Positions 1-64,000 of a stretch of DNA of 64,000 nt are shown here, piece after piece. The stretch spans positions 124,001 to 188,000 of the forward strand of contig JADYYY010000015.1 of assembly GCA_020853395.1 (NCBI GenBank), in the 5' to 3' direction. This DNA comes from Acidobacteriota bacterium (lineage in GTDB: Bacteria; Acidobacteriota; Vicinamibacteria; Vicinamibacterales; SCN-69-37). A model generated the notes under the pieces. The model was not told the DNA's origin, ran no database searches, and saw only the letters and a program-made list of their open reading frames with translations. Every line of letters begins with the position of its first letter. Positions within the stretch are counted from its first letter, which is position 1. The position numbers were made by a program, and so were the translations under genes.

Positions 1-137
1 TCGCGCTCGAGCGCGATGAGCAGTTGCAGGGGCCGCTGACCGCCGAGACGCGGATGCCGTACGACGGGCAGTTGATCATGCTGGGCAGCCTGCAGCAGCG
101 TGAGGCGTTCGCGGCCGCATTCGAACGCCAGGCCTGA
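1..137 (+). CDS. C-terminal fragment of an uncharacterised protein (5' end outside window)
   Basis: An open frame enters from the left edge (codons from base 3) and stops at TGA 135-137. The visible 44 residues include MPYDGQLIMLG and end in FAAAFERQA. The MPYDG...LG stretch faintly recalls the C-terminal end of DUF1428-type proteins, but the fragment is too short to assign. A sigma70-like promoter for the next gene begins just after its stop. Confidence 0.45.
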   Translation, partial: ALERDEQLQGPLTAETRMPYDGQLIMLGSLQQREAFAAAFERQA

Positions 138-146
138 CGTCGGCCG

Positions 147-176
147 TTGACCGGACGAACGCCGGCAGCGTATCTT
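147..176 (+). promoter_or_regulatory. Sigma70-type promoter of the haem/carboxypeptidase-regulatory protein gene
   Basis: TTGACC (147-152) and TATCTT (171-176) are separated by 18 bp. Transcription would start about 25 bases before the ATG at 209, leaving room for the AGGA ribosome site at 197-200. Confidence 0.45.
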
Positions 177-208
177 GCCGGTACGCAACCCAACTCAGGA
201 TGGTCGCC

Positions 209-2362
209 ATGAGAAGAAGTGTCTCTTCCGGTGTGCTGCCCGTCGTGTGCGTGATGTCGATCGTGCTGGCGTATGCGACGCTCGGCGCGCGGCAGGGGAA
301 TACGGCTGCCGCGGTCGCCGTCGATCCCGATGACATCGGCGGCGTCGTCCGCGGACGGTCCGGGCCGGAGGCGGGCGTGTGGGTCATCGCCGAGACGCCC
401 GATCTCGGGACGCGATTCTCGCGTACGGTCGTGACCGACGATCAGGGCCGCTACCTCGTGCCGGATCTGCCGAAGGCGACCTATCAAGTGTGGGTGCGGG
501 GCTACGGCCTGGTGGACTCGAAGAAAGTCAGCGCCACGCCTGGCCGGACGTTGAACCTCACGGCCGTGCCGGCCCCGACGCCGCGCGCAGCGGCGGCGAT
601 CTATCCGGCCGGGTACTGGCTCTCGCTGCTGAAGGTGCCGGAGAAGAGCGAGTTCGGGCAGCCGGGCACCGGCGTGAACCCGGCGGTGAAGAACCAGGCC
701 GATTGGATGCGCATCATCAAGTCAGGCGGCTGCACCGCATGCCATCAGCTCGGCACGCGCGGCACGCGCGAGCTGCTGCCGGCGCTCGGCACGTTTCCCG
801 ATTCGAAGATGGCCTGGGAGCGGCGCATCCAGTCAGGGCAGGCGGGCGCGCAGATGTTCGGGACCATCAACCAGCTCGGCAAGCCGAAAGCGATCGAGCT
901 GTTCGCCGACTGGACGGATCGCATCAAGGCGGGCGAGGTGCCGCAGGCGCCGCCGCGTCCGAAGGGGCTCGAACGCAACGTCGTCATCACGCAGTGGGAC
1001 TGGGCCGAGCCGCACGTGTACCTCCACGATCTGATCACGTCCGACCGGCGCAATCCCCGCGTCAACGGCAACGGCCTCATCTACGGGTCGCTCGAGCTCT
1101 CGGCCGATTACCTGCCGGTGCTCGATCCGGTGAAGCACACGGTGACGAAGGTGCCGCTCACCGTGCGGGATCCGAAGACGCCGGCGCCTTCCGCGGCGAT
1201 GATGCAGCCGTCGCCGTATTGGGGGCAGGAGGTGTTGTGGACGAGCCAGTCGAACGTCCACAACCCGATGATGGACGAGCAGGGCCGCGTCTGGATTACC
1301 GCGGCCATCCGGCCGTCGGCGAACCCCGACTACTGCCGCGAGGGATCGAGCCATCCGTCGGCGAAGCTGTTCCCGATCAACAACGCCGGCCGTCATCTCG
1401 CCGTGTGGGATTCGAAGACGCAGCAGCTCACGCACATCAGCACGTGCTTCGGCACGCATCATCTCGCGTTCGCCGAGGATGCGAATCACACGCTGTGGAC
1501 GAGCGGCGGCGGCCAGGTGGTTGGCTGGATCAATCGCAAGATCTGGGACGAGACGCACGACGAGGCGAAGGCGCAGGGGTGGACCGCGCTGATTCTGGAC
1601 GCGAACGGCAACGGCCGGCGCGACGAGTACGTCGAGCCGAACCAGCCCTTGGATCCCGCGAAGGACAAGCGTTGGGCCGGCGCGTTCTACGCCGTGCAAC
1701 CGGCGCCCGACGGATCCGTCTGGGGATCGCAGCTCGGCTACCCCGGCGCGATCGTGCGCCTGAGCCCGGGCGCGAGCCCGCCCGAGACCGCGCTGGCCGA
1801 GGTCTACGTTCCTCCGTACAAGGAGAAAGTCGCGGGCTACTCCCCGCGCGGAATGGACATCGATCGGAGCGGTGTGGCCTGGGTGCCGCTCGCGAGCGGC
1901 CATCTGGCGAGCTTCGATCGGCGCAAGTGCAAGGGGCCGCTCAACGGTCCGGCCGCGGCGACCGGCGAGCACTGCCCGGAGGGCTGGACGCTCCACGCCG
2001 AGCCGCTGCCCAACTTCAAGAACGTCACCGATTCGGGCAGCACCGAAGGGAGCTACTACACCTGGGTGGATTGGTTCAACGCGCTCGGCCTCGGCGAGAA
2101 CGTTCCGATGAGCACCGGCAATGCCTCGGAAGGCCTGCTGGTGCTGAAGGACGGTCAGTGGATCGTCCTGCGCGTGCCGTATCCAAACGGATTCTTCGCG
2201 AAGTGGGTGGACGGCCGGATCGACAACCCTGAAATCGGATGGAAGGGCCGAGGACTCTGGGCAACGGTGAGCACGCGGGCGCCGTTTCATACTGAAACGG
2301 GCAAAGGCACGACGAGCAAGGTCCTCAAGTTCCAGATGCGAGGGACGCCGCTCGATCGATGA
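209..2362 (+). CDS. Exported carboxypeptidase-regulatory-like protein with a c-type haem site and propeller-like C-terminal part
   Basis: 717 residues. The start at 209 is preferred over the in-frame ATG at 200 because AGGA (197-200) then sits 8 bases upstream. An N-terminal hydrophobic segment (about residues 8-26) is a signal peptide or anchor. It is followed by a carboxypeptidase-regulatory-like beta-sandwich (about 42-120; GRYLVPDLPKATYQVWV) and a CTACH haem-attachment motif at about residues 175-179. The long C-terminal part has repeated W/G/D-rich strands like those of streptogramin-lyase-type propellers. The CxxCH motif implies covalent haem and a periplasmic or surface location. The substrate is unknown. 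Related exported proteins are common in Acidobacteriota, often in catabolic loci. Domain assignment is by motif and general pattern only. Confidence 0.75.
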   Translation: MRRSVSSGVLPVVCVMSIVLAYATLGARQGNTAAAVAVDPDDIGGVVRGRSGPEAGVWVIAETPDLGTRFSRTVVTDDQGRYLVPDLPKATYQVWVRGYGLVDSKKVSATPGRTLNLTAVPAPTPRAAAAIYPAGYWLSLLKVPEKSEFGQPGTGVNPAVKNQADWMRIIKSGGCTACHQLGTRGTRELLPALGTFPDSKMAWERRIQSGQAGAQMFGTINQLGKPKAIELFADWTDRIKAGEVPQAPPRPKGLERNVVITQWDWAEPHVYLHDLITSDRRNPRVNGNGLIYGSLELSADYLPVLDPVKHTVTKVPLTVRDPKTPAPSAAMMQPSPYWGQEVLWTSQSNVHNPMMDEQGRVWITAAIRPSANPDYCREGSSHPSAKLFPINNAGRHLAVWDSKTQQLTHISTCFGTHHLAFAEDANHTLWTSGGGQVVGWINRKIWDETHDEAKAQGWTALILDANGNGRRDEYVEPNQPLDPAKDKRWAGAFYAVQPAPDGSVWGSQLGYPGAIVRLSPGASPPETALAEVYVPPYKEKVAGYSPRGMDIDRSGVAWVPLASGHLASFDRRKCKGPLNGPAAATGEHCPEGWTLHAEPLPNFKNVTDSGSTEGSYYTWVDWFNALGLGENVPMSTGNASEGLLVLKDGQWIVLRVPYPNGFFAKWVDGRIDNPEIGWKGRGLWATVSTRAPFHTETGKGTTSKVLKFQMRGTPLDR

Positions 2363-2536
2363 CGACGCGCGTCGGCCGCGCCGGGCGACCCGTCCGGCCA
2401 CGGCCGGGCCGCCCGCGGCACTCCTTGAGATCAGTCGGCGCCAGAGGTGACTTCGGCCGCGCCAGACACCTTGCGGCGCCCGTCCGGCTCGGCACCTGCC
2501 TTGCACTCACGAGGCGGCGTGCGAGGACGTGAGGAC

Positions 2537-3376
2537 ATGGACATGAAACGCGGCTTGTCGCTGATGGCGCTCGTCGGGCTGCTCGTCGTTGGAAGCAGCA
2601 CGCCGGCCGCAGCGAGCTCAATTCTGTACTTCTGGGACTTTCACATCGCCTACGACAACAGTCTGCCCTACGAACAGCAGCACGAACGGATGACCGAAGC
2701 GTTGGGCGACTCGCAGGTCACGAGCCTGCACACCGTCAAGTTCGCCGAGACGCTCGAGGAGTTCACCAACACGGTCGGCAACTACGACCTCGGCATCCTG
2801 TTCCTCCAGCAGACCGGCAAGTTCGATTCGCCGACCGCGGCCGCCGAGTACGACGCGGCGTTCGCGGCGCTTGCGACCGCTGTCGCCAACGGCAAGCGGG
2901 CGATCGTCGACGACTGGGGTGGCGACAACGGCGTGGCGCCGCCAGCGCTGTTCTCCAACACGCATCTCGAGAACGGCCTCGGCACCGACTACACGGGCTA
3001 CACGGCCGAGACGGAGAGCTTCACCGTGTTCGCGCCGTCGCTCCTGTTCAATCTGAATGCCTCGGTGGATCTCTTCGATCCGGGCTGGACCGTTCCGATC
3101 TACGGATTGACGGTGCCGCAAGGAAGCACCTGCGGCGCGAGGTTCTCGAACAACGACTGCGCCATCGTCTTCGGGAACGACGGCCGTACGATCGTGAACG
3201 GGTTCCTGAACGACACCTTCGTGAGCGAGACGCAGGGCAAGCAGCTCTACATCAACGAGATCAACACGCTGCTCGCGACACCGGTCCCCGAGCCCGCATC
3301 GATGCTGCTCGTCGGCAGCGGTCTCGCGGCGGCGGCGGCGCGGCTCCGGCGGCGGCGCCAGCGGCGCGGCAACTGA
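2537..3376 (+). CDS. PEP-CTERM sorted exported protein
   Basis: About 279 residues from ATG 2537; an ATG at 2543 is equally possible, and each has a GAGGA site 7-9 bases upstream. A typical signal peptide runs from MKRGLSLM to AAAS. The C-terminus has the PEP-CTERM layout: a VPEPAS motif, a hydrophobic helix (MLLVGSGLAAAAA) and an arginine-rich tail (RLRRRRQRR). Such proteins are cleaved and anchored by exosortase and usually belong to surface or exopolysaccharide biology. The body (starting ILYFWDFHIAYDN) has no domain I recognise. It ends just before a strong hairpin at 3390-3418. Confidence 0.8.
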   Translation: MDMKRGLSLMALVGLLVVGSSTPAAASSILYFWDFHIAYDNSLPYEQQHERMTEALGDSQVTSLHTVKFAETLEEFTNTVGNYDLGILFLQQTGKFDSPTAAAEYDAAFAALATAVANGKRAIVDDWGGDNGVAPPALFSNTHLENGLGTDYTGYTAETESFTVFAPSLLFNLNASVDLFDPGWTVPIYGLTVPQGSTCGARFSNNDCAIVFGNDGRTIVNGFLNDTFVSETQGKQLYINEINTLLATPVPEPASMLLVGSGLAAAAARLRRRRQRRGN

Positions 3377-3389
3377 CACGTCCTCCAGG

Positions 3390-3418
3390 CTGACGGCCGG
3401 CAGTTCGCCGGCCGTCAG
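3390..3418 (+). terminator. Hairpin terminator candidate after the PEP-CTERM gene
   Basis: Perfect 12-bp stem (CTGACGGCCGGC with its complement) around the loop AGTTC, 13 bases after the stop codon. No T-run follows, so it is either a GC-rich terminator or only a 3' stabilising hairpin. The rest of the gap (3419-3777) shows no supported gene. Confidence 0.5.
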
Positions 3419-3777
3419 CGTCTCCCCTGGCCTCGCTCGACGGACCGCCACGGTTCGCGCCCGCGAGGCGTCGTTCCGCAGCGCCCGTTCGAGCCGGTTC
3501 ACCGTCAGGCGCCCGGTAGCCTCGCGCCAAGAGCGCCATCGAGTGATCCGTTCTTCGCCGACAGACGTCCTATCTACTGCGCGCGTGTTCCATCCGATCC
3601 GAACATCGGTCGCGCCCCCAAGGTTGCGGACATTGCCTGGCCCGGTTGGCCGTGACGCCTCAGGCTTTTTCGGCAGCGACGCGCCGGGATCCGCAGTTTG
3701 CCGCTGCCCGATGCAACCAAGCCGACAGTGGACGGTCTTGCCACAGCGGGCACAGGAGTTGCTACGTGAGAAACACC

Positions 3778-4050
3778 ATGAAGAAGAAGTCACCTGACGC
3801 GCCAAAGACGAAGACCACGACATCGCCCGATGCGGCCGTGCCGAAGCGCACGCGGGCGCCGCGCCAGAAGACGGCGCCGGTCATCGCCGCCGACGAGATG
3901 GTCGAGCAGGAGGCCACGACGTGGAGCGATCCGACCGACGACGAGATCGCGCGCCGCGCGTATGAGATCTTCGAGTCGCGCGACGAGCTGGGCGGCGACG
4001 CCATGGCCGACTGGCTGCAGGCCGAACGCGAGTTGAAGCTCCAGCGCTGA
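3778..4050 (+). CDS. DUF2934 family protein
   Basis: 90 residues. The start is ATG 3778 (MKKKSP); the frame is open upstream but that part is cysteine-rich and unlike the family. The N-terminal half is basic and disordered (K/T/P/R-rich, to about residue 45). The C-terminal half carries the DUF2934 signature: IARRAYEIFESRDELGG followed by the DWLQAERELK motif. DUF2934 proteins are small, probably cytoplasmic, of unknown role and frequent in Acidobacteriota and Proteobacteria. The basic N-terminus could contact nucleic acid, but this is only inference. Confidence 0.8.
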   Translation: MKKKSPDAPKTKTTTSPDAAVPKRTRAPRQKTAPVIAADEMVEQEATTWSDPTDDEIARRAYEIFESRDELGGDAMADWLQAERELKLQR

Positions 4051-4071
4051 GCCGACCGTCACGCGGCGAGG

Positions 4072-5202
4072 TCAACGGACGTCGAACGAGAGCGCCTCCG
4101 TCGTCGCGCTCGTCGGTGGCTGCGGCCGCACACCCGAGTCCGTGGCGCGGCGGCCGATGCCGTTGCCGGCAGGATCTTCCAGCGTCGTTCGCACGGCGAG
4201 CTGATACGCGCCTGCGTTCCAAGGCGATGTGGGCGTGAACGTCCACGCCCGTTCGGCGGCGCCGGTCGCGGTCGAGCCGGCGGGCGTTCGTCCGTCGGCC
4301 GTGCGGACGACGATCGCCTCGAGCAGAAGCGCGTGATCCAGTGGCGACGGAAACACGAGCGCGACCGGCGTGCGGGTGCCCGCCTTCGGTGCCGTGATAC
4401 GCCACGAGCGAAGATCGATCGGTGCCGTGGCAGGCGGTCCCGCCGTGAATGCTCTCGTGAACGACGCGGCGAGCGGGCGCTCGCGCGTGTCGGGCCACGC
4501 CTGGTCGATCGCGATTCGATACCGGCGCCCGCGAACGAGGCGCCGCGGCTCCACTTGCTCGTTCGTCGTGCCCGCCGAGCGCTCCGGAGCGAGCTCAATG
4601 GTCAACTGCGTGCCGGCGTCGTTCCACGCCGCCGCCATCAGCATGTCGCGGATCTCGCGCCCCTGCTCGTCCTGCAGGTGAACGAACGTCAACCCAGACG
4701 TTCGGGACATCGGGCCGGAGAAGTGCACGTGGAAGCGGCGCACGTTTTCCGGCCATGTCTCCGCTGACGGGTACACGGCCGTCACGAACGTCGGTTCCTC
4801 CGCCGTGGCCGACGAAAACCGCACGATCGTTCGTATCGCGGGACTCTGGCGTGGCGTAGGCAGGTGCGACGGATCGAACCGCACCACGTAGTGTCGATTG
4901 AGATCGAACGGCGATCGGGGCTGGAAGTCGAGCGCGGTCTCGGTCGCGACGATTCGCCCGGCGACCGGCGCGGCCTCGGCTTCGCTCGGGCTCACGGTCA
5001 GGAGCGCGCGCGTCGCCGCCTCGTCGAGGTTGGCCGCGGCGACCGCCCGCAGCTCGGCGCCCGACAGTCCGGTGACTCGGACGACGTTGTTCGTTGGCGA
5101 GTCGCCGGCACCCGTGATCACGAGCGGCCCTGCCTTCGGGCCGGTCGAACAGCCGACCGCCAGCCACGCCACCAGCACGCCTGCCGCCAGTCGATACGTC
5201 AC
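4072..5202 (-). CDS. Lipoprotein with bacterial Ig-like (SbsA-type) segments
   Basis: About 376 residues from GTG 5202. A longer reading begins at ATG 5286, but that would overlap the promoter and start of the divergent isomerase gene and would put 28 polar residues before the signal sequence. From the GTG the protein starts with a compact lipoprotein signal (LAAGVLVAWLAVGCS), with the cysteine as lipidation site. The body looks like two or three Ig-like modules, e.g. VRRFHVHFSGPMSR, PVALVFPSPLDHALL and WTFTPTSPWNAGAY, which resemble Big_5/SbsA Ig-like repeats. It is likely anchored in the outer membrane or periplasm. Function unknown. Confidence 0.65.
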   Translation of the reverse strand: MTYRLAAGVLVAWLAVGCSTGPKAGPLVITGAGDSPTNNVVRVTGLSGAELRAVAAANLDEAATRALLTVSPSEAEAAPVAGRIVATETALDFQPRSPFDLNRHYVVRFDPSHLPTPRQSPAIRTIVRFSSATAEEPTFVTAVYPSAETWPENVRRFHVHFSGPMSRTSGLTFVHLQDEQGREIRDMLMAAAWNDAGTQLTIELAPERSAGTTNEQVEPRRLVRGRRYRIAIDQAWPDTRERPLAASFTRAFTAGPPATAPIDLRSWRITAPKAGTRTPVALVFPSPLDHALLLEAIVVRTADGRTPAGSTATGAAERAWTFTPTSPWNAGAYQLAVRTTLEDPAGNGIGRRATDSGVRPQPPTSATTEALSFDVR

Positions 5203-5284
5203 GGCATGAGCGTAACCGAACGAGTGCCGGATGTCCCGGCGCGCCGATGTCCCGATGTAATATCGGTCTTTCAGGAGCGTTCCC

Positions 5285-6265
5285 ATGAAGTTCGCGCTGC
5301 TCTCGGTGTCGTACTCCGGCCTGTTCTACGACGGTGCCGCGCTGTCGATCGAACAGCAGATTCGCAAGGCCAGGGCGATGGGCTTCGACGCGCTCGCCAT
5401 CGAGACGAAGCGGCCCGTCGCGTTCCCGCTCGACCTCAGCCGGGCCGATCGCGCGCGGATCCGCGCGCTCGCCGCCGACGAAGGCATCGCCCTCTGTGCC
5501 GTCGAGAGCATGTCCAACTTCACCAGCCGCCACATGGAGGAGCGCGAGAACAACCTCGTGATGATGCGCGCGATCCTCGACTTGGCGAGCGACCTCGGCG
5601 TCGACATGGTCAAGGTGTTCGCGGCCTGGCCTGGCATGATCAACGACGAAGAGGCGGTCGCGATGTACGCGCCGTACGAGCGCGGCAGCCACTACAAGCG
5701 CCCCTATCCTCCCGATCTGCGCCGCTGGCAGCGCGCCGTCGGCGGCATCCAGGAAGTGGCCGCCTGGGCCGCCGACATGGGCATCACGCTCGTGCTCCAG
5801 AACCACGCGCCCGTCACCGCACCGGGCTACGAGGACACGCTCGCGATGATCCAGGAGATCGATCGGCCGAACGTGAGGATGTGCCTGGACGTCCCGCTCT
5901 TCTACGACCGGCAGGACGACGCGTACGTGCGGGAGGCGGTGCGGGAGTGCCGGCAGGTCGTCGCCTACACGCACTACGGGGCCTGGAACTTCCGTGAAGG
6001 CGCCGGCGGCGAGCCGCTTCAGGGGCCGGCGCCGTCGTTCGGCGGCCGCATCAACTACGAAGCCTTCGTGGACGCGTTGGCCGCCATCGGCTACGACGGG
6101 TATCTCTCGTCCGAGTACTGCGTCGCGGTCGTGCGCCATCACCGCATCGCCGGCGTCGAAGAAGTCGATCGCGGCACGGAGCTCGCGCTGCGGTACATGA
6201 AGGCCGTCGCCGAGCGTGCCGTGCGCGCGCACGGCCGGCCGGCGCTGTCGGGCGTCGTCGCCTAG
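5285..6265 (+). CDS. Sugar phosphate isomerase/epimerase (xylose-isomerase-like TIM barrel)
   Basis: 326 residues from ATG 5285, with AGGAG 8 bases upstream and a TAATAT -10-like box at 5258-5263. The fold is recognisable as AP_endonuc_2 TIM-barrel: MKFALLSVSYSGL start, GFDALAIE at strand 1, VDMVKVFAAW, LVLQNHAP, VRMCLDVP and GYLSSEYC. The LQNH, CLDVP and SSEYC stretches carry the usual metal and acid/base positions of the family. It would isomerise or epimerise a sugar or sugar derivative in the cytoplasm. The MFS permease gene follows after 36 bp, so an uptake-plus-isomerisation pair is likely. The substrate cannot be told. Confidence 0.8.
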   Translation: MKFALLSVSYSGLFYDGAALSIEQQIRKARAMGFDALAIETKRPVAFPLDLSRADRARIRALAADEGIALCAVESMSNFTSRHMEERENNLVMMRAILDLASDLGVDMVKVFAAWPGMINDEEAVAMYAPYERGSHYKRPYPPDLRRWQRAVGGIQEVAAWAADMGITLVLQNHAPVTAPGYEDTLAMIQEIDRPNVRMCLDVPLFYDRQDDAYVREAVRECRQVVAYTHYGAWNFREGAGGEPLQGPAPSFGGRINYEAFVDALAAIGYDGYLSSEYCVAVVRHHRIAGVEEVDRGTELALRYMKAVAERAVRAHGRPALSGVVA

Positions 6266-6301
6266 CGCGCGCCGCAACGGCTCGGGTCGGAGGCTCCCCA
6301 G

Positions 6302-7552
6302 ATGCACCCGTACATCAAACCTCGCCTGATGGGGATGATGTTCCTGCAGTTCTTCATCTGGGGCGGGTGGTACGCGACCGGCGGCAACTACATGAAGAGC
6401 CAGGGCGTCGAGTGGGAGTCCTGGATCTACTGGGCCTACCTCGCCAGCCCGGTCGGCTCGATCGTCGCGCCGTTCTTCACGGGGATGATCGCCGACCGCC
6501 TGTTTCCCGTGCAGAAAGTGCTGGGCGTGATGCACGTGGTGAGCGGCCTCTTCGTGCTGGCGGCGCCGGTGCTCGCCGAACGCACGGGCTCGCCGCTGCT
6601 GTTCGTCGTCGCGCTGTTCGTCCACATGCTCTGCTACATGCCGACCGTCGGGCTCGCGATGGCGACGGCGTTCCATCTGCTGCCGAACAAGGAGCAGGAG
6701 TTCCCGCACGTGCGGCTGTTCGGAACGATCGGCTGGATCGCCGCCGGGATCATCGTGAGCCGGCTGCTCCAGGGCGACACGACCGCGCTGCCCATGTACA
6801 TCGCCGGCGCGGGCGGACTGCTCATGGGCCTCTACAGCCTGACGCTGCCGAACGTGCCGCCGCCGGGCGCCGGCAAGCGCGTCACGGCCCGCGATATCGT
6901 CGGCATCGACGCGCTCGCGCAGCTCAAGTCGCGCGCCTTCGTCGTGTTCATCATGAGCGTGATGCTCACGAGCATTCCGCTCGCGACCTACTTCGCCTAC
7001 GTGCCGGTGTTTCTGCGCGACGCCGGCGTGCCGAACCCGGCCTTCCGTATGACGTTCGGGCAGATGTCGGAGGTGCTGTTCCTCGTCCTGCTGCCCTGGT
7101 TCTTCCTGCGGCTCGGCGTCAAAGGTGTGCTGCTGGCCGGGATGACGGCCTGGATGGTGCGCTACACGCTCTTCGCCTTTGGCGCGCCTGAGGCGATCGT
7201 CTGGATGCTGATGTTCGGCATCGCGCTCCACGGACCGTGCTACGACTTCGTGTACGTGGCCGGCCAGGTCTACATCGATCGCAAGGCGACGCCCGCGATC
7301 CGCGCGCAGGCGCAGGGGCTCTTCGTGCTGGCGACCTACGGCGTGGGCCAGGGGCTCGGAACCGTCGCGGCGGGCCTGATCTACAACTCGACGCTGGCCG
7401 GCGTGACCGGCAGCGCCGCGCTGGCCGAATGGCAGACGTTCTGGTTCATCGCGCTCGCCTTCGCGATCGTCGTCACCACGCTGTTCGTGGCCGGCTTCAA
7501 CGAGAAGGACGCGTCGCTTCGCACCGGCGTCGCGGTGACGACGGGACACTGA
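6302..7552 (+). CDS. MFS permease, nucleoside:H+ symporter-like (NupG/XapB type)
   Basis: 416 residues with about 12 hydrophobic segments. The opening (LMGMMFLQFFIWGGWYAT) and the loop GMIADRLFPVQKVLG match the nucleoside:H+ symporter branch of the major facilitator superfamily, often annotated as nucleoside permease. GGAGG lies about 10 bases before ATG 6302. It sits directly behind the TIM-barrel isomerase gene on the same strand, and such permease/isomerase pairs in Acidobacteriota and Bacteroidota commonly act on sugars or nucleosides. It acts in the inner membrane. Specificity is inferred only from family resemblance. Confidence 0.8.
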   Translation: MHPYIKPRLMGMMFLQFFIWGGWYATGGNYMKSQGVEWESWIYWAYLASPVGSIVAPFFTGMIADRLFPVQKVLGVMHVVSGLFVLAAPVLAERTGSPLLFVVALFVHMLCYMPTVGLAMATAFHLLPNKEQEFPHVRLFGTIGWIAAGIIVSRLLQGDTTALPMYIAGAGGLLMGLYSLTLPNVPPPGAGKRVTARDIVGIDALAQLKSRAFVVFIMSVMLTSIPLATYFAYVPVFLRDAGVPNPAFRMTFGQMSEVLFLVLLPWFFLRLGVKGVLLAGMTAWMVRYTLFAFGAPEAIVWMLMFGIALHGPCYDFVYVAGQVYIDRKATPAIRAQAQGLFVLATYGVGQGLGTVAAGLIYNSTLAGVTGSAALAEWQTFWFIALAFAIVVTTLFVAGFNEKDASLRTGVAVTTGH

Positions 7553-7807
7553 CGAGAGCTTGGAGGACCCGTGGTCGTTGGGGCGGCAGCCTCACTCTGC
7601 CGCCCGACGCAGCTGCGGGCGCCTCGTCGGAGGCATCCCGCAACTGCGCAGGTCAGTGCGTGGGGAGCACGGAAGGGTCACCGACCTGAATCGTCACGCC
7701 GATGGGGAACAGTGCGGTTGCAGGCCGGCCCAGTGCGGCAGAGCGCCGCTCGGCGTCGCCGGCCCGATTCGCCCGAACAAAGACAGGAGTCATGTGAGGT
7801 CGAAGTG

Positions 7808-9085
7808 ATGCGGGGCGGTATCGCAGGTTCGGTGCCAACGTCCCGCAGGGCCGGAACCGGCGCCTGGCTGCGCCTGCGTGTGGCGGCACGAGGTGCCCCC
7901 TGGAGATTTCCGCAAGCCACTGCGGACTATGCCGCTCGTCGCGCGACGGAGCCGCCGGCTCAGGGTGGTCGCCGGACCGTCAGGCGCCTGGCGCGTGCCG
8001 TCGCCTTCGGCCTCGTGGGCCTGATCGGGCTGGCTGCGGCCATGCCGGCCGCGGCGCACCCCGTGCCATTCAGCTACGTAGACGTGCAGGTCAGGGGCAC
8101 GGCGATTGAGGTCGCGGTCGTCGCGCATGCCTACGACCTCGCGCACGACCTCGGCCTCGACGTCGGGATGGCCGACACGCTCCTGCTCGATCCCGTCATC
8201 CTGCGGCGGCAGGCCACTGCGATTGCGGCGCTCGTCGGGGGGCGGCTGACGCTCCGCGCCGACGGCGTGACGCTCCGGCCAGGCGCGTGGTCCATGCCGG
8301 AGGCGATTGCCGACCGCGCCTCGGTCCGCGTGCGGGCGACCTACAGCGCGACATCCGCGCCAGGCGTCCTCACGATCACCGCGGACTTCTTCCCGTACGA
8401 TTCGCAGCACCAGACGTTCGTCAACGTGTACGAAACGGGCGAGCTCCGCACGCAGGCCATTCTCGGCAACGGGAGGCACGATCTCGACTACTTCACCGGA
8501 TCGCGCCAGGGTGCGTGGGCCGTGGTGAGGAAGTTCGTGCCGTCTGGCGTGCATCACATCCTGATCGGGCCCGATCACATCCTTTTCCTCGTCGGGTTGC
8601 TGCTCCTCGGCGGCACCGTCCGGCGGCTGGCCGTGGTCGTCACCGGTTTCACCCTGGCGCACAGCATCACGCTGTCGCTGGCCGCGCTGAACGTCGTGAA
8701 TCCGCCCGCGACGGTGATCGAGCCGGCGATCGCGCTGAGCATCGTGTACGTCGGCATCGACAACCTGCTCGTGCGGGGAGGCCGGGACGTCCGGGCCTGG
8801 ATCGCGTTCGGGTTCGGATTCATCCACGGATTCGGATTCGCGAACGTGCTTCGCGAGATGGATTTGCCGGCGCGGGCGCTGGGGTGGTCGCTGGGCTCGT
8901 TCAACGTGGGCGTCGAGATCGGCCAACTGATCATCGTCGTGCCGGTCGCCGCCGCGCTCGGCGCCCTGCGGGCCAGGAGTGCGCCGGCGGCGAGGCTCGT
9001 GGCGGTGGCGGGCTCGGCCGTCGTCATCGCGGCCGGTGCGTTCTGGTTCGTGCAGCGTGTATTCTTTCCCGGAGGCGCAACATGA
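7808..9085 (+). CDS. HupE/UreJ-like membrane protein
   Basis: 425 residues from ATG 7808, preceded by GAGG at 7796-7799. After a basic N-terminus a hydrophobic signal/TM segment ends in AAAHPVP. A periplasmic beta-rich domain follows (to about residue 235), then a C-terminal six-helix module with the HupE_UreJ_2 signature: HHILIGPDHILFLVGLLLL, FTLAHSITLSLAAL and FGFIHGFGFA. The conserved His/Asp residues in these helices suggest metal binding. HupE/UreJ relatives are nickel- or cobalt-linked permeases; this two-domain version is widespread but uncharacterised. The flanking gaps 7553-7807 and 9086-9341 show no gene I can support. Confidence 0.75.
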   Translation: MRGGIAGSVPTSRRAGTGAWLRLRVAARGAPWRFPQATADYAARRATEPPAQGGRRTVRRLARAVAFGLVGLIGLAAAMPAAAHPVPFSYVDVQVRGTAIEVAVVAHAYDLAHDLGLDVGMADTLLLDPVILRRQATAIAALVGGRLTLRADGVTLRPGAWSMPEAIADRASVRVRATYSATSAPGVLTITADFFPYDSQHQTFVNVYETGELRTQAILGNGRHDLDYFTGSRQGAWAVVRKFVPSGVHHILIGPDHILFLVGLLLLGGTVRRLAVVVTGFTLAHSITLSLAALNVVNPPATVIEPAIALSIVYVGIDNLLVRGGRDVRAWIAFGFGFIHGFGFANVLREMDLPARALGWSLGSFNVGVEIGQLIIVVPVAAALGALRARSAPAARLVAVAGSAVVIAAGAFWFVQRVFFPGGAT

Positions 9086-9341
9086 CGCGAGCGGGAGTGC
9101 TGCCTTGGGAGCTGCGTGGCGGCCGGGCGGGTGCTTCAGCGCGCGGTGAGGTCGGAGCCTTGTCTTGCGCGAGACGGCGTCGAGCCCTCGCTCGGACCTC
9201 ATCGCTCACCACTCATCACTACGCTGCGTTGATCGCGACGCAGCGGTAACGTTCCGGTTGCACGCCGCGCGAGGCGTGCACGCTCGCGCCGGTCGTCGTC
9301 GATCGATCCCGGCACGGACGCATTCACGGTCCAGAGGTCTC

Positions 9342-10709
9342 ATGCCCGACAGCATCAAGTACGTGCTCGACGAGTCGCAGATTCCCACCCACTGGTACAA
9401 CATCGCCGCCGATCTTCCGGCGCCTCTGCCGCCGGTGCTGCACCCCGGCACGCTCCAGCCGCTCGGGCCGGACGACCTCGCACCGCTGTTTCCGATGTCG
9501 CTCATCATGCAGGAGGTCGCGACCGAGCGTGAGATCGAGATTCCGGAGCCGGTCCGCGAGGTCTACCGCCAGTGGCGGCCGTCGCCGCTGTTCCGCGCGC
9601 GCCGTCTGGAGCGCGCGCTCCAAACGCCGGCGCGCATCTACTACAAGTACGAAGGCGTCAGCCCCGCCGGCAGCCACAAGCCGAACACGGCCGTTCCACA
9701 GGCGTTCTACAACAAGCAGGCCGGCATCTCGCGCATCGTCACCGAGACCGGCGCGGGGCAGTGGGGATCGTCGCTGGCGTTTGCGGGAGCGCTGTTCGGC
9801 ATCGACGTGCAGGTCTTCATGGTGCGCGTGTCGTTCGATCAGAAGCCGTACCGGCGGACGTTCATGGAGACGTTCGGCGCGCGTTGCGTCGCGAGCCCGT
9901 CGAACGAGACGACGTTCGGGCGCGCGGTGCTCCAGAAGACGCCGCAGAGTCCCGGCAGCCTCGGGATCGCGATCTCGGAGGCGGTCGAGGTGGCCGCCAG
10001 CCGCGGCGACACGAACTACGCCCTCGGCTCGGTGTTGAATCACGTGCTGCTGCACCAGACGATCATCGGCGTCGAGGCGATCGCGCAGTTCGGCCTGGCC
10101 GACGACTACCCGGACGTCGTCGTCGGCTGCACCGGCGGCGGTTCGAACTTCGCCGGCGTGGCCTTTCCGTTCATCGGCGCCGGCCTGCGCGGCGGGCCGC
10201 GGCCTCGGGTCGTCGCCGTGGAGCCGGCCGCCTGCCCGAGCCTGACGCGCGGCAAGTACGCCTACGACTTCGGCGACACCGCCGGGATGACGCCGCTCGC
10301 GAAGATGCACACGCTCGGATCGGCGTTCGTGCCGCCCGGCTTCCACGCGGGCGGCCTGCGCTACCACGGCATGGCTCCGCTCGTGTCGCACCTGAAGGCA
10401 CTGGATCTGATCGAAGCGCGCGCGCCGCGCCAGCTCGAGTGCTTCGAGGCCGGCGTCCAGTTCGCGCGCGCCGAAGGCATCGTGCCCGCGCCGGAAGCGA
10501 ACCACGCGGTGCGCGGCGCGACCGACGAGGCGATCCGCTGCCGCGAGGAAGGCGTGTCGCGCGCCATCCTGTTCAATCTCTGCGGCCACGGCCATTTCGA
10601 CATGCAGGCCTACGCCGACTACTTCGCGGGCAAGCTCGTGGACCAGTCGTACGACGAGGCCGATCTTGCGCTCGCGCTGGCCGGATTGCCGGCCGTGCCG
10701 GGCCAGTAG
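9342..10709 (+). CDS. TrpB2-like PLP-dependent enzyme (tryptophan synthase beta chain-like)
   Basis: 455 residues from ATG 9342 ([11 protein letters not shown]). It has the TrpB2 layout: N-terminal [15 protein letters not shown]-binding lysine at about residue 113 in [11 protein letters not shown], the glycine phosphate loop CTGGGSNF, and [18 protein letters not shown] near the C-terminal half. TrpB2 enzymes make tryptophan from indole and serine, usually without a TrpA partner. No trp genes lie nearby, so a stand-alone indole-salvage or related role is more likely than canonical biosynthesis. A longer in-frame reading from 9165 lacks family similarity in its extra part. Confidence 0.85.
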
Positions 10710-10744
10710 CTCGACAGCGGATGCTGAAGCCGGAGGAGGCTCGC

Positions 10745-12715
10745 ATGGCACGACAGCATTGGGGACTGATCGCGGTGGCCGCGCTCGCGGCCGCGGCACC
10801 GATCGCATTGCAGGGACAGGTCAACGGCCGCTTCTCGCCGGACGCGCGCTTCACGGCGACGACGGTGAACGGCCTGCAGCAGATCGGGGCCGCGACGTGG
10901 CGCATCGAAAAGGGGGAGATCGTCGGCACGCCGACGAGCCCTGATGGCGGATGGCTGGTGCTCGACCGGGGCTACCAGGACGTCCAGTTCGCGGCGTCGT
11001 TCCGCTGCGCCGGCGACTGCACGGCGGGCGTCATGGTGCGCAGCGAGAAGGGCGCATCGGGACTGCAGGGGCTGTACTCGGTGCTCGCCGGCGGCGAGCG
11101 CGGAGCGATGGCGGTCGCGGTGGATGCGCAGGGGCGGATTACGAGCCGGACGCCGCTGACCGGCTCCATCAACACGATTAGGATTGCGCCGCCGCCCGCG
11201 CCGGCGCCGGCCGCACGTGCTGGAGGCGGCGGGCGTGCCGGTGCGCCGGGCGGTGCGGCGCCACCGCCGTTCGTGTCGATGTTTCCGCCGACGCCCTCGT
11301 CCGACTTCCGTCCGAACGACTGGAACAAGGTCGAGATCATCCTCGAGGCTGACGTTCTGCGCCTGGCGGTGAACGCGCCGGGCTCGGTCAACGGCGTGGC
11401 GACCAGCGGCTCGAGCGGGTTCGGTCCGATCGCGCTGCACGTCGCCGGCACCGGCGAGGTGCGGTTCAAGGACCTCGAGCTCAAGGATCTGAACCGCCGG
11501 ATCACGCCGCCCGAGACCGTCTCGCCGCGCTTCCGCGCGCAGAAGATCGAGGACTTCTACTACGGCTGGTCGATGGCCGCCGGCGATTTCAATCACGACG
11601 GCGTGCTGGACGTCACGGCCGGCAATCGCTACTACCTCGGGCCGTCCTTCTCCGAGTCGCGCGAGCTCTACCTGGCGCAGCCGTTCAACCCGGCGAAGGA
11701 GTACACGCCCGCGATGGTGAACTTCGCGTTCGACTACACCGGCGACGGATGGGACGACATCCTCGTCGCCGAGTCGCGGGCGCCCGCGCTCTACGTGAAT
11801 CCGAAGGGCGAAGCACGCCGGTGGACGCGCTATGCGGTGTTCCCGCAGGTCATCTCCGAGGTGATGAGCTTCAAGGACGTCGACGGCGACAAGGTGCCGG
11901 ACGCCATCTACTCGGGCAGCGGCACGGTGCAGTGGGCGACGTCGGACAAGGCGAACCCGACCGGCCCTTGGAAGGCCTATGCCGTATCGACGCCCGGACC
12001 TCCGGGTTCCAGCATCCACGGCGTCGGCGCCGGCGACGTGAACGGCGACGGCCGCGTCGATCTCATCGCGCCCCACGGCTGGTGGGAGCAGCCGGCGGGC
12101 GGCGCGACCCAGACGCCCTGGACGTTCCACCAGGCGGCGTTCGGCCGCGCGGGCAACGCGGGCGGCGAGTTCGAGGTCTGGGACGTGAACGGCGACAAGC
12201 TTCCCGACATCGTGACCGCGCTGGCGGCTCACGGCTTCGGCCTCGCGTGGTACGAGCAGAAGCGCGACGCGGCCGGGAAGATCACGTGGGTCGAGCACGT
12301 CATCATGAACGACTTCGCGTCGAAGAACGCCGGGGGCGTGACGTTCAGCGAGCTGCACGCGCTCACGGCCGCCGACATCGACGGCGACGGCATCAAGGAC
12401 ATCGTCACCGGCAAGCGGCACTGGGCACACCTCGAGAGCACGTACGACCCGGACGCCTACTCGCCCGCGGTGCTGTACTGGTATCGCACGGTGCGCAATC
12501 CCAAGGCGCCCGGCGGGGCGGAGTTCGTTCCCGAGCTGATCCACAACCGGTCCGGCGTCGGATCGATGATCTCCACGGCTGACCTGAACCGGGACGGCGC
12601 CGCGGACGTGATGGCCGCCACGAATCGAGGCAACTACATCTTCTGGGGCCGGCCGGGCACGGGACGGCGTGGTGCGGCACCGCCAGCAGCTCCGCCCGCC
12701 CGCGGGCGTCAGTAG
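10745..12715 (+). CDS. Exported 3-keto-disaccharide hydrolase (DUF1080)-like protein fused to FG-GAP/VCBS repeats
   Basis: 656 residues; ATG 10745 is chosen because GGAGGAG ends 6 bases upstream. Signal peptide: [19 protein letters not shown]. Residues about 25-240 form a concanavalin-like DUF1080-type domain (DWNKVEIILEADVLRLAV, GPIALHVAGTGEVRFKDLELKDL) interrupted by a Gly/Ala/Pro-rich linker. The C-terminal half has at least six FG-GAP calcium-binding motifs: GDFNHDGVLDV, DVDGDKVPDA, GDVNGDGRVDL, DVNGDKLPDI, DIDGDGIKDI and DLNRDGAADV. Together they suggest a secreted beta-propeller protein acting on or binding carbohydrate. The second DUF1080 gene at 14271 supports glycan or disaccharide catabolism. 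Confidence 0.8.
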   Translation: MARQHWGLIAVAALAAAAPIALQGQVNGRFSPDARFTATTVNGLQQIGAATWRIEKGEIVGTPTSPDGGWLVLDRGYQDVQFAASFRCAGDCTAGVMVRSEKGASGLQGLYSVLAGGERGAMAVAVDAQGRITSRTPLTGSINTIRIAPPPAPAPAARAGGGGRAGAPGGAAPPPFVSMFPPTPSSDFRPNDWNKVEIILEADVLRLAVNAPGSVNGVATSGSSGFGPIALHVAGTGEVRFKDLELKDLNRRITPPETVSPRFRAQKIEDFYYGWSMAAGDFNHDGVLDVTAGNRYYLGPSFSESRELYLAQPFNPAKEYTPAMVNFAFDYTGDGWDDILVAESRAPALYVNPKGEARRWTRYAVFPQVISEVMSFKDVDGDKVPDAIYSGSGTVQWATSDKANPTGPWKAYAVSTPGPPGSSIHGVGAGDVNGDGRVDLIAPHGWWEQPAGGATQTPWTFHQAAFGRAGNAGGEFEVWDVNGDKLPDIVTALAAHGFGLAWYEQKRDAAGKITWVEHVIMNDFASKNAGGVTFSELHALTAADIDGDGIKDIVTGKRHWAHLESTYDPDAYSPAVLYWYRTVRNPKAPGGAEFVPELIHNRSGVGSMISTADLNRDGAADVMAATNRGNYIFWGRPGTGRRGAAPPAAPPARGRQ

Positions 12716-12811
12716 CTCGCGCCAGGCCGACCGGCTTCGGGCGTTGCTGGTGGTGTAGGACCAGAACGTTCGAAGCCGGCGACCGGCCGAGCCGGCACGT
12801 CAGCCGGCCGC

Positions 12812-12850
12812 CCCGCGTCGCTGAGGCCGGCCGAAACGCTGCGACGCGGG
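12812..12850. terminator. Bidirectional hairpin between convergent genes
   Basis: CCCGCGTCGC (12812-12821) and its perfect complement GCGACGCGGG (12841-12850) lie between the 3' ends of the FG-GAP gene and the opposing transporter gene. The 10-bp stem spans a 19-base loop with no T-run, so the termination role is inferred from position. Confidence 0.4.
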
Positions 12851-12856
12851 CGAGCC

Positions 12857-14101
12857 CTACGGCAGGAGGAGCGCGTCAACGGCAAGCCATCCGAAGAGGA
12901 CGAGCGACGCGCCGAGCAGGAGATTGCCGATCCAGCCGTTCCGCGCGCGCGCCGGCATGCGCGTCGAGTTGTTCAGCCAGAGGAGCGTGGCGATCACGAA
13001 CGGGAAGAACAGCGATCCGATGAGCGTGTAGACGAAGATGATCCAGACGGGCCGCCCGATGACGAGCGCCGAGATCGACGCGAGCGTCAGGTAGGCGGCC
13101 CAGAGACGATACGCACGGCCCTGCTGTCCGGCGGGCGCCTGGCCTCGCCACCGGTGCAGCCAGTCGTCGAACAGGAATGGCACGCCATGCCAGACGCCGA
13201 GCACCGAGGCGTAGGCGACGCCCCAGAAGCCGGCAAGGAAGATCCCGCGGCCGACCGGACCGGTTTCCCGTCCGATCCTGTCGGCGAGAAGCAGGCAGAG
13301 ACGAGGCCCTTCGTCGAGCACGGCCGCGTCCCAGGTCACGTGCGCCGCGATGAACAGGATCGAGACGCAGAACACGAAGACCAGGCCGAACGAGACGGCG
13401 AGATCCGCACGCGCCGACCCCAGCCGCTGCGTGCCCGTCCACCGCGCTTCGCGCATCCAGTAGCCGTAGGACAGCAACGTGACGGTGCCGCCCACGCCGC
13501 CGATGAGCGACAGCACGTAGGCCGGCGACACCAGGGCACGCGTTCCCAGCGGCGACCACTCGGCGCCGGATCGGAACGCGATGAGCAGTGCAGCCGCGAC
13601 GACCGCGGCGAACTTGAGCAGCACGAACGTCTTGATGATCCCGAGGAAACGATCGTAGCGGCCGAAGTACACGAGCGTGAACGCCACGACCGCGTGCAAG
13701 ACGCCCCAGATCGGCACGGGCACGCCCGGCACGAGCGCGGCCGGCACGAGCGTGCTGGCGGCCACGAGCGCGCTCGACACGGCGTAGCTCCAGACGACGA
13801 AGTACACGAGGAACGCGAAGGGCAGCCCGCGCGGCAGGACCTCTCGCCAGCCTTCCAGCAGCGTCAGCCCGGTGGCGAGCTGCCATCGGGCGAGCCCTTC
13901 GGTGATCGCGAACTTGATCGCGACGCCCGCGGCGAGTGCCCAGAGCAGGGCGAGGCCGTACTCCGCCCCGGCGATGGTGGACGACACCATGTCGCCGACG
14001 CCGACGCCCGTGGCGGCCAAGAGCAGCCCGGGCCCCAGGTCGGCAAGCTTCAGGCGCGGCACGGCCGAGCGGCGGCGAGCGCGCGGGTCATCGGCCGCCA
14101 T
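12857..14101 (-). CDS. Nramp-family-related membrane transporter lacking the canonical DPGN motif
   Basis: 414 residues, about 11 hydrophobic segments. The first helix (LGPGLLLAATGVGVGDMV) aligns with the Nramp TM1 signature, but the metal-ligand motif DPGN is replaced by roughly VGDM. No TM6 MPH motif is visible (the region reads FIAAHVTWDAA). Canonical Nramp proteins take up Mn2+ or Fe2+ using these residues, so this paralogue probably carries another substrate, possibly Mg2+ or something organic. It converges on the FG-GAP gene. ATG 14101 is the natural start; the protein begins with a short basic tail before helix 1. Confidence 0.7.
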   Translation of the reverse strand: MAADDPRARRRSAVPRLKLADLGPGLLLAATGVGVGDMVSSTIAGAEYGLALLWALAAGVAIKFAITEGLARWQLATGLTLLEGWREVLPRGLPFAFLVYFVVWSYAVSSALVAASTLVPAALVPGVPVPIWGVLHAVVAFTLVYFGRYDRFLGIIKTFVLLKFAAVVAAALLIAFRSGAEWSPLGTRALVSPAYVLSLIGGVGGTVTLLSYGYWMREARWTGTQRLGSARADLAVSFGLVFVFCVSILFIAAHVTWDAAVLDEGPRLCLLLADRIGRETGPVGRGIFLAGFWGVAYASVLGVWHGVPFLFDDWLHRWRGQAPAGQQGRAYRLWAAYLTLASISALVIGRPVWIIFVYTLIGSLFFPFVIATLLWLNNSTRMPARARNGWIGNLLLGASLVLFGWLAVDALLLP

Positions 14102-14270
14102 CTTAATCCCGGAACCCGCGTGCTATGCTCCGCGACGCTCCATCAGACGCTTGCGACGCCGGTGAAGATGCGTGACGATGGCGGGTCGATCCTTCCTTGG
14201 GACGGACTTCGACCGGGCCGGGGACGAGCCTCGATCGGGCCTTGGGATGAACTTCGATCGGGAGGACAGC

Positions 14271-15098
14271 ATGAGATCTGTAGCGCGTGGAGGGGGCTGG
14301 ACGGCAGCCGTCACGATCGCGGCGGCGCTCGGTGCTTCGATCGCGATCGCGCAGGTCGGCAGTGCGGTGTCGGCTCAGGGCCGTGGCGGCCCTCCGGGCG
14401 GCGCTCCCGTCCCGTTCGAGGATCGGACCGGCTTCCGCGAGATCTTCGACGGGCGGACGATGGGCCAGTGGGATGGCAACCCGGAGTTCTGGCGTGTCGA
14501 AAACGGCGCCATCGTCGGCGAGACCACGAAGGAGCATCCGCTCGAGGTGAATACCTTCATCGTCTGGCGCGGCGGCGAGCCAGCCGATTTCGAACTGAAG
14601 CTCGAGTTCAGGATCAACGCCACGAACAGTGGCGTGCAGTACCGCAGTGTCGCGCTGACCGACGTCGGCCGATGGGTGCTGAAGGGGTATCAGGCCGACA
14701 TCGACTTCAACAACCAGTACACCGGCATGCTGTACGAGGAGCGCGGGCGCGCGTTCCTGGCGCCGCGTGGCACGTTCGGCTACGTCGGCCCCGGCCAGCC
14801 GGCGCCTGGCACGGCGCAAGCGCGCGGGAGCGCGACGCCCGCAGGCGTACGCGGTCCGATCGGCGCCCTCGAGAACGGCGACGCGCTCAAGGCCTACATC
14901 AGGCAGAACGACTGGAACCAGTTCCACGTGGTTGCGCGAGGCAACGTGCTGGTTCACGTGCTGAACGGCCACGTCACGGCGCTCTTCGTCGACGACGATC
15001 CGGTGGGGCGCGCGATGAAGGGCCTGATCGGCCTGCAGCTCCACGTCGGTGACCCGATGAAGGTGGAGTTCAGGAACATCTGGCTGAAGACGCTGTAA
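14271..15098 (+). CDS. Exported 3-keto-disaccharide hydrolase (DUF1080) family protein
   Basis: 275 residues from ATG 14271 with GGGAGG about 7 bases upstream; an in-frame extension to 14172 is not needed. The signal peptide runs through [20 protein letters not shown] single DUF1080 domain fills the rest: [20 protein letters not shown] near its start, [35 protein letters not shown] and a final [13 protein letters not shown]. The family hydrolyses 3-keto-glucosides formed by periplasmic glucoside 3-dehydrogenases. The TIM-barrel isomerase gene starts 18 bp downstream, so the two are probably co-transcribed and head the catabolic cluster. Confidence 0.85.
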
Positions 15099-15116
15099 GC
15101 GACGGAGGGAGTGCCC

Positions 15117-16004
15117 ATGCGCGTGGCGATGCACAACTGGATGCGGGCCGAGCCGATCGAAGCGACGATCGAGCGGCTGGCGAAGTGCGGGTACGACGCG
15201 ATCGAGATCAGCGGCGAGCCCGAGAAGTACGACACCAGGGAAGTCCGAGGGCTGCTCGAGCGGCACGGCCTCACGTGCTGGGGCTCGGTCACGCTGATGC
15301 TCGGCGACCGCAACCTGCTCGCAGCGGATGAACGGCAGCGCGCCATGTCGGTGAAGTACGTGAAGGACACGATCACGATGGTCAAGGAGCTCGGCGGCGA
15401 GGAGATCACGATCGTGCCCGGCACCGTCGGGAAGGTCGTGGCGGACGCCGGGCCGGACGAGGAATGGCGGTGGGCCGTCGACAGCCTCAAGCAGTGCTAC
15501 GAGCACGGCAAGCGCGAAGGCGTCCGGATCGCGATCGAGCCGCTGAACCGCTTCGAGACGTACTTCGTCAGCCGGCACGATCAGGCGCTGTGCCTGGCCG
15601 ATGCCGTGGCGCCCGACTGCGGCATCTGCCTCGATGCATTCCACATGAACATCGAGGAGAAAGACTTCTTCCAGGCGATCAGGAACGCGAAGGGCCGGCT
15701 CGTCGACTTTCACGTGGCCGACAACAACCGCATGGCGTGCGGGATGGGCGCGCTCGACTGGAAGAGGATCATCGCGACGCTGCGCGAGATCGGGTACGAC
15801 GGCGCGCTGACCGTCGAGTTCGTCGCGCCAATCGACCGGACGCCGGCGAATCCGTACAAGAACATGCTCGAGGCCGGCCCGCGACCCGACATGACGCCCG
15901 AGGAGTGGAAGTTCATGGTCGACCATGGCACCGGCGCGCTCTCCGACGAGTTCTACACGTGGCTCGTGCAGGAGACGATCGATCATCTCAGGCAGAGCAT
16001 GTGA
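15117..16004 (+). CDS. Sugar phosphate isomerase/epimerase (TIM barrel)
   Basis: 295 residues. ATG 15117 (MRVAMHNWMRAEP) is chosen over GTG 15111 because GGAGGG then lies 7 bases upstream. AP_endonuc_2-type TIM barrel: CGYDAIEISGEP, EEITIVPGTVGK, RIAIEPLNRFE, GICLDAFHMNIEE, DFHVADNNRM and LTVEFVAP. IEPLNRFE and the CLDAFHMN/HVADNN pairs carry the Glu-His-Asp metal ligands typical of hydroxypyruvate isomerase, tagatose 3-epimerase and related enzymes. Placed directly behind the DUF1080 hydrolase, it may process 3-keto-sugars released there. Substrate unproven. Confidence 0.85.
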   Translation: MRVAMHNWMRAEPIEATIERLAKCGYDAIEISGEPEKYDTREVRGLLERHGLTCWGSVTLMLGDRNLLAADERQRAMSVKYVKDTITMVKELGGEEITIVPGTVGKVVADAGPDEEWRWAVDSLKQCYEHGKREGVRIAIEPLNRFETYFVSRHDQALCLADAVAPDCGICLDAFHMNIEEKDFFQAIRNAKGRLVDFHVADNNRMACGMGALDWKRIIATLREIGYDGALTVEFVAPIDRTPANPYKNMLEAGPRPDMTPEEWKFMVDHGTGALSDEFYTWLVQETIDHLRQSM

Positions 16005-16220
16005 CGGTCCGTCGTGCCGGATCCTCGGTCGTTCTGACCCGGCGTCAGCGCGTGCCTCGAACCTGCCATCAGGCAGCTCTCGGTCCGGTTCGCCTGCCGC
16101 ACGTCCGGTCAATCGGTGCAGGCGGTCGGTGCCGGACGCTGACGTTGGATTGAGGAAACGCCAGGCGAGCGTCCGAGCGCTCCGCGGACCCGGCGTCTCC
16201 GACGAGCCAGTCGTACCCGT

Positions 16221-17465
16221 ATGAAGCACGTGCTCTTGATCGGCACGCTCGACACGAAAGGGCCCGAGGTCGCGTACGTGCGCGATCGTGTGCGGGCGCT
16301 CGGCGTCGAGCCCATCGTGGCGGACTCGGGGATTCTCGGCGAGCCGCTCGACATCGTTCCGGACGTCACGCGCGCCGAGGTCGCGACGCTGGCCGGCACC
16401 ACGATCGACGCCTTGCGCCAGGCCGGTACGCGCGGCAAGGCCGTCCACGGCATGCTGCCCGGCCTGCGGAAGCTGGCGCTCGATCTCTACAAAGAGGGGC
16501 GGCTGCACGGCGCGGCCGCACTGGGCGGCGCGGAAGGCGCCGTCCTCGGCGCGAGCGCGATGATGGGGCTTCCCATCGGCGTGCCGAAGATCATCGTCAC
16601 CCCGATTGCCTCGGGGCATCGGCGGTTCGGGCCGCTCGTCGGCACGAAGGACGTGATCGTCGTCCACTCGGTGATCGACATCCTCGGCCTGAACCCGATC
16701 AGCCGCGCGGTGTTCGACAACGTGGCGGCGGCGCTCGCCGGCATGGCGCAGCACGGTCACGCGCTCGAGATGCGGGACGGCCGCCGGCGCGTGGCGATCA
16801 CGATGCTGGGGAACACGACGACGGCCGTGATGCGGATCCGGGATCGGCTGCTCGCGCACGGGATCGAGTCCGTCATCTTTCACTCGAACGGCGTCGGCGG
16901 GCCCGCGATGGAAGAGCTGGCCGCCGACGGGCTCTTCGCCGGCGTGATCGATTTCACGACCGACGAGCTGGCCGACGAGCTGGTCGGCGGATTTCACGCG
17001 GCCGGACCGGACCGCCTGCGAACGGTCGGCCGCCTGGGGCTGCCACAGGTCGTCGTGCCCGGCTGCATCGATTTCTCGGTGCACGGCAGGCCCGAGGCGG
17101 TGCCCGCCGCGCTCGCCGGCCGTCCGATCTACACGCACAATCCCGAGTTCACGCTCGTGCGCACGCAGCCCGACGAGATGGCGCAGCTCGGCCGCGTGTT
17201 CGCCGAGCGGCTCAACGAGGCGATCGGCCCGCTGTGCGTCGTCGTGCCGACGGCCGGCCTGTCGATTCCGTCGGTTCCGGGCGGCGTGTTCTGGGACCCC
17301 GACGCCGATGCCCGGTTCCTCGCGGCGCTGCGCGGCGCGCTGCGGACCGACATCCCGATCCGCACGCACGCGCTCCACGTCAACACCTCGGAGTTCGCCG
17401 ATCTCGTCGCCGACGAGTTCCTCACCCTTCTGCACCGATCAGCCGCAAAGGACACGCGCTCATGA
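16221..17465 (+). CDS. Tm-1-like ATP-binding domain protein (UPF0261)
   Basis: 414 residues. It starts MKHVLLIGTLDTKGPEV, the hallmark of the UPF0261/Tm-1 family, and has the two-domain length of that family. The N-terminal Tm-1-like domain binds ATP and the C-terminal part resembles TIM-barrel PEP-hydrolase-like proteins. The family is best known from the tomato Tm-1 resistance protein; bacterial members sit in catabolic operons with unknown chemistry. The stop overlaps the creatininase start (ATGA at 17462-17465), so the two are translationally coupled. The preceding gap 16005-16220 has no gene I can support. Confidence 0.85.
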   Translation: MKHVLLIGTLDTKGPEVAYVRDRVRALGVEPIVADSGILGEPLDIVPDVTRAEVATLAGTTIDALRQAGTRGKAVHGMLPGLRKLALDLYKEGRLHGAAALGGAEGAVLGASAMMGLPIGVPKIIVTPIASGHRRFGPLVGTKDVIVVHSVIDILGLNPISRAVFDNVAAALAGMAQHGHALEMRDGRRRVAITMLGNTTTAVMRIRDRLLAHGIESVIFHSNGVGGPAMEELAADGLFAGVIDFTTDELADELVGGFHAAGPDRLRTVGRLGLPQVVVPGCIDFSVHGRPEAVPAALAGRPIYTHNPEFTLVRTQPDEMAQLGRVFAERLNEAIGPLCVVVPTAGLSIPSVPGGVFWDPDADARFLAALRGALRTDIPIRTHALHVNTSEFADLVADEFLTLLHRSAAKDTRS

Positions 17466-18334
17466 CCGTCCCGATTCCGATCACGCTGACGTCGAACAAC
17501 ATGGCGGATCTCGCCTACCCCGACGTCCAGGAGTACCTGAAGGTGTGCGACCTCGTGCTCGTGCCGATCGCGAGCACCGAGCAGCACGGGCCGCACCTGC
17601 CGCTGTCGACCGACACCGTCACGGCGGTGCAGGTCGCATCGCGCGTGGCGAAGATCAACAACATGCTGCACACCCCGGTCATCTGGACGGGCTACTCGCC
17701 CCAGCACATGGCCGGGCCCGGCGAGGGGCGCGGCACCATCACGGTGCGCGCCTCCACGCTGCAGGCGATCATCCACGACGTCGCCCGCAGCCTGATCCAC
17801 CATGGCTTCAACAAGATCATCTTCATCAACGGTCACGGCTCGAACGTGAAGGTGATCGACCAGGTGCTGCGGAAGCTGCGGTACGACACGGGGGCGCTGA
17901 TCGGCTGGTGCAACCCGTACATGGAGCGGTACGTGGGTCTGCTCGAAGGGCTCATGGAGAATCCCGCCGACGAGACCCCGGGATGGCACTCGAGCGAGCT
18001 GGAGACCTCGCAGATGCTCGCCAACGACGCGCGGCTGGTGCGGATGGATCGCGCGGTCAAGACGCTCACGCAGATCCCGGCCTGGCTGCCGAAGAAGTTC
18101 GGCAAGAAGGACGGCGCGCCCGACATCCAGTTCGAGGGCTACAGCTACTTCACGTTCCCCATGGACCATCACGAGTTCACGCACACGGGCGTCATCGGCA
18201 ACCCTGAGCGCGCGACGAAGGAGAAGGGCGAGGAAGCGTTCCGCCGCTACTCGGAGCACATCGCGCGCGCGGTGGCCGCGCTGCTCGACGTCGAGACGCG
18301 CGTGCACACGCGGGAGTTCAGGGACCGGGTCTGA
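17462..18334 (+). CDS. Creatininase-family amidohydrolase
   Basis: 290 residues from ATG 17462, overlapping the previous stop by 4 bases. Family motifs: VPIASTEQHGPHLPLSTDT, with the Glu, His and Asp that bind the two metal ions; GYSPQHM; FINGHGSN; and WHSSELETSQM. Creatininase-type enzymes hydrolyse cyclic or linear amides (creatinine, or the formylamine in riboflavin and mycofactocin pathways). Here it is co-transcribed with a Tm-1-like gene and a glycolate-oxidase-like pair, suggesting catabolism of an amide- or lactam-containing compound. The exact reaction cannot be deduced. Confidence 0.85.
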   Translation: MTVPIPITLTSNNMADLAYPDVQEYLKVCDLVLVPIASTEQHGPHLPLSTDTVTAVQVASRVAKINNMLHTPVIWTGYSPQHMAGPGEGRGTITVRASTLQAIIHDVARSLIHHGFNKIIFINGHGSNVKVIDQVLRKLRYDTGALIGWCNPYMERYVGLLEGLMENPADETPGWHSSELETSQMLANDARLVRMDRAVKTLTQIPAWLPKKFGKKDGAPDIQFEGYSYFTFPMDHHEFTHTGVIGNPERATKEKGEEAFRRYSEHIARAVAALLDVETRVHTREFRDRV

Positions 18335-18356
18335 AGATCGACGCCGCGCCGATCCG

Positions 18357-19793
18357 ATGAGCCTGTCTCCTGACGTTCTCCGGTCGCTCGAGCGGGTCGT
18401 CGGCGCCGATCGCGTGTCCACGCGCGAGACGCACCGGCTGATCTACTCGGTGGACTCGTACTGGCTGCCGCAGATGTGGCTCGACCGCGGCGAGCGCATG
18501 CCCCAGCCGGACGCCGTGGTCTTTCCCGCATCGGTCGCGGAGATCAGCGGCGTCCTGGCGCTCGCGCACGCCCACCGCATTCCGGTCGTTCCGTGGGGCG
18601 GCGGCTCCGGCACGCAGGGGGGCGCGCTGCCCATCCACCACGGGATCGTCGTGGACGTGAAGCGCCTGAATCGGATTCTCGAGATCAACGAGCGGTCGCT
18701 CTACGTCACGGCGCAGGCGGGCGTGAACGGGACGGAGCTCGAATGGGCGCTGAACGAGCGCGGGCTCACGCTGCCGCACTACCCGGCGTCCGCCAACTGC
18801 GCGACCCTCGGCGGGTATCTCGCACCGCGCGGATCGGGAACGATCAGCACCAAGTACGGCAAGGCCGAGGATCTGGTCATGAGCCTCGAGGCCGTGCTGC
18901 CCGATGGGCGGGTCATCCGGACGCCGCCGGTGCCGAACCATGCGTCGGGGCCGGACTTCATGCGCCTGTTCCTGGGATCTGAAGGCACCTTCGGGATCAT
19001 CACCGAAGCCACGATGCGCGTGACGAAGCTGCCAGAGGTGCGGCTGTTCCGCGCGATCCTGTTCAAGGACGTCGCGACCGGGCTCGAAGCTGGGCGCCGG
19101 ATGATGGTCGACCGGCTCGACCCGCTGGTCATCCGGATGTACGACCCTCATTCCACGGCGTCGCTCGTGAAGCGCGTGCTCGGGTACGAGCTGAGCGGCG
19201 CCTACATGATCGTCGGCTTCGACGGCTGGCGCGAGATCGCCGCCGCGCAGGAAGCCCGCGCCATGGCGATCTGCGACGAGCTGGGCGGCCGCGACCTCGG
19301 GCGGGAGCCGGGCGAGCGCTGGTGGAACCACCGGTACGACTTCTACTACCCGCCGCTGTCGCTGCATCTGCCGGCGATGTACGGCACGGTCGAGACCGTG
19401 GCGACGTTCGATCGAATCGAGGCCATCTATCACGCGAAGAAGGCTGCCATCGAGGAGGGCTTCGGCCATCTCGGCGTCGAGTACATCGCGCACTTCTCGC
19501 ACTGGTTTCCGTGGGGCGCCAGTCTGTACGATCGCTTCGTGCTGCGGGCCGCGCCCGCCGACCCGCGCGAGGCGCGGGCGCTGCACGACCGGCTGTGGGA
19601 CGCGGCGGTGGAGACCTCGCTGCGCCACGGTGGCATGATCAACGAACACCACGGCGTCGGGTTGAAGCTGAGCCGCTTCATGCGCGCGCAGTACGGGGCG
19701 GCTTGGCCTCTGCTCGAGGCGATCAAACAGACCATCGATCCGCACGGCATCATGAACCCCGGCAAGGTCGGGTTCGAGGAGCGCCCGTCGTGA
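18357..19793 (+). CDS. FAD-linked oxidase, glycolate oxidase GlcD-like
   Basis: 478 residues, beginning 22 bp after the creatininase stop. The FAD_binding_4 domain carries VPWGGGSGTQGG. The C-terminal FAD-oxidase domain has NEHHGVGLKLSRFMRAQYG and ends with DPHGIMNPGKVGF, all typical of GlcD and D-lactate dehydrogenases. It would oxidise a 2-hydroxy acid and pass electrons to the Fe-S protein encoded immediately downstream, whose GTG start overlaps this stop by 4 bases. The native acceptor is probably the quinone pool. The substrate is unknown. Confidence 0.85.
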   Translation: MSLSPDVLRSLERVVGADRVSTRETHRLIYSVDSYWLPQMWLDRGERMPQPDAVVFPASVAEISGVLALAHAHRIPVVPWGGGSGTQGGALPIHHGIVVDVKRLNRILEINERSLYVTAQAGVNGTELEWALNERGLTLPHYPASANCATLGGYLAPRGSGTISTKYGKAEDLVMSLEAVLPDGRVIRTPPVPNHASGPDFMRLFLGSEGTFGIITEATMRVTKLPEVRLFRAILFKDVATGLEAGRRMMVDRLDPLVIRMYDPHSTASLVKRVLGYELSGAYMIVGFDGWREIAAAQEARAMAICDELGGRDLGREPGERWWNHRYDFYYPPLSLHLPAMYGTVETVATFDRIEAIYHAKKAAIEEGFGHLGVEYIAHFSHWFPWGASLYDRFVLRAAPADPREARALHDRLWDAAVETSLRHGGMINEHHGVGLKLSRFMRAQYGAAWPLLEAIKQTIDPHGIMNPGKVGFEERPS

Positions 19794-20902
19794 GCCACAC
19801 GTCGGCGGCCGGAACGCAGCGGACCACCGAGCTCTGCCGCTACTGCTGGATGTGCCGTCACGTGTGTCCAGTCGGCCGCGTGACGGCGCAAGAGACACAC
19901 ACGCCGCACGCGTGGGCGCTCACGATCGAATCGGTCCGCCGCGGTCAGATTGCGTGGACGGCCGACAGCGTCGACGTGCTGTTCGCCTGCGCGGACTGCG
20001 GCCTGTGCCAGACGCATTGCGTCACCGGCCAGCCGCTGCCCGACGCCATCGTCCAGGCGCGCGCCGAGGTCGTTGCCGCCGGCGACGCGCCGGCCGGCAT
20101 CCAGGAACTGGCCGGCCGCCTGCAGCGCTATGGCAACGCCTACGTGGAGGCGGCGCCCAAGCGGGGCGGCAGCGTCGGGCGCACCGCGCTCTTCGCCGGC
20201 GACGTCGCATCCGCGCTGCGGCCCGCCGCGATCGACGCCGCCGTTCGCCTGCTGGCCGCCGCCGGCATCGATGACGTGGTCGTGGTCGCGCGCGGCCGCT
20301 CGTCGGGGTTGCTCGCGAGCAGCGTCGGGCTCACGAGCCTGGCGCGGTCGCTCGCGCGCGAGGTCGTGGACGACGTGCAAACGGCCGGCGCACACGATCT
20401 GCTCGTCCTTTCAGCCGCGGACCGCTGGACGTTCGACTACGTCTACCCGCGCCGCCTCGGCGTGACGTGGCCGGACGGCGTGCACGCGCTCGAGGTCGCG
20501 ACGGTGCTCGCGCGCGCGCACGCCGAGGGACGTCTCACGTTCACGCCGATCGACGACGACGTGCCGTTCGGCTATCACGATCCCTGCCACGCGCCGCGGG
20601 TACGGCACGACCCGGAGTCGCCACGTGCGCTCGCCGGCGCCGCGCTGGGCGCTCGAAACGCGCGCGAGCTCTTCTGGCGAGAGCGCCGCGCGCATCCGTG
20701 CGGCGCGATCGGAGGGCTCGAGTACACGCACCCGGAGGTCAGCCGTGCGCTCGCCGAAGCCCGCCTCGGCGACGCGAGGGCCGCTGGGGTTGGCCGAATC
20801 GTGACCGAAGACCCGGCCTGCGCCGCCCAGCTCGCGCGGCACGCCGGCGACGTTGACGTCGTGAGCCTCTACGAGCTACTCGACGAGCGGCTCGTCCGCT
20901 GA
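19790..20902 (+). CDS. (Fe-S)-binding protein, GlcF/heterodisulfide reductase-like partner
   Basis: 370 residues from GTG 19790, inside a GTGA overlap with the preceding oxidase. Two 4Fe-4S motifs lie near the N-terminus: CRYCWMCRHVCP and CADCGLCQTHC. Downstream are degenerate CCG-domain remnants (GYHDPCHAPRV and a later HPCGAIGG) as found in GlcF and HdrB/D. It should relay electrons from the FAD subunit. The first CCG box is reduced compared with GlcF, so quinone contact may differ. The gene converges on the RraA-family gene with only about 30 bp between them. Confidence 0.8.
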   Translation: MSHTSAAGTQRTTELCRYCWMCRHVCPVGRVTAQETHTPHAWALTIESVRRGQIAWTADSVDVLFACADCGLCQTHCVTGQPLPDAIVQARAEVVAAGDAPAGIQELAGRLQRYGNAYVEAAPKRGGSVGRTALFAGDVASALRPAAIDAAVRLLAAAGIDDVVVVARGRSSGLLASSVGLTSLARSLAREVVDDVQTAGAHDLLVLSAADRWTFDYVYPRRLGVTWPDGVHALEVATVLARAHAEGRLTFTPIDDDVPFGYHDPCHAPRVRHDPESPRALAGAALGARNARELFWRERRAHPCGAIGGLEYTHPEVSRALAEARLGDARAAGVGRIVTEDPACAAQLARHAGDVDVVSLYELLDERLVR

Positions 20903-20933
20903 GCGGCCGCGGCGATCGGCAGAATCCGTCGAG

Positions 20934-21848
20934 CTATTTCTTCGGGTACGTCGCCCGAATCTCCTCGAGCCGCTTCTTCAGGTAGGCGTCGTACTCGGCT
21001 TTGAGCGCCGGGTCGCTGGGCGTCCCGTAGATCTCGCGCGATCTGTAGCGGCCTTCATCGAACTTCTTGCGCGTCCACTCGTCGTGCACGTGGATCACGT
21101 CGGCGCCGTCGAGCACCGGCTCGACGAGTGCCGGCGGGATGAAGTAGACGCCCTCGGCGTCGCCGAAGACGAGATCGCCCGGCATCACCGTGGTCTTCCC
21201 GATGCGCACCGGCACGTTGATGCCGGTGAGCATCACGTTGCCGATGGGTGTCGGGTGCGCCGTCCGGAAATAGGCCGGCATGTCCATGGTGCGGATGCCT
21301 TCGAGATCCCGGATCGCACCGTCGACGACGAGGCCGGCGCCGCCCGTCGCCTTCATGACGTAGTAGAACAGGTTGTCGCCGACGATCGTGCCGTTCTCGT
21401 CCATGCCGAAGAGATCGACGACGAGGACGTCGCCGGGCTGGAGCATGTCGATGGCGACCTGGTTGTTCATCCGCCCGACGCCGAGGGCCTTCGCGTTGGC
21501 GTTGACGATCGCGTCGAGGTCGGGCCGCACCGGCATGAACTGCACCGTGAAGGCCCGGCCGACCAGCTTGCGGCCCGGGTGGAGCACCTGGAAGCCGTTC
21601 GCGAACTGGTTGCGGAAGTTCTTGCCCGGCAGCACGGCCAGCACCTCTTCGGCAGAGAGGCCGCGCGCGCGCTCGACCAGCCAGTCCGGCACCTTCGGCC
21701 GGCCATCCGGGAAGCGCTCGTAGGGATTCTGCGCGCTCCATTCGATCATCTGCTCGCGGTTCAACGAGAAGAGTTGTGCCTTCGGCATCGCGCCCAGCGC
21801 GAAGGCGACGAGGGAGAGCGCGAGCACGAAGCGCGTTCGACCGATCAT
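20934..21848 (-). CDS. Exported RraA-family protein (HMG/CHA aldolase-like)
   Basis: 304 residues from ATG 21848, with GGAGG 5 bases upstream; another ATG 18 bases earlier is less well placed. An N-terminal signal peptide (TRFVLALSLVAFALGAMPKA) is followed by a full RraA-like fold: GRAFTVQFMP, GDVLVVDLFG, GDNLFYYVMKATGGAGLVVDGAIRDL (split by position), GNVMLTGINVPVRI and MPGDLVFGDAEGV. The GGAGLVVDGAIRD stretch carries the Arg/Asp pair used by class II pyruvate aldolases. Normal RraA and HMG-aldolases are cytoplasmic, so the signal peptide is unusual. It lies 61 bp downstream of the Tat-exported enolase gene and is probably in its operon. Confidence 0.8.
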   Translation of the reverse strand: MIGRTRFVLALSLVAFALGAMPKAQLFSLNREQMIEWSAQNPYERFPDGRPKVPDWLVERARGLSAEEVLAVLPGKNFRNQFANGFQVLHPGRKLVGRAFTVQFMPVRPDLDAIVNANAKALGVGRMNNQVAIDMLQPGDVLVVDLFGMDENGTIVGDNLFYYVMKATGGAGLVVDGAIRDLEGIRTMDMPAYFRTAHPTPIGNVMLTGINVPVRIGKTTVMPGDLVFGDAEGVYFIPPALVEPVLDGADVIHVHDEWTRKKFDEGRYRSREIYGTPSDPALKAEYDAYLKKRLEEIRATYPKK

Positions 21849-21909
21849 CAATGCCTCCAGGACCACGGATGGGCGTCTGGTATTTCGAGCCGCCAGCGTC
21901 GGCGTTCGT

Positions 21910-23310
21910 TCAGCTCCAGAGCCGATCGTTGGACGGCACGGTGTCCCACTCCGGCGTCGGGCGGAACAGGCCGGAGTCAGGCCGCAGGTGCTGCTGCACG
22001 ACGTCGAGGTTGACGTCGAGGCCGAGCCCCGGCGCGTTCGGCGGCACCGCGAAGCCCCGATCGAACAGCGAGCCGCCGCCGAGCACGGTGACCATCGAAT
22101 TCCACCACGGCACGTCGAGCGAGTGGTGCTCGAGCGCGACGAAGTTCTCGGTGGCAGCGGCTGTGTGCACGCTCGCCATCAGGCTGATCGGCGTGCCGGC
22201 CGAGTGCATGGCCATCGCGACGCCGTGCTCCATCGCGTAGTCGCCGATCTTCTTCGTCTCGATGAGGCCGCCGGAGCTCGCGAGATCCGGGTGGATCATG
22301 TCGACGGCGCCCATGTCGATGAGCTTGGCGAAGTCCTCTTTCAGGTAGATGTCCTCGCCCGTCAGGATCGGCGTCGTCGTCGACTCCTTGATCTGCTTGA
22401 CGAGATCGCCGAACTGCCAGGGCACCATGTCCTCCATCCAGGCGAGGTTCCACTTCTCCATCGTGCGCGCCAGCTTGATGCAACTGTTGACGCCGATGTG
22501 GCCGTAGTGGTCGGTGGACAGCGGGATCTCCCAGCCGATGATCTCGCGGAGCGTGCCCACCCAGTCCGACAGCCAGGCCAGCCCCTTGTCGGTGATCTCG
22601 ATGCCGGTGAACGGGTGCATCACCTGGGCACCCTGGCCGAGGCTCGTGCCGGCCGGATAGGACAGCGTGCCGGGCACCTTCTGCATCAGCCCGATGCCGA
22701 AGTCCTGTTTCAGGAAGGTGATGCCGCGGTCCATCCGCTCCTTGAGCCGGGCCGCCTGTTGCTTCGGATCGGCCTCACTCGTCGTGTCGGCGTAGAGCCG
22801 CACGCGATCGCGGAAGCGGCCGCCGAGCATCTGCCAGCACGGCACACCCCAGGCCTTGCCTGCGAGGTCCATCAGCGCCATCTCGATCCCGCACACGCCG
22901 CCGGCCTGCCGCGCCGGCGCGCCGAACTGCTTGATCTTCCGGAACACCTTGTCGACGTTGCAGGGGTTCTCGCCGACGATCCGGCTCTTGAGCATGAGCG
23001 CGTAGCGCTCGTTGCCGCCATCGCGCACCTCACCCCAGCCGACCAGCCCTTGATTGGTGTCGATCCTGATGATCGGCACCGTGAAGGGCGCGCCGGTGAC
23101 GACGGCGACGCGCAGGTCGGTGATCTTCAGCGCCGACGGCTCGGATGCGCGGTTCACGTTCGCCTGCACGAAGTCGGCGCGCGCCGCCGCGGCGGCCTCG
23201 CCGGTCAGCGCCATCGCGGCGGAGGCGCCGAGCCCGAGCGTTCGGAAGAACGATCGGCGATCCACACCCGGGTGGCTGTCATCGAGCAGCGCGCGCGTTG
23301 CGGGTTTCAT
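21910..23310 (-). CDS. Tat-exported mandelate racemase/muconate lactonizing (enolase superfamily) enzyme
   Basis: 466 residues from ATG 23310, with a strong AAGGAGG directly upstream. A twin-arginine signal is seen at DRRSFFRTLGLGASAAMAL. The enolase-superfamily body includes LVGWGEVRDGG, MDLAGKAWGVPCWQMLGG, the lysine-containing strand ITFLKQDFG, LSTDHYGHIG, AWMEDMVPW, LTGEDIY and DLASSGGL. This resembles acid-sugar dehydratases of the mandelate racemase branch. Together with the exported RraA-like protein it suggests dehydration then aldol cleavage of a sugar acid outside the cytoplasm. That pathway is inferred, and the substrate is unknown. Confidence 0.85.
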   Translation of the reverse strand: MKPATRALLDDSHPGVDRRSFFRTLGLGASAAMALTGEAAAAARADFVQANVNRASEPSALKITDLRVAVVTGAPFTVPIIRIDTNQGLVGWGEVRDGGNERYALMLKSRIVGENPCNVDKVFRKIKQFGAPARQAGGVCGIEMALMDLAGKAWGVPCWQMLGGRFRDRVRLYADTTSEADPKQQAARLKERMDRGITFLKQDFGIGLMQKVPGTLSYPAGTSLGQGAQVMHPFTGIEITDKGLAWLSDWVGTLREIIGWEIPLSTDHYGHIGVNSCIKLARTMEKWNLAWMEDMVPWQFGDLVKQIKESTTTPILTGEDIYLKEDFAKLIDMGAVDMIHPDLASSGGLIETKKIGDYAMEHGVAMAMHSAGTPISLMASVHTAAATENFVALEHHSLDVPWWNSMVTVLGGGSLFDRGFAVPPNAPGLGLDVNLDVVQQHLRPDSGLFRPTPEWDTVPSNDRLWS

Positions 23311-23610
23311 GAGCCTCCTTGTCGTCCCGGTACCGATGTTCGAGCCTGGCCGTCTCGCACGGATGTCGGGTCCCGGCCGGCGACCGATCGTGCAACGCCC
23401 CGAGAGCGTCGGGCCGCCCGGCGTGTGCGAGCTGGCGCGTCCGGGCGGCCGTGTCGCACGCGAGCGCCGCGCTCGCGGCCGGCTCCTGACCGCCATTCGA
23501 GCGATCGTCAGCGCGCTCGCCGTCCCCTCGGGACCCCCACGGTCCTCCTCCCAGTTGTCGTGTGCTGGACAGGATAGGGACCTGGCGAATGGAGGTCAAG
23601 GGCCGTCCTC

Positions 23611-23616
23611 TACAAT
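23611..23616 (+). promoter_or_regulatory. TACAAT -10 box six bases before the start codon (leaderless candidate)
   Basis: TACAAT lies six bases before the GTG at 23623, so transcription would begin at or next to the start codon. No convincing -35 or ribosome site stands between. The same spacing recurs at 63602-63614. Confidence 0.4.
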
Positions 23617-23622
23617 GTCCCC

Positions 23623-24582
23623 GTGTCTCTCGTCACGCTGGGCGCCATCCGCGCGGCGCGCGAACGCATCGCGCCCGTTGCGCGCGTCACGCCGCTGCTC
23701 GACGTGTCGGTCCACGCGGGCCGGCCGCTGGCGCTCAAGTGCGAGAACCTGCAGCCGTCGGGAGCGTTCAAGATCCGCGGCGCATTCAACATGCTCGCGC
23801 AGATTGCGCCCGACGTGCGCGCGCACGGAGTCATCACCTACTCGTCCGGCAATCATGGAGCGGCGCTCGCATTCGCGGCGCGTGTCCTCGGCGTGCCGGC
23901 AGTCGTCGTGATGCCGACGACCGCTCCGGCGGTCAAGGTGAACGGCGTGCGCGGGCTGGGTGGCGAGGTGATCTTCGCGGGCACGACCTCGTCGGAGCGC
24001 CGTACGCGCGCGGAGTCGGAAGCCGTGGCGCGGGGGCTGACGATGGTGCCGCCCTTCGATCACGAATGGATCATCGCCGGTCAGGGGACAGCGGGCATCG
24101 AGATCCTGGAGCAGCAGCCGGACGTCGCCGCCGTGCTCGTGCCGATTGGCGGAGGCGGTCTGGCTGCCGGCATCTCGGCGGCCGTCAAGCTGTCGGCGCC
24201 GCACGTGAAGGTCGTCGGCGTCGAGCCGACGGGCGCGGACGCCATGAAGCGGTCGCTCGCTGCCGGCTCGCCCGTGACGCTCGATCGCGTCGAGACGATC
24301 GCGGACGGCTTGATGCCCGTGCGTCCCGGCGATTTGACGTTCCAGCACGTGCGCGCGTTCGCCGACGCCGTGATCACGGTTGATGATCCGGCGATCGTGC
24401 GCGCGGTGATCTGGCTCGCCGAGCAGGCGAAGCTCGTCGTCGAACCGAGCGGCGCCGCGGCGGTGGCCGCGGTCCTGAGCGGTGCGCTCGACGCGGCCCT
24501 GCCGGTCGCCGGGCCCGTTGTCGCGGTCGTGAGCGGCGGGAACATCAGCGTCGAGTCGCTCTGCGCGCTGGCCGCTGGGTGA
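23623..24582 (+). CDS. PLP-dependent threonine/serine dehydratase or racemase-like enzyme
   Basis: 319 residues from GTG 23623. Fold-type II PLP enzyme: Schiff-base lysine at about residue 50 in PSGAFKIRGA, TYSSGNHGAALAFAA, the glycine phosphate loop IGGGGLAAG, and VSGGNIS near the end. Length and the absence of a C-terminal ACT domain fit catabolic threonine dehydratase or serine racemase. It is divergent from the enolase gene and may have a leaderless transcript. Threonine deaminase versus serine racemase cannot be separated from sequence alone. Confidence 0.85.
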   Translation: MSLVTLGAIRAARERIAPVARVTPLLDVSVHAGRPLALKCENLQPSGAFKIRGAFNMLAQIAPDVRAHGVITYSSGNHGAALAFAARVLGVPAVVVMPTTAPAVKVNGVRGLGGEVIFAGTTSSERRTRAESEAVARGLTMVPPFDHEWIIAGQGTAGIEILEQQPDVAAVLVPIGGGGLAAGISAAVKLSAPHVKVVGVEPTGADAMKRSLAAGSPVTLDRVETIADGLMPVRPGDLTFQHVRAFADAVITVDDPAIVRAVIWLAEQAKLVVEPSGAAAVAAVLSGALDAALPVAGPVVAVVSGGNISVESLCALAAG

Positions 24583-24682
24583 GCGCCCTCGTCGTTCCAA
24601 ACGTCCTCTGCGCTGGCGCTGCGTATACTGATCCGGTCCGGTCGTTGTCCGCCAGCGCTCCCCAGCCGATCGTGCGACTCCG

Positions 24683-26470
24683 ATGACTCCGATCGAAGAC
24701 TACGCGCTCATCGGCGACTGCGAAACGGCGGCGCTCGTGTCGCGCGGCGGCTCCATCGACTGGCTCTGCTGGCCGCGATTCGATTCGGACGCGTGCCTGG
24801 CCGCGCTGCTCGGCACCCCCGCCAACGGACGATGGCTCGTCGCGCCGCTCGAGGGCGCGACCATCACGCGCCGCTATCGACCCGACACCCTAATCCTCGA
24901 GACGACGTTCGAGACGTCTTCCGGGCGCGCGACGCTCATCGACTTCATGCCGCCGCGCAGCGCGAGCTCCGACGTCGTGCGGCTCGTGCGCGGCGATCGC
25001 GGCTGCCTCCGCTTCCGGACCGAGCTGATCCTGCGGTTCGGCTACGGGCGCGAGGTGCCGTGGGTGAACCGGCTGCCGGACGGCACGCTCCGGGCCATTG
25101 CCGGGCCCGACATGGTGCTGCTGCGGACGCCGGTGCCGCTCACCGGCGTCGATCTCACGACGGTCGGCGAGTTCGACGTGCTGGCCGGCCGCACCGTGCC
25201 GTTCGTCCTCACGCACGGGTCGTCTCATCGGCCGCCGCCGCGCCACATCGATCCCGAAGGAGCATTGCAGGCGACCGAGGCGTTCTGGACCGAGTGGGCC
25301 GCGCGCAATCAGTCGACGGGCGAGTGGCGCGAGATCGTGATGCGGTCGCTGATCACGCTCAAAGCGCTGACGCACGCGCCGACCGGCGCCGTCGTCGCCG
25401 CGCCCACGACGTCGCTTCCGGAGCTCATCGGGGGCACGCGCAACTGGGACTACCGGTTCTGCTGGGTGCGCGATGCGACGCTGACGCTGCTCGCGCTGAT
25501 GAACGCCGGCTACTACGACGAAGCGCGCGCCTGGACCGATTGGCTCCTCCGCGCCGCCGCCGGCGCGCCGTCCCAGCTCCAGATCATGTACGGCCTCGCC
25601 GGAGAACGGCGGCTCGCCGAGTTCGAGCTGCCCTGGCTGCCCGGCTACGGCAGCTCGCAGCCCGTCCGGATCGGCAACGCGGCGCACGAGCAATTGCAGC
25701 TCGACGTGTTCGGCGAGGTCATGGACACGCTCCACCAGGCCCGCCGCGGCGGGCTCGATCATCGCGGCGACGACTGGGCGTTCCAGCGCGCGCTCGTCTG
25801 CCATCTCGAATCGGTCTGCGATCAGCCGGATCACGGGATGTGGGAAGTGCGCGGAGCGCCACGGCACTTCACCTACTCCAAGGTCATGGCCTGGGTCGCG
25901 TTCGACCGCGCCGTCCGCGCGGTCGAGACGCTGCGCGTGGACGGTCCGGTCGATCGCTGGCGCGCGCGCCGGCAAGCCCTCCACGACGAGGTGTGCACGC
26001 GAGGCTACGACTCGGCGCGCGGCTGCTTCGTGCAGTCGTACGGATCGCGCGAGCTCGACGCCAGCCTGTTGCTGCTGCCGACGACGGGCTTTCTGCCGGC
26101 GAGCGACCCGCGCGTGCTCCGTACGGTGGCTGCAGTCGAACGGGATCTGGTGGCCGACGGCTTCCTGCGCCGCTACGACACGGCGAGCGGCACCGACGGC
26201 CTGCCGGCGGGCGAGGGCGTATTTCTCGCGTGCACGTTCTGGCTCGCCGACGCCTATGCGGTCATCGGGCGCCTCGACGACGCGCGGCGGCTGTTCACGC
26301 GCCTCGTCGGCCTCGCGAACGACGTGGGCCTGCTCTCCGAGGAGTACGACACGACGATGCGCCGGCTCGTGGGCAACTTCCCGCAGGCGTTCTCCCACAT
26401 CGCCCTCGTGAACACCGCGCACAACCTCGCCCGCGCCGCGAAGCCGGCCGAGCAGCGGGCCGCGTCCTGA
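24683..26470 (+). CDS. Glycoside hydrolase family 15 protein (glucoamylase/trehalase-like)
   Basis: 595 residues. N-terminal GH15 beta-sandwich: IEDYALIGDCETAALVSRGG and DWLCWPRFDSDA. The alpha/alpha toroid catalytic domain holds GGTRNWDYRFCWVRDA and, later, DGLPAGEGVFLACTFWL, which should hold a catalytic carboxylate. No signal peptide, so cytoplasmic. Bacterial GH15 proteins of this length include trehalases and glucoamylases acting on trehalose or maltooligosaccharides. A TATACT -10-like box lies at 24624-24629. The gene stands alone apart from an esterase gene 121 bp downstream. Confidence 0.85.
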   Translation: MTPIEDYALIGDCETAALVSRGGSIDWLCWPRFDSDACLAALLGTPANGRWLVAPLEGATITRRYRPDTLILETTFETSSGRATLIDFMPPRSASSDVVRLVRGDRGCLRFRTELILRFGYGREVPWVNRLPDGTLRAIAGPDMVLLRTPVPLTGVDLTTVGEFDVLAGRTVPFVLTHGSSHRPPPRHIDPEGALQATEAFWTEWAARNQSTGEWREIVMRSLITLKALTHAPTGAVVAAPTTSLPELIGGTRNWDYRFCWVRDATLTLLALMNAGYYDEARAWTDWLLRAAAGAPSQLQIMYGLAGERRLAEFELPWLPGYGSSQPVRIGNAAHEQLQLDVFGEVMDTLHQARRGGLDHRGDDWAFQRALVCHLESVCDQPDHGMWEVRGAPRHFTYSKVMAWVAFDRAVRAVETLRVDGPVDRWRARRQALHDEVCTRGYDSARGCFVQSYGSRELDASLLLLPTTGFLPASDPRVLRTVAAVERDLVADGFLRRYDTASGTDGLPAGEGVFLACTFWLADAYAVIGRLDDARRLFTRLVGLANDVGLLSEEYDTTMRRLVGNFPQAFSHIALVNTAHNLARAAKPAEQRAAS

Positions 26471-26591
26471 CGCTGCCGATCACGTCGTGGTCGCCGTTCA
26501 CCGCGTTCGTGCGCGCCGCGTTCGACCGCAGGCGCACGCGCCGCACGCCGGGTCGTGCCGCATCGCCGGCCGGCTCACAGGAGGAGAGACG

Positions 26592-27233
26592 ATGACCGAG
26601 GGGACGCTCGATCCGCACGCCGGCGCGGTCTGGCTCCATCACGGGCCGCGTCCCGCCGAGGCGCGCGTCACGCTCTTGTGCCTGCACGGCCGCGGGGCCT
26701 CGGCCTCCGACATCCTGCGGCTCGCGGCAGAGCTGCGGCTGGATGACGTCGCATGTCTCGCGCCGCAGGCATCGGGCCGCACGTGGTATCCGCACACGTT
26801 TCTGGCGCCGCTCGACCAGAACGAGCCTGCGCTCGGCTCGGCGTTGCGTCTCGTCTCCGGTGCCATCGACGGCCTGGTCGCCGACGGCGTTGGCGTCGGG
26901 CGGATCGGCCTGATCGGGTTTTCGCAGGGCGCGTGCTTGTCGCTCGAGTTCGCGGCACGCCACGCGCGGCGCTACGCCGGCGTCTTCGGGCTGAGCGGCG
27001 GGCTGATCGGGCCGCCGGGGACGCCGCGAGCGTACACGGGATCGCTCGACGGCACGCCCGTCTTCCTCGGTTGCAGCGACGTCGACGTCCACATTCCGCT
27101 CGCGCGCGTGCACGAGACCGCCGACGTCCTGCGCGGCCTTGGCGCCGCCGTGGACGAGCGGATCTATCCCGGAATGGGGCACACGGTGAACGGCGACGAG
27201 ATCGCCGCGATCAGAGCGGTCCTACAACGCTGA
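26592..27233 (+). CDS. Alpha/beta hydrolase, phospholipase/carboxylesterase family
   Basis: 213 residues from ATG 26592, with AGGAGGAGAG upstream. Carboxylesterase/phospholipase fold: TLLCLHGRGASASDI, LAPQASGRTWYPHTF, nucleophile serine in GLIGFSQGACLSLEF, DVHIPLARVHET around the catalytic Asp, and GMGHTVN with the catalytic His. All three triad positions are present. No export signal. It resembles small cytoplasmic esterases related to YpfH. Its 3' end overlaps the convergent YceI gene by 12 bp. Confidence 0.85.
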   Translation: MTEGTLDPHAGAVWLHHGPRPAEARVTLLCLHGRGASASDILRLAAELRLDDVACLAPQASGRTWYPHTFLAPLDQNEPALGSALRLVSGAIDGLVADGVGVGRIGLIGFSQGACLSLEFAARHARRYAGVFGLSGGLIGPPGTPRAYTGSLDGTPVFLGCSDVDVHIPLARVHETADVLRGLGAAVDERIYPGMGHTVNGDEIAAIRAVLQR

Positions 27234-27914
27234 CCGCTTCGCCTTGAACTCGACTTCCAGCTCGATCTTGTCGTCGACGCTGAGCAGCCGCGCGAGCGAC
27301 GGCTTGGCGATCTTGTAGGTCGGGAAGAGCAGCGTCGTGGTGGCGCGTCCCGACACGGCGTCGTTGCCGAACGTCGCGACCACGTTCCAGGTCGCTTCGC
27401 TCGTCACGCCGTGCAGCGTCATGTCGCCGATGAGCTGGAACCCGGCCTGGGCCGGCGGCGCTGAAGGGAACGGCACCGGCAGGCCAACGGCGCGCGTCGG
27501 CACGAGCTCGAGGAACGGGAACTTCTCCGTTTCGAGCGTGTTGCGCTGGACGTAGCCGTCGCGCATCTGCTGGTCGCTCGTGAGCGTCCGCAGATCGACG
27601 GTGATCTTCGACTTCGCGCGATCGACCGACCCGTCGGGATTGATCACGATCGTGCCGGTCACCGACTCGGTCGAGCCGACGGCATCGCTGGGGAAGTTGA
27701 TGCCGGCCAACTGCTCTCGAACACGATAGCGGGCGCGGGTGCCCTCGGCGATGTCGAGCTTCGCGGGCCGTTTGGGATCGGGAGCCGGCGCGGCAGCACG
27801 GCCGCCGCCGGGCGCGGGCGGCGCGCCTTGCGCGCCAAGAACGCTGATACCGGGACCGGCCGCCAGGCCGATCGCGAGCGAGAGAGCGAGCACCACCAGA
27901 CCCCGTGACTTCAC
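27222..27914 (-). CDS. YceI family protein
   Basis: 230 residues with a signal peptide (SRGLVVLALSLAIGLAAGPG). After a Pro/Gly/Ala-rich linker comes the YceI lipocalin-like barrel: TVDLRTLTSDQQMRDGYVQ, TEKFPFLELVPT, LIGDMTLHGVTSEATWNVV and TTLLFPTYKIAKP. YceI proteins are periplasmic and bind isoprenoid-type ligands. The LHGV motif is well conserved. It converges on and overlaps the esterase gene end. The gap 27915-28119 contains nothing I can support. Confidence 0.85.
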   Translation of the reverse strand: MKSRGLVVLALSLAIGLAAGPGISVLGAQGAPPAPGGGRAAAPAPDPKRPAKLDIAEGTRARYRVREQLAGINFPSDAVGSTESVTGTIVINPDGSVDRAKSKITVDLRTLTSDQQMRDGYVQRNTLETEKFPFLELVPTRAVGLPVPFPSAPPAQAGFQLIGDMTLHGVTSEATWNVVATFGNDAVSGRATTTLLFPTYKIAKPSLARLLSVDDKIELEVEFKAKRSAL

Positions 27915-28119
27915 GTGCGTGTCCTCCTGAGGGAACCTGGAAGGAACTACGGCAAACGTGGGCCGGTGGTTTCCTCGAGGGCATCAGGCATCGCGCCGTG
28001 CCGCTCGGGAGCCGGCCGGACGGGCTCCTCGTGCGGTCTCTGGGGATGAGCGTCCGGAGGCTGGCTGGCTGACTGACGGGTGCGCGAGGCGGAGCACGTG
28101 CCGGCGTCCGTCCGGGCGT

Positions 28120-28449
28120 TCAGCCGAGGCGTTTGAGTCTGATGACGTTGCTCCGCCGGCGTCGTCGCGGCGTGACCGCCACTGGGGCCGGGCTGGTGGA
28201 CCGCGCGAGCACGTCCTGCTTCTGTTCGTCGAGCGCGGCCCTCCGCTTCTTCTCGCGAAGGTATCGGTACTCGTCGCGGCTCGAGTCCCAGGTGCGCGTG
28301 CCGATCGGCGCGCCAGGGATCACCGGCTCGCGCCAGCCGCACGATCGACACACGATGTGGGCGGGCATGTCGGCGGTCTTCGGCGTCATCACCGTATCCG
28401 AATGGCGACACCAGAAGGTCCGCAGTATCCGCCACGACTGCAGTTGCAT
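28120..28449 (-). CDS. Small basic protein with a possible zinc-ribbon
   Basis: 109 residues with AGGAG 8-9 bases before ATG 28449. Cysteines are arranged as WCRHSD then, 20 residues later, VCRSCGWREP, which could form a zinc ribbon with one CxxC knuckle and a Cys/His half-site. The C-terminal third is strongly basic (RRRRRSNVIRLKRLG). Probably cytoplasmic, possibly nucleic-acid binding. No family recognised. The next small gene upstream on the same strand (28645-28947) may be co-transcribed. Confidence 0.5.
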   Translation of the reverse strand: MQLQSWRILRTFWCRHSDTVMTPKTADMPAHIVCRSCGWREPVIPGAPIGTRTWDSSRDEYRYLREKKRRAALDEQKQDVLARSTSPAPVAVTPRRRRRSNVIRLKRLG

Positions 28450-28644
28450 AGATACGCTCCTGAAAGCGCTGGGCGCGCCGAAAGAGAGCGCAACTTCAGT
28501 ACCACGTTGTCGCCTGGATCAACGGTAGGTGCCGCGCGAAACGCGCCGGAAGTCTGCTCCGCAGGTGCCTTCGGTCGCGCTCCGGCCGCAAGGACGGCAC
28601 ACGTTTTCGCGGTTCTTCCCCGACCGGTCGGCGGCCGGCCGCCG

Positions 28645-28947
28645 TTACGTCCAGCCCTGGGCGAGGGCTTCCTTCTTCCAGGCCTCGGCGACCGTCGAGA
28701 CCTCGCCGTGAGACGTGCAGACCTTCGATCGGAGGAAGTTCGAGCCAGCAGTGAGCCGGAGCTCCCAACCAAGCCGATGTGTCGACACGGCGCACCGCAG
28801 CGTGAGCGCGCCGCGCGTCAGCGCGAACATGTCGCCCAGACGCTGCGGGCCTGCGTAGAAATCGTAGCGTTTGAGCACGAGGTCCATGAGCCGATCCCAG
28901 TGTACAGGTCGCGCGTCGTCTTGCCCGCATGCCTGCGCGGTTCGCAC
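28645..28947 (-). CDS. Small conserved-looking protein of unknown function
   Basis: Up to 100 residues from ATG 28947; a second ATG at 28887 (MDLVLKRYDFYAGP) gives 80 residues and may be the true start. The composition is protein-like rather than frame shadow: LRCAVSTHRLGWELRL, then VCTSHGEVSTVAEAWKKE and a terminal ALAQGWT. No signal peptide or membrane segment. It lies on the same strand as the small zinc-ribbon-like gene. I do not recognise it. Confidence 0.45.
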   Translation of the reverse strand: MRTAQACGQDDARPVHWDRLMDLVLKRYDFYAGPQRLGDMFALTRGALTLRCAVSTHRLGWELRLTAGSNFLRSKVCTSHGEVSTVAEAWKKEALAQGWT

Positions 28948-29148
28948 GCGCCGCCGGGCCGACTGCCCTCGTCAGATCGCTCGTCGCCCGCTCGTGGCAA
29001 CTCGGTGAGCAGACGGATGCGGGCACGAGCCGCGCCGCGCTCGTCTGCGCGTCTGGACTCTCGTCCACGGAGTAGTGACACGTCCCGACGCAACGGTCAT
29101 CGCGTCCGCGGCACGACGTCCGCGCGTGCGCCAGTTCGGAGGTCACCG

Positions 29149-29193
29149 ATGCTCGAGGGTCGCAACGTCTCGAAGCGATACGGCGCCGTCACG
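29149..29193 (+). pseudogene. 5' remnant of an ABC-transporter ATPase gene
   Basis: ATG 29149 has a good ribosome site (GGAGGT, 29138-29143) and encodes MLEGRNVSKRYGAVT, the exact opening style of ABC ATPases (strand 1 plus the KRYG A-loop). The frame then runs into unrelated residues with no Walker A. The stub is opposite the 3' end of an ADOP permease gene, the usual partner of such ATPases, so it looks like the leftover start of a deleted transporter gene. Confidence 0.5.
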
Positions 29194-29269
29194 TCCTGCA
29201 CCTGCAGTGGCGACGGCCAACAACCGTCACTCTGCGCACAACGCGACGTGCCTCTTGGCGCGTCGCTCG

Positions 29270-31852
29270 TCATTCGACTCTCAAGACGGTGACCGGCGTC
29301 ACCTTCGTGGCTTTGAGCGCTGGCACGAGCGAACCCGCAGTCGCGATCAGCATGACGATGCCGGCCCCTGTCGCGAACGTGGCCGGATCGCCGGGCGTGA
29401 TGCCGAAGAGGAGCGCGCTCATGGAGCGCGCGAGCACGTACGCGGCCGGCACACCGAGCGCCATGCCGAGCACGGCCAGGCGCAGGCCGTCCGCGAAGAT
29501 CATGCGACCAACCCGTGCGGGACGGGCGCCCAGCGCGAGACGGACGCCGATTTCGCGGGAGCGTTGCGCGACCGTGTAGGCCAGCAGTCCGTAGATGCCG
29601 ACGCCCGACAGCAGAATGGCCACCGCCGCCAGCACGCCCAACACGCGAAGCTGCGCGCGCCGGCCCGCCGTCTCGCTCGCGAGCACGTCGTCCATCGTCC
29701 GAATCTCGGAAACCGGCTGCTCGGGGTCGGCCGCGTGCACGATCTGGCGGATCGCGGAGACGATCGATGGCTCGGCGCCGGCATGGCGCACGACCAGATC
29801 CTTCGGGTCGAAGTTGGCGGGTTGTCCGTTCGCGATCTGCTGCGCGGGCAGGTACATCTGAGGTTCACTCGCGCGCTCCAGCCCGCGGACTCTAACATTG
29901 CCGACGACGCCGACCACGGTGCGGATGTCACCGCGGTGTCGGAACGTCTTGCCGATCGCGTCTTGGCCGGGCCAGTACCGTTCGGCGAACGACTCACTGA
30001 CCACCGCGACCCACGCACCCTCCCGCGTGTCGGTGTCTTCGACGTCGCGTCCACGCCGCAGCGGAATTCCCATCGTGGCGAAGTAGCGCGGCGTTATCCA
30101 CCGATGGCTGACCGCCTCGTTGCGGGTAGCCTGCGGATCCCGTCCCGGAACGTCGAGGCCGGTGACGAAGCCGGTGACGATCATCGGCAGGCCGCTCGTG
30201 AACGCGGCGCTCTCGACGCCAGGCAGCGCGCGCACAGAGGTCAGGACGCGTTGGTAGAACTCCGTGCGCCGGATGGCGCCGGCATACTTCGGCCGCGGCA
30301 GCGCCGTCTCGAGGGTCAGCACGTGGTCGGCCGCGAACCCAGGATCGATCGTCTGCACACGCCAGACCGTCCTGATCAGCAGTCCCGCGGCAATCAGGAG
30401 GACCATCGACATGGCGATTTCGACGGTCACGAGCCCGGCGCGGACGCGCTGCGTGCGGTCGCCGCTGCGGGTGCCCCCACGGAGCACGGCGAATCCCGTA
30501 CGGCTGGCGCGAATCGCCGGGAACACGCCGAATCCGAGCGCCGTGGCCGCCGTGAAGGCCGCCGCAATGGACAGCACGCGGAGGTCCAACGTCGGCCGTG
30601 TGGACATGGGGAGCGTGGACGGCACGAGCGTCGAGAACCACGGCACCGCAGCGGCTGCCATCAGGACGCCGGCGGCGCCGCCGATGGTGGTGAGGACGAC
30701 GGTTTCCGTGATGAGCTGCCGCACGAGCCGTTCCCGGCCCGCGCCGAGCGCCGCACGGACGGCCAACTCTCGCCGGCGCGCGGCGGCGCGCGCGAGCAGG
30801 AGGCTGGCGAGATTTGCGCACGTGAGGAGCAGAAGGCACGCGCTCGCGCCGCTCAACGTGACGAGCGTCAAGCGGGCGCGCGGCGACATGTTGTCCGCGA
30901 GGCGGAAGAAGCTGATGCCCGTGTCCGCGTTCGTCTCCGGGTAGTCGTGTGCGAGACGATCGGCGATCGTCGTCAATTCCGCTCGCGCTCGATCGAACGT
31001 CACGTTCGGTTTCAGGCGGCCGATGGCTTCGATGTAGTTGTCGGTTCGATCCGCGAAGTCGTCGCCCTCGAGCGGGAGCGGCGTCCAGAGCTGGATGTCG
31101 CGATTGGGGAAGTAGAAGCCAGACGGCATGACGCCGATGATCGTGTAGGGCGCGCCGTCGAGCGTGATCTTCCGGCCGAGCACGTCCGGTGCGCCTGCGA
31201 ACTGCGAGTGCCACAGGCCGAAGCTGATCACCGCGGCATTCCGGTCCTCCGCGTTTCCCTGGCGGAAGACGCGGCCCATCAGCGGTGTTACGCCGAGCAG
31301 CGGCAGTACCTCGGACGTCACCGGCGACGTCGACAATCGACGAGGCTCGCCGGCGCCGACGAGATTCATGGCGCCGTTGCCGAACGCGCCCATGGCCGCG
31401 AACGACGAGCTCATGACCTTGAAGTCTCGATAGTTGGCCGGCGACAGCTCGTTGTTGCAGCCCCAGCCGCCCCCTCGCCGTGGTCCCTCGCAGAGTCGCA
31501 CCAGGCGGTCGGGTTCCGGGAACGACAAGGGCCGCACGAGCACGAAGTCCGCGACGGAGAAGGCGACGGTGTTCGCGCCGATGCCGAGTGCCGCCACCAC
31601 GATCACGGTCAATGCGAACCCGGGCGATCGGTAGAGCGTGCGAGCTGCGTAGCCGACGTCTTGCCTGAGGAGGTCCCAATGGACGGCCGGCGCGTTCACG
31701 ATCAGCTCGCCGACGACGGCGAGCCAGACCGGCACGCGTGCGAAGCCGTGCGCCGCGCGAAGGCGCGCTCGAACGATCGCCGCCATCTCGTCGCCGTGCG
31801 CGGCGCGGAACGACGCGGGGTAGGCGTGGAGCAGCAGGCGATAGAGCCGCAT
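29270..31852 (-). CDS. ADOP-family ABC transporter permease (MacB/FtsX-like)
   Basis: 860 residues. N-terminal acidobacterial leader domain (LYRLLLHAYPASFRAAHGDEM), then a TM helix and a MacB-type periplasmic core (NYRDFKVMSSSFAAMGAFGN, DGAPYTIIGVMPSGFYFP), an FtsX helix bundle (LTLVTLSGASACLLLLTCAN), a second periplasmic core and a terminal FtsX bundle (YGLLAYTVAQRSREIGVRLALGA). This duplicated layout is the 'acidobacterial duplicated orphan permease' class, which lacks its own ATPase gene and probably exports hydrophobic compounds or acts mechanically. The start overlaps the PadR stop by one base, so PadR is the first gene of the operon. Confidence 0.9.
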   Translation of the reverse strand: MRLYRLLLHAYPASFRAAHGDEMAAIVRARLRAAHGFARVPVWLAVVGELIVNAPAVHWDLLRQDVGYAARTLYRSPGFALTVIVVAALGIGANTVAFSVADFVLVRPLSFPEPDRLVRLCEGPRRGGGWGCNNELSPANYRDFKVMSSSFAAMGAFGNGAMNLVGAGEPRRLSTSPVTSEVLPLLGVTPLMGRVFRQGNAEDRNAAVISFGLWHSQFAGAPDVLGRKITLDGAPYTIIGVMPSGFYFPNRDIQLWTPLPLEGDDFADRTDNYIEAIGRLKPNVTFDRARAELTTIADRLAHDYPETNADTGISFFRLADNMSPRARLTLVTLSGASACLLLLTCANLASLLLARAAARRRELAVRAALGAGRERLVRQLITETVVLTTIGGAAGVLMAAAAVPWFSTLVPSTLPMSTRPTLDLRVLSIAAAFTAATALGFGVFPAIRASRTGFAVLRGGTRSGDRTQRVRAGLVTVEIAMSMVLLIAAGLLIRTVWRVQTIDPGFAADHVLTLETALPRPKYAGAIRRTEFYQRVLTSVRALPGVESAAFTSGLPMIVTGFVTGLDVPGRDPQATRNEAVSHRWITPRYFATMGIPLRRGRDVEDTDTREGAWVAVVSESFAERYWPGQDAIGKTFRHRGDIRTVVGVVGNVRVRGLERASEPQMYLPAQQIANGQPANFDPKDLVVRHAGAEPSIVSAIRQIVHAADPEQPVSEIRTMDDVLASETAGRRAQLRVLGVLAAVAILLSGVGIYGLLAYTVAQRSREIGVRLALGARPARVGRMIFADGLRLAVLGMALGVPAAYVLARSMSALLFGITPGDPATFATGAGIVMLIATAGSLVPALKATKVTPVTVLRVE

Positions 31853-32211
31853 CAGGCCTTGCGCGGCACGAGGCCGCTGGAGCGGGCGAGGTCGAGCATC
31901 TGCGCCAGCCGGCGGCTCTCAGCCGCTGCGACCGCCCGGCCGAACGGCGTGATCCGGTAGTAGCGCCGGCGCTCGTCGTCGAAGTCGCCGGCCGGCCGCG
32001 TGCGGCTCTCGCGAATCAGCCCTTGGCCGAGCATCCGCTCGATGGAGCGGTAGAGCGTGCCGGGACCCAGCTTCAGCGCGCCGCCAGTGCGCGCCTGGAC
32101 GTCCTTGATGATGCCGTAGCCATGCCGATCGTCCTCGGCCAGAGCAACGAGGATGTGAAAGGCCGCGGCGGGCAGCGGCAGCAGCGATTCTGGTGTGGTC
32201 GTGGCGGGCAA
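31852..32211 (-). CDS. PadR-family transcriptional regulator
   Basis: 119 residues from a TTG codon at 32211 with a weak GGTGG site upstream. PadR winged helix: FHILVALAEDDRHGYGIIKDV, KLGPGTLYRSIERMLGQGLI, RRYYRITPFGRAV. PadR proteins are small repressors; in Acidobacteriota they are commonly paired with ADOP permease genes, as here (TGATG junction). It probably controls its own operon from the 32212-32374 gap. No clear palindrome was identified there. Confidence 0.9.
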   Translation of the reverse strand: MPATTTPESLLPLPAAAFHILVALAEDDRHGYGIIKDVQARTGGALKLGPGTLYRSIERMLGQGLIRESRTRPAGDFDDERRRYYRITPFGRAVAAAESRRLAQMLDLARSSGLVPRKA

Positions 32212-32374
32212 CTCTATCCACCGTGCACACAGTTGGACGGAAGTGGGACGCCGTGGTTAGCAGGCTCTGCCGGAGCCGGCGCGTCGCGTGTGCGGCGGCC
32301 CGAGCGCGCGCCGATCGCGGGCGCCGCCAACGTACAATGCGGTGAGACCAAGCTCTCCGGAGGCGGAGTACCTG

Positions 32375-33226
32375 ATGAGCGATCGGACGATTCTGATTAC
32401 GGGCGTGACGGGCAAGCAGGGTGGATCGACCGCACGAGCGCTGGTGGGCCACGGATTCCGCCTGCGCGGCATGACGCGGCGGCCGCACAGCGACGAGGCG
32501 CGCGCGCTGAAGAATCTCGGCATCGAGATCGTCGAGGGCGACCTCGACGACGAAGCGTCGCTGACGCGCGCGATCGCCGGCGCGTGGGGCGTGTACGCGG
32601 TGCAGAACACGTGGGAGGCCGGCGTCGAGCGCGAGGAGACCCAGGGACATCGGCTTGCGCGGGTGGCGCACGCCGCCGGCGTCGAGCACTACGTGTACGC
32701 GTCGGTCGGATCGGCGCACCGGCAGACCGGTATCCCGCACTTCGACAACAAGGCGCGGATCGAGGACACGATCCGATCGCTCGGGTTTCCCTCCTACACG
32801 ATCATCCGGCCGGTGTTCTTCATGGAGAATCTGACGTCGCCCTGGTTCCTCAACGGCGACACGCTCTACGCCGCGCTCTCGCCCGCGACCGTGCTGCAGA
32901 TGATCGCCGTCGACGACATCGGCAAGTACGGCGCGCTCGCCTTCACGCAGTCGGAGCGCGTCAGGAACCGGGCCTTCGACATCGCCGGCGATGCGGTGAC
33001 GATGCCGATGGTGGCGAGCGTGTTCACGAGAGTGTTCGGACGGCCGATTGGGTTCGTGCAGGTGCCGCTCGAAGAGGTGCAGAAGAACAGCGAGGACTTC
33101 GCGATCATGCTGCAGTGGTTCGGCGAGGTCGGGTACGACGTCGACATCCCCGCGCTGATCCGCGAATTCGGCATCACGCCGATGACGTTCGAGCAGTGGG
33201 CGAGCCGGTTGCCGGCTGCCCAGTGA
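32375..33226 (+). CDS. NmrA-like NAD(P)-binding protein
   Basis: 283 residues from ATG 32375 with GGAGGCGGAG upstream; a TACAAT box lies at 32333-32338. Rossmann start TILITGVTGKQGGSTARALV (GxTGxxG), then GIEIVEGDLDDEASL, EHYVYASVGSAHR and PSYTIIRPVFFMEN. This is the NmrA/HSCARG atypical short-chain dehydrogenase branch, redox sensors or quinone-type reductases that usually lack the catalytic Tyr-x3-Lys. Cytoplasmic. Divergent from the PadR/ADOP operon, without evident functional link. Confidence 0.85.
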   Translation: MSDRTILITGVTGKQGGSTARALVGHGFRLRGMTRRPHSDEARALKNLGIEIVEGDLDDEASLTRAIAGAWGVYAVQNTWEAGVEREETQGHRLARVAHAAGVEHYVYASVGSAHRQTGIPHFDNKARIEDTIRSLGFPSYTIIRPVFFMENLTSPWFLNGDTLYAALSPATVLQMIAVDDIGKYGALAFTQSERVRNRAFDIAGDAVTMPMVASVFTRVFGRPIGFVQVPLEEVQKNSEDFAIMLQWFGEVGYDVDIPALIREFGITPMTFEQWASRLPAAQ

Positions 33227-33268
33227 CGAGACGCCAGAGGATCATTCGCTGAAGCCGGCCGGACCCCG

Positions 33269-33772
33269 TCAGGCCGGCATGACGCGAGGCCTGCGCCGGA
33301 GCAGGAGACGCCAGTAGATCGCGGCGCTGAGGCCGCCGGCGAGGGCGCCTTCGCAGACGATGAGGCCGAAGGTCGCCCACGGCACTGCGCCCGCGAACGG
33401 GACGGGCGCTCGCCGGCTGAGGTATTCCACGACGTAATCCGTCGTCCCGCCCCAGACGTAGCGGCCGAGCACGCCGCTCAGCAGACCCATCGCGATCGGC
33501 AGCAGGCCAGAGATGGCACCTGCCAGGACGACCTCCGTGAACCTCGTCCGGCCGGTGTCCAGCGCCCAGAACGCCAGCGGCACGCCCACGAGCGCCGCGC
33601 TTCCGGCGGCGAAGATCAAGACCGTCCCAGCCGGCACGCGTGGCGACGGATCCAACCACCTCAGCACGACCGCCACGATCATCACGACCGGAACGATGGC
33701 GAAGACCTGAAGCGGCGAAGGCGGCGAGTCGTCAGGGTCGGTCATCACACGTCTTGGACACCGGGAAGACAT
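33269..33772 (-). CDS. Small integral membrane protein, unknown function
   Basis: 167 residues with about four hydrophobic segments: FAIVPVVMIVAVVLRWL, GTVLIFAAGSAALVGVP, FTEVVLAGAISGLLPIAMG and PWATFGLIVCEGALAGGLS. No recognised family. It converges on the NmrA-like gene. The 150-base gap to the next gene shows nothing clear. Confidence 0.55.
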   Translation of the reverse strand: MSSRCPRRVMTDPDDSPPSPLQVFAIVPVVMIVAVVLRWLDPSPRVPAGTVLIFAAGSAALVGVPLAFWALDTGRTRFTEVVLAGAISGLLPIAMGLLSGVLGRYVWGGTTDYVVEYLSRRAPVPFAGAVPWATFGLIVCEGALAGGLSAAIYWRLLLRRRPRVMPA

Positions 33773-33923
33773 CCGGCGGACGCTGGCGTCAGACGGATGA
33801 TGCGTGGGGCGTGTCCGTGCGCACCGTCACAGCGCGCTTCACCAGATCCGATCGCGTCGACACGGACGAACATGGCTGCTGCGGCGCCCCATGATCGGTC
33901 GGCGCCGTACCTGAGGAGACCGC

Positions 33924-34979
33924 CTACCAGCGGACGACCGCAGCAACGCCTGCGCCTTGCTTTCGCAGCAGGGGCGTCACCGTGATGCCGGTGCCGAGGG
34001 TGCGGCGATAGAGCGGCGCGCGATGGTCGCGGAGGCTGTCGGCCAGCGCGCCGATCGCACTGCCGATCCCGGCGCCTATGCCGACGAAGAGCGCATTGAC
34101 CGCGAGCACCTCACCGGCGCCGCACTCCTCTTCGAACGCGCACGCGAGATACGTCACGAGCACCGAGGGCGCGAGCGCGCCGAGGGCTCCGATCTTCACG
34201 CCGCGCGCGATCCCGTTGCGGATGGAATCCGTCGTGTCGATGGCATCGATCTCGTCCGGCGCGAACGACATCAGGCCACCCGCCGTGTGGAGCGTGAGGC
34301 GCGATGCGGAGCGGAGGACGACCTCGCCCGCGATCTCGCGGCCCTGGCCGTTCGTCACCCATGCCCGATCGCCCTCGGCGAGCCCAGCCCACGGCGTCGA
34401 CGCGGCAACGTCGCGCGGCCGCGTCGGGTATGCACCGATCGGCACGACCACGCCAGCCGACAGCCGTCCGGCGAGCCGATCGGTGAGGATGAAGGACGAT
34501 TCCAGGACGATGGCCGCGTGCGCGCCCACGCGGACGTCGACGCCGCCGCCGACCGTGAACGCCGGCAGCACCTCGCTCGATCTCGACGCGGGAAACGTCA
34601 CGGGCGGTGGCCCCGGCAGCGCGGACTCGCCGACGACGATGAGCGTTCGCGCGAAACCGCCGCCGAGCGTGGTGAAGGCGCGGACGGGACCCTCGGCGTG
34701 CACGACGCGCTTGAAAGCCGCGAGGTGGAGATCGGTCGTCCGTTTCGTCAGCGGTTCGGACGGGGACAACGCCTGCAGGCTGGTGGTGACCTGAAGCGCG
34801 TTTCTGCCGTCGAAATTGACGACCAGGCGCGGCCCGCGCGCCAGGCCGCCGCGGTCGCGGATGAGCAGCGCCGACGCATCGATTCCGAGCTCGACGGCGG
34901 GTGCTGCAGTCTGCGCGGCCGCTTGGTGTGCCGCCGGGCTGGTGACGAACGCGACCGCCAAGAACAAGGAACGCATCAT
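33924..34979 (-). CDS. Exported protein with glycine-zipper-like hydrophobic segment, unknown function
   Basis: 351 residues with a signal peptide (MRSLFLAVAFVTSPAAHQAAAQ). The first half has outer-membrane-like alternating strands (PRLVVNFDGRNALQV, GGGVDVRVGAHAAIVLES). The middle holds an SH3-like strand pair (GDRAWVTNGQGREIAGEVV) and the pattern FAPDEIDAIDTTDSIRNG. Then comes a Gly/Ala hydrophobic stretch (NALFVGIGAGIGSAIGALAD), and the protein ends in VAAVVRW, as beta-barrel proteins do. This mixed architecture is frequent in Acidobacteriota but unassigned. Outer membrane or periplasm is likely. Confidence 0.6.
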   Translation of the reverse strand: MMRSLFLAVAFVTSPAAHQAAAQTAAPAVELGIDASALLIRDRGGLARGPRLVVNFDGRNALQVTTSLQALSPSEPLTKRTTDLHLAAFKRVVHAEGPVRAFTTLGGGFARTLIVVGESALPGPPPVTFPASRSSEVLPAFTVGGGVDVRVGAHAAIVLESSFILTDRLAGRLSAGVVVPIGAYPTRPRDVAASTPWAGLAEGDRAWVTNGQGREIAGEVVLRSASRLTLHTAGGLMSFAPDEIDAIDTTDSIRNGIARGVKIGALGALAPSVLVTYLACAFEEECGAGEVLAVNALFVGIGAGIGSAIGALADSLRDHRAPLYRRTLGTGITVTPLLRKQGAGVAAVVRW

Positions 34980-35215
34980 CGTGGACCTCTCACCGATCTA
35001 TGCGCAGATCGCGCCAGCATCGGTTCGCAAGCCTGTTGCTGGAGGTGCGAGCCTCGTGAGGGCATGCCGTGCCGGGATGGGAACCGGACGGGGCTCGAGA
35101 GGGCCGGCCGAGTGAGAGCCCATGCCCCGAGGCCGACGGGCAAGACGCGAGCGCGACACGGCCGCCGTGCGCGCGGCGAGTGCCAACAGCACGGCAGGAG
35201 AGTCCGCCGCGCTCG

Positions 35216-35413
35216 TCACGAGCCCGAAGCCGCGGGAGGCTGTGGCATTCCGATGCCTGCCGCAGCCTCCCGCGGCATCGCGAAGGCGTCTTGATCGTCG
35301 AACACGTACGGCGTCGTCAGCAGATCCATCCGGCGGGCGAGCGCGATCATCTCGACTTCCTTCGCGTAGCTCCTCCCCGTCTCCTCGAGGCTCTCGCGGA
35401 AGACGCACGAGCA
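35216..35413 (-). pseudogene. Remnant of a PEP-hydrolase-family (TIM-barrel) gene
   Basis: About 65 codons on the minus strand read [20 protein letters not shown], then [21 protein letters not shown], which match the core of phosphoenolpyruvate-hydrolase-like TIM-barrel proteins. The frame degenerates right after AM, where the family would read an Ala-Gly-Ala-Asp barrel strand, and soon stops. Upstream the same frame has no family similarity. The full-length family is around 280 residues, so this is a small internal fragment. The rest of 34980-35460 holds no gene. Confidence 0.6.
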
Positions 35414-35460
35414 CGGACGGCCGCGAGCTGCGCCGCCCGTGGTCGTCCGTGATCGTGGCG

Positions 35461-36258
35461 TCACGCCCGCGGCGTGCGGACAGGGCGCCGCGGACGTACG
35501 AACTCGAACGGATAGAGCGAGCTCCACCGTGGGTTGTCGCGGTGATAGACCACGACGACCGCCTCGCCCGCCGACAACGACCGTTTCGACGCGTCGAACC
35601 GGGCCGCCGCGCGGCTGCCGCCGAGCGGCCGGAACTCGTACTCGAGACAACTCGCGCCTTTCCTCCCGACGCCGAGCCTTCGGGACGGCGTGACGATTCC
35701 GGCCACGACACGGCCTTCCGCGAGCAACTGCCACTGGCGTCTGACGGAGAACGCGATCCCGAACGCCAGACCAGCCAGCAGAAGGCTGACGAACGGGACG
35801 AGCAGGAGCGGTGGGCCATCTCGAGGAGGACGGTCCGGCATCCAGCTCTGATCGGGACGTGATCGCAGGAAGGCGACGGCCAGGTGATCGCCGGGGCGAG
35901 GGCGCGTCGCGGGCGCCATTCGGCGATCGACGTCGCCACGGAACTCGCGTCCGTCGACGGAGTACGTGTACGAGACCGCGACGCGGCGCCTGTCGTTCGA
36001 CCGAGGCACGACTCGCGTGACCGTCGCGGTCGCGACCACGCTGTCGCGCGACCGCAGCTCCTGTTCGGCGATGCCGCGGCGATGGAGCGCGGACAGGAGC
36101 GCCGCAGCCGCAAGGGCGGCGACCGCCAGCGCGCCGGCGACGGCGACGATGGCGATGCCGTGCTTCGTGAGCTCGACGTCGCGCGGCACGCTTCCGCCCA
36201 GCTCGTCGGGAATGCTCCCGGCCGGATGACCGTGTGCCTTCGTCGCGCCGCTCTTCAT
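35461..36258 (-). CDS. DUF3592-type membrane protein
   Basis: 265 residues. After a polar N-terminus there are a TM helix ([21 protein letters not shown]), a soluble stretch with [21 protein letters not shown] and [10 protein letters not shown], a second TM ([20 protein letters not shown]) and a repeat of the same soluble unit ([13 protein letters not shown] ... [13 protein letters not shown]). The duplicated 'variable-strand, TM, YxxxNP' unit fits DUF3592. The start overlaps the ribbon-helix-helix gene by 4 bases, so it is the third gene of the SPFH operon. Function unknown; inner membrane. Confidence 0.65.
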
Positions 36259-36452
36259 CGACGTTTCCCTGGCTTGCTGTCTGCGGCGGCGCCCTCGCCG
36301 GAGGCCGGCAGGCGGCCGTTCGCTTCGAGCGAGCGCCGGAGCACGAATTCGATCTGGGCGTTCAGGCTGCGCAGCTCGCCGGCCGCCCAGCGCTGCAGCG
36401 CGTCGTACACGGCCGGATCCAGCCGGAGCAGAAAGGCCTTGCGCTCCGCCAT
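36255..36452 (-). CDS. Ribbon-helix-helix (Arc-like) DNA-binding protein
   Basis: 65 residues. [19 protein letters not shown] and [16 protein letters not shown] form the beta-strand/helix/helix of an Arc/MetJ-type dimeric repressor, followed by a disordered basic tail. Small RHH proteins of this kind are often found beside SPFH genes. It probably regulates its own operon: three GAYATC repeats with 11-bp period lie just upstream of the first gene (37347-37374). It sits 13 bp after the SPFH stop. Confidence 0.8.
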
Positions 36453-36465
36453 GACCGCCTTCGTT

Positions 36466-37335
36466 CTACTGATAGAGGGTGCCCGTGTTGACCACCGGCT
36501 CGACGCCGCGCTCGCTGCAGAGCACGACGAGAAGGTTGCTCACCATCGTGGCCTTGCGTTCCTCGTCGAGCTCAACGACACCCTTGCTGCTGATCTCGTT
36601 CAACGCCATCTCGACCATGCCGACGGCGCCCTCGACGATGCGCTGCCGCGCGGCGATCACCGCCGACGCCTGCTGCCGTCGCAGCATGGCGCCTGCGATC
36701 TCCGGCGCGTACGCCAGATGGCTGATCCGGGCTTCGATGACCTCGATGCCGGCCTTCTCCAGCCGGTTCTGGATCTCGTGCCGCAGCCGCTCCGAGATCT
36801 CGTCCACCGAGGATCGCAGCGACAGCTCGCCTTCGCCGTGCGCATCGTACGCGTAGCTCGTGGCGAGGATCCGGACGGCGGCCTCGGACTGCACGTGCAC
36901 GAAGTGCTCGTAGTCGTCCACGTTGAACGATGACTCGTACGTCTCGACGACGCGCCAGACGACGACGGCGGCGATCTCGATCGGGTTGCCGTCGTGATCG
37001 TTCACCTTGAGCTTGCCGCTCTCGAAGTTGCGGATGCGAAGCGACAGGCGGCGTCGGCGCGTGAAGGGATTGACCCACCAGAAGCCTGGCGTGCGGATCG
37101 TGCCGACGTACACGCCGAAGAGCGTGAGCACCCGCGCTTCGTTGGGGTTGACGACCGTCAGGCCCTGAAACGCGATGACGTCGATCACGATCGTGGCCGT
37201 GGCGAGCAGCACACCGCGAAGCGAGCCCTGACCGGCGGCCTCGACGAGGCCATAGACGGCAGTGATGCCGGCCGCGAGCAACAGCGCGACCGCGGTCCAA
37301 CCCGACAACCCACGACGTTCCCGTTCGCGCGCCAT
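36466..37335 (-). CDS. SPFH (stomatin/prohibitin, band 7) domain membrane protein
   Basis: 289 residues. Two N-terminal hydrophobic segments ([19 protein letters not shown] and [20 protein letters not shown]) anchor the protein. The SPFH domain follows: [44 protein letters not shown] and [20 protein letters not shown]. An Ala/Glu-rich coiled coil and a C-terminal [19 protein letters not shown] complete it. The family makes oligomeric scaffolds in membrane microdomains and often controls proteases. It is the first gene of an operon with the RHH and DUF3592 genes. Confidence 0.9.
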
Positions 37336-37346
37336 ATGCCCTCCGT

Positions 37347-37374
37347 GACATCAGAGTGATATCACATCGATATC
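37347..37374 (-). promoter_or_regulatory. Three GAYATC repeats with 11-bp period: candidate RHH operator
   Basis: GACATC (37347), GATATC (37358) and GATATC (37369) start exactly 11 bases apart, 12-39 bases before the SPFH start codon. Tandem short sites one helical turn apart are how ribbon-helix-helix repressors bind, and an RHH gene is second in this operon. GATATC is self-complementary, so either strand can be bound. Confidence 0.5.
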
Positions 37375-37630
37375 CCGGCTCGTCAAGTGCGACGATCCAA
37401 GCGAGATCGGCGGCCAAGCTGGGCTGTACATCGTCAGGCGTCTAGAATTCCGTTCGTGGCTGGTGACGCGCGGGAGGCGGCACGCCGCGATCGTCGGAGG
37501 CGCGCCACCGAGACGCGATCGACGGAAAGCCGAGGAGCGACGTCGCCTCGCGGTCCGCGAGATCGACGAACACGCGCGGGCCGACGCCCGGGTTGTCGGG
37601 CTTCGGCGCCGGGAAGGTGAGACGACCGTC

Positions 37631-38176
37631 ATGCAGGATGAAGTGCGATCGTCATCCGGATTCGACTTGCAGCCGACGTTGGCCGGCGCGCTCGTGGCGT
37701 TGCGCCCGCTCGTGCCACAGGACTTCGACGCGTTGTTCGCCGTCGCGTCGGATCCGCTCGTGTGGGCACAGCATCCGGACAAGTCGCGGTCGACGCCGGA
37801 CGGTTTCCGCCGGTTCTTCGACGTCGCGATCGCCTCGGGAGGCGCGCTGCTCGTCGCCGATCGCGCGACCGGGCAGGTGATTGGGTCGTCGCGGTTCCAC
37901 GGTTACGATCCGGACGCGGACGAGGTCGAGATCGGCTGGACGTTTCTCGCCCGTTCTCGCTGGGGCGGCCGCTACAACGGCGAGATGAAGGCGCTGATGC
38001 TCCGGCACGCCTTCCGGTTCGTGCGGCACGTCGTGTTTCTCGTCGCGCCGGGCAACCTCCGGTCTCAACTGGCGTTGGCGAAGATCGGGGCGGTGCGTGT
38101 CGCGGACCGCTGCGATCCCTCCGGCGCGGCGGTGTACGTCTTTCAGATCGACGCGGGAGACGGCCGGTTCGTCTAG
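37631..38176 (+). CDS. GNAT-family N-acetyltransferase (RimL-like)
   Basis: 181 residues from ATG 37631; the frame extends upstream to 37463, but that part is an Arg-rich shadow. Acetyltransf_3 layout: LVALRPLVPQDFDALFAVA start, GQVIGSSRFHGYDPDADEVEIGWTF split over the central strands, SRWGGRYNGEMKALMLRHAF with the acetyl-CoA loop, and NLRSQLALAKIGAV. It would acetylate an amine on a protein, peptide or small molecule. It is the last chromosomal gene before tRNA-Ser and the island. Confidence 0.8.
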   Translation: MQDEVRSSSGFDLQPTLAGALVALRPLVPQDFDALFAVASDPLVWAQHPDKSRSTPDGFRRFFDVAIASGGALLVADRATGQVIGSSRFHGYDPDADEVEIGWTFLARSRWGGRYNGEMKALMLRHAFRFVRHVVFLVAPGNLRSQLALAKIGAVRVADRCDPSGAAVYVFQIDAGDGRFV

Positions 38177-38332
38177 TCTCAACGATCGCGGCGGGGCCGT
38201 CTCGAGGTCCCAGCCGAGCCTCTCGAGTCATTGCGTCGGGCGCCTGCCGCCAGTCATGACGCGTAACTTCACAATCCTGTCATGTAGACGCAGGCCCGAG
38301 GCACCAGGAGACGATCGAGGCTCTGACGGGAT

Positions 38333-38422
38333 TGGCGGAGAGAGTGGGATTCGAACCCACGGTAGAGTTTCCCCTACACACGCTTTCCAAGCGTGCTCCT
38401 TCAACCACTCGGACATCTCTCC
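38333..38422 (-). tRNA. tRNA-Ser (anticodon GGA), CCA encoded
   Basis: Read on the minus strand from 38422: acceptor GGAGAGA pairs with TCTCTCC (38337-38343), the D-arm follows, then anticodon loop CTTGGAAAG (GGA = Ser, UCC/UCU codons), a long variable arm (TAGGGG...CTCTA), the T-loop GGTTCGAATCC, discriminator G and encoded CCA (38333-38335). The 5' half (38384-38422) is one copy of the 39-bp repeat bounding the genomic island, so the gene was re-formed on integration and its upstream DNA now comes from the island. Confidence 0.95.
38384..38422. repeat. Left attachment repeat (within tRNA-Ser)
   Basis: 39 bases identical to 54247-54285, bounded by a mismatch on each side. It covers the tRNA from the anticodon loop to the 5' end. 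Confidence 0.9.
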
Positions 38423-38641
38423 GTGTCTGTAGAATCAATGGTTTACGGGCGAGTGGCTCAGCCCGAAACCCCGATTGTGATAGAAATTGTGATAAGTCCC
38501 TCAATCTCTGAAGATCACTTACGGGCGTCTCACCCGCTCCGAGACCGCCGGATCCTTCGCCGTTTCGAGTGTGGCTCAGGCGCTGTCGGCCGCCGATACG
38601 GGGCAAACCTGACCAGTATAGCGCCGCTCAGCACGTGGCCG

Positions 38642-38890
38642 GTGGAGCATGATCATGCGCATGCGGTCACGGTCGATATTGACGCTCGGATCCTGCGGCA
38701 AATGAAGGCGATCCGGCAGAAGGAAAGCCGTCCGTTGGGCGCCGTCGTGTCGGCGCTACTGGGCAGAGGCACTCGCCGAGCGGCGTCGGCACGACCCACG
38801 TTGCGCTGGATCTCTCGGCCGATGGAGGCGCTGGTCGACGTCGAGGACAAACCTGCGACCGATGTTGCACTCGACGCCGGTCAGTCATAA
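38642..38890 (+). CDS. Orphan VapB-like antitoxin
   Basis: 82 residues from a GTG at 38642; the frame is open further upstream into the tRNA, but only this part is protein-like. VTVDIDARILRQMKAIRQKE and SRPLGAVVSALLGRG match the strand-helix-helix DNA-binding unit of VapB/CopG-type antitoxins. A toxin-binding tail (LRWISRPMEALVDVEDK) follows. No PIN-domain toxin gene comes after it; the next gene is on the other strand. It may be a leftover of a decayed toxin-antitoxin pair or an anti-addiction antitoxin. The start codon is uncertain (weak ribosome site). Confidence 0.6.
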   Translation: MEHDHAHAVTVDIDARILRQMKAIRQKESRPLGAVVSALLGRGTRRAASARPTLRWISRPMEALVDVEDKPATDVALDAGQS

Positions 38891-38972
38891 GCCGGCTCGC
38901 TCGATGTCAACCGCCGCCATCAACATCCTCGGTGAACAAAACGCAGATCGGCAGGCGCCAGGACGGAGTCGG

Positions 38973-39818
38973 TCAGCGCCGTCGTGTGGGCCAACGCTCG
39001 CGGTGAACGCTGAAATCCGACGGGTCGAGCTCCTTGAGCAACTCGTCGGCTTCCTGGCCACCATTGGCCTCCTTAGCCCAGAGCAGCGTGACGACGGCAC
39101 CATAGCTCGGCAACAAGCGGGACTCCTCCACCAGCGTAGCGTCGGGCTCCGCGCGCTCAAGCCACGCATCGGCCGGCACAGCATGCGCTCCCGTTGGAAC
39201 ATCGACGCCTCGGAACAGGTCCGCGGCGAGTGTACGCGCGTCCAGCGTCTCCCGAAGCCGTAACCAGCTACTGAATTCCTCAGATCGTTTCGCCCATCGC
39301 GTTCGTCCCGCCTCGCTCCAAACAAGTGCCACGGCATATGACGTGAGGCCAACGAAGCGATAGCCGCTCGCCGTCAGTGACGTCTTGAATGCCTCCGCAA
39401 TTCCTTCCACGAGCCCAAGGCTCGGCGTCTTGTCTGCCATGTGGCGCAGTAGGACCGCCGCCGGCATCAGCAACTCCGCGGCGAACGCATTTGCCTCGCG
39501 CTCCTTCTCACGCACGTCTCCGGCCCAGGTCTCGATCACTCCGGAGGTGCACACGCCACAGTTGTCGTGCCCAGGCAGTAGCAAGTGTCCCAGTTCGTGC
39601 GCCACGGTGAACCGTTTTCGGCTGTCCTCGCGAATCGAGTTCTTGACGGCGATTGCCGCTTTCGCCGTCCCCTTGATACGTACAAGCATGCCTTCGCATC
39701 GTTCCAACGGCCGCTCGTGCACAGGCACTCTCAGCGTGGTCGCGATCTGGCGCACGTCCGGGACACCGGCGATTGAGAGCCGGTCGAGCAGCGCTCGGGC
39801 ATAGAACTCTGGAACCAT
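38973..39818 (-). CDS. ImmA/IrrE-family metallopeptidase (COG2856, CapP-like)
   Basis: 281 residues. The zinc motif is HELGH at residues 74-78 in RFTVAHELGHLLLPGH, with a downstream Glu in EREANAFAAELLMPA (about 108) as third ligand. N-terminal helix bundle (FYARALLDRLSIAGVPDVRQ) and a long C-terminal alpha/beta part of unknown function. ImmA/IrrE enzymes cleave DNA-binding repressors. In some CBASS systems the COG2856 peptidase CapP cleaves the repressor CapH to induce the operon. Here the gene is third in a leftward operon with a sigma-70-like gene, divergent from CBASS, and no CapH-like HTH gene is seen. Confidence 0.85.
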   Translation of the reverse strand: MVPEFYARALLDRLSIAGVPDVRQIATTLRVPVHERPLERCEGMLVRIKGTAKAAIAVKNSIREDSRKRFTVAHELGHLLLPGHDNCGVCTSGVIETWAGDVREKEREANAFAAELLMPAAVLLRHMADKTPSLGLVEGIAEAFKTSLTASGYRFVGLTSYAVALVWSEAGRTRWAKRSEEFSSWLRLRETLDARTLAADLFRGVDVPTGAHAVPADAWLERAEPDATLVEESRLLPSYGAVVTLLWAKEANGGQEADELLKELDPSDFSVHRERWPTRRR

Positions 39819-39824
39819 GTGGCT

Positions 39825-40274
39825 TCAGTCAGAGTCCTCTGACATGCGTCGTACCTCATCCTCAAGTTCACGGAGGATCTCTTGGTCCGCATCTGCCAGC
39901 GCACCATCGAGATTCCGAGGAGCCGCCGCGAACTCCACTGGCCCGGACGCTGATCGCGGCCGTTCGAGCAGATCTCGCACCCAAGTGGCCGCAGCCCGCT
40001 GGGCGACCTTGGGGTCAGATGTCGGCAGATGAGGCGGGCGGAGTTGCGAAAGAAGACTGGTGATGTCCGTCGTCACGTCTGCGTTTCTCTCCCAGGCTTT
40101 CGAGCGCATCCCGCTAACCCGCGCGTAGAGTTTCTCCCGGGCTGCTTGGAGGTCAAGCCCTCCCTCGGCGATCGCCGATGTCAACTCGTCCGCTGTCATC
40201 TCCTCGACAGGCCCCAAGAGCCGGTCCAACATCTCGAGCATTGCGTCGGCAGGCTCAGGCGCTTTCTTCTTCAT
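39825..40274 (-). CDS. Unknown 149-residue protein between sigma factor and ImmA/IrrE peptidase
   Basis: Soluble, mostly helical and acidic, with no membrane segment or recognised domain. It opens MKKKAPEPADAMLEMLDRLL, has a central AAREKLYARVSGMRSKAW and ends with an acidic helix (ADADQEILRELEDEVRRM). Its start overlaps the sigma-like stop by 4 bases, and the peptidase gene begins 6 bp after its own stop, so all three are tightly coupled. The position suggests it is the partner of one or both neighbours, possibly an anti-sigma factor cleaved by the peptidase. That role is inference only. Confidence 0.65.
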   Translation of the reverse strand: MKKKAPEPADAMLEMLDRLLGPVEEMTADELTSAIAEGGLDLQAAREKLYARVSGMRSKAWERNADVTTDITSLLSQLRPPHLPTSDPKVAQRAAATWVRDLLERPRSASGPVEFAAAPRNLDGALADADQEILRELEDEVRRMSEDSD

Positions 40275-40831
40275 CGCTGCGCCTCCCCAATGAAGTGAGC
40301 CAATACGACCCTGTTCAACTTTCTGCGCCTTTCGTAGATGTCCCTGACGTCGGCTCTACACAGATCCGCGATCTCTGCTGGCGTGCTGCATCCGAGCTCG
40401 ACGGCATCCACGTACTCGGTCAACTTCTGGTCGTGTTCAACCAGACGGCGCACGTCTTGAAGCAATTGGTTTGCCTTTCGTTGCTCCTCGTCCGAACGGT
40501 CACGCAACCGGGCGTCTTTCTCTGCCTCTTCCGCGGTGAGATCAACGTGAACGTTCCGCTGATGGCTCCTCTTCCTCCGCAGATCGATGAAGTCCCGGAT
40601 CATCGCTCTGCGCAAGAGCGGGAGAAGTTCTCCCTTTTCGGCGCGGTACCGGATCTCGTCACCGCCGAGAACCTTCACGATCGTGTCGCTCACAAGGTCC
40701 TCAGCCGAGAACCCTGTGCCTGATAGGACCGTGTCCCGCCCCATGAGGACTGACAGGCGAAGCGCTTGGACCAGTAGTTTCCTGTAGATGTCCTCCCAAT
40801 CAACGTTCTCGAACGGATCGATCGGCGCCAT
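40271..40831 (-). CDS. Sigma-70-family (ECF-like) RNA polymerase sigma factor
   Basis: 186 residues. The region 2-like helices FSAEDLVSDTIVKVLGGDE and LLPLLRRAMIRDFIDLRRKR hold core-binding and -10 recognition positions. A charged linker follows, then a region 4-like helix-turn-helix STPAEIADLCRADVRDIYER ahead of RRKLNRVV. Size and two-domain layout are those of an ECF/sigma-70-like factor, though diverged. It is the first gene of the leftward operon facing the CBASS genes across 219 bp, so the promoters of both operons are shared or adjacent and it may drive them. Confidence 0.75.
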   Translation of the reverse strand: MAPIDPFENVDWEDIYRKLLVQALRLSVLMGRDTVLSGTGFSAEDLVSDTIVKVLGGDEIRYRAEKGELLPLLRRAMIRDFIDLRRKRSHQRNVHVDLTAEEAEKDARLRDRSDEEQRKANQLLQDVRRLVEHDQKLTEYVDAVELGCSTPAEIADLCRADVRDIYERRRKLNRVVLAHFIGEAQR

Positions 40832-40910
40832 GAAGATTCAGTGCGAATGAGCAAGGCAGAATTTGGAGGACCGAATTCTAGCTGAGGTAGCGCGATTGGT
40901 CGTTCACCCA

Positions 40911-40948
40911 ATTCCCCTAGGGAATCGCCACTATCGCAAACGGTTCCC
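40911..40948. promoter_or_regulatory. Inverted repeats in the divergent sigma-operon/CBASS promoter region
   Basis: ATTCCC (40911-40916) and GGGAAT (40920-40925) form a 6-bp palindrome with spacer CTA. A further GGTTCCC half-site lies at 40942-40948. They sit between the divergent starts at 40831 and 41051 and are candidate binding sites for a regulator of both operons. Confidence 0.4.
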
Positions 40949-41050
40949 AAAATCCGCCTCGCTCGTTCGCAATGGCCTACAGGGGGATCTCGTGCCGGCA
41001 GGCCGCCACGCCACGCTGGTGATGAGCCCGGACGTTAGAGGAGGGCAGGA

Positions 41051-42016
41051 ATGGGCCGACAGCACGTCGACCACAGTGAGATTGCGGCATTCGCTCAGGA
41101 TAGGGTGAACCTCCCAAAGGAGAAGGCGAACGAGTACCGCGCGCAGGCCCGCCGCCTTCGCGAGAAGCTAGAGGGCTACCTTGAACAGCATCCGGATTTC
41201 ACGTTGAAGAAGATGCTGCTCTCGGGGAGTCTCGCCAAGGGGACGGCCCTTCGGTCGCTCAACGACATCGATGTGGCGTGCTACATCAGCGGTGCCGATG
41301 CGCCGAAGGACGTTCAGGCCTTACTGGAGTACCTCGCCGCACGGCTGAGGGCAGCCTTCCCGAACTTCAGCCCGGACCAGGTGAAGCCCCAGACCTACTC
41401 CGTCACCGTGTCCTTCCGGGGCACCGGTCTCGACGTGGACGTTGTGCCGATTCTGTACGACGGCGACCCCCAGTGGTACGGGAACTTGGTCAGCCAGGAC
41501 GACGGCTCGTTCCTGATGACCAACATCCCGCTTCACCTGGACTTCACCGCGAGCAGAAAGCGGGCCCAAGAGCAAGATTTCGCTCAGGTCGCTCGATTGG
41601 TGAAGTTCTGGGCGAAACGCATGAAGCAGGAGCGGGAGGGCTTCCGGTTCAAGTCGTTCATGACTGAGCTGATTCTCGCGAAGCTGTGCGACGACGGGCT
41701 CGACTTCTCGGACTATCCAGAGGCGCTCCAGCATTTCTTCACGTACGTTGCCCGCAGTGGCCTTCGAGAGCAGATCGTGTTCGCAGACTACTACTCGCCT
41801 TCAACGGTTGGCACGCTGGTCGGTGACGTTCGAATTGTAGACCCGGTGAATGCCAAGAACAACGTCGCGCGCCTCTACACACGCGCACAGCGCGACGCAA
41901 TCGTCGACGCGGCTCTGGACGCCGGCGACGCAATCGACGCTGCTCTCTCGGCGCCGACGAAGCAGTTGACGGTCGCGTACTGGCAGAAGGTCTTCGGTTC
42001 CTCTTTTCAAGCGTGA
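41051..42016 (+). CDS. cdnC: CBASS CD-NTase (cGAS/DncV-like cyclic oligonucleotide synthase, CdnC-like)
   Basis: 321 residues from ATG 41051 with AGGAGGG upstream. Polymerase-beta-like nucleotidyltransferase core: GS at residues 59-60 in LLSGSLAKGT, DID at 72-74 in LRSLNDIDVACYI, third acidic ligand at about residue 130 in GLDVDVVPIL, then the OAS1-C-like helical part (ARLVKFWAKRMKQER). All three metal ligands are intact. Combined with HORMA, TRIP13-like and NucC genes, it should make a cyclic trinucleotide (cAAA in the characterised E. coli system) upon phage sensing. It is the first gene of the operon. Confidence 0.9.
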   Translation: MGRQHVDHSEIAAFAQDRVNLPKEKANEYRAQARRLREKLEGYLEQHPDFTLKKMLLSGSLAKGTALRSLNDIDVACYISGADAPKDVQALLEYLAARLRAAFPNFSPDQVKPQTYSVTVSFRGTGLDVDVVPILYDGDPQWYGNLVSQDDGSFLMTNIPLHLDFTASRKRAQEQDFAQVARLVKFWAKRMKQEREGFRFKSFMTELILAKLCDDGLDFSDYPEALQHFFTYVARSGLREQIVFADYYSPSTVGTLVGDVRIVDPVNAKNNVARLYTRAQRDAIVDAALDAGDAIDAALSAPTKQLTVAYWQKVFGSSFQA

Positions 42017-42026
42017 GTCTTCCCTC

Positions 42027-42545
42027 ATGTCCTATAGCTACACCCTCAGCGAGAGCACGACGTTCACCATCACGCACGCGCGGCACATGGCGGCGAAGGT
42101 GGCCACTGATCTGAAGCGCATGCAGCGCTTCTATGACCTGCCGACGGACGCTCAGATTGCGGCGTACGAGACTGAGGCGACAGAGTTCCTCAAGGCCGGC
42201 TACTTGGGCACTGTCACGTACGGCTTTCGGCGCAAGGACAACTGGATCGAGCCGACCTTGCGATACACCGCGCGCGAGCTGGCTGGAGCATCGGCTTCCG
42301 ACGACGACCCCGGGCGAGTGCGCCCTGGGGCCGACATCAGCGGCGCGACGTTCTACAGCTATTTGACCTACAGTGCCGCGTGGGACCGGCTGCCTGAGTC
42401 CGAGCGAGCGGCCTTCCGGGAGGGGTTGCCATTCCAGCGGAGCGGCGCACCAGAGCCCGGTGTGGTTGGCTATTTTGCCAGTGAGCGCACGTACTCGTCT
42501 GGTGGTCGCGCCCTCGACCGTTCGTCTGTTCGGAGTCTGTCGTGA
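42027..42545 (+). CDS. cap7: CBASS bacterial HORMA-domain protein (Cap7-like)
   Basis: 172 residues. The N-terminal pattern YTLSESTTFTITHARHMAAK followed by VATDLKRMQRFY matches bacterial HORMA proteins. These sense phage-derived peptides and, when closed, bind and activate the CD-NTase. The middle has YLGTVTYGFRRKDNWIEPTLRY, and the C-terminal tail should form the safety belt. It lies 10 bp after the CD-NTase stop and its own stop overlaps the TRIP13-like GTG start, an arrangement typical of type III CBASS. A single HORMA gene is present. Confidence 0.85.
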   Translation: MSYSYTLSESTTFTITHARHMAAKVATDLKRMQRFYDLPTDAQIAAYETEATEFLKAGYLGTVTYGFRRKDNWIEPTLRYTARELAGASASDDDPGRVRPGADISGATFYSYLTYSAAWDRLPESERAAFREGLPFQRSGAPEPGVVGYFASERTYSSGGRALDRSSVRSLS

Positions 42546-43486
42546 CCGTAAAGCCCCATATCGATGAACTGTTCGAGCGACGCATCACCTGTCCCGACGT
42601 CGATGTCCAGGCGCGACTGGCGAGGCTTGTCGGCATCGACGAGCAGAAGACCAGACTTGCGAAGAGCCTGGCGTTGCTGGTGAACCCGGGCAGTCTGGAG
42701 GACTGGGCTCGCCGCCATCATCACGAGGTCCGTGCGCTACTGGATTCGGTGTTGCGGAGGCCGCCGCTCGTCGTGCTAGCCGGAGACGTCGGGTCTGGGA
42801 AGACCGAACTCGCTGAGACCATTGGCGATTCAGTCGCCCGGCAAGTGCGGATCGAGATCACTCTGTTGCCATTGAGTCTCTCAACCCGAGGTCAAGGCCG
42901 TGTGGGGGAAATGACGCAGCTGTTGTCAGCGGCGTTCGATTACACGGTGGCCGAGGCTACCAGACTGAAATCTACCTCAGGCCGTGCGCGCGGCGCGGTG
43001 ATCCTGCTGGTCGATGAGGCCGACGCGCTCGCGCAGTCGCGCGAATCGTCCCAAATGCACCACGAGGATCGTGCAGGCGTCAACGCGTTCATCAGAGGCG
43101 TCGACCGGATAGCGAACGCGAGGGTGCCCGCGGCGGTGATCATGTGCACGAACCGGCTGACAGCGCTAGATCCGGCCGTCCGAAGGAGAGCGGCCGACGT
43201 GCTGACCTTCGGACGACCGAACGATGAACAGCGCCGCACGCTGCTGTCGGATGCTCTCAGCGCCGTCGGGTTCAGGCGGCAGGAGCTAGACGCCCTCGTG
43301 GCCGCAACAGGCCCGCGGCGCGGAGGGCCGGAACATGGCTTCACGTTCTCGGACCTGACACAACGGCTGTTGCCGGCGATCGTGCTGGATGCCTATCCTA
43401 CCGGCCCCGTCAGCGCTACCCGCGCTGTCGAAATTGCCAGAGCGATGGCGGCCACTCCACCGTTTCGTGAAGATAACGTCTCATGA
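42542..43486 (+). CDS. cap6: CBASS TRIP13/Pch2-like AAA+ ATPase (Cap6-like)
   Basis: 314 residues from GTG 42542 (GTGA overlap). Walker A GDVGSGKTEL (about 81-90), Walker B ILLVDEADAL (about 154-163), sensor-1 region VIMCTNRLTALDPAVRRRA with the arginine finger. TRIP13-like ATPases unfold the closed HORMA protein to switch CBASS off and prevent unwanted activation. N-terminal residues 1-70 would contact HORMA. The NucC gene begins 11 bp after its stop. Confidence 0.9.
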   Translation: MTVKPHIDELFERRITCPDVDVQARLARLVGIDEQKTRLAKSLALLVNPGSLEDWARRHHHEVRALLDSVLRRPPLVVLAGDVGSGKTELAETIGDSVARQVRIEITLLPLSLSTRGQGRVGEMTQLLSAAFDYTVAEATRLKSTSGRARGAVILLVDEADALAQSRESSQMHHEDRAGVNAFIRGVDRIANARVPAAVIMCTNRLTALDPAVRRRAADVLTFGRPNDEQRRTLLSDALSAVGFRRQELDALVAATGPRRGGPEHGFTFSDLTQRLLPAIVLDAYPTGPVSATRAVEIARAMAATPPFREDNVS

Positions 43487-43496
43487 GGCGCACGCC

Positions 43497-44219
43497 ATGA
43501 TCGAATGGTCCCTGAACAAAATCCTGTCCAATCTCCACGACGACATCGAGCGCCGGCTTGCTACCGTCCGCGATTCCTTCGGGCATTCGACGACCAAGGG
43601 CGACGCCAGCGAGCAGGTGTGGCTGGAACTCTTTCAGCGCTACCTGCCGAAACGCTATCAGGCGGAACGTGCTCACGTCGTCGATAGCAACGGCGCGTTC
43701 AGTCAGCAGATCGACGTCGTCATCTTCGATCGTCAGTACTCGCCCTTCATTTTCGACTTCGCTGGCCAGAAGATCGTTGCCGCCGAGAGCGTCTATGCCA
43801 TCTTCGAGGCGAAGCAACTCGCAACCGCGGCCTACGTTGAGAGCGCCCAGCACAAAGCGCAGAGCGTCCGTCGCCTGCACCGGACAAGTCTGCCCATTCC
43901 GCATGCCGGCGGCACGTACCCGCCCAAGCCGCTGCCTCCTATTCTCGGCGGCCTGTTGACCTTCGAGAGCGACTGGAAGCCCCCGATGGGTGATTCCCTC
44001 CAGGCGGCACTCGAGACCGGGTCGGGTGAGCGCCGTCTCGACATCGGCTGCATTGCCGCGCATGGCACGTTCGGATGCGACGCAACCGGTTGCTACATCG
44101 CCACGCCGAAGGCTAAGGCCGCGACGGCGTTTCTTCTTGAGCTGATCGCCCGCCTCCAGAACAGCGCCACCGTGCCTATGATCGACGTGCGTGCCTACGC
44201 TAAGTGGCTCGCGACGTAA
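43497..44219 (+). CDS. nucC: NucC, cyclic-trinucleotide-activated CBASS endonuclease effector
   Basis: 240 residues from ATG 43497. Restriction-enzyme-type fold with the active site D73 (in FSQQIDVVIFDRQYSPF) and E104-x-K106 (in VYAIFEAK), the same numbering as E. coli NucC as I recall it. Further NucC landmarks: KGDASEQVWLELFQRYLPKR, SVRRLHRTSLPIPHAGGTYP, PILGGLLTFESDW and the terminal VPMIDVRAYAKWL. NucC binds cAAA, assembles from trimers into hexamers and degrades DNA, killing the infected cell. It is the last gene of the operon, followed by a strong terminator. Confidence 0.92.
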   Translation: MIEWSLNKILSNLHDDIERRLATVRDSFGHSTTKGDASEQVWLELFQRYLPKRYQAERAHVVDSNGAFSQQIDVVIFDRQYSPFIFDFAGQKIVAAESVYAIFEAKQLATAAYVESAQHKAQSVRRLHRTSLPIPHAGGTYPPKPLPPILGGLLTFESDWKPPMGDSLQAALETGSGERRLDIGCIAAHGTFGCDATGCYIATPKAKAATAFLLELIARLQNSATVPMIDVRAYAKWLAT

Positions 44220-44269
44220 GGTCAGCAGCATCAAGCCTGCCGCCAGTTGGCTTCAGTCGTTTGGGACGG

Positions 44270-44303
44270 AAGGGCCTGAAATCGTCGATTTCAGGCCCTT
44301 TTT
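44270..44303 (+). terminator. Rho-independent terminator of the CBASS operon
   Basis: 13-bp perfect stem (AAGGGCCTGAAAT 44270-44282 with its complement 44288-44300), 5-base loop CGTCG and a run of five T at 44299-44303, 50 bases after the nucC stop. It is the clearest intrinsic terminator in the window. Confidence 0.85.
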
Positions 44304-44376
44304 GTTTGCCTGGCTGACGTTGGCTGCCGATGGACCACTTCGGAACGGGTTTGGGCACACTGACTGGCCGGAGATC

Positions 44377-44386
44377 ATTGTACAAT
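44377..44386. promoter_or_regulatory. ATTGTACAAT palindrome: toxin-antitoxin operator with overlapping -10
   Basis: Perfect 10-bp palindrome with core TGTACA, 17 bases before the toxin gene. TGTACA is the known core of YefM/Phd-type operators, and a Phd/YefM-like antitoxin is encoded in this operon. TACAAT within it could be the -10 box, giving autorepression. Confidence 0.5.
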
Positions 44387-44403
44387 TGTCCAGCCGTTAG
44401 CCC

Positions 44404-44808
44404 ATGGCATCGAACATCGTGATCGACACCTCGGCCATCCTGGCTGTGCTCCTCGACGAGCCAGAGAAGGACGCGGTCGTCGAGAAGACGCTGGGCACAA
44501 TTCTGGGAGCTCCAGCGTCCCTACGCTGGGAGGTTGGGAACGCGGCCACGGCCGGCGTCAAGAGACGGCGACTCACGGAGGAGCGGGCACGCCAGCTGAT
44601 GACCGACTTCGAGTCGGTGACGATTCGCGAGCTAACGATCGACATCAAGAGGGCCGTTGATCTCGGTCTGGAGCTCCGCATCTACGCGTACGACGCCTAC
44701 ATCCTGGAAGCGGCTCGGGCATCCGGATTCCCGTTGCTCACTCTGGACGGCCCGATCCAGAGGAATGCGCGGAAGATGGGCCTTTCGTTGGTGGAGTTGG
44801 ACCTATGA
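44404..44808 (+). CDS. vapC: PIN-domain ribonuclease toxin (VapC-like)
   Basis: 134 residues. PIN-fold acidic residues are visible: D8 in NIVIDTSAILAVLLDEPE, E in LRWEVGNA, D96-x2-D in IYAYDAYILEAA and D114 in PLLTLDGPIQ. VapC toxins cut tRNA or rRNA. The toxin comes first and overlaps the antitoxin start by 4 bases, the reverse of the usual VapBC order. The partner is Phd/YefM-like rather than VapB-like, as in some PIN modules. Confidence 0.88.
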   Translation: MASNIVIDTSAILAVLLDEPEKDAVVEKTLGTILGAPASLRWEVGNAATAGVKRRRLTEERARQLMTDFESVTIRELTIDIKRAVDLGLELRIYAYDAYILEAARASGFPLLTLDGPIQRNARKMGLSLVELDL

Positions 44809-45101
44809 AGCTCTACACCTACTCGACAGCACGACAGCGTCTGGCCGACGTGCTCGAAGAGGCGTCCCGAGAAGGAGAAGTCCAGATCCGACGCCAGGAT
44901 GGTCGTGTGTACGCCGTGACGCCCGTCGCGACGCCTGCCGAGTCGCCATTCGCGAATGTCACGGGTCGGGCCGTCAAGGGCGTGACATCGAAGGACCTGA
45001 TCCGAGCAACGCGCGAGGAGGGTTGGGCTCGGGGAGGACGTGCGCTGCGCATCAGTCCAAACAGAGGTGGAGTTGCACGCACCAAGCGGCGCGCTGGTTG
45101 A
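44805..45101 (+). CDS. Phd/YefM-like antitoxin
   Basis: 98 residues. It opens MKLYTYSTARQRLADVLEEA, followed by GEVQIRRQDGRVYAVTPV, the Phd/YefM DNA-binding fold (strand, helix, then VQIRR strands). A disordered C-terminal tail (RGVKG-type, ending in a basic GVARTKRRAG) should mask the PIN toxin encoded just upstream. Translational coupling through the ATGA overlap is clear. The TGTACA operator at 44377 fits autoregulation by this family. Confidence 0.8.
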   Translation: MKLYTYSTARQRLADVLEEASREGEVQIRRQDGRVYAVTPVATPAESPFANVTGRAVKGVTSKDLIRATREEGWARGGRALRISPNRGGVARTKRRAG

Positions 45102-45130
45102 GGGGCGGCGCTTCGGCGAGGAGTCCGACG

Positions 45131-45397
45131 ATGAAGCTTGATACCGACGAGAAGGGACTGCTCGAATCGGTCACGCGCGGCGAGTGGAAGTCGGCCGGCG
45201 GGGGCAAGCGTGAGCGCACCAAATACGCCCGCTACGCCAAGGCGACGTTCCGCGAGGACCGACGGCTGAACATCCGACTGTCGAGCAAGGACCTGGAAGC
45301 GATCCAGGAGCGGGCCCTGGCGGAGGGACTTCCGTACCAGACGTTGATCTCCAGCCTATTGCACAAGTACGCGTCGGGGCGACTGAAGGAGATCTGA
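45131..45397 (+). CDS. Predicted CopG/RHH-like type II antitoxin
   Basis: 88 residues from ATG 45131, 29 bp after the Phd-like gene. The stretch RRLNIRLSSKDLEAIQERA and LPYQTLISSLLHKYASGRLK is the conserved C-terminal ribbon-helix-helix of a CopG-type antitoxin family, preceded by a basic N-terminal part (KGLLESVTRGEWKSAGGGK). Family members normally pair with a short toxin gene directly adjacent. None is recognisable here, and the downstream gene is interrupted by an IS. Confidence 0.75.
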   Translation: MKLDTDEKGLLESVTRGEWKSAGGGKRERTKYARYAKATFREDRRLNIRLSSKDLEAIQERALAEGLPYQTLISSLLHKYASGRLKEI

Positions 45398-45716
45398 GCG
45401 GGTCAGGTGATGGCCCATTTCCACGTTCTTGTCATCGGCGATGATGTCGCGGGGCAGCTCGCTCGCTACGACGAGAACAAGTCTGTGGCCCCCTACAAGG
45501 TGCGCGTCACGAGCGAGAACGCCAAAAACCTGGCGACGTGGGCGGCACTCCGGGGCCGAGAAGCAATCCCATTCGACACGGTGGCGACCTCGGACGGCGA
45601 CACACAGTTCCTCGCGCGCCGAGTCGCTCGTTGGACCGAATGTCAGACGGGCATCGATTTGGACGGCGTGTACTACATGTCGAGGGCCAATCCGGACGGA
45701 GAGTGGGACTGGTGGT

Positions 45717-45721
45717 CTAGC
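45717..45721. repeat. Left target-site duplication CTAGC
   Basis: CTAGC directly before the IS; the same five bases follow it at 46760-46764. Confidence 0.75.
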
Positions 45722-46759
45722 TGTTGTGGTCAAGCACGTTGTTCATCACGCAGCGCTCTGTAGCCGTGTCCACGGGACCTGATAGTCCAAGGCCCCATGT
45801 GGCCGCTCGCGGTGGTAGAAGCGCACATACCGCCGCAGGCGGTCTCGGCGTTCCCGCGACGTGGCGTAGGGCACGACGTACGCCCACTCGCGCAGCAGCG
45901 TCTGGATAAACCGTTCGGCCTTGCCATTCGTGCGGGGCGTGTAAGCCCGCGTCCGCTTGTGGCGCACCGCCAGCGCCTCACAGGCCGCCCGAAACACCGT
46001 CGAGACGTACCCGCTGCCGTTGTCACTCAGTACGCGCCGAATCGTGATGCCGCGCGCGGCAAACCAGGCCACCGCGCGTTGGAGAAACGCCGCACATGTC
46101 GGCCCGAGCGGATCGGCCAGCACCTCGACGTAGGCGATGCGGCTGTGATCGTCTACGGCCACGTGCACATACTCCCAGCCAATGCCGCGGGTCGCCCGGC
46201 GGCGATCGCCATGGATGCGATGTCCCACGCAGCCAATCTTCCCGAGCGGCTTGATGTCGACAGGCAGGAGGTCGCCCGCCGCGGGCCACTCGTACCGCTG
46301 CACGGGCACCGCAGGCGCGACAACCGGACGCTGCAGCCCGAGGCGGCGCAGCCAGGCGCTCACCGTGGACCGCGGCATCCGCAACGCCAGCGCGATCGCC
46401 CACGCCGGCAAGCCGTGCTGGGTGCGCAACCAGCGAATCAGCCAGACGGCCAGCTCCGCGGTCTGGTGCGACGCGGGCCCTGGCCGCGACGAACCGTCCT
46501 CGAGCGCCGCCACACCGCCATGCCGAAACCGACGCACCCACTTGGCCACGGTCCGCACACTGACGCCGAACGCCTCGGCCGCCTCCGCCTGGGTCCAGTC
46601 CTCGAACACCACGCGCGTCACCAACAGCAGACGCGACGCGGGCGTACTCTTCGCATTACGATGAAGCTTCATCCGGGGCTCCCCTCTGAATTGAACGAAG
46701 TGTGATAACTCCATTCTTTCCAGAGCGCTCCGGATGAACAACGTGTTTAGCACTCACAC
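45722..46759. mobile_element. IS481-family insertion sequence
   Basis: 1038 bp. The terminal inverted repeats are about 39 bases each (45722-45760 and 46721-46759); their inner parts share CACGTTGTTCATC and AGCGCTCTG. The element carries one transposase gene on the minus strand and is flanked by the 5-bp duplication CTAGC. The intact repeats, intact transposase and perfect duplication point to a recent insertion. Confidence 0.85.
45746..46672 (-). CDS. IS481-family transposase
   Basis: 308 residues from ATG 46672 (MKLHRNAKSTPASR); the frame extends to 46753 across the terminal repeat, but this start matches the family. N-terminal HTH (DWTQAEAAEAFGVSVRTVAK), then a DDE catalytic core: first Asp in VHVAVDDHSRIAYVEV, second Asp in RVLSDNGSGYVS, Glu in NGKAERFIQTLLREWAY. 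The core is complete, so the enzyme should be active. Its coding frame ends inside the other terminal repeat. Confidence 0.92.
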   Translation of the reverse strand: MKLHRNAKSTPASRLLLVTRVVFEDWTQAEAAEAFGVSVRTVAKWVRRFRHGGVAALEDGSSRPGPASHQTAELAVWLIRWLRTQHGLPAWAIALALRMPRSTVSAWLRRLGLQRPVVAPAVPVQRYEWPAAGDLLPVDIKPLGKIGCVGHRIHGDRRRATRGIGWEYVHVAVDDHSRIAYVEVLADPLGPTCAAFLQRAVAWFAARGITIRRVLSDNGSGYVSTVFRAACEALAVRHKRTRAYTPRTNGKAERFIQTLLREWAYVVPYATSRERRDRLRRYVRFYHRERPHGALDYQVPWTRLQSAA

Positions 46760-46764
46760 CTAGC
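46760..46764. repeat. Right target-site duplication CTAGC
   Basis: CTAGC directly after the IS, matching 45717-45721. Confidence 0.75.
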
Positions 46765-46914
46765 TTTGGTCGGCGCGTGCGGCGCTCCTTCCGAAGCAAG
46801 TCTGGCTTTTGCGAGTCGTCCAGCGTGTGACCCGTTCTGTCACGGTTGTGGTAGAACCTCCTCCGTGCGCCGGCGGAATCTGGAGCCCACCGATCAACCT
46901 GACGAGGAGCATGC

Positions 46915-48174
46915 ATGTCCACACCAGCCGAACTCACGCTCGGAACCCTCACGGACGCCGTAAAGACGGCGGCCGCCTTCCGGTGCCGGCGGCGGTTGCA
47001 GCCTGCAGGGGGAGAAGGCGACAAGGTCTTCCCTCCCACCTTTGCCGGGGCCGTGTACGCGATCGACAGGCGGCGTGTGCCCGGGCGCGAAGGCTCCGTG
47101 CAGTGCGTACTCCTCGACAGCGTTCAGAGTCAAGCCAATCGGATGGAGCAGGCGCTCCAGGATGCCCTCGACGACAACAAGTTCACGATGCCGCACGTCG
47201 TCGTCGATTTCTCGGAGCACGATCCAAAGGACGGTGAGAACCTCGACGAGAAGTTGATCGACGTCGTCGGCAAAGTGACGAGTCTGCAGGTCCCTCACCG
47301 GCTCGCCGACGCGATCCTCCGCGATAGCGAACTCGATGGCACGCGATTCCGCGAGTCCGAAACTGGCAAGGCGCTGAACCGTGTCAGCCTGGCGAATGCC
47401 ACGCCTCTCTTCGAGCTTTCACCCACCGCGCTCGTATTCGGCTTGTGGGACTCCACAGGCCCCAAGGGCGGCCTCGGGCCGAAGTTCGAGCGCGCAATCG
47501 TGTCGGAGGTCGTCGGCGTGGGGGTAGAAGTTGGTGACCTTCGTCGCGGAGTTCGGCGTGACCCACTGGAGATCCGGGCGGCAGTGAAAGTCGTCAAGAA
47601 CCCGGACAAGTCTTGGAGGATGGCTGCCGAGCAGGAGAAGAACGGAAAGCTGGAATGGGAGACAGGCTCTACCGAGCCGTCGAAGATCAACCACTCCAGC
47701 GTACCTTTCCCTAAGCAGCGAGAGAAGAAGACGGATGACAACCACTACGATGGTGTGACGCTGGAGTACGCCGAGCAGACCACGACGCTCTCGTTGATCG
47801 TGCTTCGGCACCTCCGTTTCCCCATCAACGGCGCGCCGAGCATCGACGTTGACGTCGCTGCGCGCACGGTCCTTGCGGCGCTCGGTCTGACCGCCGCGAC
47901 CCTAGCGTTCGAGTCGGGAATGGGACTGCGCTCGCGGTGTCTGCTTTGGCCTGAGGGTCCGATGACCTGGGAGCTGCTCGACAGGCCCGGCCAGCCCTCG
48001 AAGTCGTTTGCCGTCTCCGGCAATCAGGCGGTCGCGCTTCTGGAGCAAGCCATCGCAGCTGCAACTGAAGTGAAGCTGCCCTGGCCAAGCGATCCGGTCA
48101 AGCTGAAGCCTTCGAACGACTTGGTCGAACTGGTCCGACGCAGCCAGCTTGAGGCGACCAAGGACGAGGCTTGA
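46915..48174 (+). CDS. cas7: Type I-G Cas7 (Csb1/GSU0053 family)
   Basis: 419 residues. The opening (LTDAVKTAAAFRCRRRLQPA) and the order of landmarks DSVQSQANRMEQALQDA, TSLQVPHRLADAILRDSE, ALVFGLWDSTGPKGGLGPKF and HLRFPINGAP match Csb1, the backbone subunit of the type I-G (formerly I-U) Cascade. It polymerises along the crRNA. It is the first gene of a four-gene operon. The 85 bases between the split pseudogene's end and its ATG hold no array and no clear promoter. Confidence 0.88.
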   Translation: MSTPAELTLGTLTDAVKTAAAFRCRRRLQPAGGEGDKVFPPTFAGAVYAIDRRRVPGREGSVQCVLLDSVQSQANRMEQALQDALDDNKFTMPHVVVDFSEHDPKDGENLDEKLIDVVGKVTSLQVPHRLADAILRDSELDGTRFRESETGKALNRVSLANATPLFELSPTALVFGLWDSTGPKGGLGPKFERAIVSEVVGVGVEVGDLRRGVRRDPLEIRAAVKVVKNPDKSWRMAAEQEKNGKLEWETGSTEPSKINHSSVPFPKQREKKTDDNHYDGVTLEYAEQTTTLSLIVLRHLRFPINGAPSIDVDVAARTVLAALGLTAATLAFESGMGLRSRCLLWPEGPMTWELLDRPGQPSKSFAVSGNQAVALLEQAIAAATEVKLPWPSDPVKLKPSNDLVELVRRSQLEATKDEA

Positions 48175-48191
48175 CACAGGCGGGAAGTGCA

Positions 48192-49793
48192 ATGCTCGCC
48201 TTTGGTATCCGTTACCTAAACGGGTTCGTTGCGGCCTCCGAGCCCGACTCCCACGAACGGCCCGAGTGGCCGCCGCACCCTGGTCGCGTCTTCATGGCGC
48301 TCGCTGCCGCGCATTTCGAGACCGGAGCGCATCCCTCCGAGCGAGAAGCGCTTGGGTTCATCGAGAAACTGGAGTCCGCGCCACTCATTTGCGCCGGTGA
48401 AGCCTCCGCCCGTGAGCTCGTTACGCACTTCGTTCCGGTCAACGACAGGGCAATTTGGACGAAGGATCCGAGCAAGCCGAAGCAGAAACCACCCCCTTCA
48501 CTTCAATCTGCACCTGGAATAATGCGTGTCCGCAATGAGCGCACGTTCGCGCGCGCCTGGCTGGATGACGACGTCGTCTATCTATGGTGGCCCGGAGCCC
48601 AGCCGTCCGACGCGGCGTGTAGCGCGTTGTCCACGCTCTGTCGGAAGGTCACGCGAATCGGCCACTCCGTTTCGCTCGTTCAGATGTGGCTCGCTTCGCC
48701 TGACGAGCTTGGGGAGCCGAGATGGGTTCCCGAACGCGATCGAGCGGAGATCCACCTTCGTATGGCGGGTCCAGGAACGCTCGAATACCTTGAGCAGTGC
48801 TTCAACCGGACCGACATCGAACGCTGGGGAGAGCTCGTTGCGGGAGCCAGTGACGATGCGGACAAGAAGGCGCAGACGGTGGCGAAGAAGCGACTGAAAG
48901 AGGACTACCCTGAGGGCCGGTCCCTGAGACGGCGTCCCGAACTGCGGATCTTCGAAGGCTACGCGCGCCCGCACGCCGCCGATGAGAGCGCCACGGCACC
49001 GGGCACGGTGTTCTGTCCGCACCTCATCGTGCGTTCGATCGAGCGCGAGTCGGGTCCTTATCGGGAACTCGATCTGTTGTGCGCGCCGCAGGTCGTCCAA
49101 CGCTGGCGGGCTGCGATCCTGACGCAGATCAACGACGTGCGGGAGCCTGTTAGGCGATTGCTCTCTGGCCACGACGACGAAGGCTTACCTCTCAAGGATC
49201 CGCATCTCGCGTTCGTGCCGCTCGGCTTCGTCGGCCATCCACACGCGGACGGCCATCTGCTTGGAATGGGGCTCGTCCTGCCTGACGGGCTGCCCCCCGA
49301 AGACCGGCGTCACGCGCTACGTGCCATGGCTCGCGTAGATCGGCTACTCCTCGGCCGTCTCGGAACTTGGCGCATCAGTGGAGTCGATGCCACCCAGCCA
49401 CCCTGGAACCTCCGATCTAATGTCTGGACGGCGCATCCGCGCGGTGCAACGCATTGGTCGACGGTCACCCCCATCGCCTTCGACCGGCATCCGAAGGAGA
49501 AGAATCGCTCGTCGTACCAACGCGAGATCGCCGGGATGATCGCGCAAGCGGCATTGCAGGTCGGGCTTCCCGCACCACGCGACGTAATCGTCACCTCCGT
49601 CTCCGCTCATCTGGGCGTCCCGCCGGCACACGCCTTTCCGAGGCTCCAGCGCAAGGACGGGAGCCAACGACGCCACGCACACGCGATCCTCGTGTTCGAC
49701 CGGGCCGTGTGCGGTCCCATCGTCCTTGGCGCCGGCCGCTATCGTGGATACGGTGCCTGTCGTCCGCTGTCAGACGGGGAGATCGCGCCGTGA
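48192..49793 (+). CDS. csb2: Type I-G fused Cas5/Cas6 (Csb2/GSU0054 family)
   Basis: 533 residues from ATG 48192 (MLAFGIRYLNGFVAA), which matches the usual Csb2 start; a TTG at 48171 would overlap the cas7 stop. Typical landmarks: EWPPHPGRVFMALAAAHFE near the N-terminus (Cas5-like part) and, in the C-terminal half, FVPLGFVGHPHADGHLLGMG and PIVLGAGRYRGYGACRP (RAMP-fold Gly-rich end, Cas6-like). The fusion should process crRNA and cap its 5' end. The cas3 GTG start overlaps its stop by 4 bases. Confidence 0.88.
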   Translation: MLAFGIRYLNGFVAASEPDSHERPEWPPHPGRVFMALAAAHFETGAHPSEREALGFIEKLESAPLICAGEASARELVTHFVPVNDRAIWTKDPSKPKQKPPPSLQSAPGIMRVRNERTFARAWLDDDVVYLWWPGAQPSDAACSALSTLCRKVTRIGHSVSLVQMWLASPDELGEPRWVPERDRAEIHLRMAGPGTLEYLEQCFNRTDIERWGELVAGASDDADKKAQTVAKKRLKEDYPEGRSLRRRPELRIFEGYARPHAADESATAPGTVFCPHLIVRSIERESGPYRELDLLCAPQVVQRWRAAILTQINDVREPVRRLLSGHDDEGLPLKDPHLAFVPLGFVGHPHADGHLLGMGLVLPDGLPPEDRRHALRAMARVDRLLLGRLGTWRISGVDATQPPWNLRSNVWTAHPRGATHWSTVTPIAFDRHPKEKNRSSYQREIAGMIAQAALQVGLPAPRDVIVTSVSAHLGVPPAHAFPRLQRKDGSQRRHAHAILVFDRAVCGPIVLGAGRYRGYGACRPLSDGEIAP

Positions 49794-52720
49794 ATGTGCT
49801 TCCGCAGTTCACGGACGTGTTTTCCGCCCTGTGGGGATTCACGCCATTCCCATGGCAAACGATGCTCGCCGAACGGGTCACTGACGGCCGATGGCCGCAA
49901 GCGCTGGACCTTCCAACTGCGTCAGGCAAGACAGCGTGCATCGACATTGCCTTGTTTGCACTTGCGATGCAGGCGGATGAGCCTTTGGAGAAACGGCTCG
50001 CACCTCGGCGACTCTGGTTCGTGGTCGATCGTCGCATCGTCGTGGACGAAGCATTCGACCGGGCACGAATGATTGCCGACAAGCTCGCTGCCGCCACCGA
50101 CGGGCCCCTCAAGGTCATTGCGGATCGTTTGCGTAAACTCGCGGGCACTGATCGACCGCTCGCCGTGGCGCGGCTCCGCGGCGGCGTCCTTCGCGACGAT
50201 GGCTGGGCGCGCCTCCCGTCACAGCCGGCGGTCATCACGTCCACCGTCGATCAGCTCGGCTCCCGGCTGCTCTTTCGAGGCTACGGGCGCAGCCAGCTCA
50301 CCGCACCGATCTTCGCCGGCCTCGCGGCCAATGACAGCCTGGTGCTTCTCGACGAGGCCCACTGCTCCGTTCCCTTCCTGCAGACCCTTCGCGCGGTCGA
50401 ACGGTATCGGGGAAGCGATTGGACCGAGACGCCGCTACCTTCTCCGTTTGCCTTCGTGGTGATGTCGGCGACGCCTCCCTCCGAGGTTCCCGAGAGCGAG
50501 GTCTTTCCGGGTGCGGAGCGCGACAAAGCGCTCGACCATGACGTCCTTCGGCAGCGGCTCACTGCGAGCAAACAGGCGGAGCTCGTCGAGTTGAAGGCGA
50601 AGAGGTCTGTTGAAGCAGATCCTCTCGTACAAGAGGCGGCGGACCGTGCCCAACAGTTCGCCAACGATGGCAAGCAACGGATTGCCGTGATGGTCAACCG
50701 CGTCGCAACGGCGGGCCATGTTGCAGACCTCCTCGAGGAGTCGGTCGGGGACACTTACCAAGTCGTGCTGCTGATTGGCCGGCTGCGCCCGTATGAGAGG
50801 GATCAGATCGTCGAGCGCTGGAAGCCGTTTCTGAAGGCCAGCTCGCCCAAGGCTCCAGAGAAGCCGATCATTCTGGTCACTACACAATGTCTGGAGGTCG
50901 GCGCAGACTTCTCCTTCGATGCGCTCGTAACCGAAGCGGCGAGCCTGGACGCGCTCCGTCAGAGGTTCGGCCGGCTCGACCGAATGGGCAGCGCGCGCAC
51001 GTCTCGGGCGATTGTGCTCGTTCGTACTGGAGAAGCGGATCCGCAGAAATCGGAACTGGACCCGATATACGGAGCCGCACTCGCCGCTACGTGGAAACTG
51101 CTCAAGACGAAGGCTGACACCGAATCGAAAGTCGACTTCGGCATCGACGCGCTGCGCAAGACCTTGGAGGACGTGGAGGATCTCACACCGTATCTCGCAC
51201 CCACGAAAGATGCGCCTGTCCTCCTCCCAGCGCATCTGGACCTTCTGTGCCAGACCGCGCCGACGCCGTGGCCGGAGCCGGATGTGCCGCAGTACCTGCA
51301 CGGCATTGGAAGGGGGGCGCCCGAGGTGCAGGTCGTGTGGCGGGCCGATCTCGGTGAGGATGATCCGGATCGGACATGGGTCGAGACGGTCGCCATGTGT
51401 CGCCCCTTGAGCGGCGAGATGCTGACGGCGCCGCTGTGGCGAGTGAGGTCATGGCTCGGCAAGGCGGGCATGCAGGATGCCGGAGCGGACATCGAAGGCA
51501 CGCCTGATTCCGGAGATGCCAGTAGCGGTGCCTTCCGCAGATGTCTTCTCTGGCGCGGACGTCGCTCGAAAGTGGTGCGAGCTGCGGAAGACATCGCGCC
51601 GGGAGACGTCGTGGTCGTTCCTGCCGCGTACGGCATGGCGGGACTCGCTCGACCAAGCGTCATCCACGCTTTGGGAAGGGAACAAGCGGACCTGTGGGAG
51701 CGGGTGATGGAAGCCGCAGGCCGTCCCGCCGCCGTCCGGCTGAATCGCGCGGTGACTTCCCGCTGGCTCACATGTGAGCCGCTTCGTCGGCTCATCGATC
51801 TCGTGGAGGCGCCCACGATCGAGCGCGAGGCACTGCAGGATGCCATCGATGAGATCCTCACCCACGCGCCGATGGAAGAGACGCAAGAGGAGCAAGAGAG
51901 ACCGCCCGACTGGTGGGTCGATCTGCTGCGAAGGGTTCGCGCAGGGCGCGTGGAGCGCCATCCTGCGGGGGGCGTGGTCTTGCGTGCGCGATCTGCGAAG
52001 GTCACCACCGAGGAGCCCGACCTGTTCGCCGATGATGATGATCTCACCTGCGTAACCGGTAGGGAGCAGTCGCTCGACGAGCACTCCAGGCTGGTACGAC
52101 AGACTGTCGAGAAACTCGTGGCGCTCTGTCTGCCTGAGAGTCTGCACCAGGTCACGACCGAAGCGGCCTACCTCCACGACGTCGGCAAGCTCGACGAACG
52201 CTTCCAGATCCTGCTCCACCAGGGCGACGAACTGGCGGCGCTCGCGGCGACGAAGCCGCTGGCAAAGTCGGCTTCGATCCCGGTGTCTCCAGCACAGCGC
52301 CGTGCGTTGCGCGAAGCGAGTGGACTGCCGGAGAGCTTTCGCCACGAGATGCTCTCGACCCAGCTCGCCACCGTGCATCCGAATCCTCTCACCGGCCAAA
52401 GCTTGGAGGACTTGTTTCTTCACCTGATCGCCAGCCATCACGGACACGCTCGGCCGCTCGCGCCCATCTGCGAAGATCCGGAACCACCACCGGTTCGAGG
52501 AATGCTCGGCGACCGCGAGTTCTCTCTCTCCTGCGAGAAGAGGCGGGAGTGGGTCGCCCATCGAGTGCATTCGGGTCTGGCGGACCGGTTCTGGCGACTC
52601 ACGCGGCGCTATGGTTGGTGGGGCCTCGCCTACCTGGAAGCCATCCTGCGTCTCGGCGATTGGTACGCAAGCGGGCTCCGCGAGAACAACAACTCAGACA
52701 AGAAGGGGCTTCAGCCGTGA
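49790..52720 (+). CDS. cas3: Type I-G Cas3 helicase-nuclease with C-terminal HD domain
   Basis: 976 residues from GTG 49790. Superfamily 2 helicase: PTASGKT (42-48), DEAH (188-191) in LVLLDEAHC, VMSATPPSE, TQCLEVGADFSFDALVTE and a QRFGRLDR motif VI. The HD nuclease is at the C-terminus, with HD at about residues 796-797 (YLHDVGKLDERF) and a second histidine cluster near 881 (ASHHGHARP). The helicase-then-HD order is characteristic of type I-G and opposite to most Cas3 proteins. It would unwind and degrade target DNA recruited by Cascade. All motifs look intact. Confidence 0.9.
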   Translation: MNVLPQFTDVFSALWGFTPFPWQTMLAERVTDGRWPQALDLPTASGKTACIDIALFALAMQADEPLEKRLAPRRLWFVVDRRIVVDEAFDRARMIADKLAAATDGPLKVIADRLRKLAGTDRPLAVARLRGGVLRDDGWARLPSQPAVITSTVDQLGSRLLFRGYGRSQLTAPIFAGLAANDSLVLLDEAHCSVPFLQTLRAVERYRGSDWTETPLPSPFAFVVMSATPPSEVPESEVFPGAERDKALDHDVLRQRLTASKQAELVELKAKRSVEADPLVQEAADRAQQFANDGKQRIAVMVNRVATAGHVADLLEESVGDTYQVVLLIGRLRPYERDQIVERWKPFLKASSPKAPEKPIILVTTQCLEVGADFSFDALVTEAASLDALRQRFGRLDRMGSARTSRAIVLVRTGEADPQKSELDPIYGAALAATWKLLKTKADTESKVDFGIDALRKTLEDVEDLTPYLAPTKDAPVLLPAHLDLLCQTAPTPWPEPDVPQYLHGIGRGAPEVQVVWRADLGEDDPDRTWVETVAMCRPLSGEMLTAPLWRVRSWLGKAGMQDAGADIEGTPDSGDASSGAFRRCLLWRGRRSKVVRAAEDIAPGDVVVVPAAYGMAGLARPSVIHALGREQADLWERVMEAAGRPAAVRLNRAVTSRWLTCEPLRRLIDLVEAPTIEREALQDAIDEILTHAPMEETQEEQERPPDWWVDLLRRVRAGRVERHPAGGVVLRARSAKVTTEEPDLFADDDDLTCVTGREQSLDEHSRLVRQTVEKLVALCLPESLHQVTTEAAYLHDVGKLDERFQILLHQGDELAALAATKPLAKSASIPVSPAQRRALREASGLPESFRHEMLSTQLATVHPNPLTGQSLEDLFLHLIASHHGHARPLAPICEDPEPPPVRGMLGDREFSLSCEKRREWVAHRVHSGLADRFWRLTRRYGWWGLAYLEAILRLGDWYASGLRENNNSDKKGLQP

Positions 52721-53883
52721 GCGTGACGAACTCGACGCGACACTCGATCGAGTTGATTGGCATCGATGGCACAAGTCCTCTGGGATTCCTCGCCGCGCTC
52801 GGAGCGCTCGTCGTCGTGCGCGAAGAGGGCGAAGCCGCCGCGTGCCTGCGCTGGGTCCGGTCGCGCACGTGGACGCCAGTGCTCGATGGTCTGATGACGT
52901 TTGAGAAGTCGGCGATCTCGGAACTGGTCGCCAAGAGCCTTCGCGGCAAGGAGATCCCCCCAGACGCCGAAGAAAAGCGCAAGTCCGCCGACGGGGGCTA
53001 CGCTGGAGCGAGGACCGCTGTGAAGAAGGAGATGGACAAGATCAAGAAGGAGAAGCTCAAGGGAGAGGATCGCAGGAAGGCCATCGAGGAGCGCGTTCGG
53101 CCGCTGCAGGATGTCGCTGAGGTCAGGCGCCGCGAGTGGCTCGTAGCCCTGAAGGACGCGGTCCAGCGTCCAGAGCTCGCACTCGGCGCGCGCATCGATT
53201 GCACGGCTGAGGAGTATCGCGACCACGCGAAGGAGTTTACCGATGTGACCGACAGCCCGTCGCGGGAGGCGATTCGACATCTCGCCGCGTTCGGCAGCGA
53301 TGCGTGCCTCGAGGATGGGAAGAGCGACTCCCAAGTACAGAAGATCGAAGCCACGCCGTTCTGTTTCATTCGCGGCTCGGGCAATCAGAACTTTCTTGAC
53401 ACCATTCGCAAGCTCCTCACGAAAGTGACGACGGAGCGCGTCGCGCAGGTGCTGTTCGAGCCGTGGACGTACCGCGATGAGAAGCTGTCGATGCGCTGGG
53501 ATCCAGGTGAGGACAAGCGGTACGCGCTCACTGACACCAAACCTGCCGACGAGGGGGCGCTGACTGTCTGGATGGCCAATCTGCTCACCTATCGATCTCT
53601 GGCACTGTTTTCGTGCGCCCCGACGCGCCGTGGGCTCGGGACAACGGGATGGGCGGAGATAGAGGAGGAACGAGTGTTCACCTGGCCGCTCTGGGCCTTC
53701 GCCGCCTCGCCCGACATGGCGCGCACGCTGCTCCAGCTTCGTGAGCTGCGAAAAGCCCAGCTGGATCACTCTGCGATCGCCGGTCGCGGCATCGCAGCCA
53801 TCTACCGTGCTCGCCGCGTTCGGTTTCCAGCTACAGGAGCGAGCTACAAGCTCAACTTCAGCCCTGCTCGCGGATTGCTCTGA
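52717..53883 (+). CDS. Type I-G large-subunit candidate (Cas8u/'Cas3-extension' family)
   Basis: 388 residues from GTG 52717, overlapping the cas3 stop by 4 bases. It starts SIELIGIDGTSPLGFLAALG, a feature shared by the GID-x2-PLGFLAALG group of type I-G accessory or large subunits that follows cas3. A charged coiled segment (KKEMDKIKKEKLKGEDRRK) lies near residue 105-125. The C-terminal part has FTWPLWAFAASPDMARTLL. It is shorter than the roughly 700-residue Csx17 proteins, and the Csx17 start pattern is absent. Fourth and last gene of the operon. PAM recognition by this subunit is likely but inferred. Confidence 0.7.
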   Translation: MSVTNSTRHSIELIGIDGTSPLGFLAALGALVVVREEGEAAACLRWVRSRTWTPVLDGLMTFEKSAISELVAKSLRGKEIPPDAEEKRKSADGGYAGARTAVKKEMDKIKKEKLKGEDRRKAIEERVRPLQDVAEVRRREWLVALKDAVQRPELALGARIDCTAEEYRDHAKEFTDVTDSPSREAIRHLAAFGSDACLEDGKSDSQVQKIEATPFCFIRGSGNQNFLDTIRKLLTKVTTERVAQVLFEPWTYRDEKLSMRWDPGEDKRYALTDTKPADEGALTVWMANLLTYRSLALFSCAPTRRGLGTTGWAEIEEERVFTWPLWAFAASPDMARTLLQLRELRKAQLDHSAIAGRGIAAIYRARRVRFPATGASYKLNFSPARGLL

Positions 53884-54246
53884 GCACCGGAAGCCGTGAG
53901 GGACATGGGGAAGCGCGCAGAGGAGAGAACCTCGACGTTCACATGTTCACGACATCGTGAACATGGCCAAGTGCGTGAACATCGCGCGCGACGACTGTGA
54001 CGTGAACTGTAACGTCAGCGGGCCGTTGAGCCCCAGGAAATGCTCGATCGCGACGACGCGCCTGCCTGAAACGCGTCCGCCTTCACGCCACGAGAATCGT
54101 GACGCAACCGTGACGTGACCCGATCGATTTCGCGAGAAGTACAGTGGTTTACGGGGATCGATGCTCGTGACCCGATTTCCGCTAAGCGTCTGAATCCGTC
54201 ACGGTTATCGCAATCGAGAGCACGCCGTCGCGTACGGCCAGGTGGA
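53884..54246. other. Non-coding right end of the island
   Basis: No CRISPR repeats and no open frame of note. It holds several GTTCAC/GTGAAC copies around the palindrome at 53942-53965, scattered GTGACG-type words, and TGGTTTACGGG at 54145-54155, which recurs in the same orientation at the island's left end (38439-38449). This could be the integrase-arm region of a decayed integrative element. Confidence 0.4.
53942..53965. repeat. Perfect 11-bp palindrome with flanking half-sites
   Basis: CATGTTCACGA (53942-53952) and its exact complement (53955-53965) are separated by CA. A further GTTCAC copy precedes it (53937-53942) and a GTGAAC copy follows it near 53975. It lies 61 bases after the last cas gene: a protein-binding site or a weak terminator hairpin without T-run. 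Confidence 0.55.
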
Positions 54247-54285
54247 TTTCCAAGCGTGCTCCTTCAACCACTCGGACATCTCTCC
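54247..54285. repeat. Right attachment repeat (partial tRNA-Ser copy)
   Basis: 39 bases identical to the 5' half of tRNA-Ser (38384-38422). There is no 3' half, so it is not a tRNA gene. The DNA to its right (54286 on) is probably the tRNA's original upstream region. Confidence 0.9.
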
Positions 54286-54672
54286 ACTTAGAGTCAACGA
54301 TTTGCGAGCAGTCTGACGTCGAATTATCGCACGCCGTCAGCGAATTCATGTCTCTCCGACATCACCTGAATCCAGCAGTTTACGGACGGCATGCAGCAGT
54401 CGGTGCGGAAACTGTGTCAGACCTCGAAAATCTCTTGAGATCATTTGCGGACGTTCGCGCGCGAGAGGCAGGTGCGGTCCCATACGGGAGTACCCGCCTC
54501 GACTCCCGTCAAGGAAATGCGCCGTCCGAAATACCCCGTGAGACCGAACGGCGCAGGCGCGTGTCTTCCGATGCGCAGAACCGGAGAGCGGGGAGCGTAG
54601 GATACTGCCGGGTAACCGGTGCAGCGGCTGGCAACGTCGCTCTGCACGAAGATCGAACCGCAGGAGGAGACT

Positions 54673-55296
54673 GTGTTGCGCGTGAGCGAGATCGGATACC
54701 GCTGCGGCGTAGCCGCTACCATCGCCGCATTCGCCTACGACGTCGTTCAGATCCTCCAGGTGGCGGGCGTACTGTGGTTTCCCATCGACGAGATCCTGAT
54801 TTACGGCACATCCCTTTGCATCGTCGTGCCGTTCACTCTCGAGATGGTCGCACTCTACCATCTCACACTGCCCGCGAGACGCTTCTGGGCCCACGCCGCG
54901 CTGATGTTCACGATCGTCTACGTGGTGTTCGTCACGGCGAACTACGTCGTCCAGCTCGCAACGGTGGTCCCGGCCAAGGTGAGGGGAACAGCTGATGCCG
55001 TTCGACTGCTCGATCAGAGCCCTCATTCGCTCTTCTGGAACTATGACGCCGTCGGCTACATCGCGATGGGCGTGGCAACCCTGCTGGCTGTTCCCGCGTT
55101 CAGCGCCGATGGCTTCGAACGCCGTGTCAGGTGGGCGTTGATCGCCCACGCGAGCGTGACCCCTCTCATTGCAGTCGTGTATTTCTATCCGGTGTTTTCA
55201 GGCAGGTTGCTGTTCCGCGGCTTCCCGTGGGCGGTCACAGCACCGTTGTTCATGCTCATGGTTGCGATGGCTCTTCGCCGAAGGGCAGGTCCGTGA
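54673..55296 (+). CDS. Six-helix integral membrane protein, unknown function
   Basis: 207 residues from GTG 54673 with AGGAGGAG directly upstream; an ATG at 54619 is less likely. Hydrophobic segments include GVAATIAAFAYDVVQILQVA, ILIYGTSLCIVVPFTLEMVA, ALMFTIVYVVFVTANYVVQL, YIAMGVATLLAVPAFSA, LIAHASVTPLIAVVYFYPVF and TAPLFMLMVAMAL. No domain recognised beyond a general DUF998/TspO-sized membrane protein. It is the first gene right of the island. The 387 bases between the repeat and this gene hold no other gene. Confidence 0.65.
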   Translation: MLRVSEIGYRCGVAATIAAFAYDVVQILQVAGVLWFPIDEILIYGTSLCIVVPFTLEMVALYHLTLPARRFWAHAALMFTIVYVVFVTANYVVQLATVVPAKVRGTADAVRLLDQSPHSLFWNYDAVGYIAMGVATLLAVPAFSADGFERRVRWALIAHASVTPLIAVVYFYPVFSGRLLFRGFPWAVTAPLFMLMVAMALRRRAGP

Positions 55297-55560
55297 TCGA
55301 AGTGTAGCCGACAGGACGTCGTGAACATGCCGACGTCCGAAGAGCGAGCTGCGAGCAGCGGTTGCGTGACGAACGCCGCGCAAGCGAGCCTGCCGTCACT
55401 CTCGGCGCCGAGCCCGCAAGCGATCCGGAGACGCTCGCGGCAGCGGTCGCCAGGACCCGCGCGCCTCTCGACCGGTCAGGACCGCCCCGCACGACGGCCG
55501 CGGCGCATCGACACGCGAGCCGTCGATGCGCTCCAGTTGCCGCTTGATATCGCCACGACG

Positions 55561-56064
55561 TCAGATGAGGCGGCTGTCATACGCCCAGTGCAGTACGGCC
55601 TGCCGCTGCTTCCGCCGGCAGTCGAGGTCGCCCTCGTCGCAGTGCTTCCGAATGGCTGCGACGTGCCGCGCGACGGCTCGCCACCGCCGTATCTGTCTTG
55701 CATCGTCGCGCGTCCTGCGCCCCGTGTAATAGCGGCAGTACCACTGGAACCATCCGCGCGGATCCTGCGGGTTGATCCAGCCCTTGCGCCGCCACTCGGC
55801 CAGCGACTGTGAGGCGTTGACGCCGAAGTAGTTGAGACGTGGGTCGTGCCTCCAGGCGCAGAGCTTCGCGCGCGCAAACCAGCTCGCGGGAAACTCGTTC
55901 CGACAATCGGTCATGTACCTGCCACCGAACACACCCAACGCGAGCATCTGCTTCGGCGTGAGCTCCGGTGTGAATCCAGGAGCGAAGCGACGCCCCACCG
56001 GTTCTGTCCGGTAGTACACGTGGCACTGCTGCATCTTGTCGTTGACGACGACCTTCTGTTTCAT
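55561..56064 (-). CDS. Conserved protein of unknown function
   Basis: 167 residues from ATG 56064 (MKQKVVVNDKMQQCHV) with AGGAGCG upstream. Trp/Arg/Tyr-rich and apparently well conserved as a family: FTPELTPKQMLALGVFGGRY, MTDCRNEFPASWFARAKL, NYFGVNASQSLAEWRRKGWI and DPRGWFQWYCRYYTGRR, ending in AVLHWAYDSRLI. I recall similar proteins in both bacteria and fungi, without a known function. The aromatic, basic character suggests nucleic-acid or nucleotide binding, but this is speculation. Cytoplasmic. Confidence 0.75.
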   Translation of the reverse strand: MKQKVVVNDKMQQCHVYYRTEPVGRRFAPGFTPELTPKQMLALGVFGGRYMTDCRNEFPASWFARAKLCAWRHDPRLNYFGVNASQSLAEWRRKGWINPQDPRGWFQWYCRYYTGRRTRDDARQIRRWRAVARHVAAIRKHCDEGDLDCRRKQRQAVLHWAYDSRLI

Positions 56065-56126
56065 GGCCGATCGCTCCTGAGCCGGCTGGACGGGACGCGG
56101 ATGTCGAACCGCCATCTTCCGCGCCG

Positions 56127-57086
56127 TCAATTGTGACGGCGGCCTTGCCGCTCCGACGAAGATGGCTCGGCACGTGGGGGGCTCCCGTCGAGGAAACCCG
56201 CGAGCTCGGCGCGAAGGATTGTCGTTTGGCCGAGCATGAGGTGGCCGCCGGATTCGAGGGAGAGGAACCGCGCGCCCGGGATACGCTCGGCTGCGCGCCG
56301 ACTGGCGTCGTGAGAGGCGAGCGGATCGTCTTTGGTGTGCGCAATCAGCGTAGGGACGCCGATCGCTTCCAGGTCGTAGTTGTTGACGTCGGCGTTGGAT
56401 ACGTAGGCGTCGAAGATCGGACCGTCCGGTGTCACGGGAAAGAGACTGTCGATGAACTCGGAGACGAGCCGGGCATGCTCGGCGGTCATGGCGAACCCCT
56501 TCGGGACACCTGCGAGGCGGGCCATCGTTGACGGCGCAAGCGTTCGTAGCGCCCACAGAGGAAACTGCCTGTTGAACAACTTCGCCCAGGACGGTTGGAC
56601 GACGGCGGTGGGACTTCCGGGCAGATTGCCCACCAGCACGACGAGGTGCTTCACCTTTTCCGGGTGTCGCAGGGCCAATTGCAGTGCCGGCGTGGCACCG
56701 GCTGAGAGACCGACGACGTCGATCCGATCGATCTCGAGCACGTCGAGCAGTGCCGCGAGCGCGTCGGCCTGGGCAGCGGGCGTCGCATTCGGCGGCATCG
56801 CCGAGCCGAGATAGCCGAATCGAGAGGGAGCAACGATCCGGCGGCCGGGAAACAGATCTCGGACGGAAAGGAGTCCTCCGACGCAGTTGTGAAAGATCCC
56901 GTGCAGCACGAGCACAGGGTCGCCGTCGCCTCGCTCGGCGTACTCAACGGCACCCCATCGCGTCGAGACGCGCGAGCGCTTCACCGCGGCCTGGCGCGCG
57001 CGCGCCGCGTTCAGATCCCGTCGGTAGCGAAAGGACACGCCGACCGCCACAGCGGCCGCAAGCGCGGTGAAATGCCATCGTGTCAT
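56127..57086 (-). CDS. Alpha/beta hydrolase with N-terminal membrane anchor
   Basis: 319 residues from ATG 57086 (MTRWHFTALAAAVAVGVSF). One N-terminal hydrophobic anchor, then the hydrolase fold: PVLVLHGIFHNCVGG (oxyanion region), nucleophile serine in VVGLSAGATPALQLAL, acid in THTKDDPLASH-like IAHTKDDPLA, and histidine in LESGGHLMLGQ. Substrate unknown. The gap 57087-57646 shows no gene I can support on either strand. Confidence 0.8.
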   Translation of the reverse strand: MTRWHFTALAAAVAVGVSFRYRRDLNAARARQAAVKRSRVSTRWGAVEYAERGDGDPVLVLHGIFHNCVGGLLSVRDLFPGRRIVAPSRFGYLGSAMPPNATPAAQADALAALLDVLEIDRIDVVGLSAGATPALQLALRHPEKVKHLVVLVGNLPGSPTAVVQPSWAKLFNRQFPLWALRTLAPSTMARLAGVPKGFAMTAEHARLVSEFIDSLFPVTPDGPIFDAYVSNADVNNYDLEAIGVPTLIAHTKDDPLASHDASRRAAERIPGARFLSLESGGHLMLGQTTILRAELAGFLDGSPPRAEPSSSERQGRRHN

Positions 57087-57646
57087 GGAGCGGCACGTCG
57101 TCGTGGACGGTTTGCTATTGGGTGGCGACACACGCCTGTTGTGTTGAGCGCGAAGAGCTCGGCACATCCAGGTGGAGACGCACACCGACATCGGTTCGAG
57201 GCCGAAGCGAGCAGACCGTCACGGCCAGGACGATCCATCCTGCCACGATGAGCACGATCGCGGCTGCCACGCTGGCCCATCGGAGTTTCCACTTGGGCAG
57301 CTTCGGCGCTTGACCACCCGAGCAGCGTGTCCGAGCGGAACGCCTGCGGCCAGGAGAACCTCAGAACCCCGAGTTGACTGCGAGAAGGACAGCGGTCGCC
57401 ACCGGGATAGGCCGCACAGCTTCACTCTCCCGGCGCAACCGCGCCGCCTTGTCGTACGTCGCCGACGGTCACGTCCGGTCCGCCAGCGTCGTTCTTCTGC
57501 ATTGTTGACGAGCAACTCGTTGGCGGAGTGTCGCCGCGGATGGTCGATGGCGTGGCCGTTCACATGATCTGCGATAACGCTGGCGTGGCCAGGTGGGCTC
57601 GCCGTCGAGATCGAGATCATGAGGTCGTGAAGAAGGGCGCCCCACG
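57087..57646. other. Intergenic region without recognised features
   Basis: Only Arg/Pro-rich frames typical of GC-rich non-coding DNA are open here. I see no signal peptide, domain, tRNA or repeat. Confidence 0.4.
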
Positions 57647-60118
57647 TCAACCCTGCCGCAGCGCCTCGGTCGGCTGAATACGCAGCGCCCGTCGCGCCGG
57701 GGCGGCGCATGCGAGCACGCCCACGGCAGCCATGACGAGGGACGCAATCACCGACGAGACGAGGAGTGCCGTGGTCAAGCTATCGGCGCGCCACGCGATG
57801 AACAGGATGAGCCCGTTGCCGGCGATGATGCCACCACCGAGTTGGCGGCCGGCACGGGCGAAGATGCTGCCGAGCACGTGCCGCGAACTGGCGCCGAGCG
57901 CGATGCGGATTCCAATCTCGCGCGTGCGGCGCGTCACGGCGACGGCCATGAGCGCGTACAGACCAGCCGCCGCGAAGACCACCGCCACGAGCAGAACGCT
58001 GCCGAACACGACGGCGCCGCCCGCCATCCGCCGTCGTTCTCCTGCGACGATGTCGTCGAGGGTGACGACATCGCGGAGGTGCACACCTGGATCGATCTGC
58101 GGCGCAAGGGTCGCGACGCGCGGCGCAAGGGGCGCCGCGTCCCCTGCGACGCTCACGGCGACGACAACAGGGTCGACATCCGCCGCGGAGGCTGCGCGAT
58201 AGACGTAGGCCGCACCATTCCAGTCGGCGGGGAACATCCCCTGGATATCGCTCGTCACGCCGACGATCTCCTGCCACGGGCCTGCCTCTCGCTCGTTGCC
58301 CGCCCGAGCCCTTCGCACGCGCGCGCCCAGCGGACTCTTGCCCACCACGCGCGCAAACGCCTCGTTGACCACGACGGGCCGGTTCGCCGCCGCGGCATCG
58401 CCGGCCTGCAAGCCGCGGCCGGCCACGACCCGGGCGCCGAAGGCCTCGTGATAGCCGGCGCCGACAGCCGCCATGGCGAATCCGCCCTCGAAGCTGCCGA
58501 CCAGGCGAGCGGGAGGCGCACCGTCCTGCTCCAGTTCAAGCGTCATCCACTCTGGAGACATCGTCGGCAGGCGATCGGCGTACGTCACGTGCATCACACC
58601 AGGCTCTTCAGCCAATCGGCGCGCGAGCTCTTCGTAGGCGCGCTCTCGCCGCGCGTCGATCACCCCATCGTCGGGTACGCCCTGCGCGCCAGCCAGCGCT
58701 TCGTCATCCACGGTGAGACGGAAGGTCAGGTAGTGCTCGGTCGGAAACGCTGCCCACCTCGTCTGGTCGGGCAGCGAGCTGGTGAAGATCCCCACTGCGG
58801 CGGGCACGAACAAGAGCGTGCAGGCCACCTGTGAGCCGACGATGAACGACCAGATGCCGCCGAACTTCAGGGTTCCGCCGGTGCTCGTGGTTTCCCGCAA
58901 TCCTCGCTGGAGCGATGCGCGCGTCGCTTTCAGCGCGGGCAGCAAGCCGATCAGCGCCGCGGCAACGAGCGCGAGCCACAGCGCATACGCGACGGTGACG
59001 GGTTCGAGCGTCAGATCCACCCAGAACGGCAGGTCGGTCCCTGTGATCAGACTCGCCCGATCCCAGGCATGGCGCACGGTCGTTTGGGCGACGACCAGCC
59101 CAAGCACGGCAGCGGCGAGCGACAGCACGAGCCCTTCGGTGACGATCTGCGCGACCACGCGGATCCGGCTCGCGCCCAGCGCGTGGCGCACGACCATTTC
59201 GGACTCGCGCAGTGCCGCGCGCGCGAAGATCAGCGTCGCGACATTCGCCGAGACCGCCCCCAAGAGCAACAGGACGATGGCATGGACCGCAACGTCTTCC
59301 AGCCGCAGCGAATCGCCCGGCGTGCGTCCGGCGAACGCGCGAACGCGCGTCCGCAACCGGGCGTGCGTGGCTGGCTGGTCGACCGCCAGGCGAGCCGAGG
59401 CGACGTCGAGCTCGGCCGCGGCGTCTTGCCAGCTCGCGCCATCGGCGAGGCGGCCGAACACCTGCACGCCCGGCCCTTCGCGCGGCGGCGCGTCGTGGAC
59501 GGGCAATGGCACCCAGGCCTGTTCGTTGTGCGGGAAGCCGAAGCGCGGCGGCATCACGCCCACCACGGTCCGAGGCGTGCGGCCCACGGTCACGACGCGA
59601 CCGACGATCGCCGGGTCGTGCTGAAACTGTGTCTGCCACACGTCGTGACCGAGGACCACGACCGGTTCCGCGCCCGGCACTTCGTCCTCGGCCTGCAACG
59701 GCCTGCCGAGCAGCGCCGGCACGCGGGTCAGTGGAAACGCCGACGCCGTGATCTCCGCCACGCGCAGCGATTCGACACGGCCTTCACCCGTGAGCACGTT
59801 GCGCTCGCCGACGCGAGCGGCGCCAAGATCCACGACCGCCTTCAGCGACTGCCGCCAGATCGCGAAGTCGTGAAGCACACGCGGCTCGACGCGTGACGCT
59901 GCGGTGTCCTGGGTCTCCAAGCGCACGATGCGACCGCCGTCAGGAAACGGCAGCCGCTTGTACAGCAGCTCGTCGGCGAGCTCGATGCCGACCGCCCCGA
60001 TGGCGATGGCTGCCGCAAGCGAGAGGCCGCCGATAATCGTGAGCGCGGGGTACTTCAGCAGCATCCGCACGCCCAACTTCCAGTCGAGCCACGAGATCAC
60101 GGTCGGCCGCCCCTTCAT
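57647..60118 (-). CDS. ADOP-family ABC transporter permease (MacB/FtsX-like)
   Basis: 823 residues from ATG 60118 with AAGGAGCGGAG just upstream. Same duplicated layout as the protein at 29270-31852 but shorter: TM1 (ALTIIGGLSLAAAIAIGAVG), MacB-like core with FAIWRQSLKAVVDLGAARVG and VGRTPRTVVGVMPPRFGFP, FtsX bundle (AIVLLLLGAVSANVATLIFA), second core, and a terminal bundle with YALMAVAVTRRTREIGIRIA, ending RIQPTEALRQG. No PadR or ATPase gene adjoins. Inner-membrane exporter or mechanotransducer of unknown substrate. The 345 bases upstream (60119-60463) hold no gene. Confidence 0.88.
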   Translation of the reverse strand: MKGRPTVISWLDWKLGVRMLLKYPALTIIGGLSLAAAIAIGAVGIELADELLYKRLPFPDGGRIVRLETQDTAASRVEPRVLHDFAIWRQSLKAVVDLGAARVGERNVLTGEGRVESLRVAEITASAFPLTRVPALLGRPLQAEDEVPGAEPVVVLGHDVWQTQFQHDPAIVGRVVTVGRTPRTVVGVMPPRFGFPHNEQAWVPLPVHDAPPREGPGVQVFGRLADGASWQDAAAELDVASARLAVDQPATHARLRTRVRAFAGRTPGDSLRLEDVAVHAIVLLLLGAVSANVATLIFARAALRESEMVVRHALGASRIRVVAQIVTEGLVLSLAAAVLGLVVAQTTVRHAWDRASLITGTDLPFWVDLTLEPVTVAYALWLALVAAALIGLLPALKATRASLQRGLRETTSTGGTLKFGGIWSFIVGSQVACTLLFVPAAVGIFTSSLPDQTRWAAFPTEHYLTFRLTVDDEALAGAQGVPDDGVIDARRERAYEELARRLAEEPGVMHVTYADRLPTMSPEWMTLELEQDGAPPARLVGSFEGGFAMAAVGAGYHEAFGARVVAGRGLQAGDAAAANRPVVVNEAFARVVGKSPLGARVRRARAGNEREAGPWQEIVGVTSDIQGMFPADWNGAAYVYRAASAADVDPVVVAVSVAGDAAPLAPRVATLAPQIDPGVHLRDVVTLDDIVAGERRRMAGGAVVFGSVLLVAVVFAAAGLYALMAVAVTRRTREIGIRIALGASSRHVLGSIFARAGRQLGGGIIAGNGLILFIAWRADSLTTALLVSSVIASLVMAAVGVLACAAPARRALRIQPTEALRQG

Positions 60119-60463
60119 GTGCTCCGCTCCTTCATCCGCACGAATCGGTGCGTCGGGCCGTGCTCTTCGAGCCGGCGGATGGAGCATCCCCTGCAGACCA
60201 ACGGATGTCTTCACCCGGACATGAGCGTTCCGTGAGATTCCGGTGAGCGGTTACAGACCGGCTCGCTCGTGGCCGATGGCGCGATCGCACGACCAGATGG
60301 TCCGTCGATCAGGGTGACGCCGTGCGACATGGCGCGCAGTCAGACGATTCGCGGTCGGCACGGGTGTGGAGGACGCCCAGCCGGGTTCGCAGAATCGACT
60401 TGGCCGATCCGGAGCCGATGAGGGGGCAGCCAGGAGCCGGCGCTGGACATCCACTTCACCCTG

Positions 60464-60928
60464 CTACGGCACCCAGCCGGGCAGCGCGGCGGCCTGTCGG
60501 ATCCACGACATCATCTGCGCCTCGTCGAGCTCGTCGTGCTCGCGGATGTCGACGTAGCGCACGTCCTCGTGCTTGGATGCGCCCGGCGGGACGGGGCGGA
60601 GCGACGCGCCTCGGAAGAACGCGACTTTGACGTAGTGGGTGAAGCAGTGGAAGTTGAGGAACCAGCCTTGGTCCTCGACGCCGTAGAACGGCGAGTTCCA
60701 TCTGACCGCCTTGCGCACGCCGGGAACGCTTCGCGCGATGAGCGCGTCGAGGCGGCGCCCGACGTCGCGTTTCCAGCCGGGCATGGCCGCGATGTAGGTC
60801 TGCACGGGCACCTCGCCATCGGCCTTCGCGATTTGAGGATTGCCCCCGGCGAGGAGCTTCGGCTTCCTCGTCGTCTTCTTCGCAGCCGTGTCCTTCGTCC
60901 GGGCCTTGCTCGTGGTCTTGCCAGCCAT
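60464..60928 (-). CDS. DUF1801 (YdhG-like) domain protein
   Basis: 154 residues from ATG 60928 (MAGKTTSKARTKDTAAKKT), with GGAGTG upstream. After a Lys/Thr/Ala-rich tail the DUF1801 domain follows: VQTYIAAMPGWKRDVGRRLD, VRKAVRWNSPFYGVEDQGWF and KVAFFRGASLRPVPPG. The family is close to the CyaY/YdhG fold, with a likely nucleotide- or iron-related but unproven role. The basic N-terminal tail suggests DNA contact. No operon partner. Confidence 0.8.
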   Translation of the reverse strand: MAGKTTSKARTKDTAAKKTTRKPKLLAGGNPQIAKADGEVPVQTYIAAMPGWKRDVGRRLDALIARSVPGVRKAVRWNSPFYGVEDQGWFLNFHCFTHYVKVAFFRGASLRPVPPGASKHEDVRYVDIREHDELDEAQMMSWIRQAAALPGWVP

Positions 60929-61268
60929 GCCGTTCACTCCGTGCCACCCTCCGGGCATCCTCCGCAGGATGCAGCGTCGGCGATCATCATAGTGAACTGA
61001 GTGCGGACGGCGGGGATCAAGCTGGTCTTGATCTCCTGAACGACCTATCGTCTCGTACCTGTCGTCCCCGCCGAAGTCAGTCCGCGATTCGACACGGCTC
61101 TTGAGCAAAGATGACAAGAATCCGGTTCCTTGGACCCGTCGTACCTGTCGTACCTGTCGAAGTTGTCACCGGGACGTCACGGCGTCCACTGGCCGAACCT
61201 GTCATAATCCTCCCTGACCGGCCTGCCTGCCGTCAGTCCCGAAGACCCCTCTGGAGGGGGAAGTCTCT
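60929..61268. promoter_or_regulatory. Upstream region of the small lipoprotein gene with three CGTACCTGTCG repeats
   Basis: CGTACCTGTCG occurs at 61054-61064, 61140-61150 and 61149-61159, the last two overlapping by two bases, all before the lipoprotein gene. A CATAAT -10-like box lies at 61203-61208. The repeats may be activator sites. Nothing coding is supported here. Confidence 0.35.
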
Positions 61269-61730
61269 ATGGCGCGTCGCAAGACTCAGCTCTTCCTGGT
61301 CGGTCTGGTGTGCAGCGTGACGGCTGTTGCCGCCGCCTGTAACAAGAACGACTCCACGGCTCCCAGTCCGATCCTCACGACCGACACGTTCTCCGGCACG
61401 ATCAACCCGGGCAGCGTCTCGTCCCATGCGTTCAACGTCAACTACAGCTACGCGTATACGGACGCGAACTTCACGATCTCGAGCCTGACCAGCGCCTCGA
61501 GCGGCAATCCGGTGTCGATCACGCTCGGCGTGGGATTCGGCACGTACAGCGTCGGCGTGTGCACGCGCGTGGCCGGCGTGACCAATCCGACGGCGCCGAT
61601 CAGCCAGAAGCTGCCTACCAACACGCAGCCGTTCGGTCCTGGGACTTACTGCATCCAGGTCTTCGACAATCCCGACGCGCCCACTGTAACCGAGCCACTC
61701 AAGTACACGCTCGTCGTCGAACACTACTGA
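61269..61730 (+). CDS. Small lipoprotein of unknown function
   Basis: 153 residues. Lipoprotein signal: basic MARRKTQ, hydrophobic LFLVGLVCSVTAVAA, then a lipobox-type AAC with the cysteine at about residue 24. The mature part is Ser/Thr/Asn-rich, with DTFSGTINPGSVSSHAFNV and GPGTYCIQVFDNPDAPTVT, resembling the pre-peptidase C-terminal (PPC)-like beta-sandwich used by secreted proteins. Only two cysteines remain (VGVCTRV and TYCIQV), possibly a disulphide. Probably anchored to the outer membrane. Confidence 0.65.
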   Translation: MARRKTQLFLVGLVCSVTAVAAACNKNDSTAPSPILTTDTFSGTINPGSVSSHAFNVNYSYAYTDANFTISSLTSASSGNPVSITLGVGFGTYSVGVCTRVAGVTNPTAPISQKLPTNTQPFGPGTYCIQVFDNPDAPTVTEPLKYTLVVEHY

Positions 61731-61734
61731 TCGC

Positions 61735-63525
61735 GTGGACGTGCGGCTCGGCCCGCCGGTGGCCGGGCCGCACGTCACGGCTGTCGGCCGGCCGTCACCT
61801 GTCCGCTCCGAGCCTGGCGTCGCGCTCGGCTTCTTCCCACCACGGCACACGATAGCGTTCCGGCGCGCGGGCATCGGTCTTGCGAGCACTCTGCCCGTGC
61901 ACGACATCGCCGGACGTGCGTACGCCGCCAACCTCGTTCATTTGCCCGCCGCGACGCGGGCAGCTTTGTGCGTCACGACTGGCCCGACGCTGAGGGCCGA
62001 TCCGCCGGCGTACGAGCTGATGGTGTCGATGCCGGACGGCGCGTGGGTGCCGATGCACCCATCCGGCGATCCGGTCGGCGCGGCGCACGCTCTCGTGCGC
62101 ACGCTCTTGACGGCCGGTCCGCCGCCGCTCATCGTCATCGTCGGTCTGGGTGCCGGTTTCGTGCTCGACGCGCTCGAGGCCGCCGGCAACGAGTCGACGA
62201 AGATCCTGGCCATCGAGCCGGTGCCGGCGCTGACCCGGCTGTTGCTGATGCGGCGCGACTGCGCGGCGTGGCTCTCGTCGGGACGGCTCACGCTGCTCGT
62301 CGGACCCGACTACCAGGGCATCGCCGACGCGTGGCGCGCTTTCCCGTCCGACGCGATGCCGCCGACGATCATCACGCCGCTCGTCGATCGACATTTTCCC
62401 GTCGAGGCCGCGCGCGCCAGAACGCTGCTTCGCGAGCTCGTCGCTGGCGTGCAGGCGAACGCCGCCGCACGCCGTCAGTTCGCCGGAAGGTACCTGACCA
62501 ACACGCTCGCCAACCTGCCGTCCATCGTCTCGGAGGGCGACGCGGGGGCGCTCGCGGGCGCCTTCGCCGGCACGCCGGCGTTCGTGGTAGGCGCCGGACC
62601 GTCGCTCGACCTGAATCTCCGCGCGCTGGAACGGCTCCAGCATCGCGCGATCGTCGTGGCCGTCGACACGGCGCTTCGCCCGCTCGTCGCCGCCGGCATT
62701 CGCCCGCACCTCGTCATCGGCGTCGATCCGAGCGAGCTGAACGCCCGCCATCTCCAGCACCTCCCGGATGTGAGCGGTGTGTGGCTCGTGGCCGAAGGCA
62801 GTCTCGATCCGAGCGTGTTCATGCCGTTCGTCGGGCGCACGTTCACATTCTGCGTGAGCGATCACGAGCCGTGGCCGTGGCTGCGCGAGTCGGGCCTGAC
62901 GCGTGGCAGCCTGCGCGCGTGGGGTTCGGTGTTGACCACGGCGTTCGATCTGGCGTGCCGGATGGGCTGTGATCCCATCGTGTTCGCCGGCGCGGATCTC
63001 GCCTACTCGCGCGGCCTGCAGTACTGCCGCAACACGACGTACGAGCCCGACTGGCGCGACTACCCGGACGATCGCGCCCGCGCAGAACGCTTCAAGAGCT
63101 ATCTCGCGACACGGCCGGCGCGCACTGAGACCGACGTGCACGGCCGGCCGATCCTGACGGCGCCGCCCTACGTGCAGTTCCGCGACTGGATCGTCGCGCG
63201 TGCACGGGAGCTGACGACCCAGCGCGTGTGGAACGCGACGGGCGACGGCATCCTGCACGGTGGCTCGATCGACCAGGTCGATGACGTGGTCGAACGACTC
63301 GAGCAGATAGTCGCGCAGGCGCCGGCGCAGGAGCGGCTGCGCGCGTTGTGGGCCTCGCACCGGTCGCCGCATTCGGTGCTGGCGCAACTCGATCGCGCGC
63401 TGCACGACCCCACCTCGATCCCCGTGTCACGATGGCAAGCGTTCGCCGGCGACAAGCTTTCGCCCGACGACCTGAGACGCGCTGTCGAGGCCGCGGCTGT
63501 CACGATTCGGGCGCAAGCAGCCTGA
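61735..63525 (+). CDS. MptE-like (DUF115) protein, 6-hydroxymethylpterin pyrophosphokinase-like
   Basis: 596 residues, probably from GTG 61735, 4 bases after the lipoprotein stop; no good ribosome site is seen and a later start is possible. The N-terminal third has a Rossmann-like PPLIVIVGLGAGFVLDALEA and ILAIEPVPALTRLLL. The MptE-like domain follows with TPAFVVGAGPSLDLNLRALE, IVVAVDTALRPLVAAGIRP and DPIVFAGADLAYSRG. DUF115 proteins in bacteria are often motility accessory or flagellin-glycosylation factors, but no flagellar gene lies in this window. Cytoplasmic. Confidence 0.78.
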   Translation: MDVRLGPPVAGPHVTAVGRPSPVRSEPGVALGFFPPRHTIAFRRAGIGLASTLPVHDIAGRAYAANLVHLPAATRAALCVTTGPTLRADPPAYELMVSMPDGAWVPMHPSGDPVGAAHALVRTLLTAGPPPLIVIVGLGAGFVLDALEAAGNESTKILAIEPVPALTRLLLMRRDCAAWLSSGRLTLLVGPDYQGIADAWRAFPSDAMPPTIITPLVDRHFPVEAARARTLLRELVAGVQANAAARRQFAGRYLTNTLANLPSIVSEGDAGALAGAFAGTPAFVVGAGPSLDLNLRALERLQHRAIVVAVDTALRPLVAAGIRPHLVIGVDPSELNARHLQHLPDVSGVWLVAEGSLDPSVFMPFVGRTFTFCVSDHEPWPWLRESGLTRGSLRAWGSVLTTAFDLACRMGCDPIVFAGADLAYSRGLQYCRNTTYEPDWRDYPDDRARAERFKSYLATRPARTETDVHGRPILTAPPYVQFRDWIVARARELTTQRVWNATGDGILHGGSIDQVDDVVERLEQIVAQAPAQERLRALWASHRSPHSVLAQLDRALHDPTSIPVSRWQAFAGDKLSPDDLRRAVEAAAVTIRAQAA

Positions 63526-63601
63526 CGCGCCAACGCGGATGGCGAGCCGGGTTCTCTCCGCATCGAGAGAGCCGAGGCCGTCGCCGCCGATCCGGCCCGA
63601 C

Positions 63602-63607
63602 TACAAT
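63602..63607 (+). promoter_or_regulatory. TACAAT -10 box six bases before the start codon (leaderless candidate)
   Basis: TACAAT, six bases (CGGGGC), then ATG 63614: the same geometry as at 23611-23623. Transcription would start at the ATG. Confidence 0.4.
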
Positions 63608-63613
63608 CGGGGC

Positions 63614-64000
63614 ATGGCCACCCATCGCGGCGTCAACGGACTCCACCACATCACCGCCATCGCCGGTCCTGCGCAGGAGAACCTCGACTTCTATGCCGGT
63701 GTGCTCGGCATGCGGCTGGTGAAGAAGAGCGTCAACCAGGACGATCCGGGCACGCTGCATCTCTTCTATGCCGATGCCGAAGGGGCGCCCGGCACGGACC
63801 TGACGTTCTTTCCGTGGGCCCACGACGCACCGCCGCGTCGAGGTCACGGGCTCACGGCGGAAGTCGGGCTCGAAGTGCCATTCGGCAGCCTCGAGTACTG
63901 GGCCGGCCGGCTCGATCGCTACGGCGTGACGTACTCGGCGGCCGAGACGAGGTTCGGCCAGCGTGTGCTGCCGCTCGTCGATCCGCACGGTCTCGAGGTC
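63614..64000 (+). CDS. Glyoxalase/extradiol-dioxygenase-like (VOC) protein, partial
   Basis: At least 129 residues; the right edge cuts the gene. VOC-fold start: GVNGLHHITAIAGPAQENLD, with the first metal histidine in HHITA, then FYAGVLGMRLVKKSVNQDD and DLTFFPWAHDAP. It matches the ring-cleaving dioxygenase/glyoxalase family of roughly 310 residues with two VOC repeats. The second histidine and the Glu lie beyond or near the edge. Possibly leaderless. Confidence 0.8.
   Translation, partial: MATHRGVNGLHHITAIAGPAQENLDFYAGVLGMRLVKKSVNQDDPGTLHLFYADAEGAPGTDLTFFPWAHDAPPRRGHGLTAEVGLEVPFGSLEYWAGRLDRYGVTYSAAETRFGQRVLPLVDPHGLEV

Follow-up and report, generated by a model that had tools for sequence, protein, structure and literature searches.

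Sugar-acid catabolism by dehydration and aldol cleavage is taken to be a cytoplasmic process. A 64,000-nucleotide stretch of an Acidobacteriota genome (hereafter the window) contains an enolase-superfamily gene of the mandelate racemase/muconate lactonizing enzyme (MR/MLE) type and an RraA-like gene side by side, each with a predicted export signal, which raises the question of whether such a breakdown could take place in the periplasm. A first-pass annotation of this DNA had proposed exactly such a two-step breakdown for the pair. We compared the two genes with their relatives in plasmids and in 297 genomes belonging to a single phylum.

Layout of the gene pair

The MR/MLE-type protein (466 aa; 21910..23310, minus strand) is galactonate/mannonate dehydratase-like, with the Pfam domains MR_MLE_C (PF13378, 133.7 bits) and MR_MLE_N (PF02746, 45.4 bits), both above the cut-off, and with recognizable metal-ligand positions. 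The RraA-like protein (304 aa; 20934..21848, minus strand), of the class II pyruvate aldolase type, matches PF03737 with 101.6 bits against a Pfam gathering cut-off of 24.5 and contains R180 and D181. The RraA gene lies downstream of the MR/MLE gene, the two being 61 bp apart on the same strand, as the first-pass annotation stated. The intergenic stretch (21849..21909, minus strand) contains a GGAGG located 5 nt upstream of the ATG start of the RraA gene, and the ribosome-binding site AAGGAGG (23314..23320, minus strand) is located 3 nt upstream of the ATG start of the MR/MLE gene. A longer open reading frame for the latter would start at 23496; we prefer 23310, because this start is preceded by the ribosome-binding site and is shared by the closest homologue (in genome G125, 75% identity).

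The genome to which the window belongs (4.28 Mb, 99.9% complete) contains only two RraA-like and three MR_MLE_C genes, and all five were found by script or by eye to carry export signals. A search of genome contigs with the RraA protein returned three relatives, labelled as Acidobacteria or Bryobacterales MAGs. AlphaFold models built from small alignments (three and four sequences) were poor, with mean pLDDT values of 51.9 and 42.2.

Export signals and their conservation

The RraA-like protein begins with a predicted Sec signal peptide (21777..21848, minus strand), MIGRTRFVLALSLVAFALGAMPKA/QLF, which shows an n-region, an h-region and an A-X-A type cleavage site at approximately residue 24/25 (AQ). 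The predicted twin-arginine signal region of the MR/MLE protein (23194..23310, minus strand; approximately residues 1-39), reading ...GVDRRSFFRTLGLGASAAMALTGEAAAAARA, has its two arginines at residues 18-19, followed by an uncharged stretch, and TatC is present in the same genome. Signals were called with simple script rules, of which the Tat rule is lenient, and by reading by eye.

With the RraA protein as query, 25 places in 22 of the 297 genomes matched at E<=1e-30; with the MR/MLE protein, 13 genomes matched at E<=1e-60. The loci comprised the regions around these matches together with the other PF03737 matches of the same 23 genomes, and were scanned with profiles built from them; genes in this GC-rich DNA were picked on codon-position GC. 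We defined the RraA family of the window as the frames scoring at least 297 bits (n=29, window included). A Sec-type signal is present in all 29, in 27 by script and in two (L006 and L068) by eye; the signal rule was also passed by 15 of 16 intermediate and 6 of 32 distant RraA frames. Homologues without a signal, the observation that the first-pass annotation had named against its own reading, do not occur within this family.

All 34 assessable MR/MLE frames of the related or neighbouring set passed the Tat rule and have the arginine pair. Four frames stand outside this count: L101 and L076, which are cut by the locus end, and L110 and L111, which have almost no extension and were read as unexported; L093 and L107 are one and the same gene. 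In a control sample of 40 loci with other MR/MLE genes of the same genomes, 16 of 41 frames passed the rule (Fisher 2e-9 against 34/34), a rough rate, since inspection by eye suggests that two or three rows are misjudged. Thus, Tat-exported MR/MLE proteins are common in the phylum, and the set of 34 frames is uniformly exported. Confirmation from the curated NCBIfam Tat model TIGR01409 was weak, with E<=1 in only 12 of 32 MR/MLE sequences, and among the NCBIfam Tat models the window protein matched only TIGR02811 (E 0.024). Taken together, the prediction that both proteins are targeted for export, with signals kept in their relatives, is well supported, and the two signals noted in the first-pass annotation can be upheld.

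Pairing of the two families

Against a background of 227 MR_MLE_C and 72 PF03737 matches in 120 Mb, an MR/MLE gene lies within 1 kb at 7 of the 26 places of the RraA family, with 0.2 expected (Poisson P about 3e-9), and within 1 kb of 12 of the 72 PF03737 rows of any kind, with 0.6 expected; since the genomes are related and not independent, such P values come out lower than they should by some factor. No MR/MLE gene was found within 1 kb at the remaining 19 places, some of which are on short contigs. In G125, which holds the closest match for both proteins among the 297 genomes, the two genes are 1.5 Mb apart. The pairing of the MR/MLE and RraA families is non-random, a conclusion that is well supported.

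In each of the 11 adjacent pairs, both proteins are assigned to the same location (Fisher 0.018). Nine are exported on both sides (the window, L007, L055, L056, L057, L060, L064, L068, and L109) and two are unexported on both sides (L110 and L111); L007 comes from a MAG and the other ten, including the window, from the surveyed genomes. The locus L058 was left out because its RraA genes are 2.9-4.4 kb from an MR/MLE gene. The MR/MLE partners belong to the subfamily of the window (window, L007, and L068), to a ManD-like subfamily (L007, L055, L060, and L109), and to a third type (L056, L057, and L064).

Active site of the RraA-like protein

R180 and D181 are invariant in all 29 members of the RraA family. 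Their counterparts in the HMG/CHA aldolase (chain 3NOJ) are R123 and D124; D158 aligns with D102 of the same enzyme, and the closest relatives have one extra residue before R180. The motifs of HMG/CHA-type aldolases are worded D-X20-R-D or G-X20-R-D-X2-E. Among the 29 proteins, 12 show D-X20-R-D, six show G-X20-R-D-X2-E, five, including the window protein, show D-X21-R-D, one shows neither, and five could not be parsed. The passages available from PMC5065237 describe two motifs for these aldolases and report that Arg-123 of the HMG/CHA aldolase is essential for catalysis and that Asp-124 binds the metal. In NCBIfam, the window protein scored 70.9 bits against the ligK/PcmE equivalog, far below the cut-off of 304.5, and its best match was the PRK08245 subfamily with 151.8 bits, below the cut-off of 208. 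The kept catalytic residues are consistent with aldol cleavage as a putative activity.

Active site of the MR/MLE protein

Comparison of 32 MR/MLE sequences indicates that the metal-ligand positions D267, E293, and E319 are invariant and that H369 is nearly invariant. In galactonate dehydratase, the second catalytic His follows the first metal ligand at a distance of two residues, and most other sequences in the comparison likewise have a His two residues past the ligand. The window protein reads D267-H268-Y269, so that Tyr269 occupies the position of the second His and a His is located at +1, and its subfamily shows D-H-[Y/F/L] in 20 of 20 sequences. With the second His replaced, the chemistry of this subfamily may differ and is not readable from galactonate dehydratase. 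The protein falls below every dehydratase equivalog cut-off of NCBIfam: its best score, 175.2 bits, was against the galactonate dehydratase (GalD) equivalog with a cut-off of 311, and it scored 139.9 bits against the D-mannonate dehydratase (ManD) equivalog with a cut-off of 550 and 80 bits against talarate/galactarate dehydratase.

Neighbouring genes

Genes for an FAD oxidase of the GlcD type and for an Fe-S protein converge on the RraA gene (18357..20902, plus strand; PF01565/PF02913 and PF02754/PF13183). Their products may oxidise 2-hydroxyacids, and they are no more than candidates for membership in the unit. A DUF1080 gene of the 3-keto-disaccharide hydrolase family, with a signal-like N-terminus, is located nearby (14172..15098, plus strand; PF06439, 120.4 bits) and is a candidate only. 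We rejected it as a part of the unit, as it lies on the opposite strand at a distance of 5.8 kb; given the 32 DUF1080 genes of this genome, the adjacency to which the first-pass annotation appealed lends little weight.

The fullest exported cluster in the survey is L058 (G203:C5:100000-119900). Its Tat set consists of several MR/MLE genes, a UxuA-like mannonate dehydratase homologue, two DUF362 proteins, and an aldo/keto reductase; it also contains one Sec RraA of a second type and one of the window's family, an exported 7-bladed lactonase, an exported aldose 1-epimerase, and a lactate permease, all export signals being judged by eye. Among the loci surveyed, it is the most complete example of a would-be periplasmic sugar-acid pathway. 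A lactonase, a lactate permease, and an RraA gene also occur together in L073, and a lactate permease directly adjoins the MR/MLE gene in G062:C320. Of the 26 RraA places, 3 have a lactate permease gene no more than 10 kb away, with 0.15 expected. The idea that the neighbours of the window pair repeat the L058 arrangement was rejected: the pair has neither UxuA nor a lactonase or permease next to it, and its genome has no UxuA and a sole lactate permease, which is located elsewhere.

A cytoplasmic counterpart in rhizobia

A tblastn search of plasmids with the RraA protein returned 88 records, 76 of them from Rhizobium. Among the 60 matches listed, the alignments begin at query residues 34 to 62, past the signal; the rhizobial homologues are 30-33% identical to the window RraA. 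In 5 of 12 plasmid neighbourhoods, we found an MR/MLE gene immediately followed on its 3' side by RraA, and a complete sugar ABC importer is located upstream in four of these five, with part of one annotated in the fifth (L141); the five are close relatives of each other and hence do not represent five events. In one further neighbourhood, RraA follows an L-arabinonate dehydratase gene, again with an ABC importer, five have no dehydratase neighbour, and one has no annotation. RraA thus follows sugar-acid dehydratases of two unrelated kinds, which more than anything else hints at a dehydrated 2-keto acid as its substrate. The view of the first-pass annotation that both families are normally cytoplasmic carries less weight in this phylum, where exported MR/MLE proteins are common even among the control frames.

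Proposed function and alternatives

The pair in the window seems, on balance, to form a small export-targeted catabolic unit in which a periplasmic dehydration is followed by an aldol cleavage. The MR/MLE enzyme would fold with its metal in the cytoplasm, leave via Tat, and, once in the periplasm, convert a sugar acid of the aldonate type into a 2-keto-3-deoxy acid. Its RraA-like partner would leave via Sec and split this product in a retro-aldol reaction of the pyruvate type that depends on a metal, or it might instead decarboxylate or further dehydrate it, and the small products would enter through monocarboxylate carriers. This two-step idea of the first-pass annotation is the best-supported explanation and is partly supported: kept catalytic residues, the rhizobial pair behind sugar importers, and exported sugar-acid genes in related clusters speak for it, whereas we infer the reactions, their order, the substrate, and the import of products from sequence, and both proteins score below the equivalog cut-offs.

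An alternative is that the pair acts on keto-sugars of a periplasmic 3-keto-glycoside route involving DUF1080 and GFO/IDH/MocA proteins, in which the MR/MLE enzyme would abstract an alpha proton as an epimerase or eliminase and the RraA-like enzyme would cleave or isomerise the keto-sugar. DUF1080 proteins, one of which is a periplasmic 3-ketolactose hydrolase according to passages of PMC9007349, are abundant, as the 32 copies in the window's own genome and the one 5.8 kb from the pair illustrate. A DUF1080 gene adjoins RraA in G156 (C1:1960349-1961035 and 1961331-1962152), others lie near the RraA genes of G000:C7 (the window's own genome) and G125, and GFO/IDH/MocA proteins adjoin RraA in L061 and occur in its vicinity in L055. 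At least 5 of 43 RraA rows lie within 7 kb of a DUF1080 gene, with about 1.4 expected (counted by hand, with 150 of 210 DUF1080 places listed); however, this enrichment is slight for so common a gene, and in the rhizobial stretches opened the pairs follow sugar ABC importers and no DUF1080 gene is annotated. We consider the keto-sugar route unlikely.

Another enzyme of the RraA family, FlDet, converts 2-keto-3-deoxy-D-glucarate as a dehydratase/decarboxylase, according to passages of PMC8563752, and the window RraA could similarly process a 2-keto-3-deoxy-aldarate after an MR/MLE aldarate dehydratase. MR/MLE enzymes do include aldarate dehydratases, as the talarate/galactarate match recalls, but the best NCBIfam score of the window protein is against an aldonate enzyme, galactonate dehydratase, and we regard this reading as unlikely as well. 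It is highly improbable that the signals were misread and that both proteins are cytoplasmic, with true starts downstream: the weak scores of the NCBIfam Tat models would fit such a reading, but the signals are kept in every assessed relative (29 RraA and 34 MR/MLE), ribosome-binding sites are well placed at the signal starts, and unexported homologues simply have no extension.

Returning to periplasmic dehydration and aldol cleavage, a broader and rather doubtful extension is that in many Acidobacteriota an entire non-phosphorylating route of sugar-acid breakdown might lie outside the cytoplasm. A mutarotase and a lactonase, both exported, would act there with Tat dehydratase(s) and Sec RraA aldolases; aldehydes and pyruvate-like acids would thus arise in the periplasm, and lactate permease would import these instead of the sugar acid; each lineage would place a different exported dehydratase subfamily (the type of the window, ManD-like, or UxuA-like) before the same exported aldolase family. 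If these bacteria do break down sugar acids by dehydration and aldol cleavage in the periplasm, part of their carbon metabolism would take place beyond the inner membrane, which would affect uptake, energy yield, and product sharing. The two-step proposal would also offer a role, open to testing, for two exported families that are annotated merely as 'mandelate racemase/muconate lactonizing enzyme' and 'RraA', and the pair and its rhizobial cytoplasmic counterpart provide a simple system in which to test substrate and location.

Comparison with known systems

Our results suggest known kinds of enzymes in an unusual compartment, the pair being real, conserved, and functionally suggestive. Among the papers listed in searches of open-access literature, none dealt with export of an RraA-like protein or with an exported MR/MLE-RraA pair. 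Passages of PMC10444878 attribute to SAR202 a set of 80 paralogues of the enolase superfamily that serve the non-phosphorylative breakdown of sugar acids, and do not mention their export. FlDet, by its description in passages of PMC8563752, is likewise RraA-like and has a 2-keto-3-deoxy sugar acid as its substrate, but its reaction differs from aldol cleavage, and the words 'periplasm' and 'signal peptide' are absent from the main text of that paper.

The window RraA has the RraA-like domain and the Arg and Asp of the catalytic site in common with the HMG/CHA aldolase, a class II pyruvate aldolase (PDB 3NOJ). In contrast to that enzyme, it has a Sec signal, an additional N-terminal region of approximately 50 residues, and a C-terminal tail, and its closest family members are spaced D-X21-R-D instead of D-X20-R-D. 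Similarly, the MR/MLE protein has both MR/MLE domains, the metal ligands, and the late-barrel H369 in common with D-galactonate and D-mannonate dehydratases, but differs from them in its Tat signal and its altered second His. The rhizobial operons have the same arrangement as the window, with RraA directly 3' of the MR/MLE gene; however, a sugar importer accompanies them and the aligned part of their RraA has no signal peptide, whereas both members of the window pair are predicted to be exported.

Gene sets around the exported enzymes

Facing the RraA gene, on the opposite strand and convergent with it, a plus-strand run at 14172-20902 of the window encodes a DUF1080 protein, a xylose-isomerase-like TIM barrel, a UPF0261 protein, a creatininase, a GlcD-type FAD oxidase and an Fe-S protein, which is an unusual gene combination. 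DUF1080 is strongly expanded in the window's own 4.3-Mb genome (G000), with 32 matches.

We found a second gene set of this genome at G000:C7:232000-251900 (loci L093 and L107), in which a Tat-signal ManD-like MR/MLE protein lies 10.5 kb from an exported RraA of another type. Next after this RraA comes a signal-bearing aldose 1-epimerase-like protein, and a DUF1080 gene is located 1.5 kb from the RraA.

In another genome, locus L058 (G203:C5:100000-119900) is a large sugar-acid gene cluster whose products are mostly exported, including Tat-signal MR/MLE, UxuA-like, DUF362 and aldo/keto reductase proteins, two types of exported RraA, an exported lactonase, an exported mutarotase and a lactate permease. 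DUF362 proteins adjoin exported sugar-acid enzymes at L007:2235-3437 (a named MAG), L058:3480-4841, L058:12565-13758 and in locus L088; those of L007 and L058, whose N-termini were read, carry Tat signals.

A second exported RraA type

A second exported RraA type, shorter than the window's type and adjoining or near members of the latter, occurs at L056:2458-3249, L057:8346-9071, L008:5144-5914, L007:8950-9672 and L058:6359-7129. In members with aligned motif columns, Gly replaces Asp at position 158 (window RraA numbering), and Gln often follows the Arg-Asp pair.

Active site of the MR/MLE subfamily

The first metal ligand of the window's MR/MLE subfamily lies in an Asp-His-aromatic/Leu motif instead of Asp-x-His in all 20 of the 20 aligned members (window residues 267-269), which is an atypical active-site arrangement.
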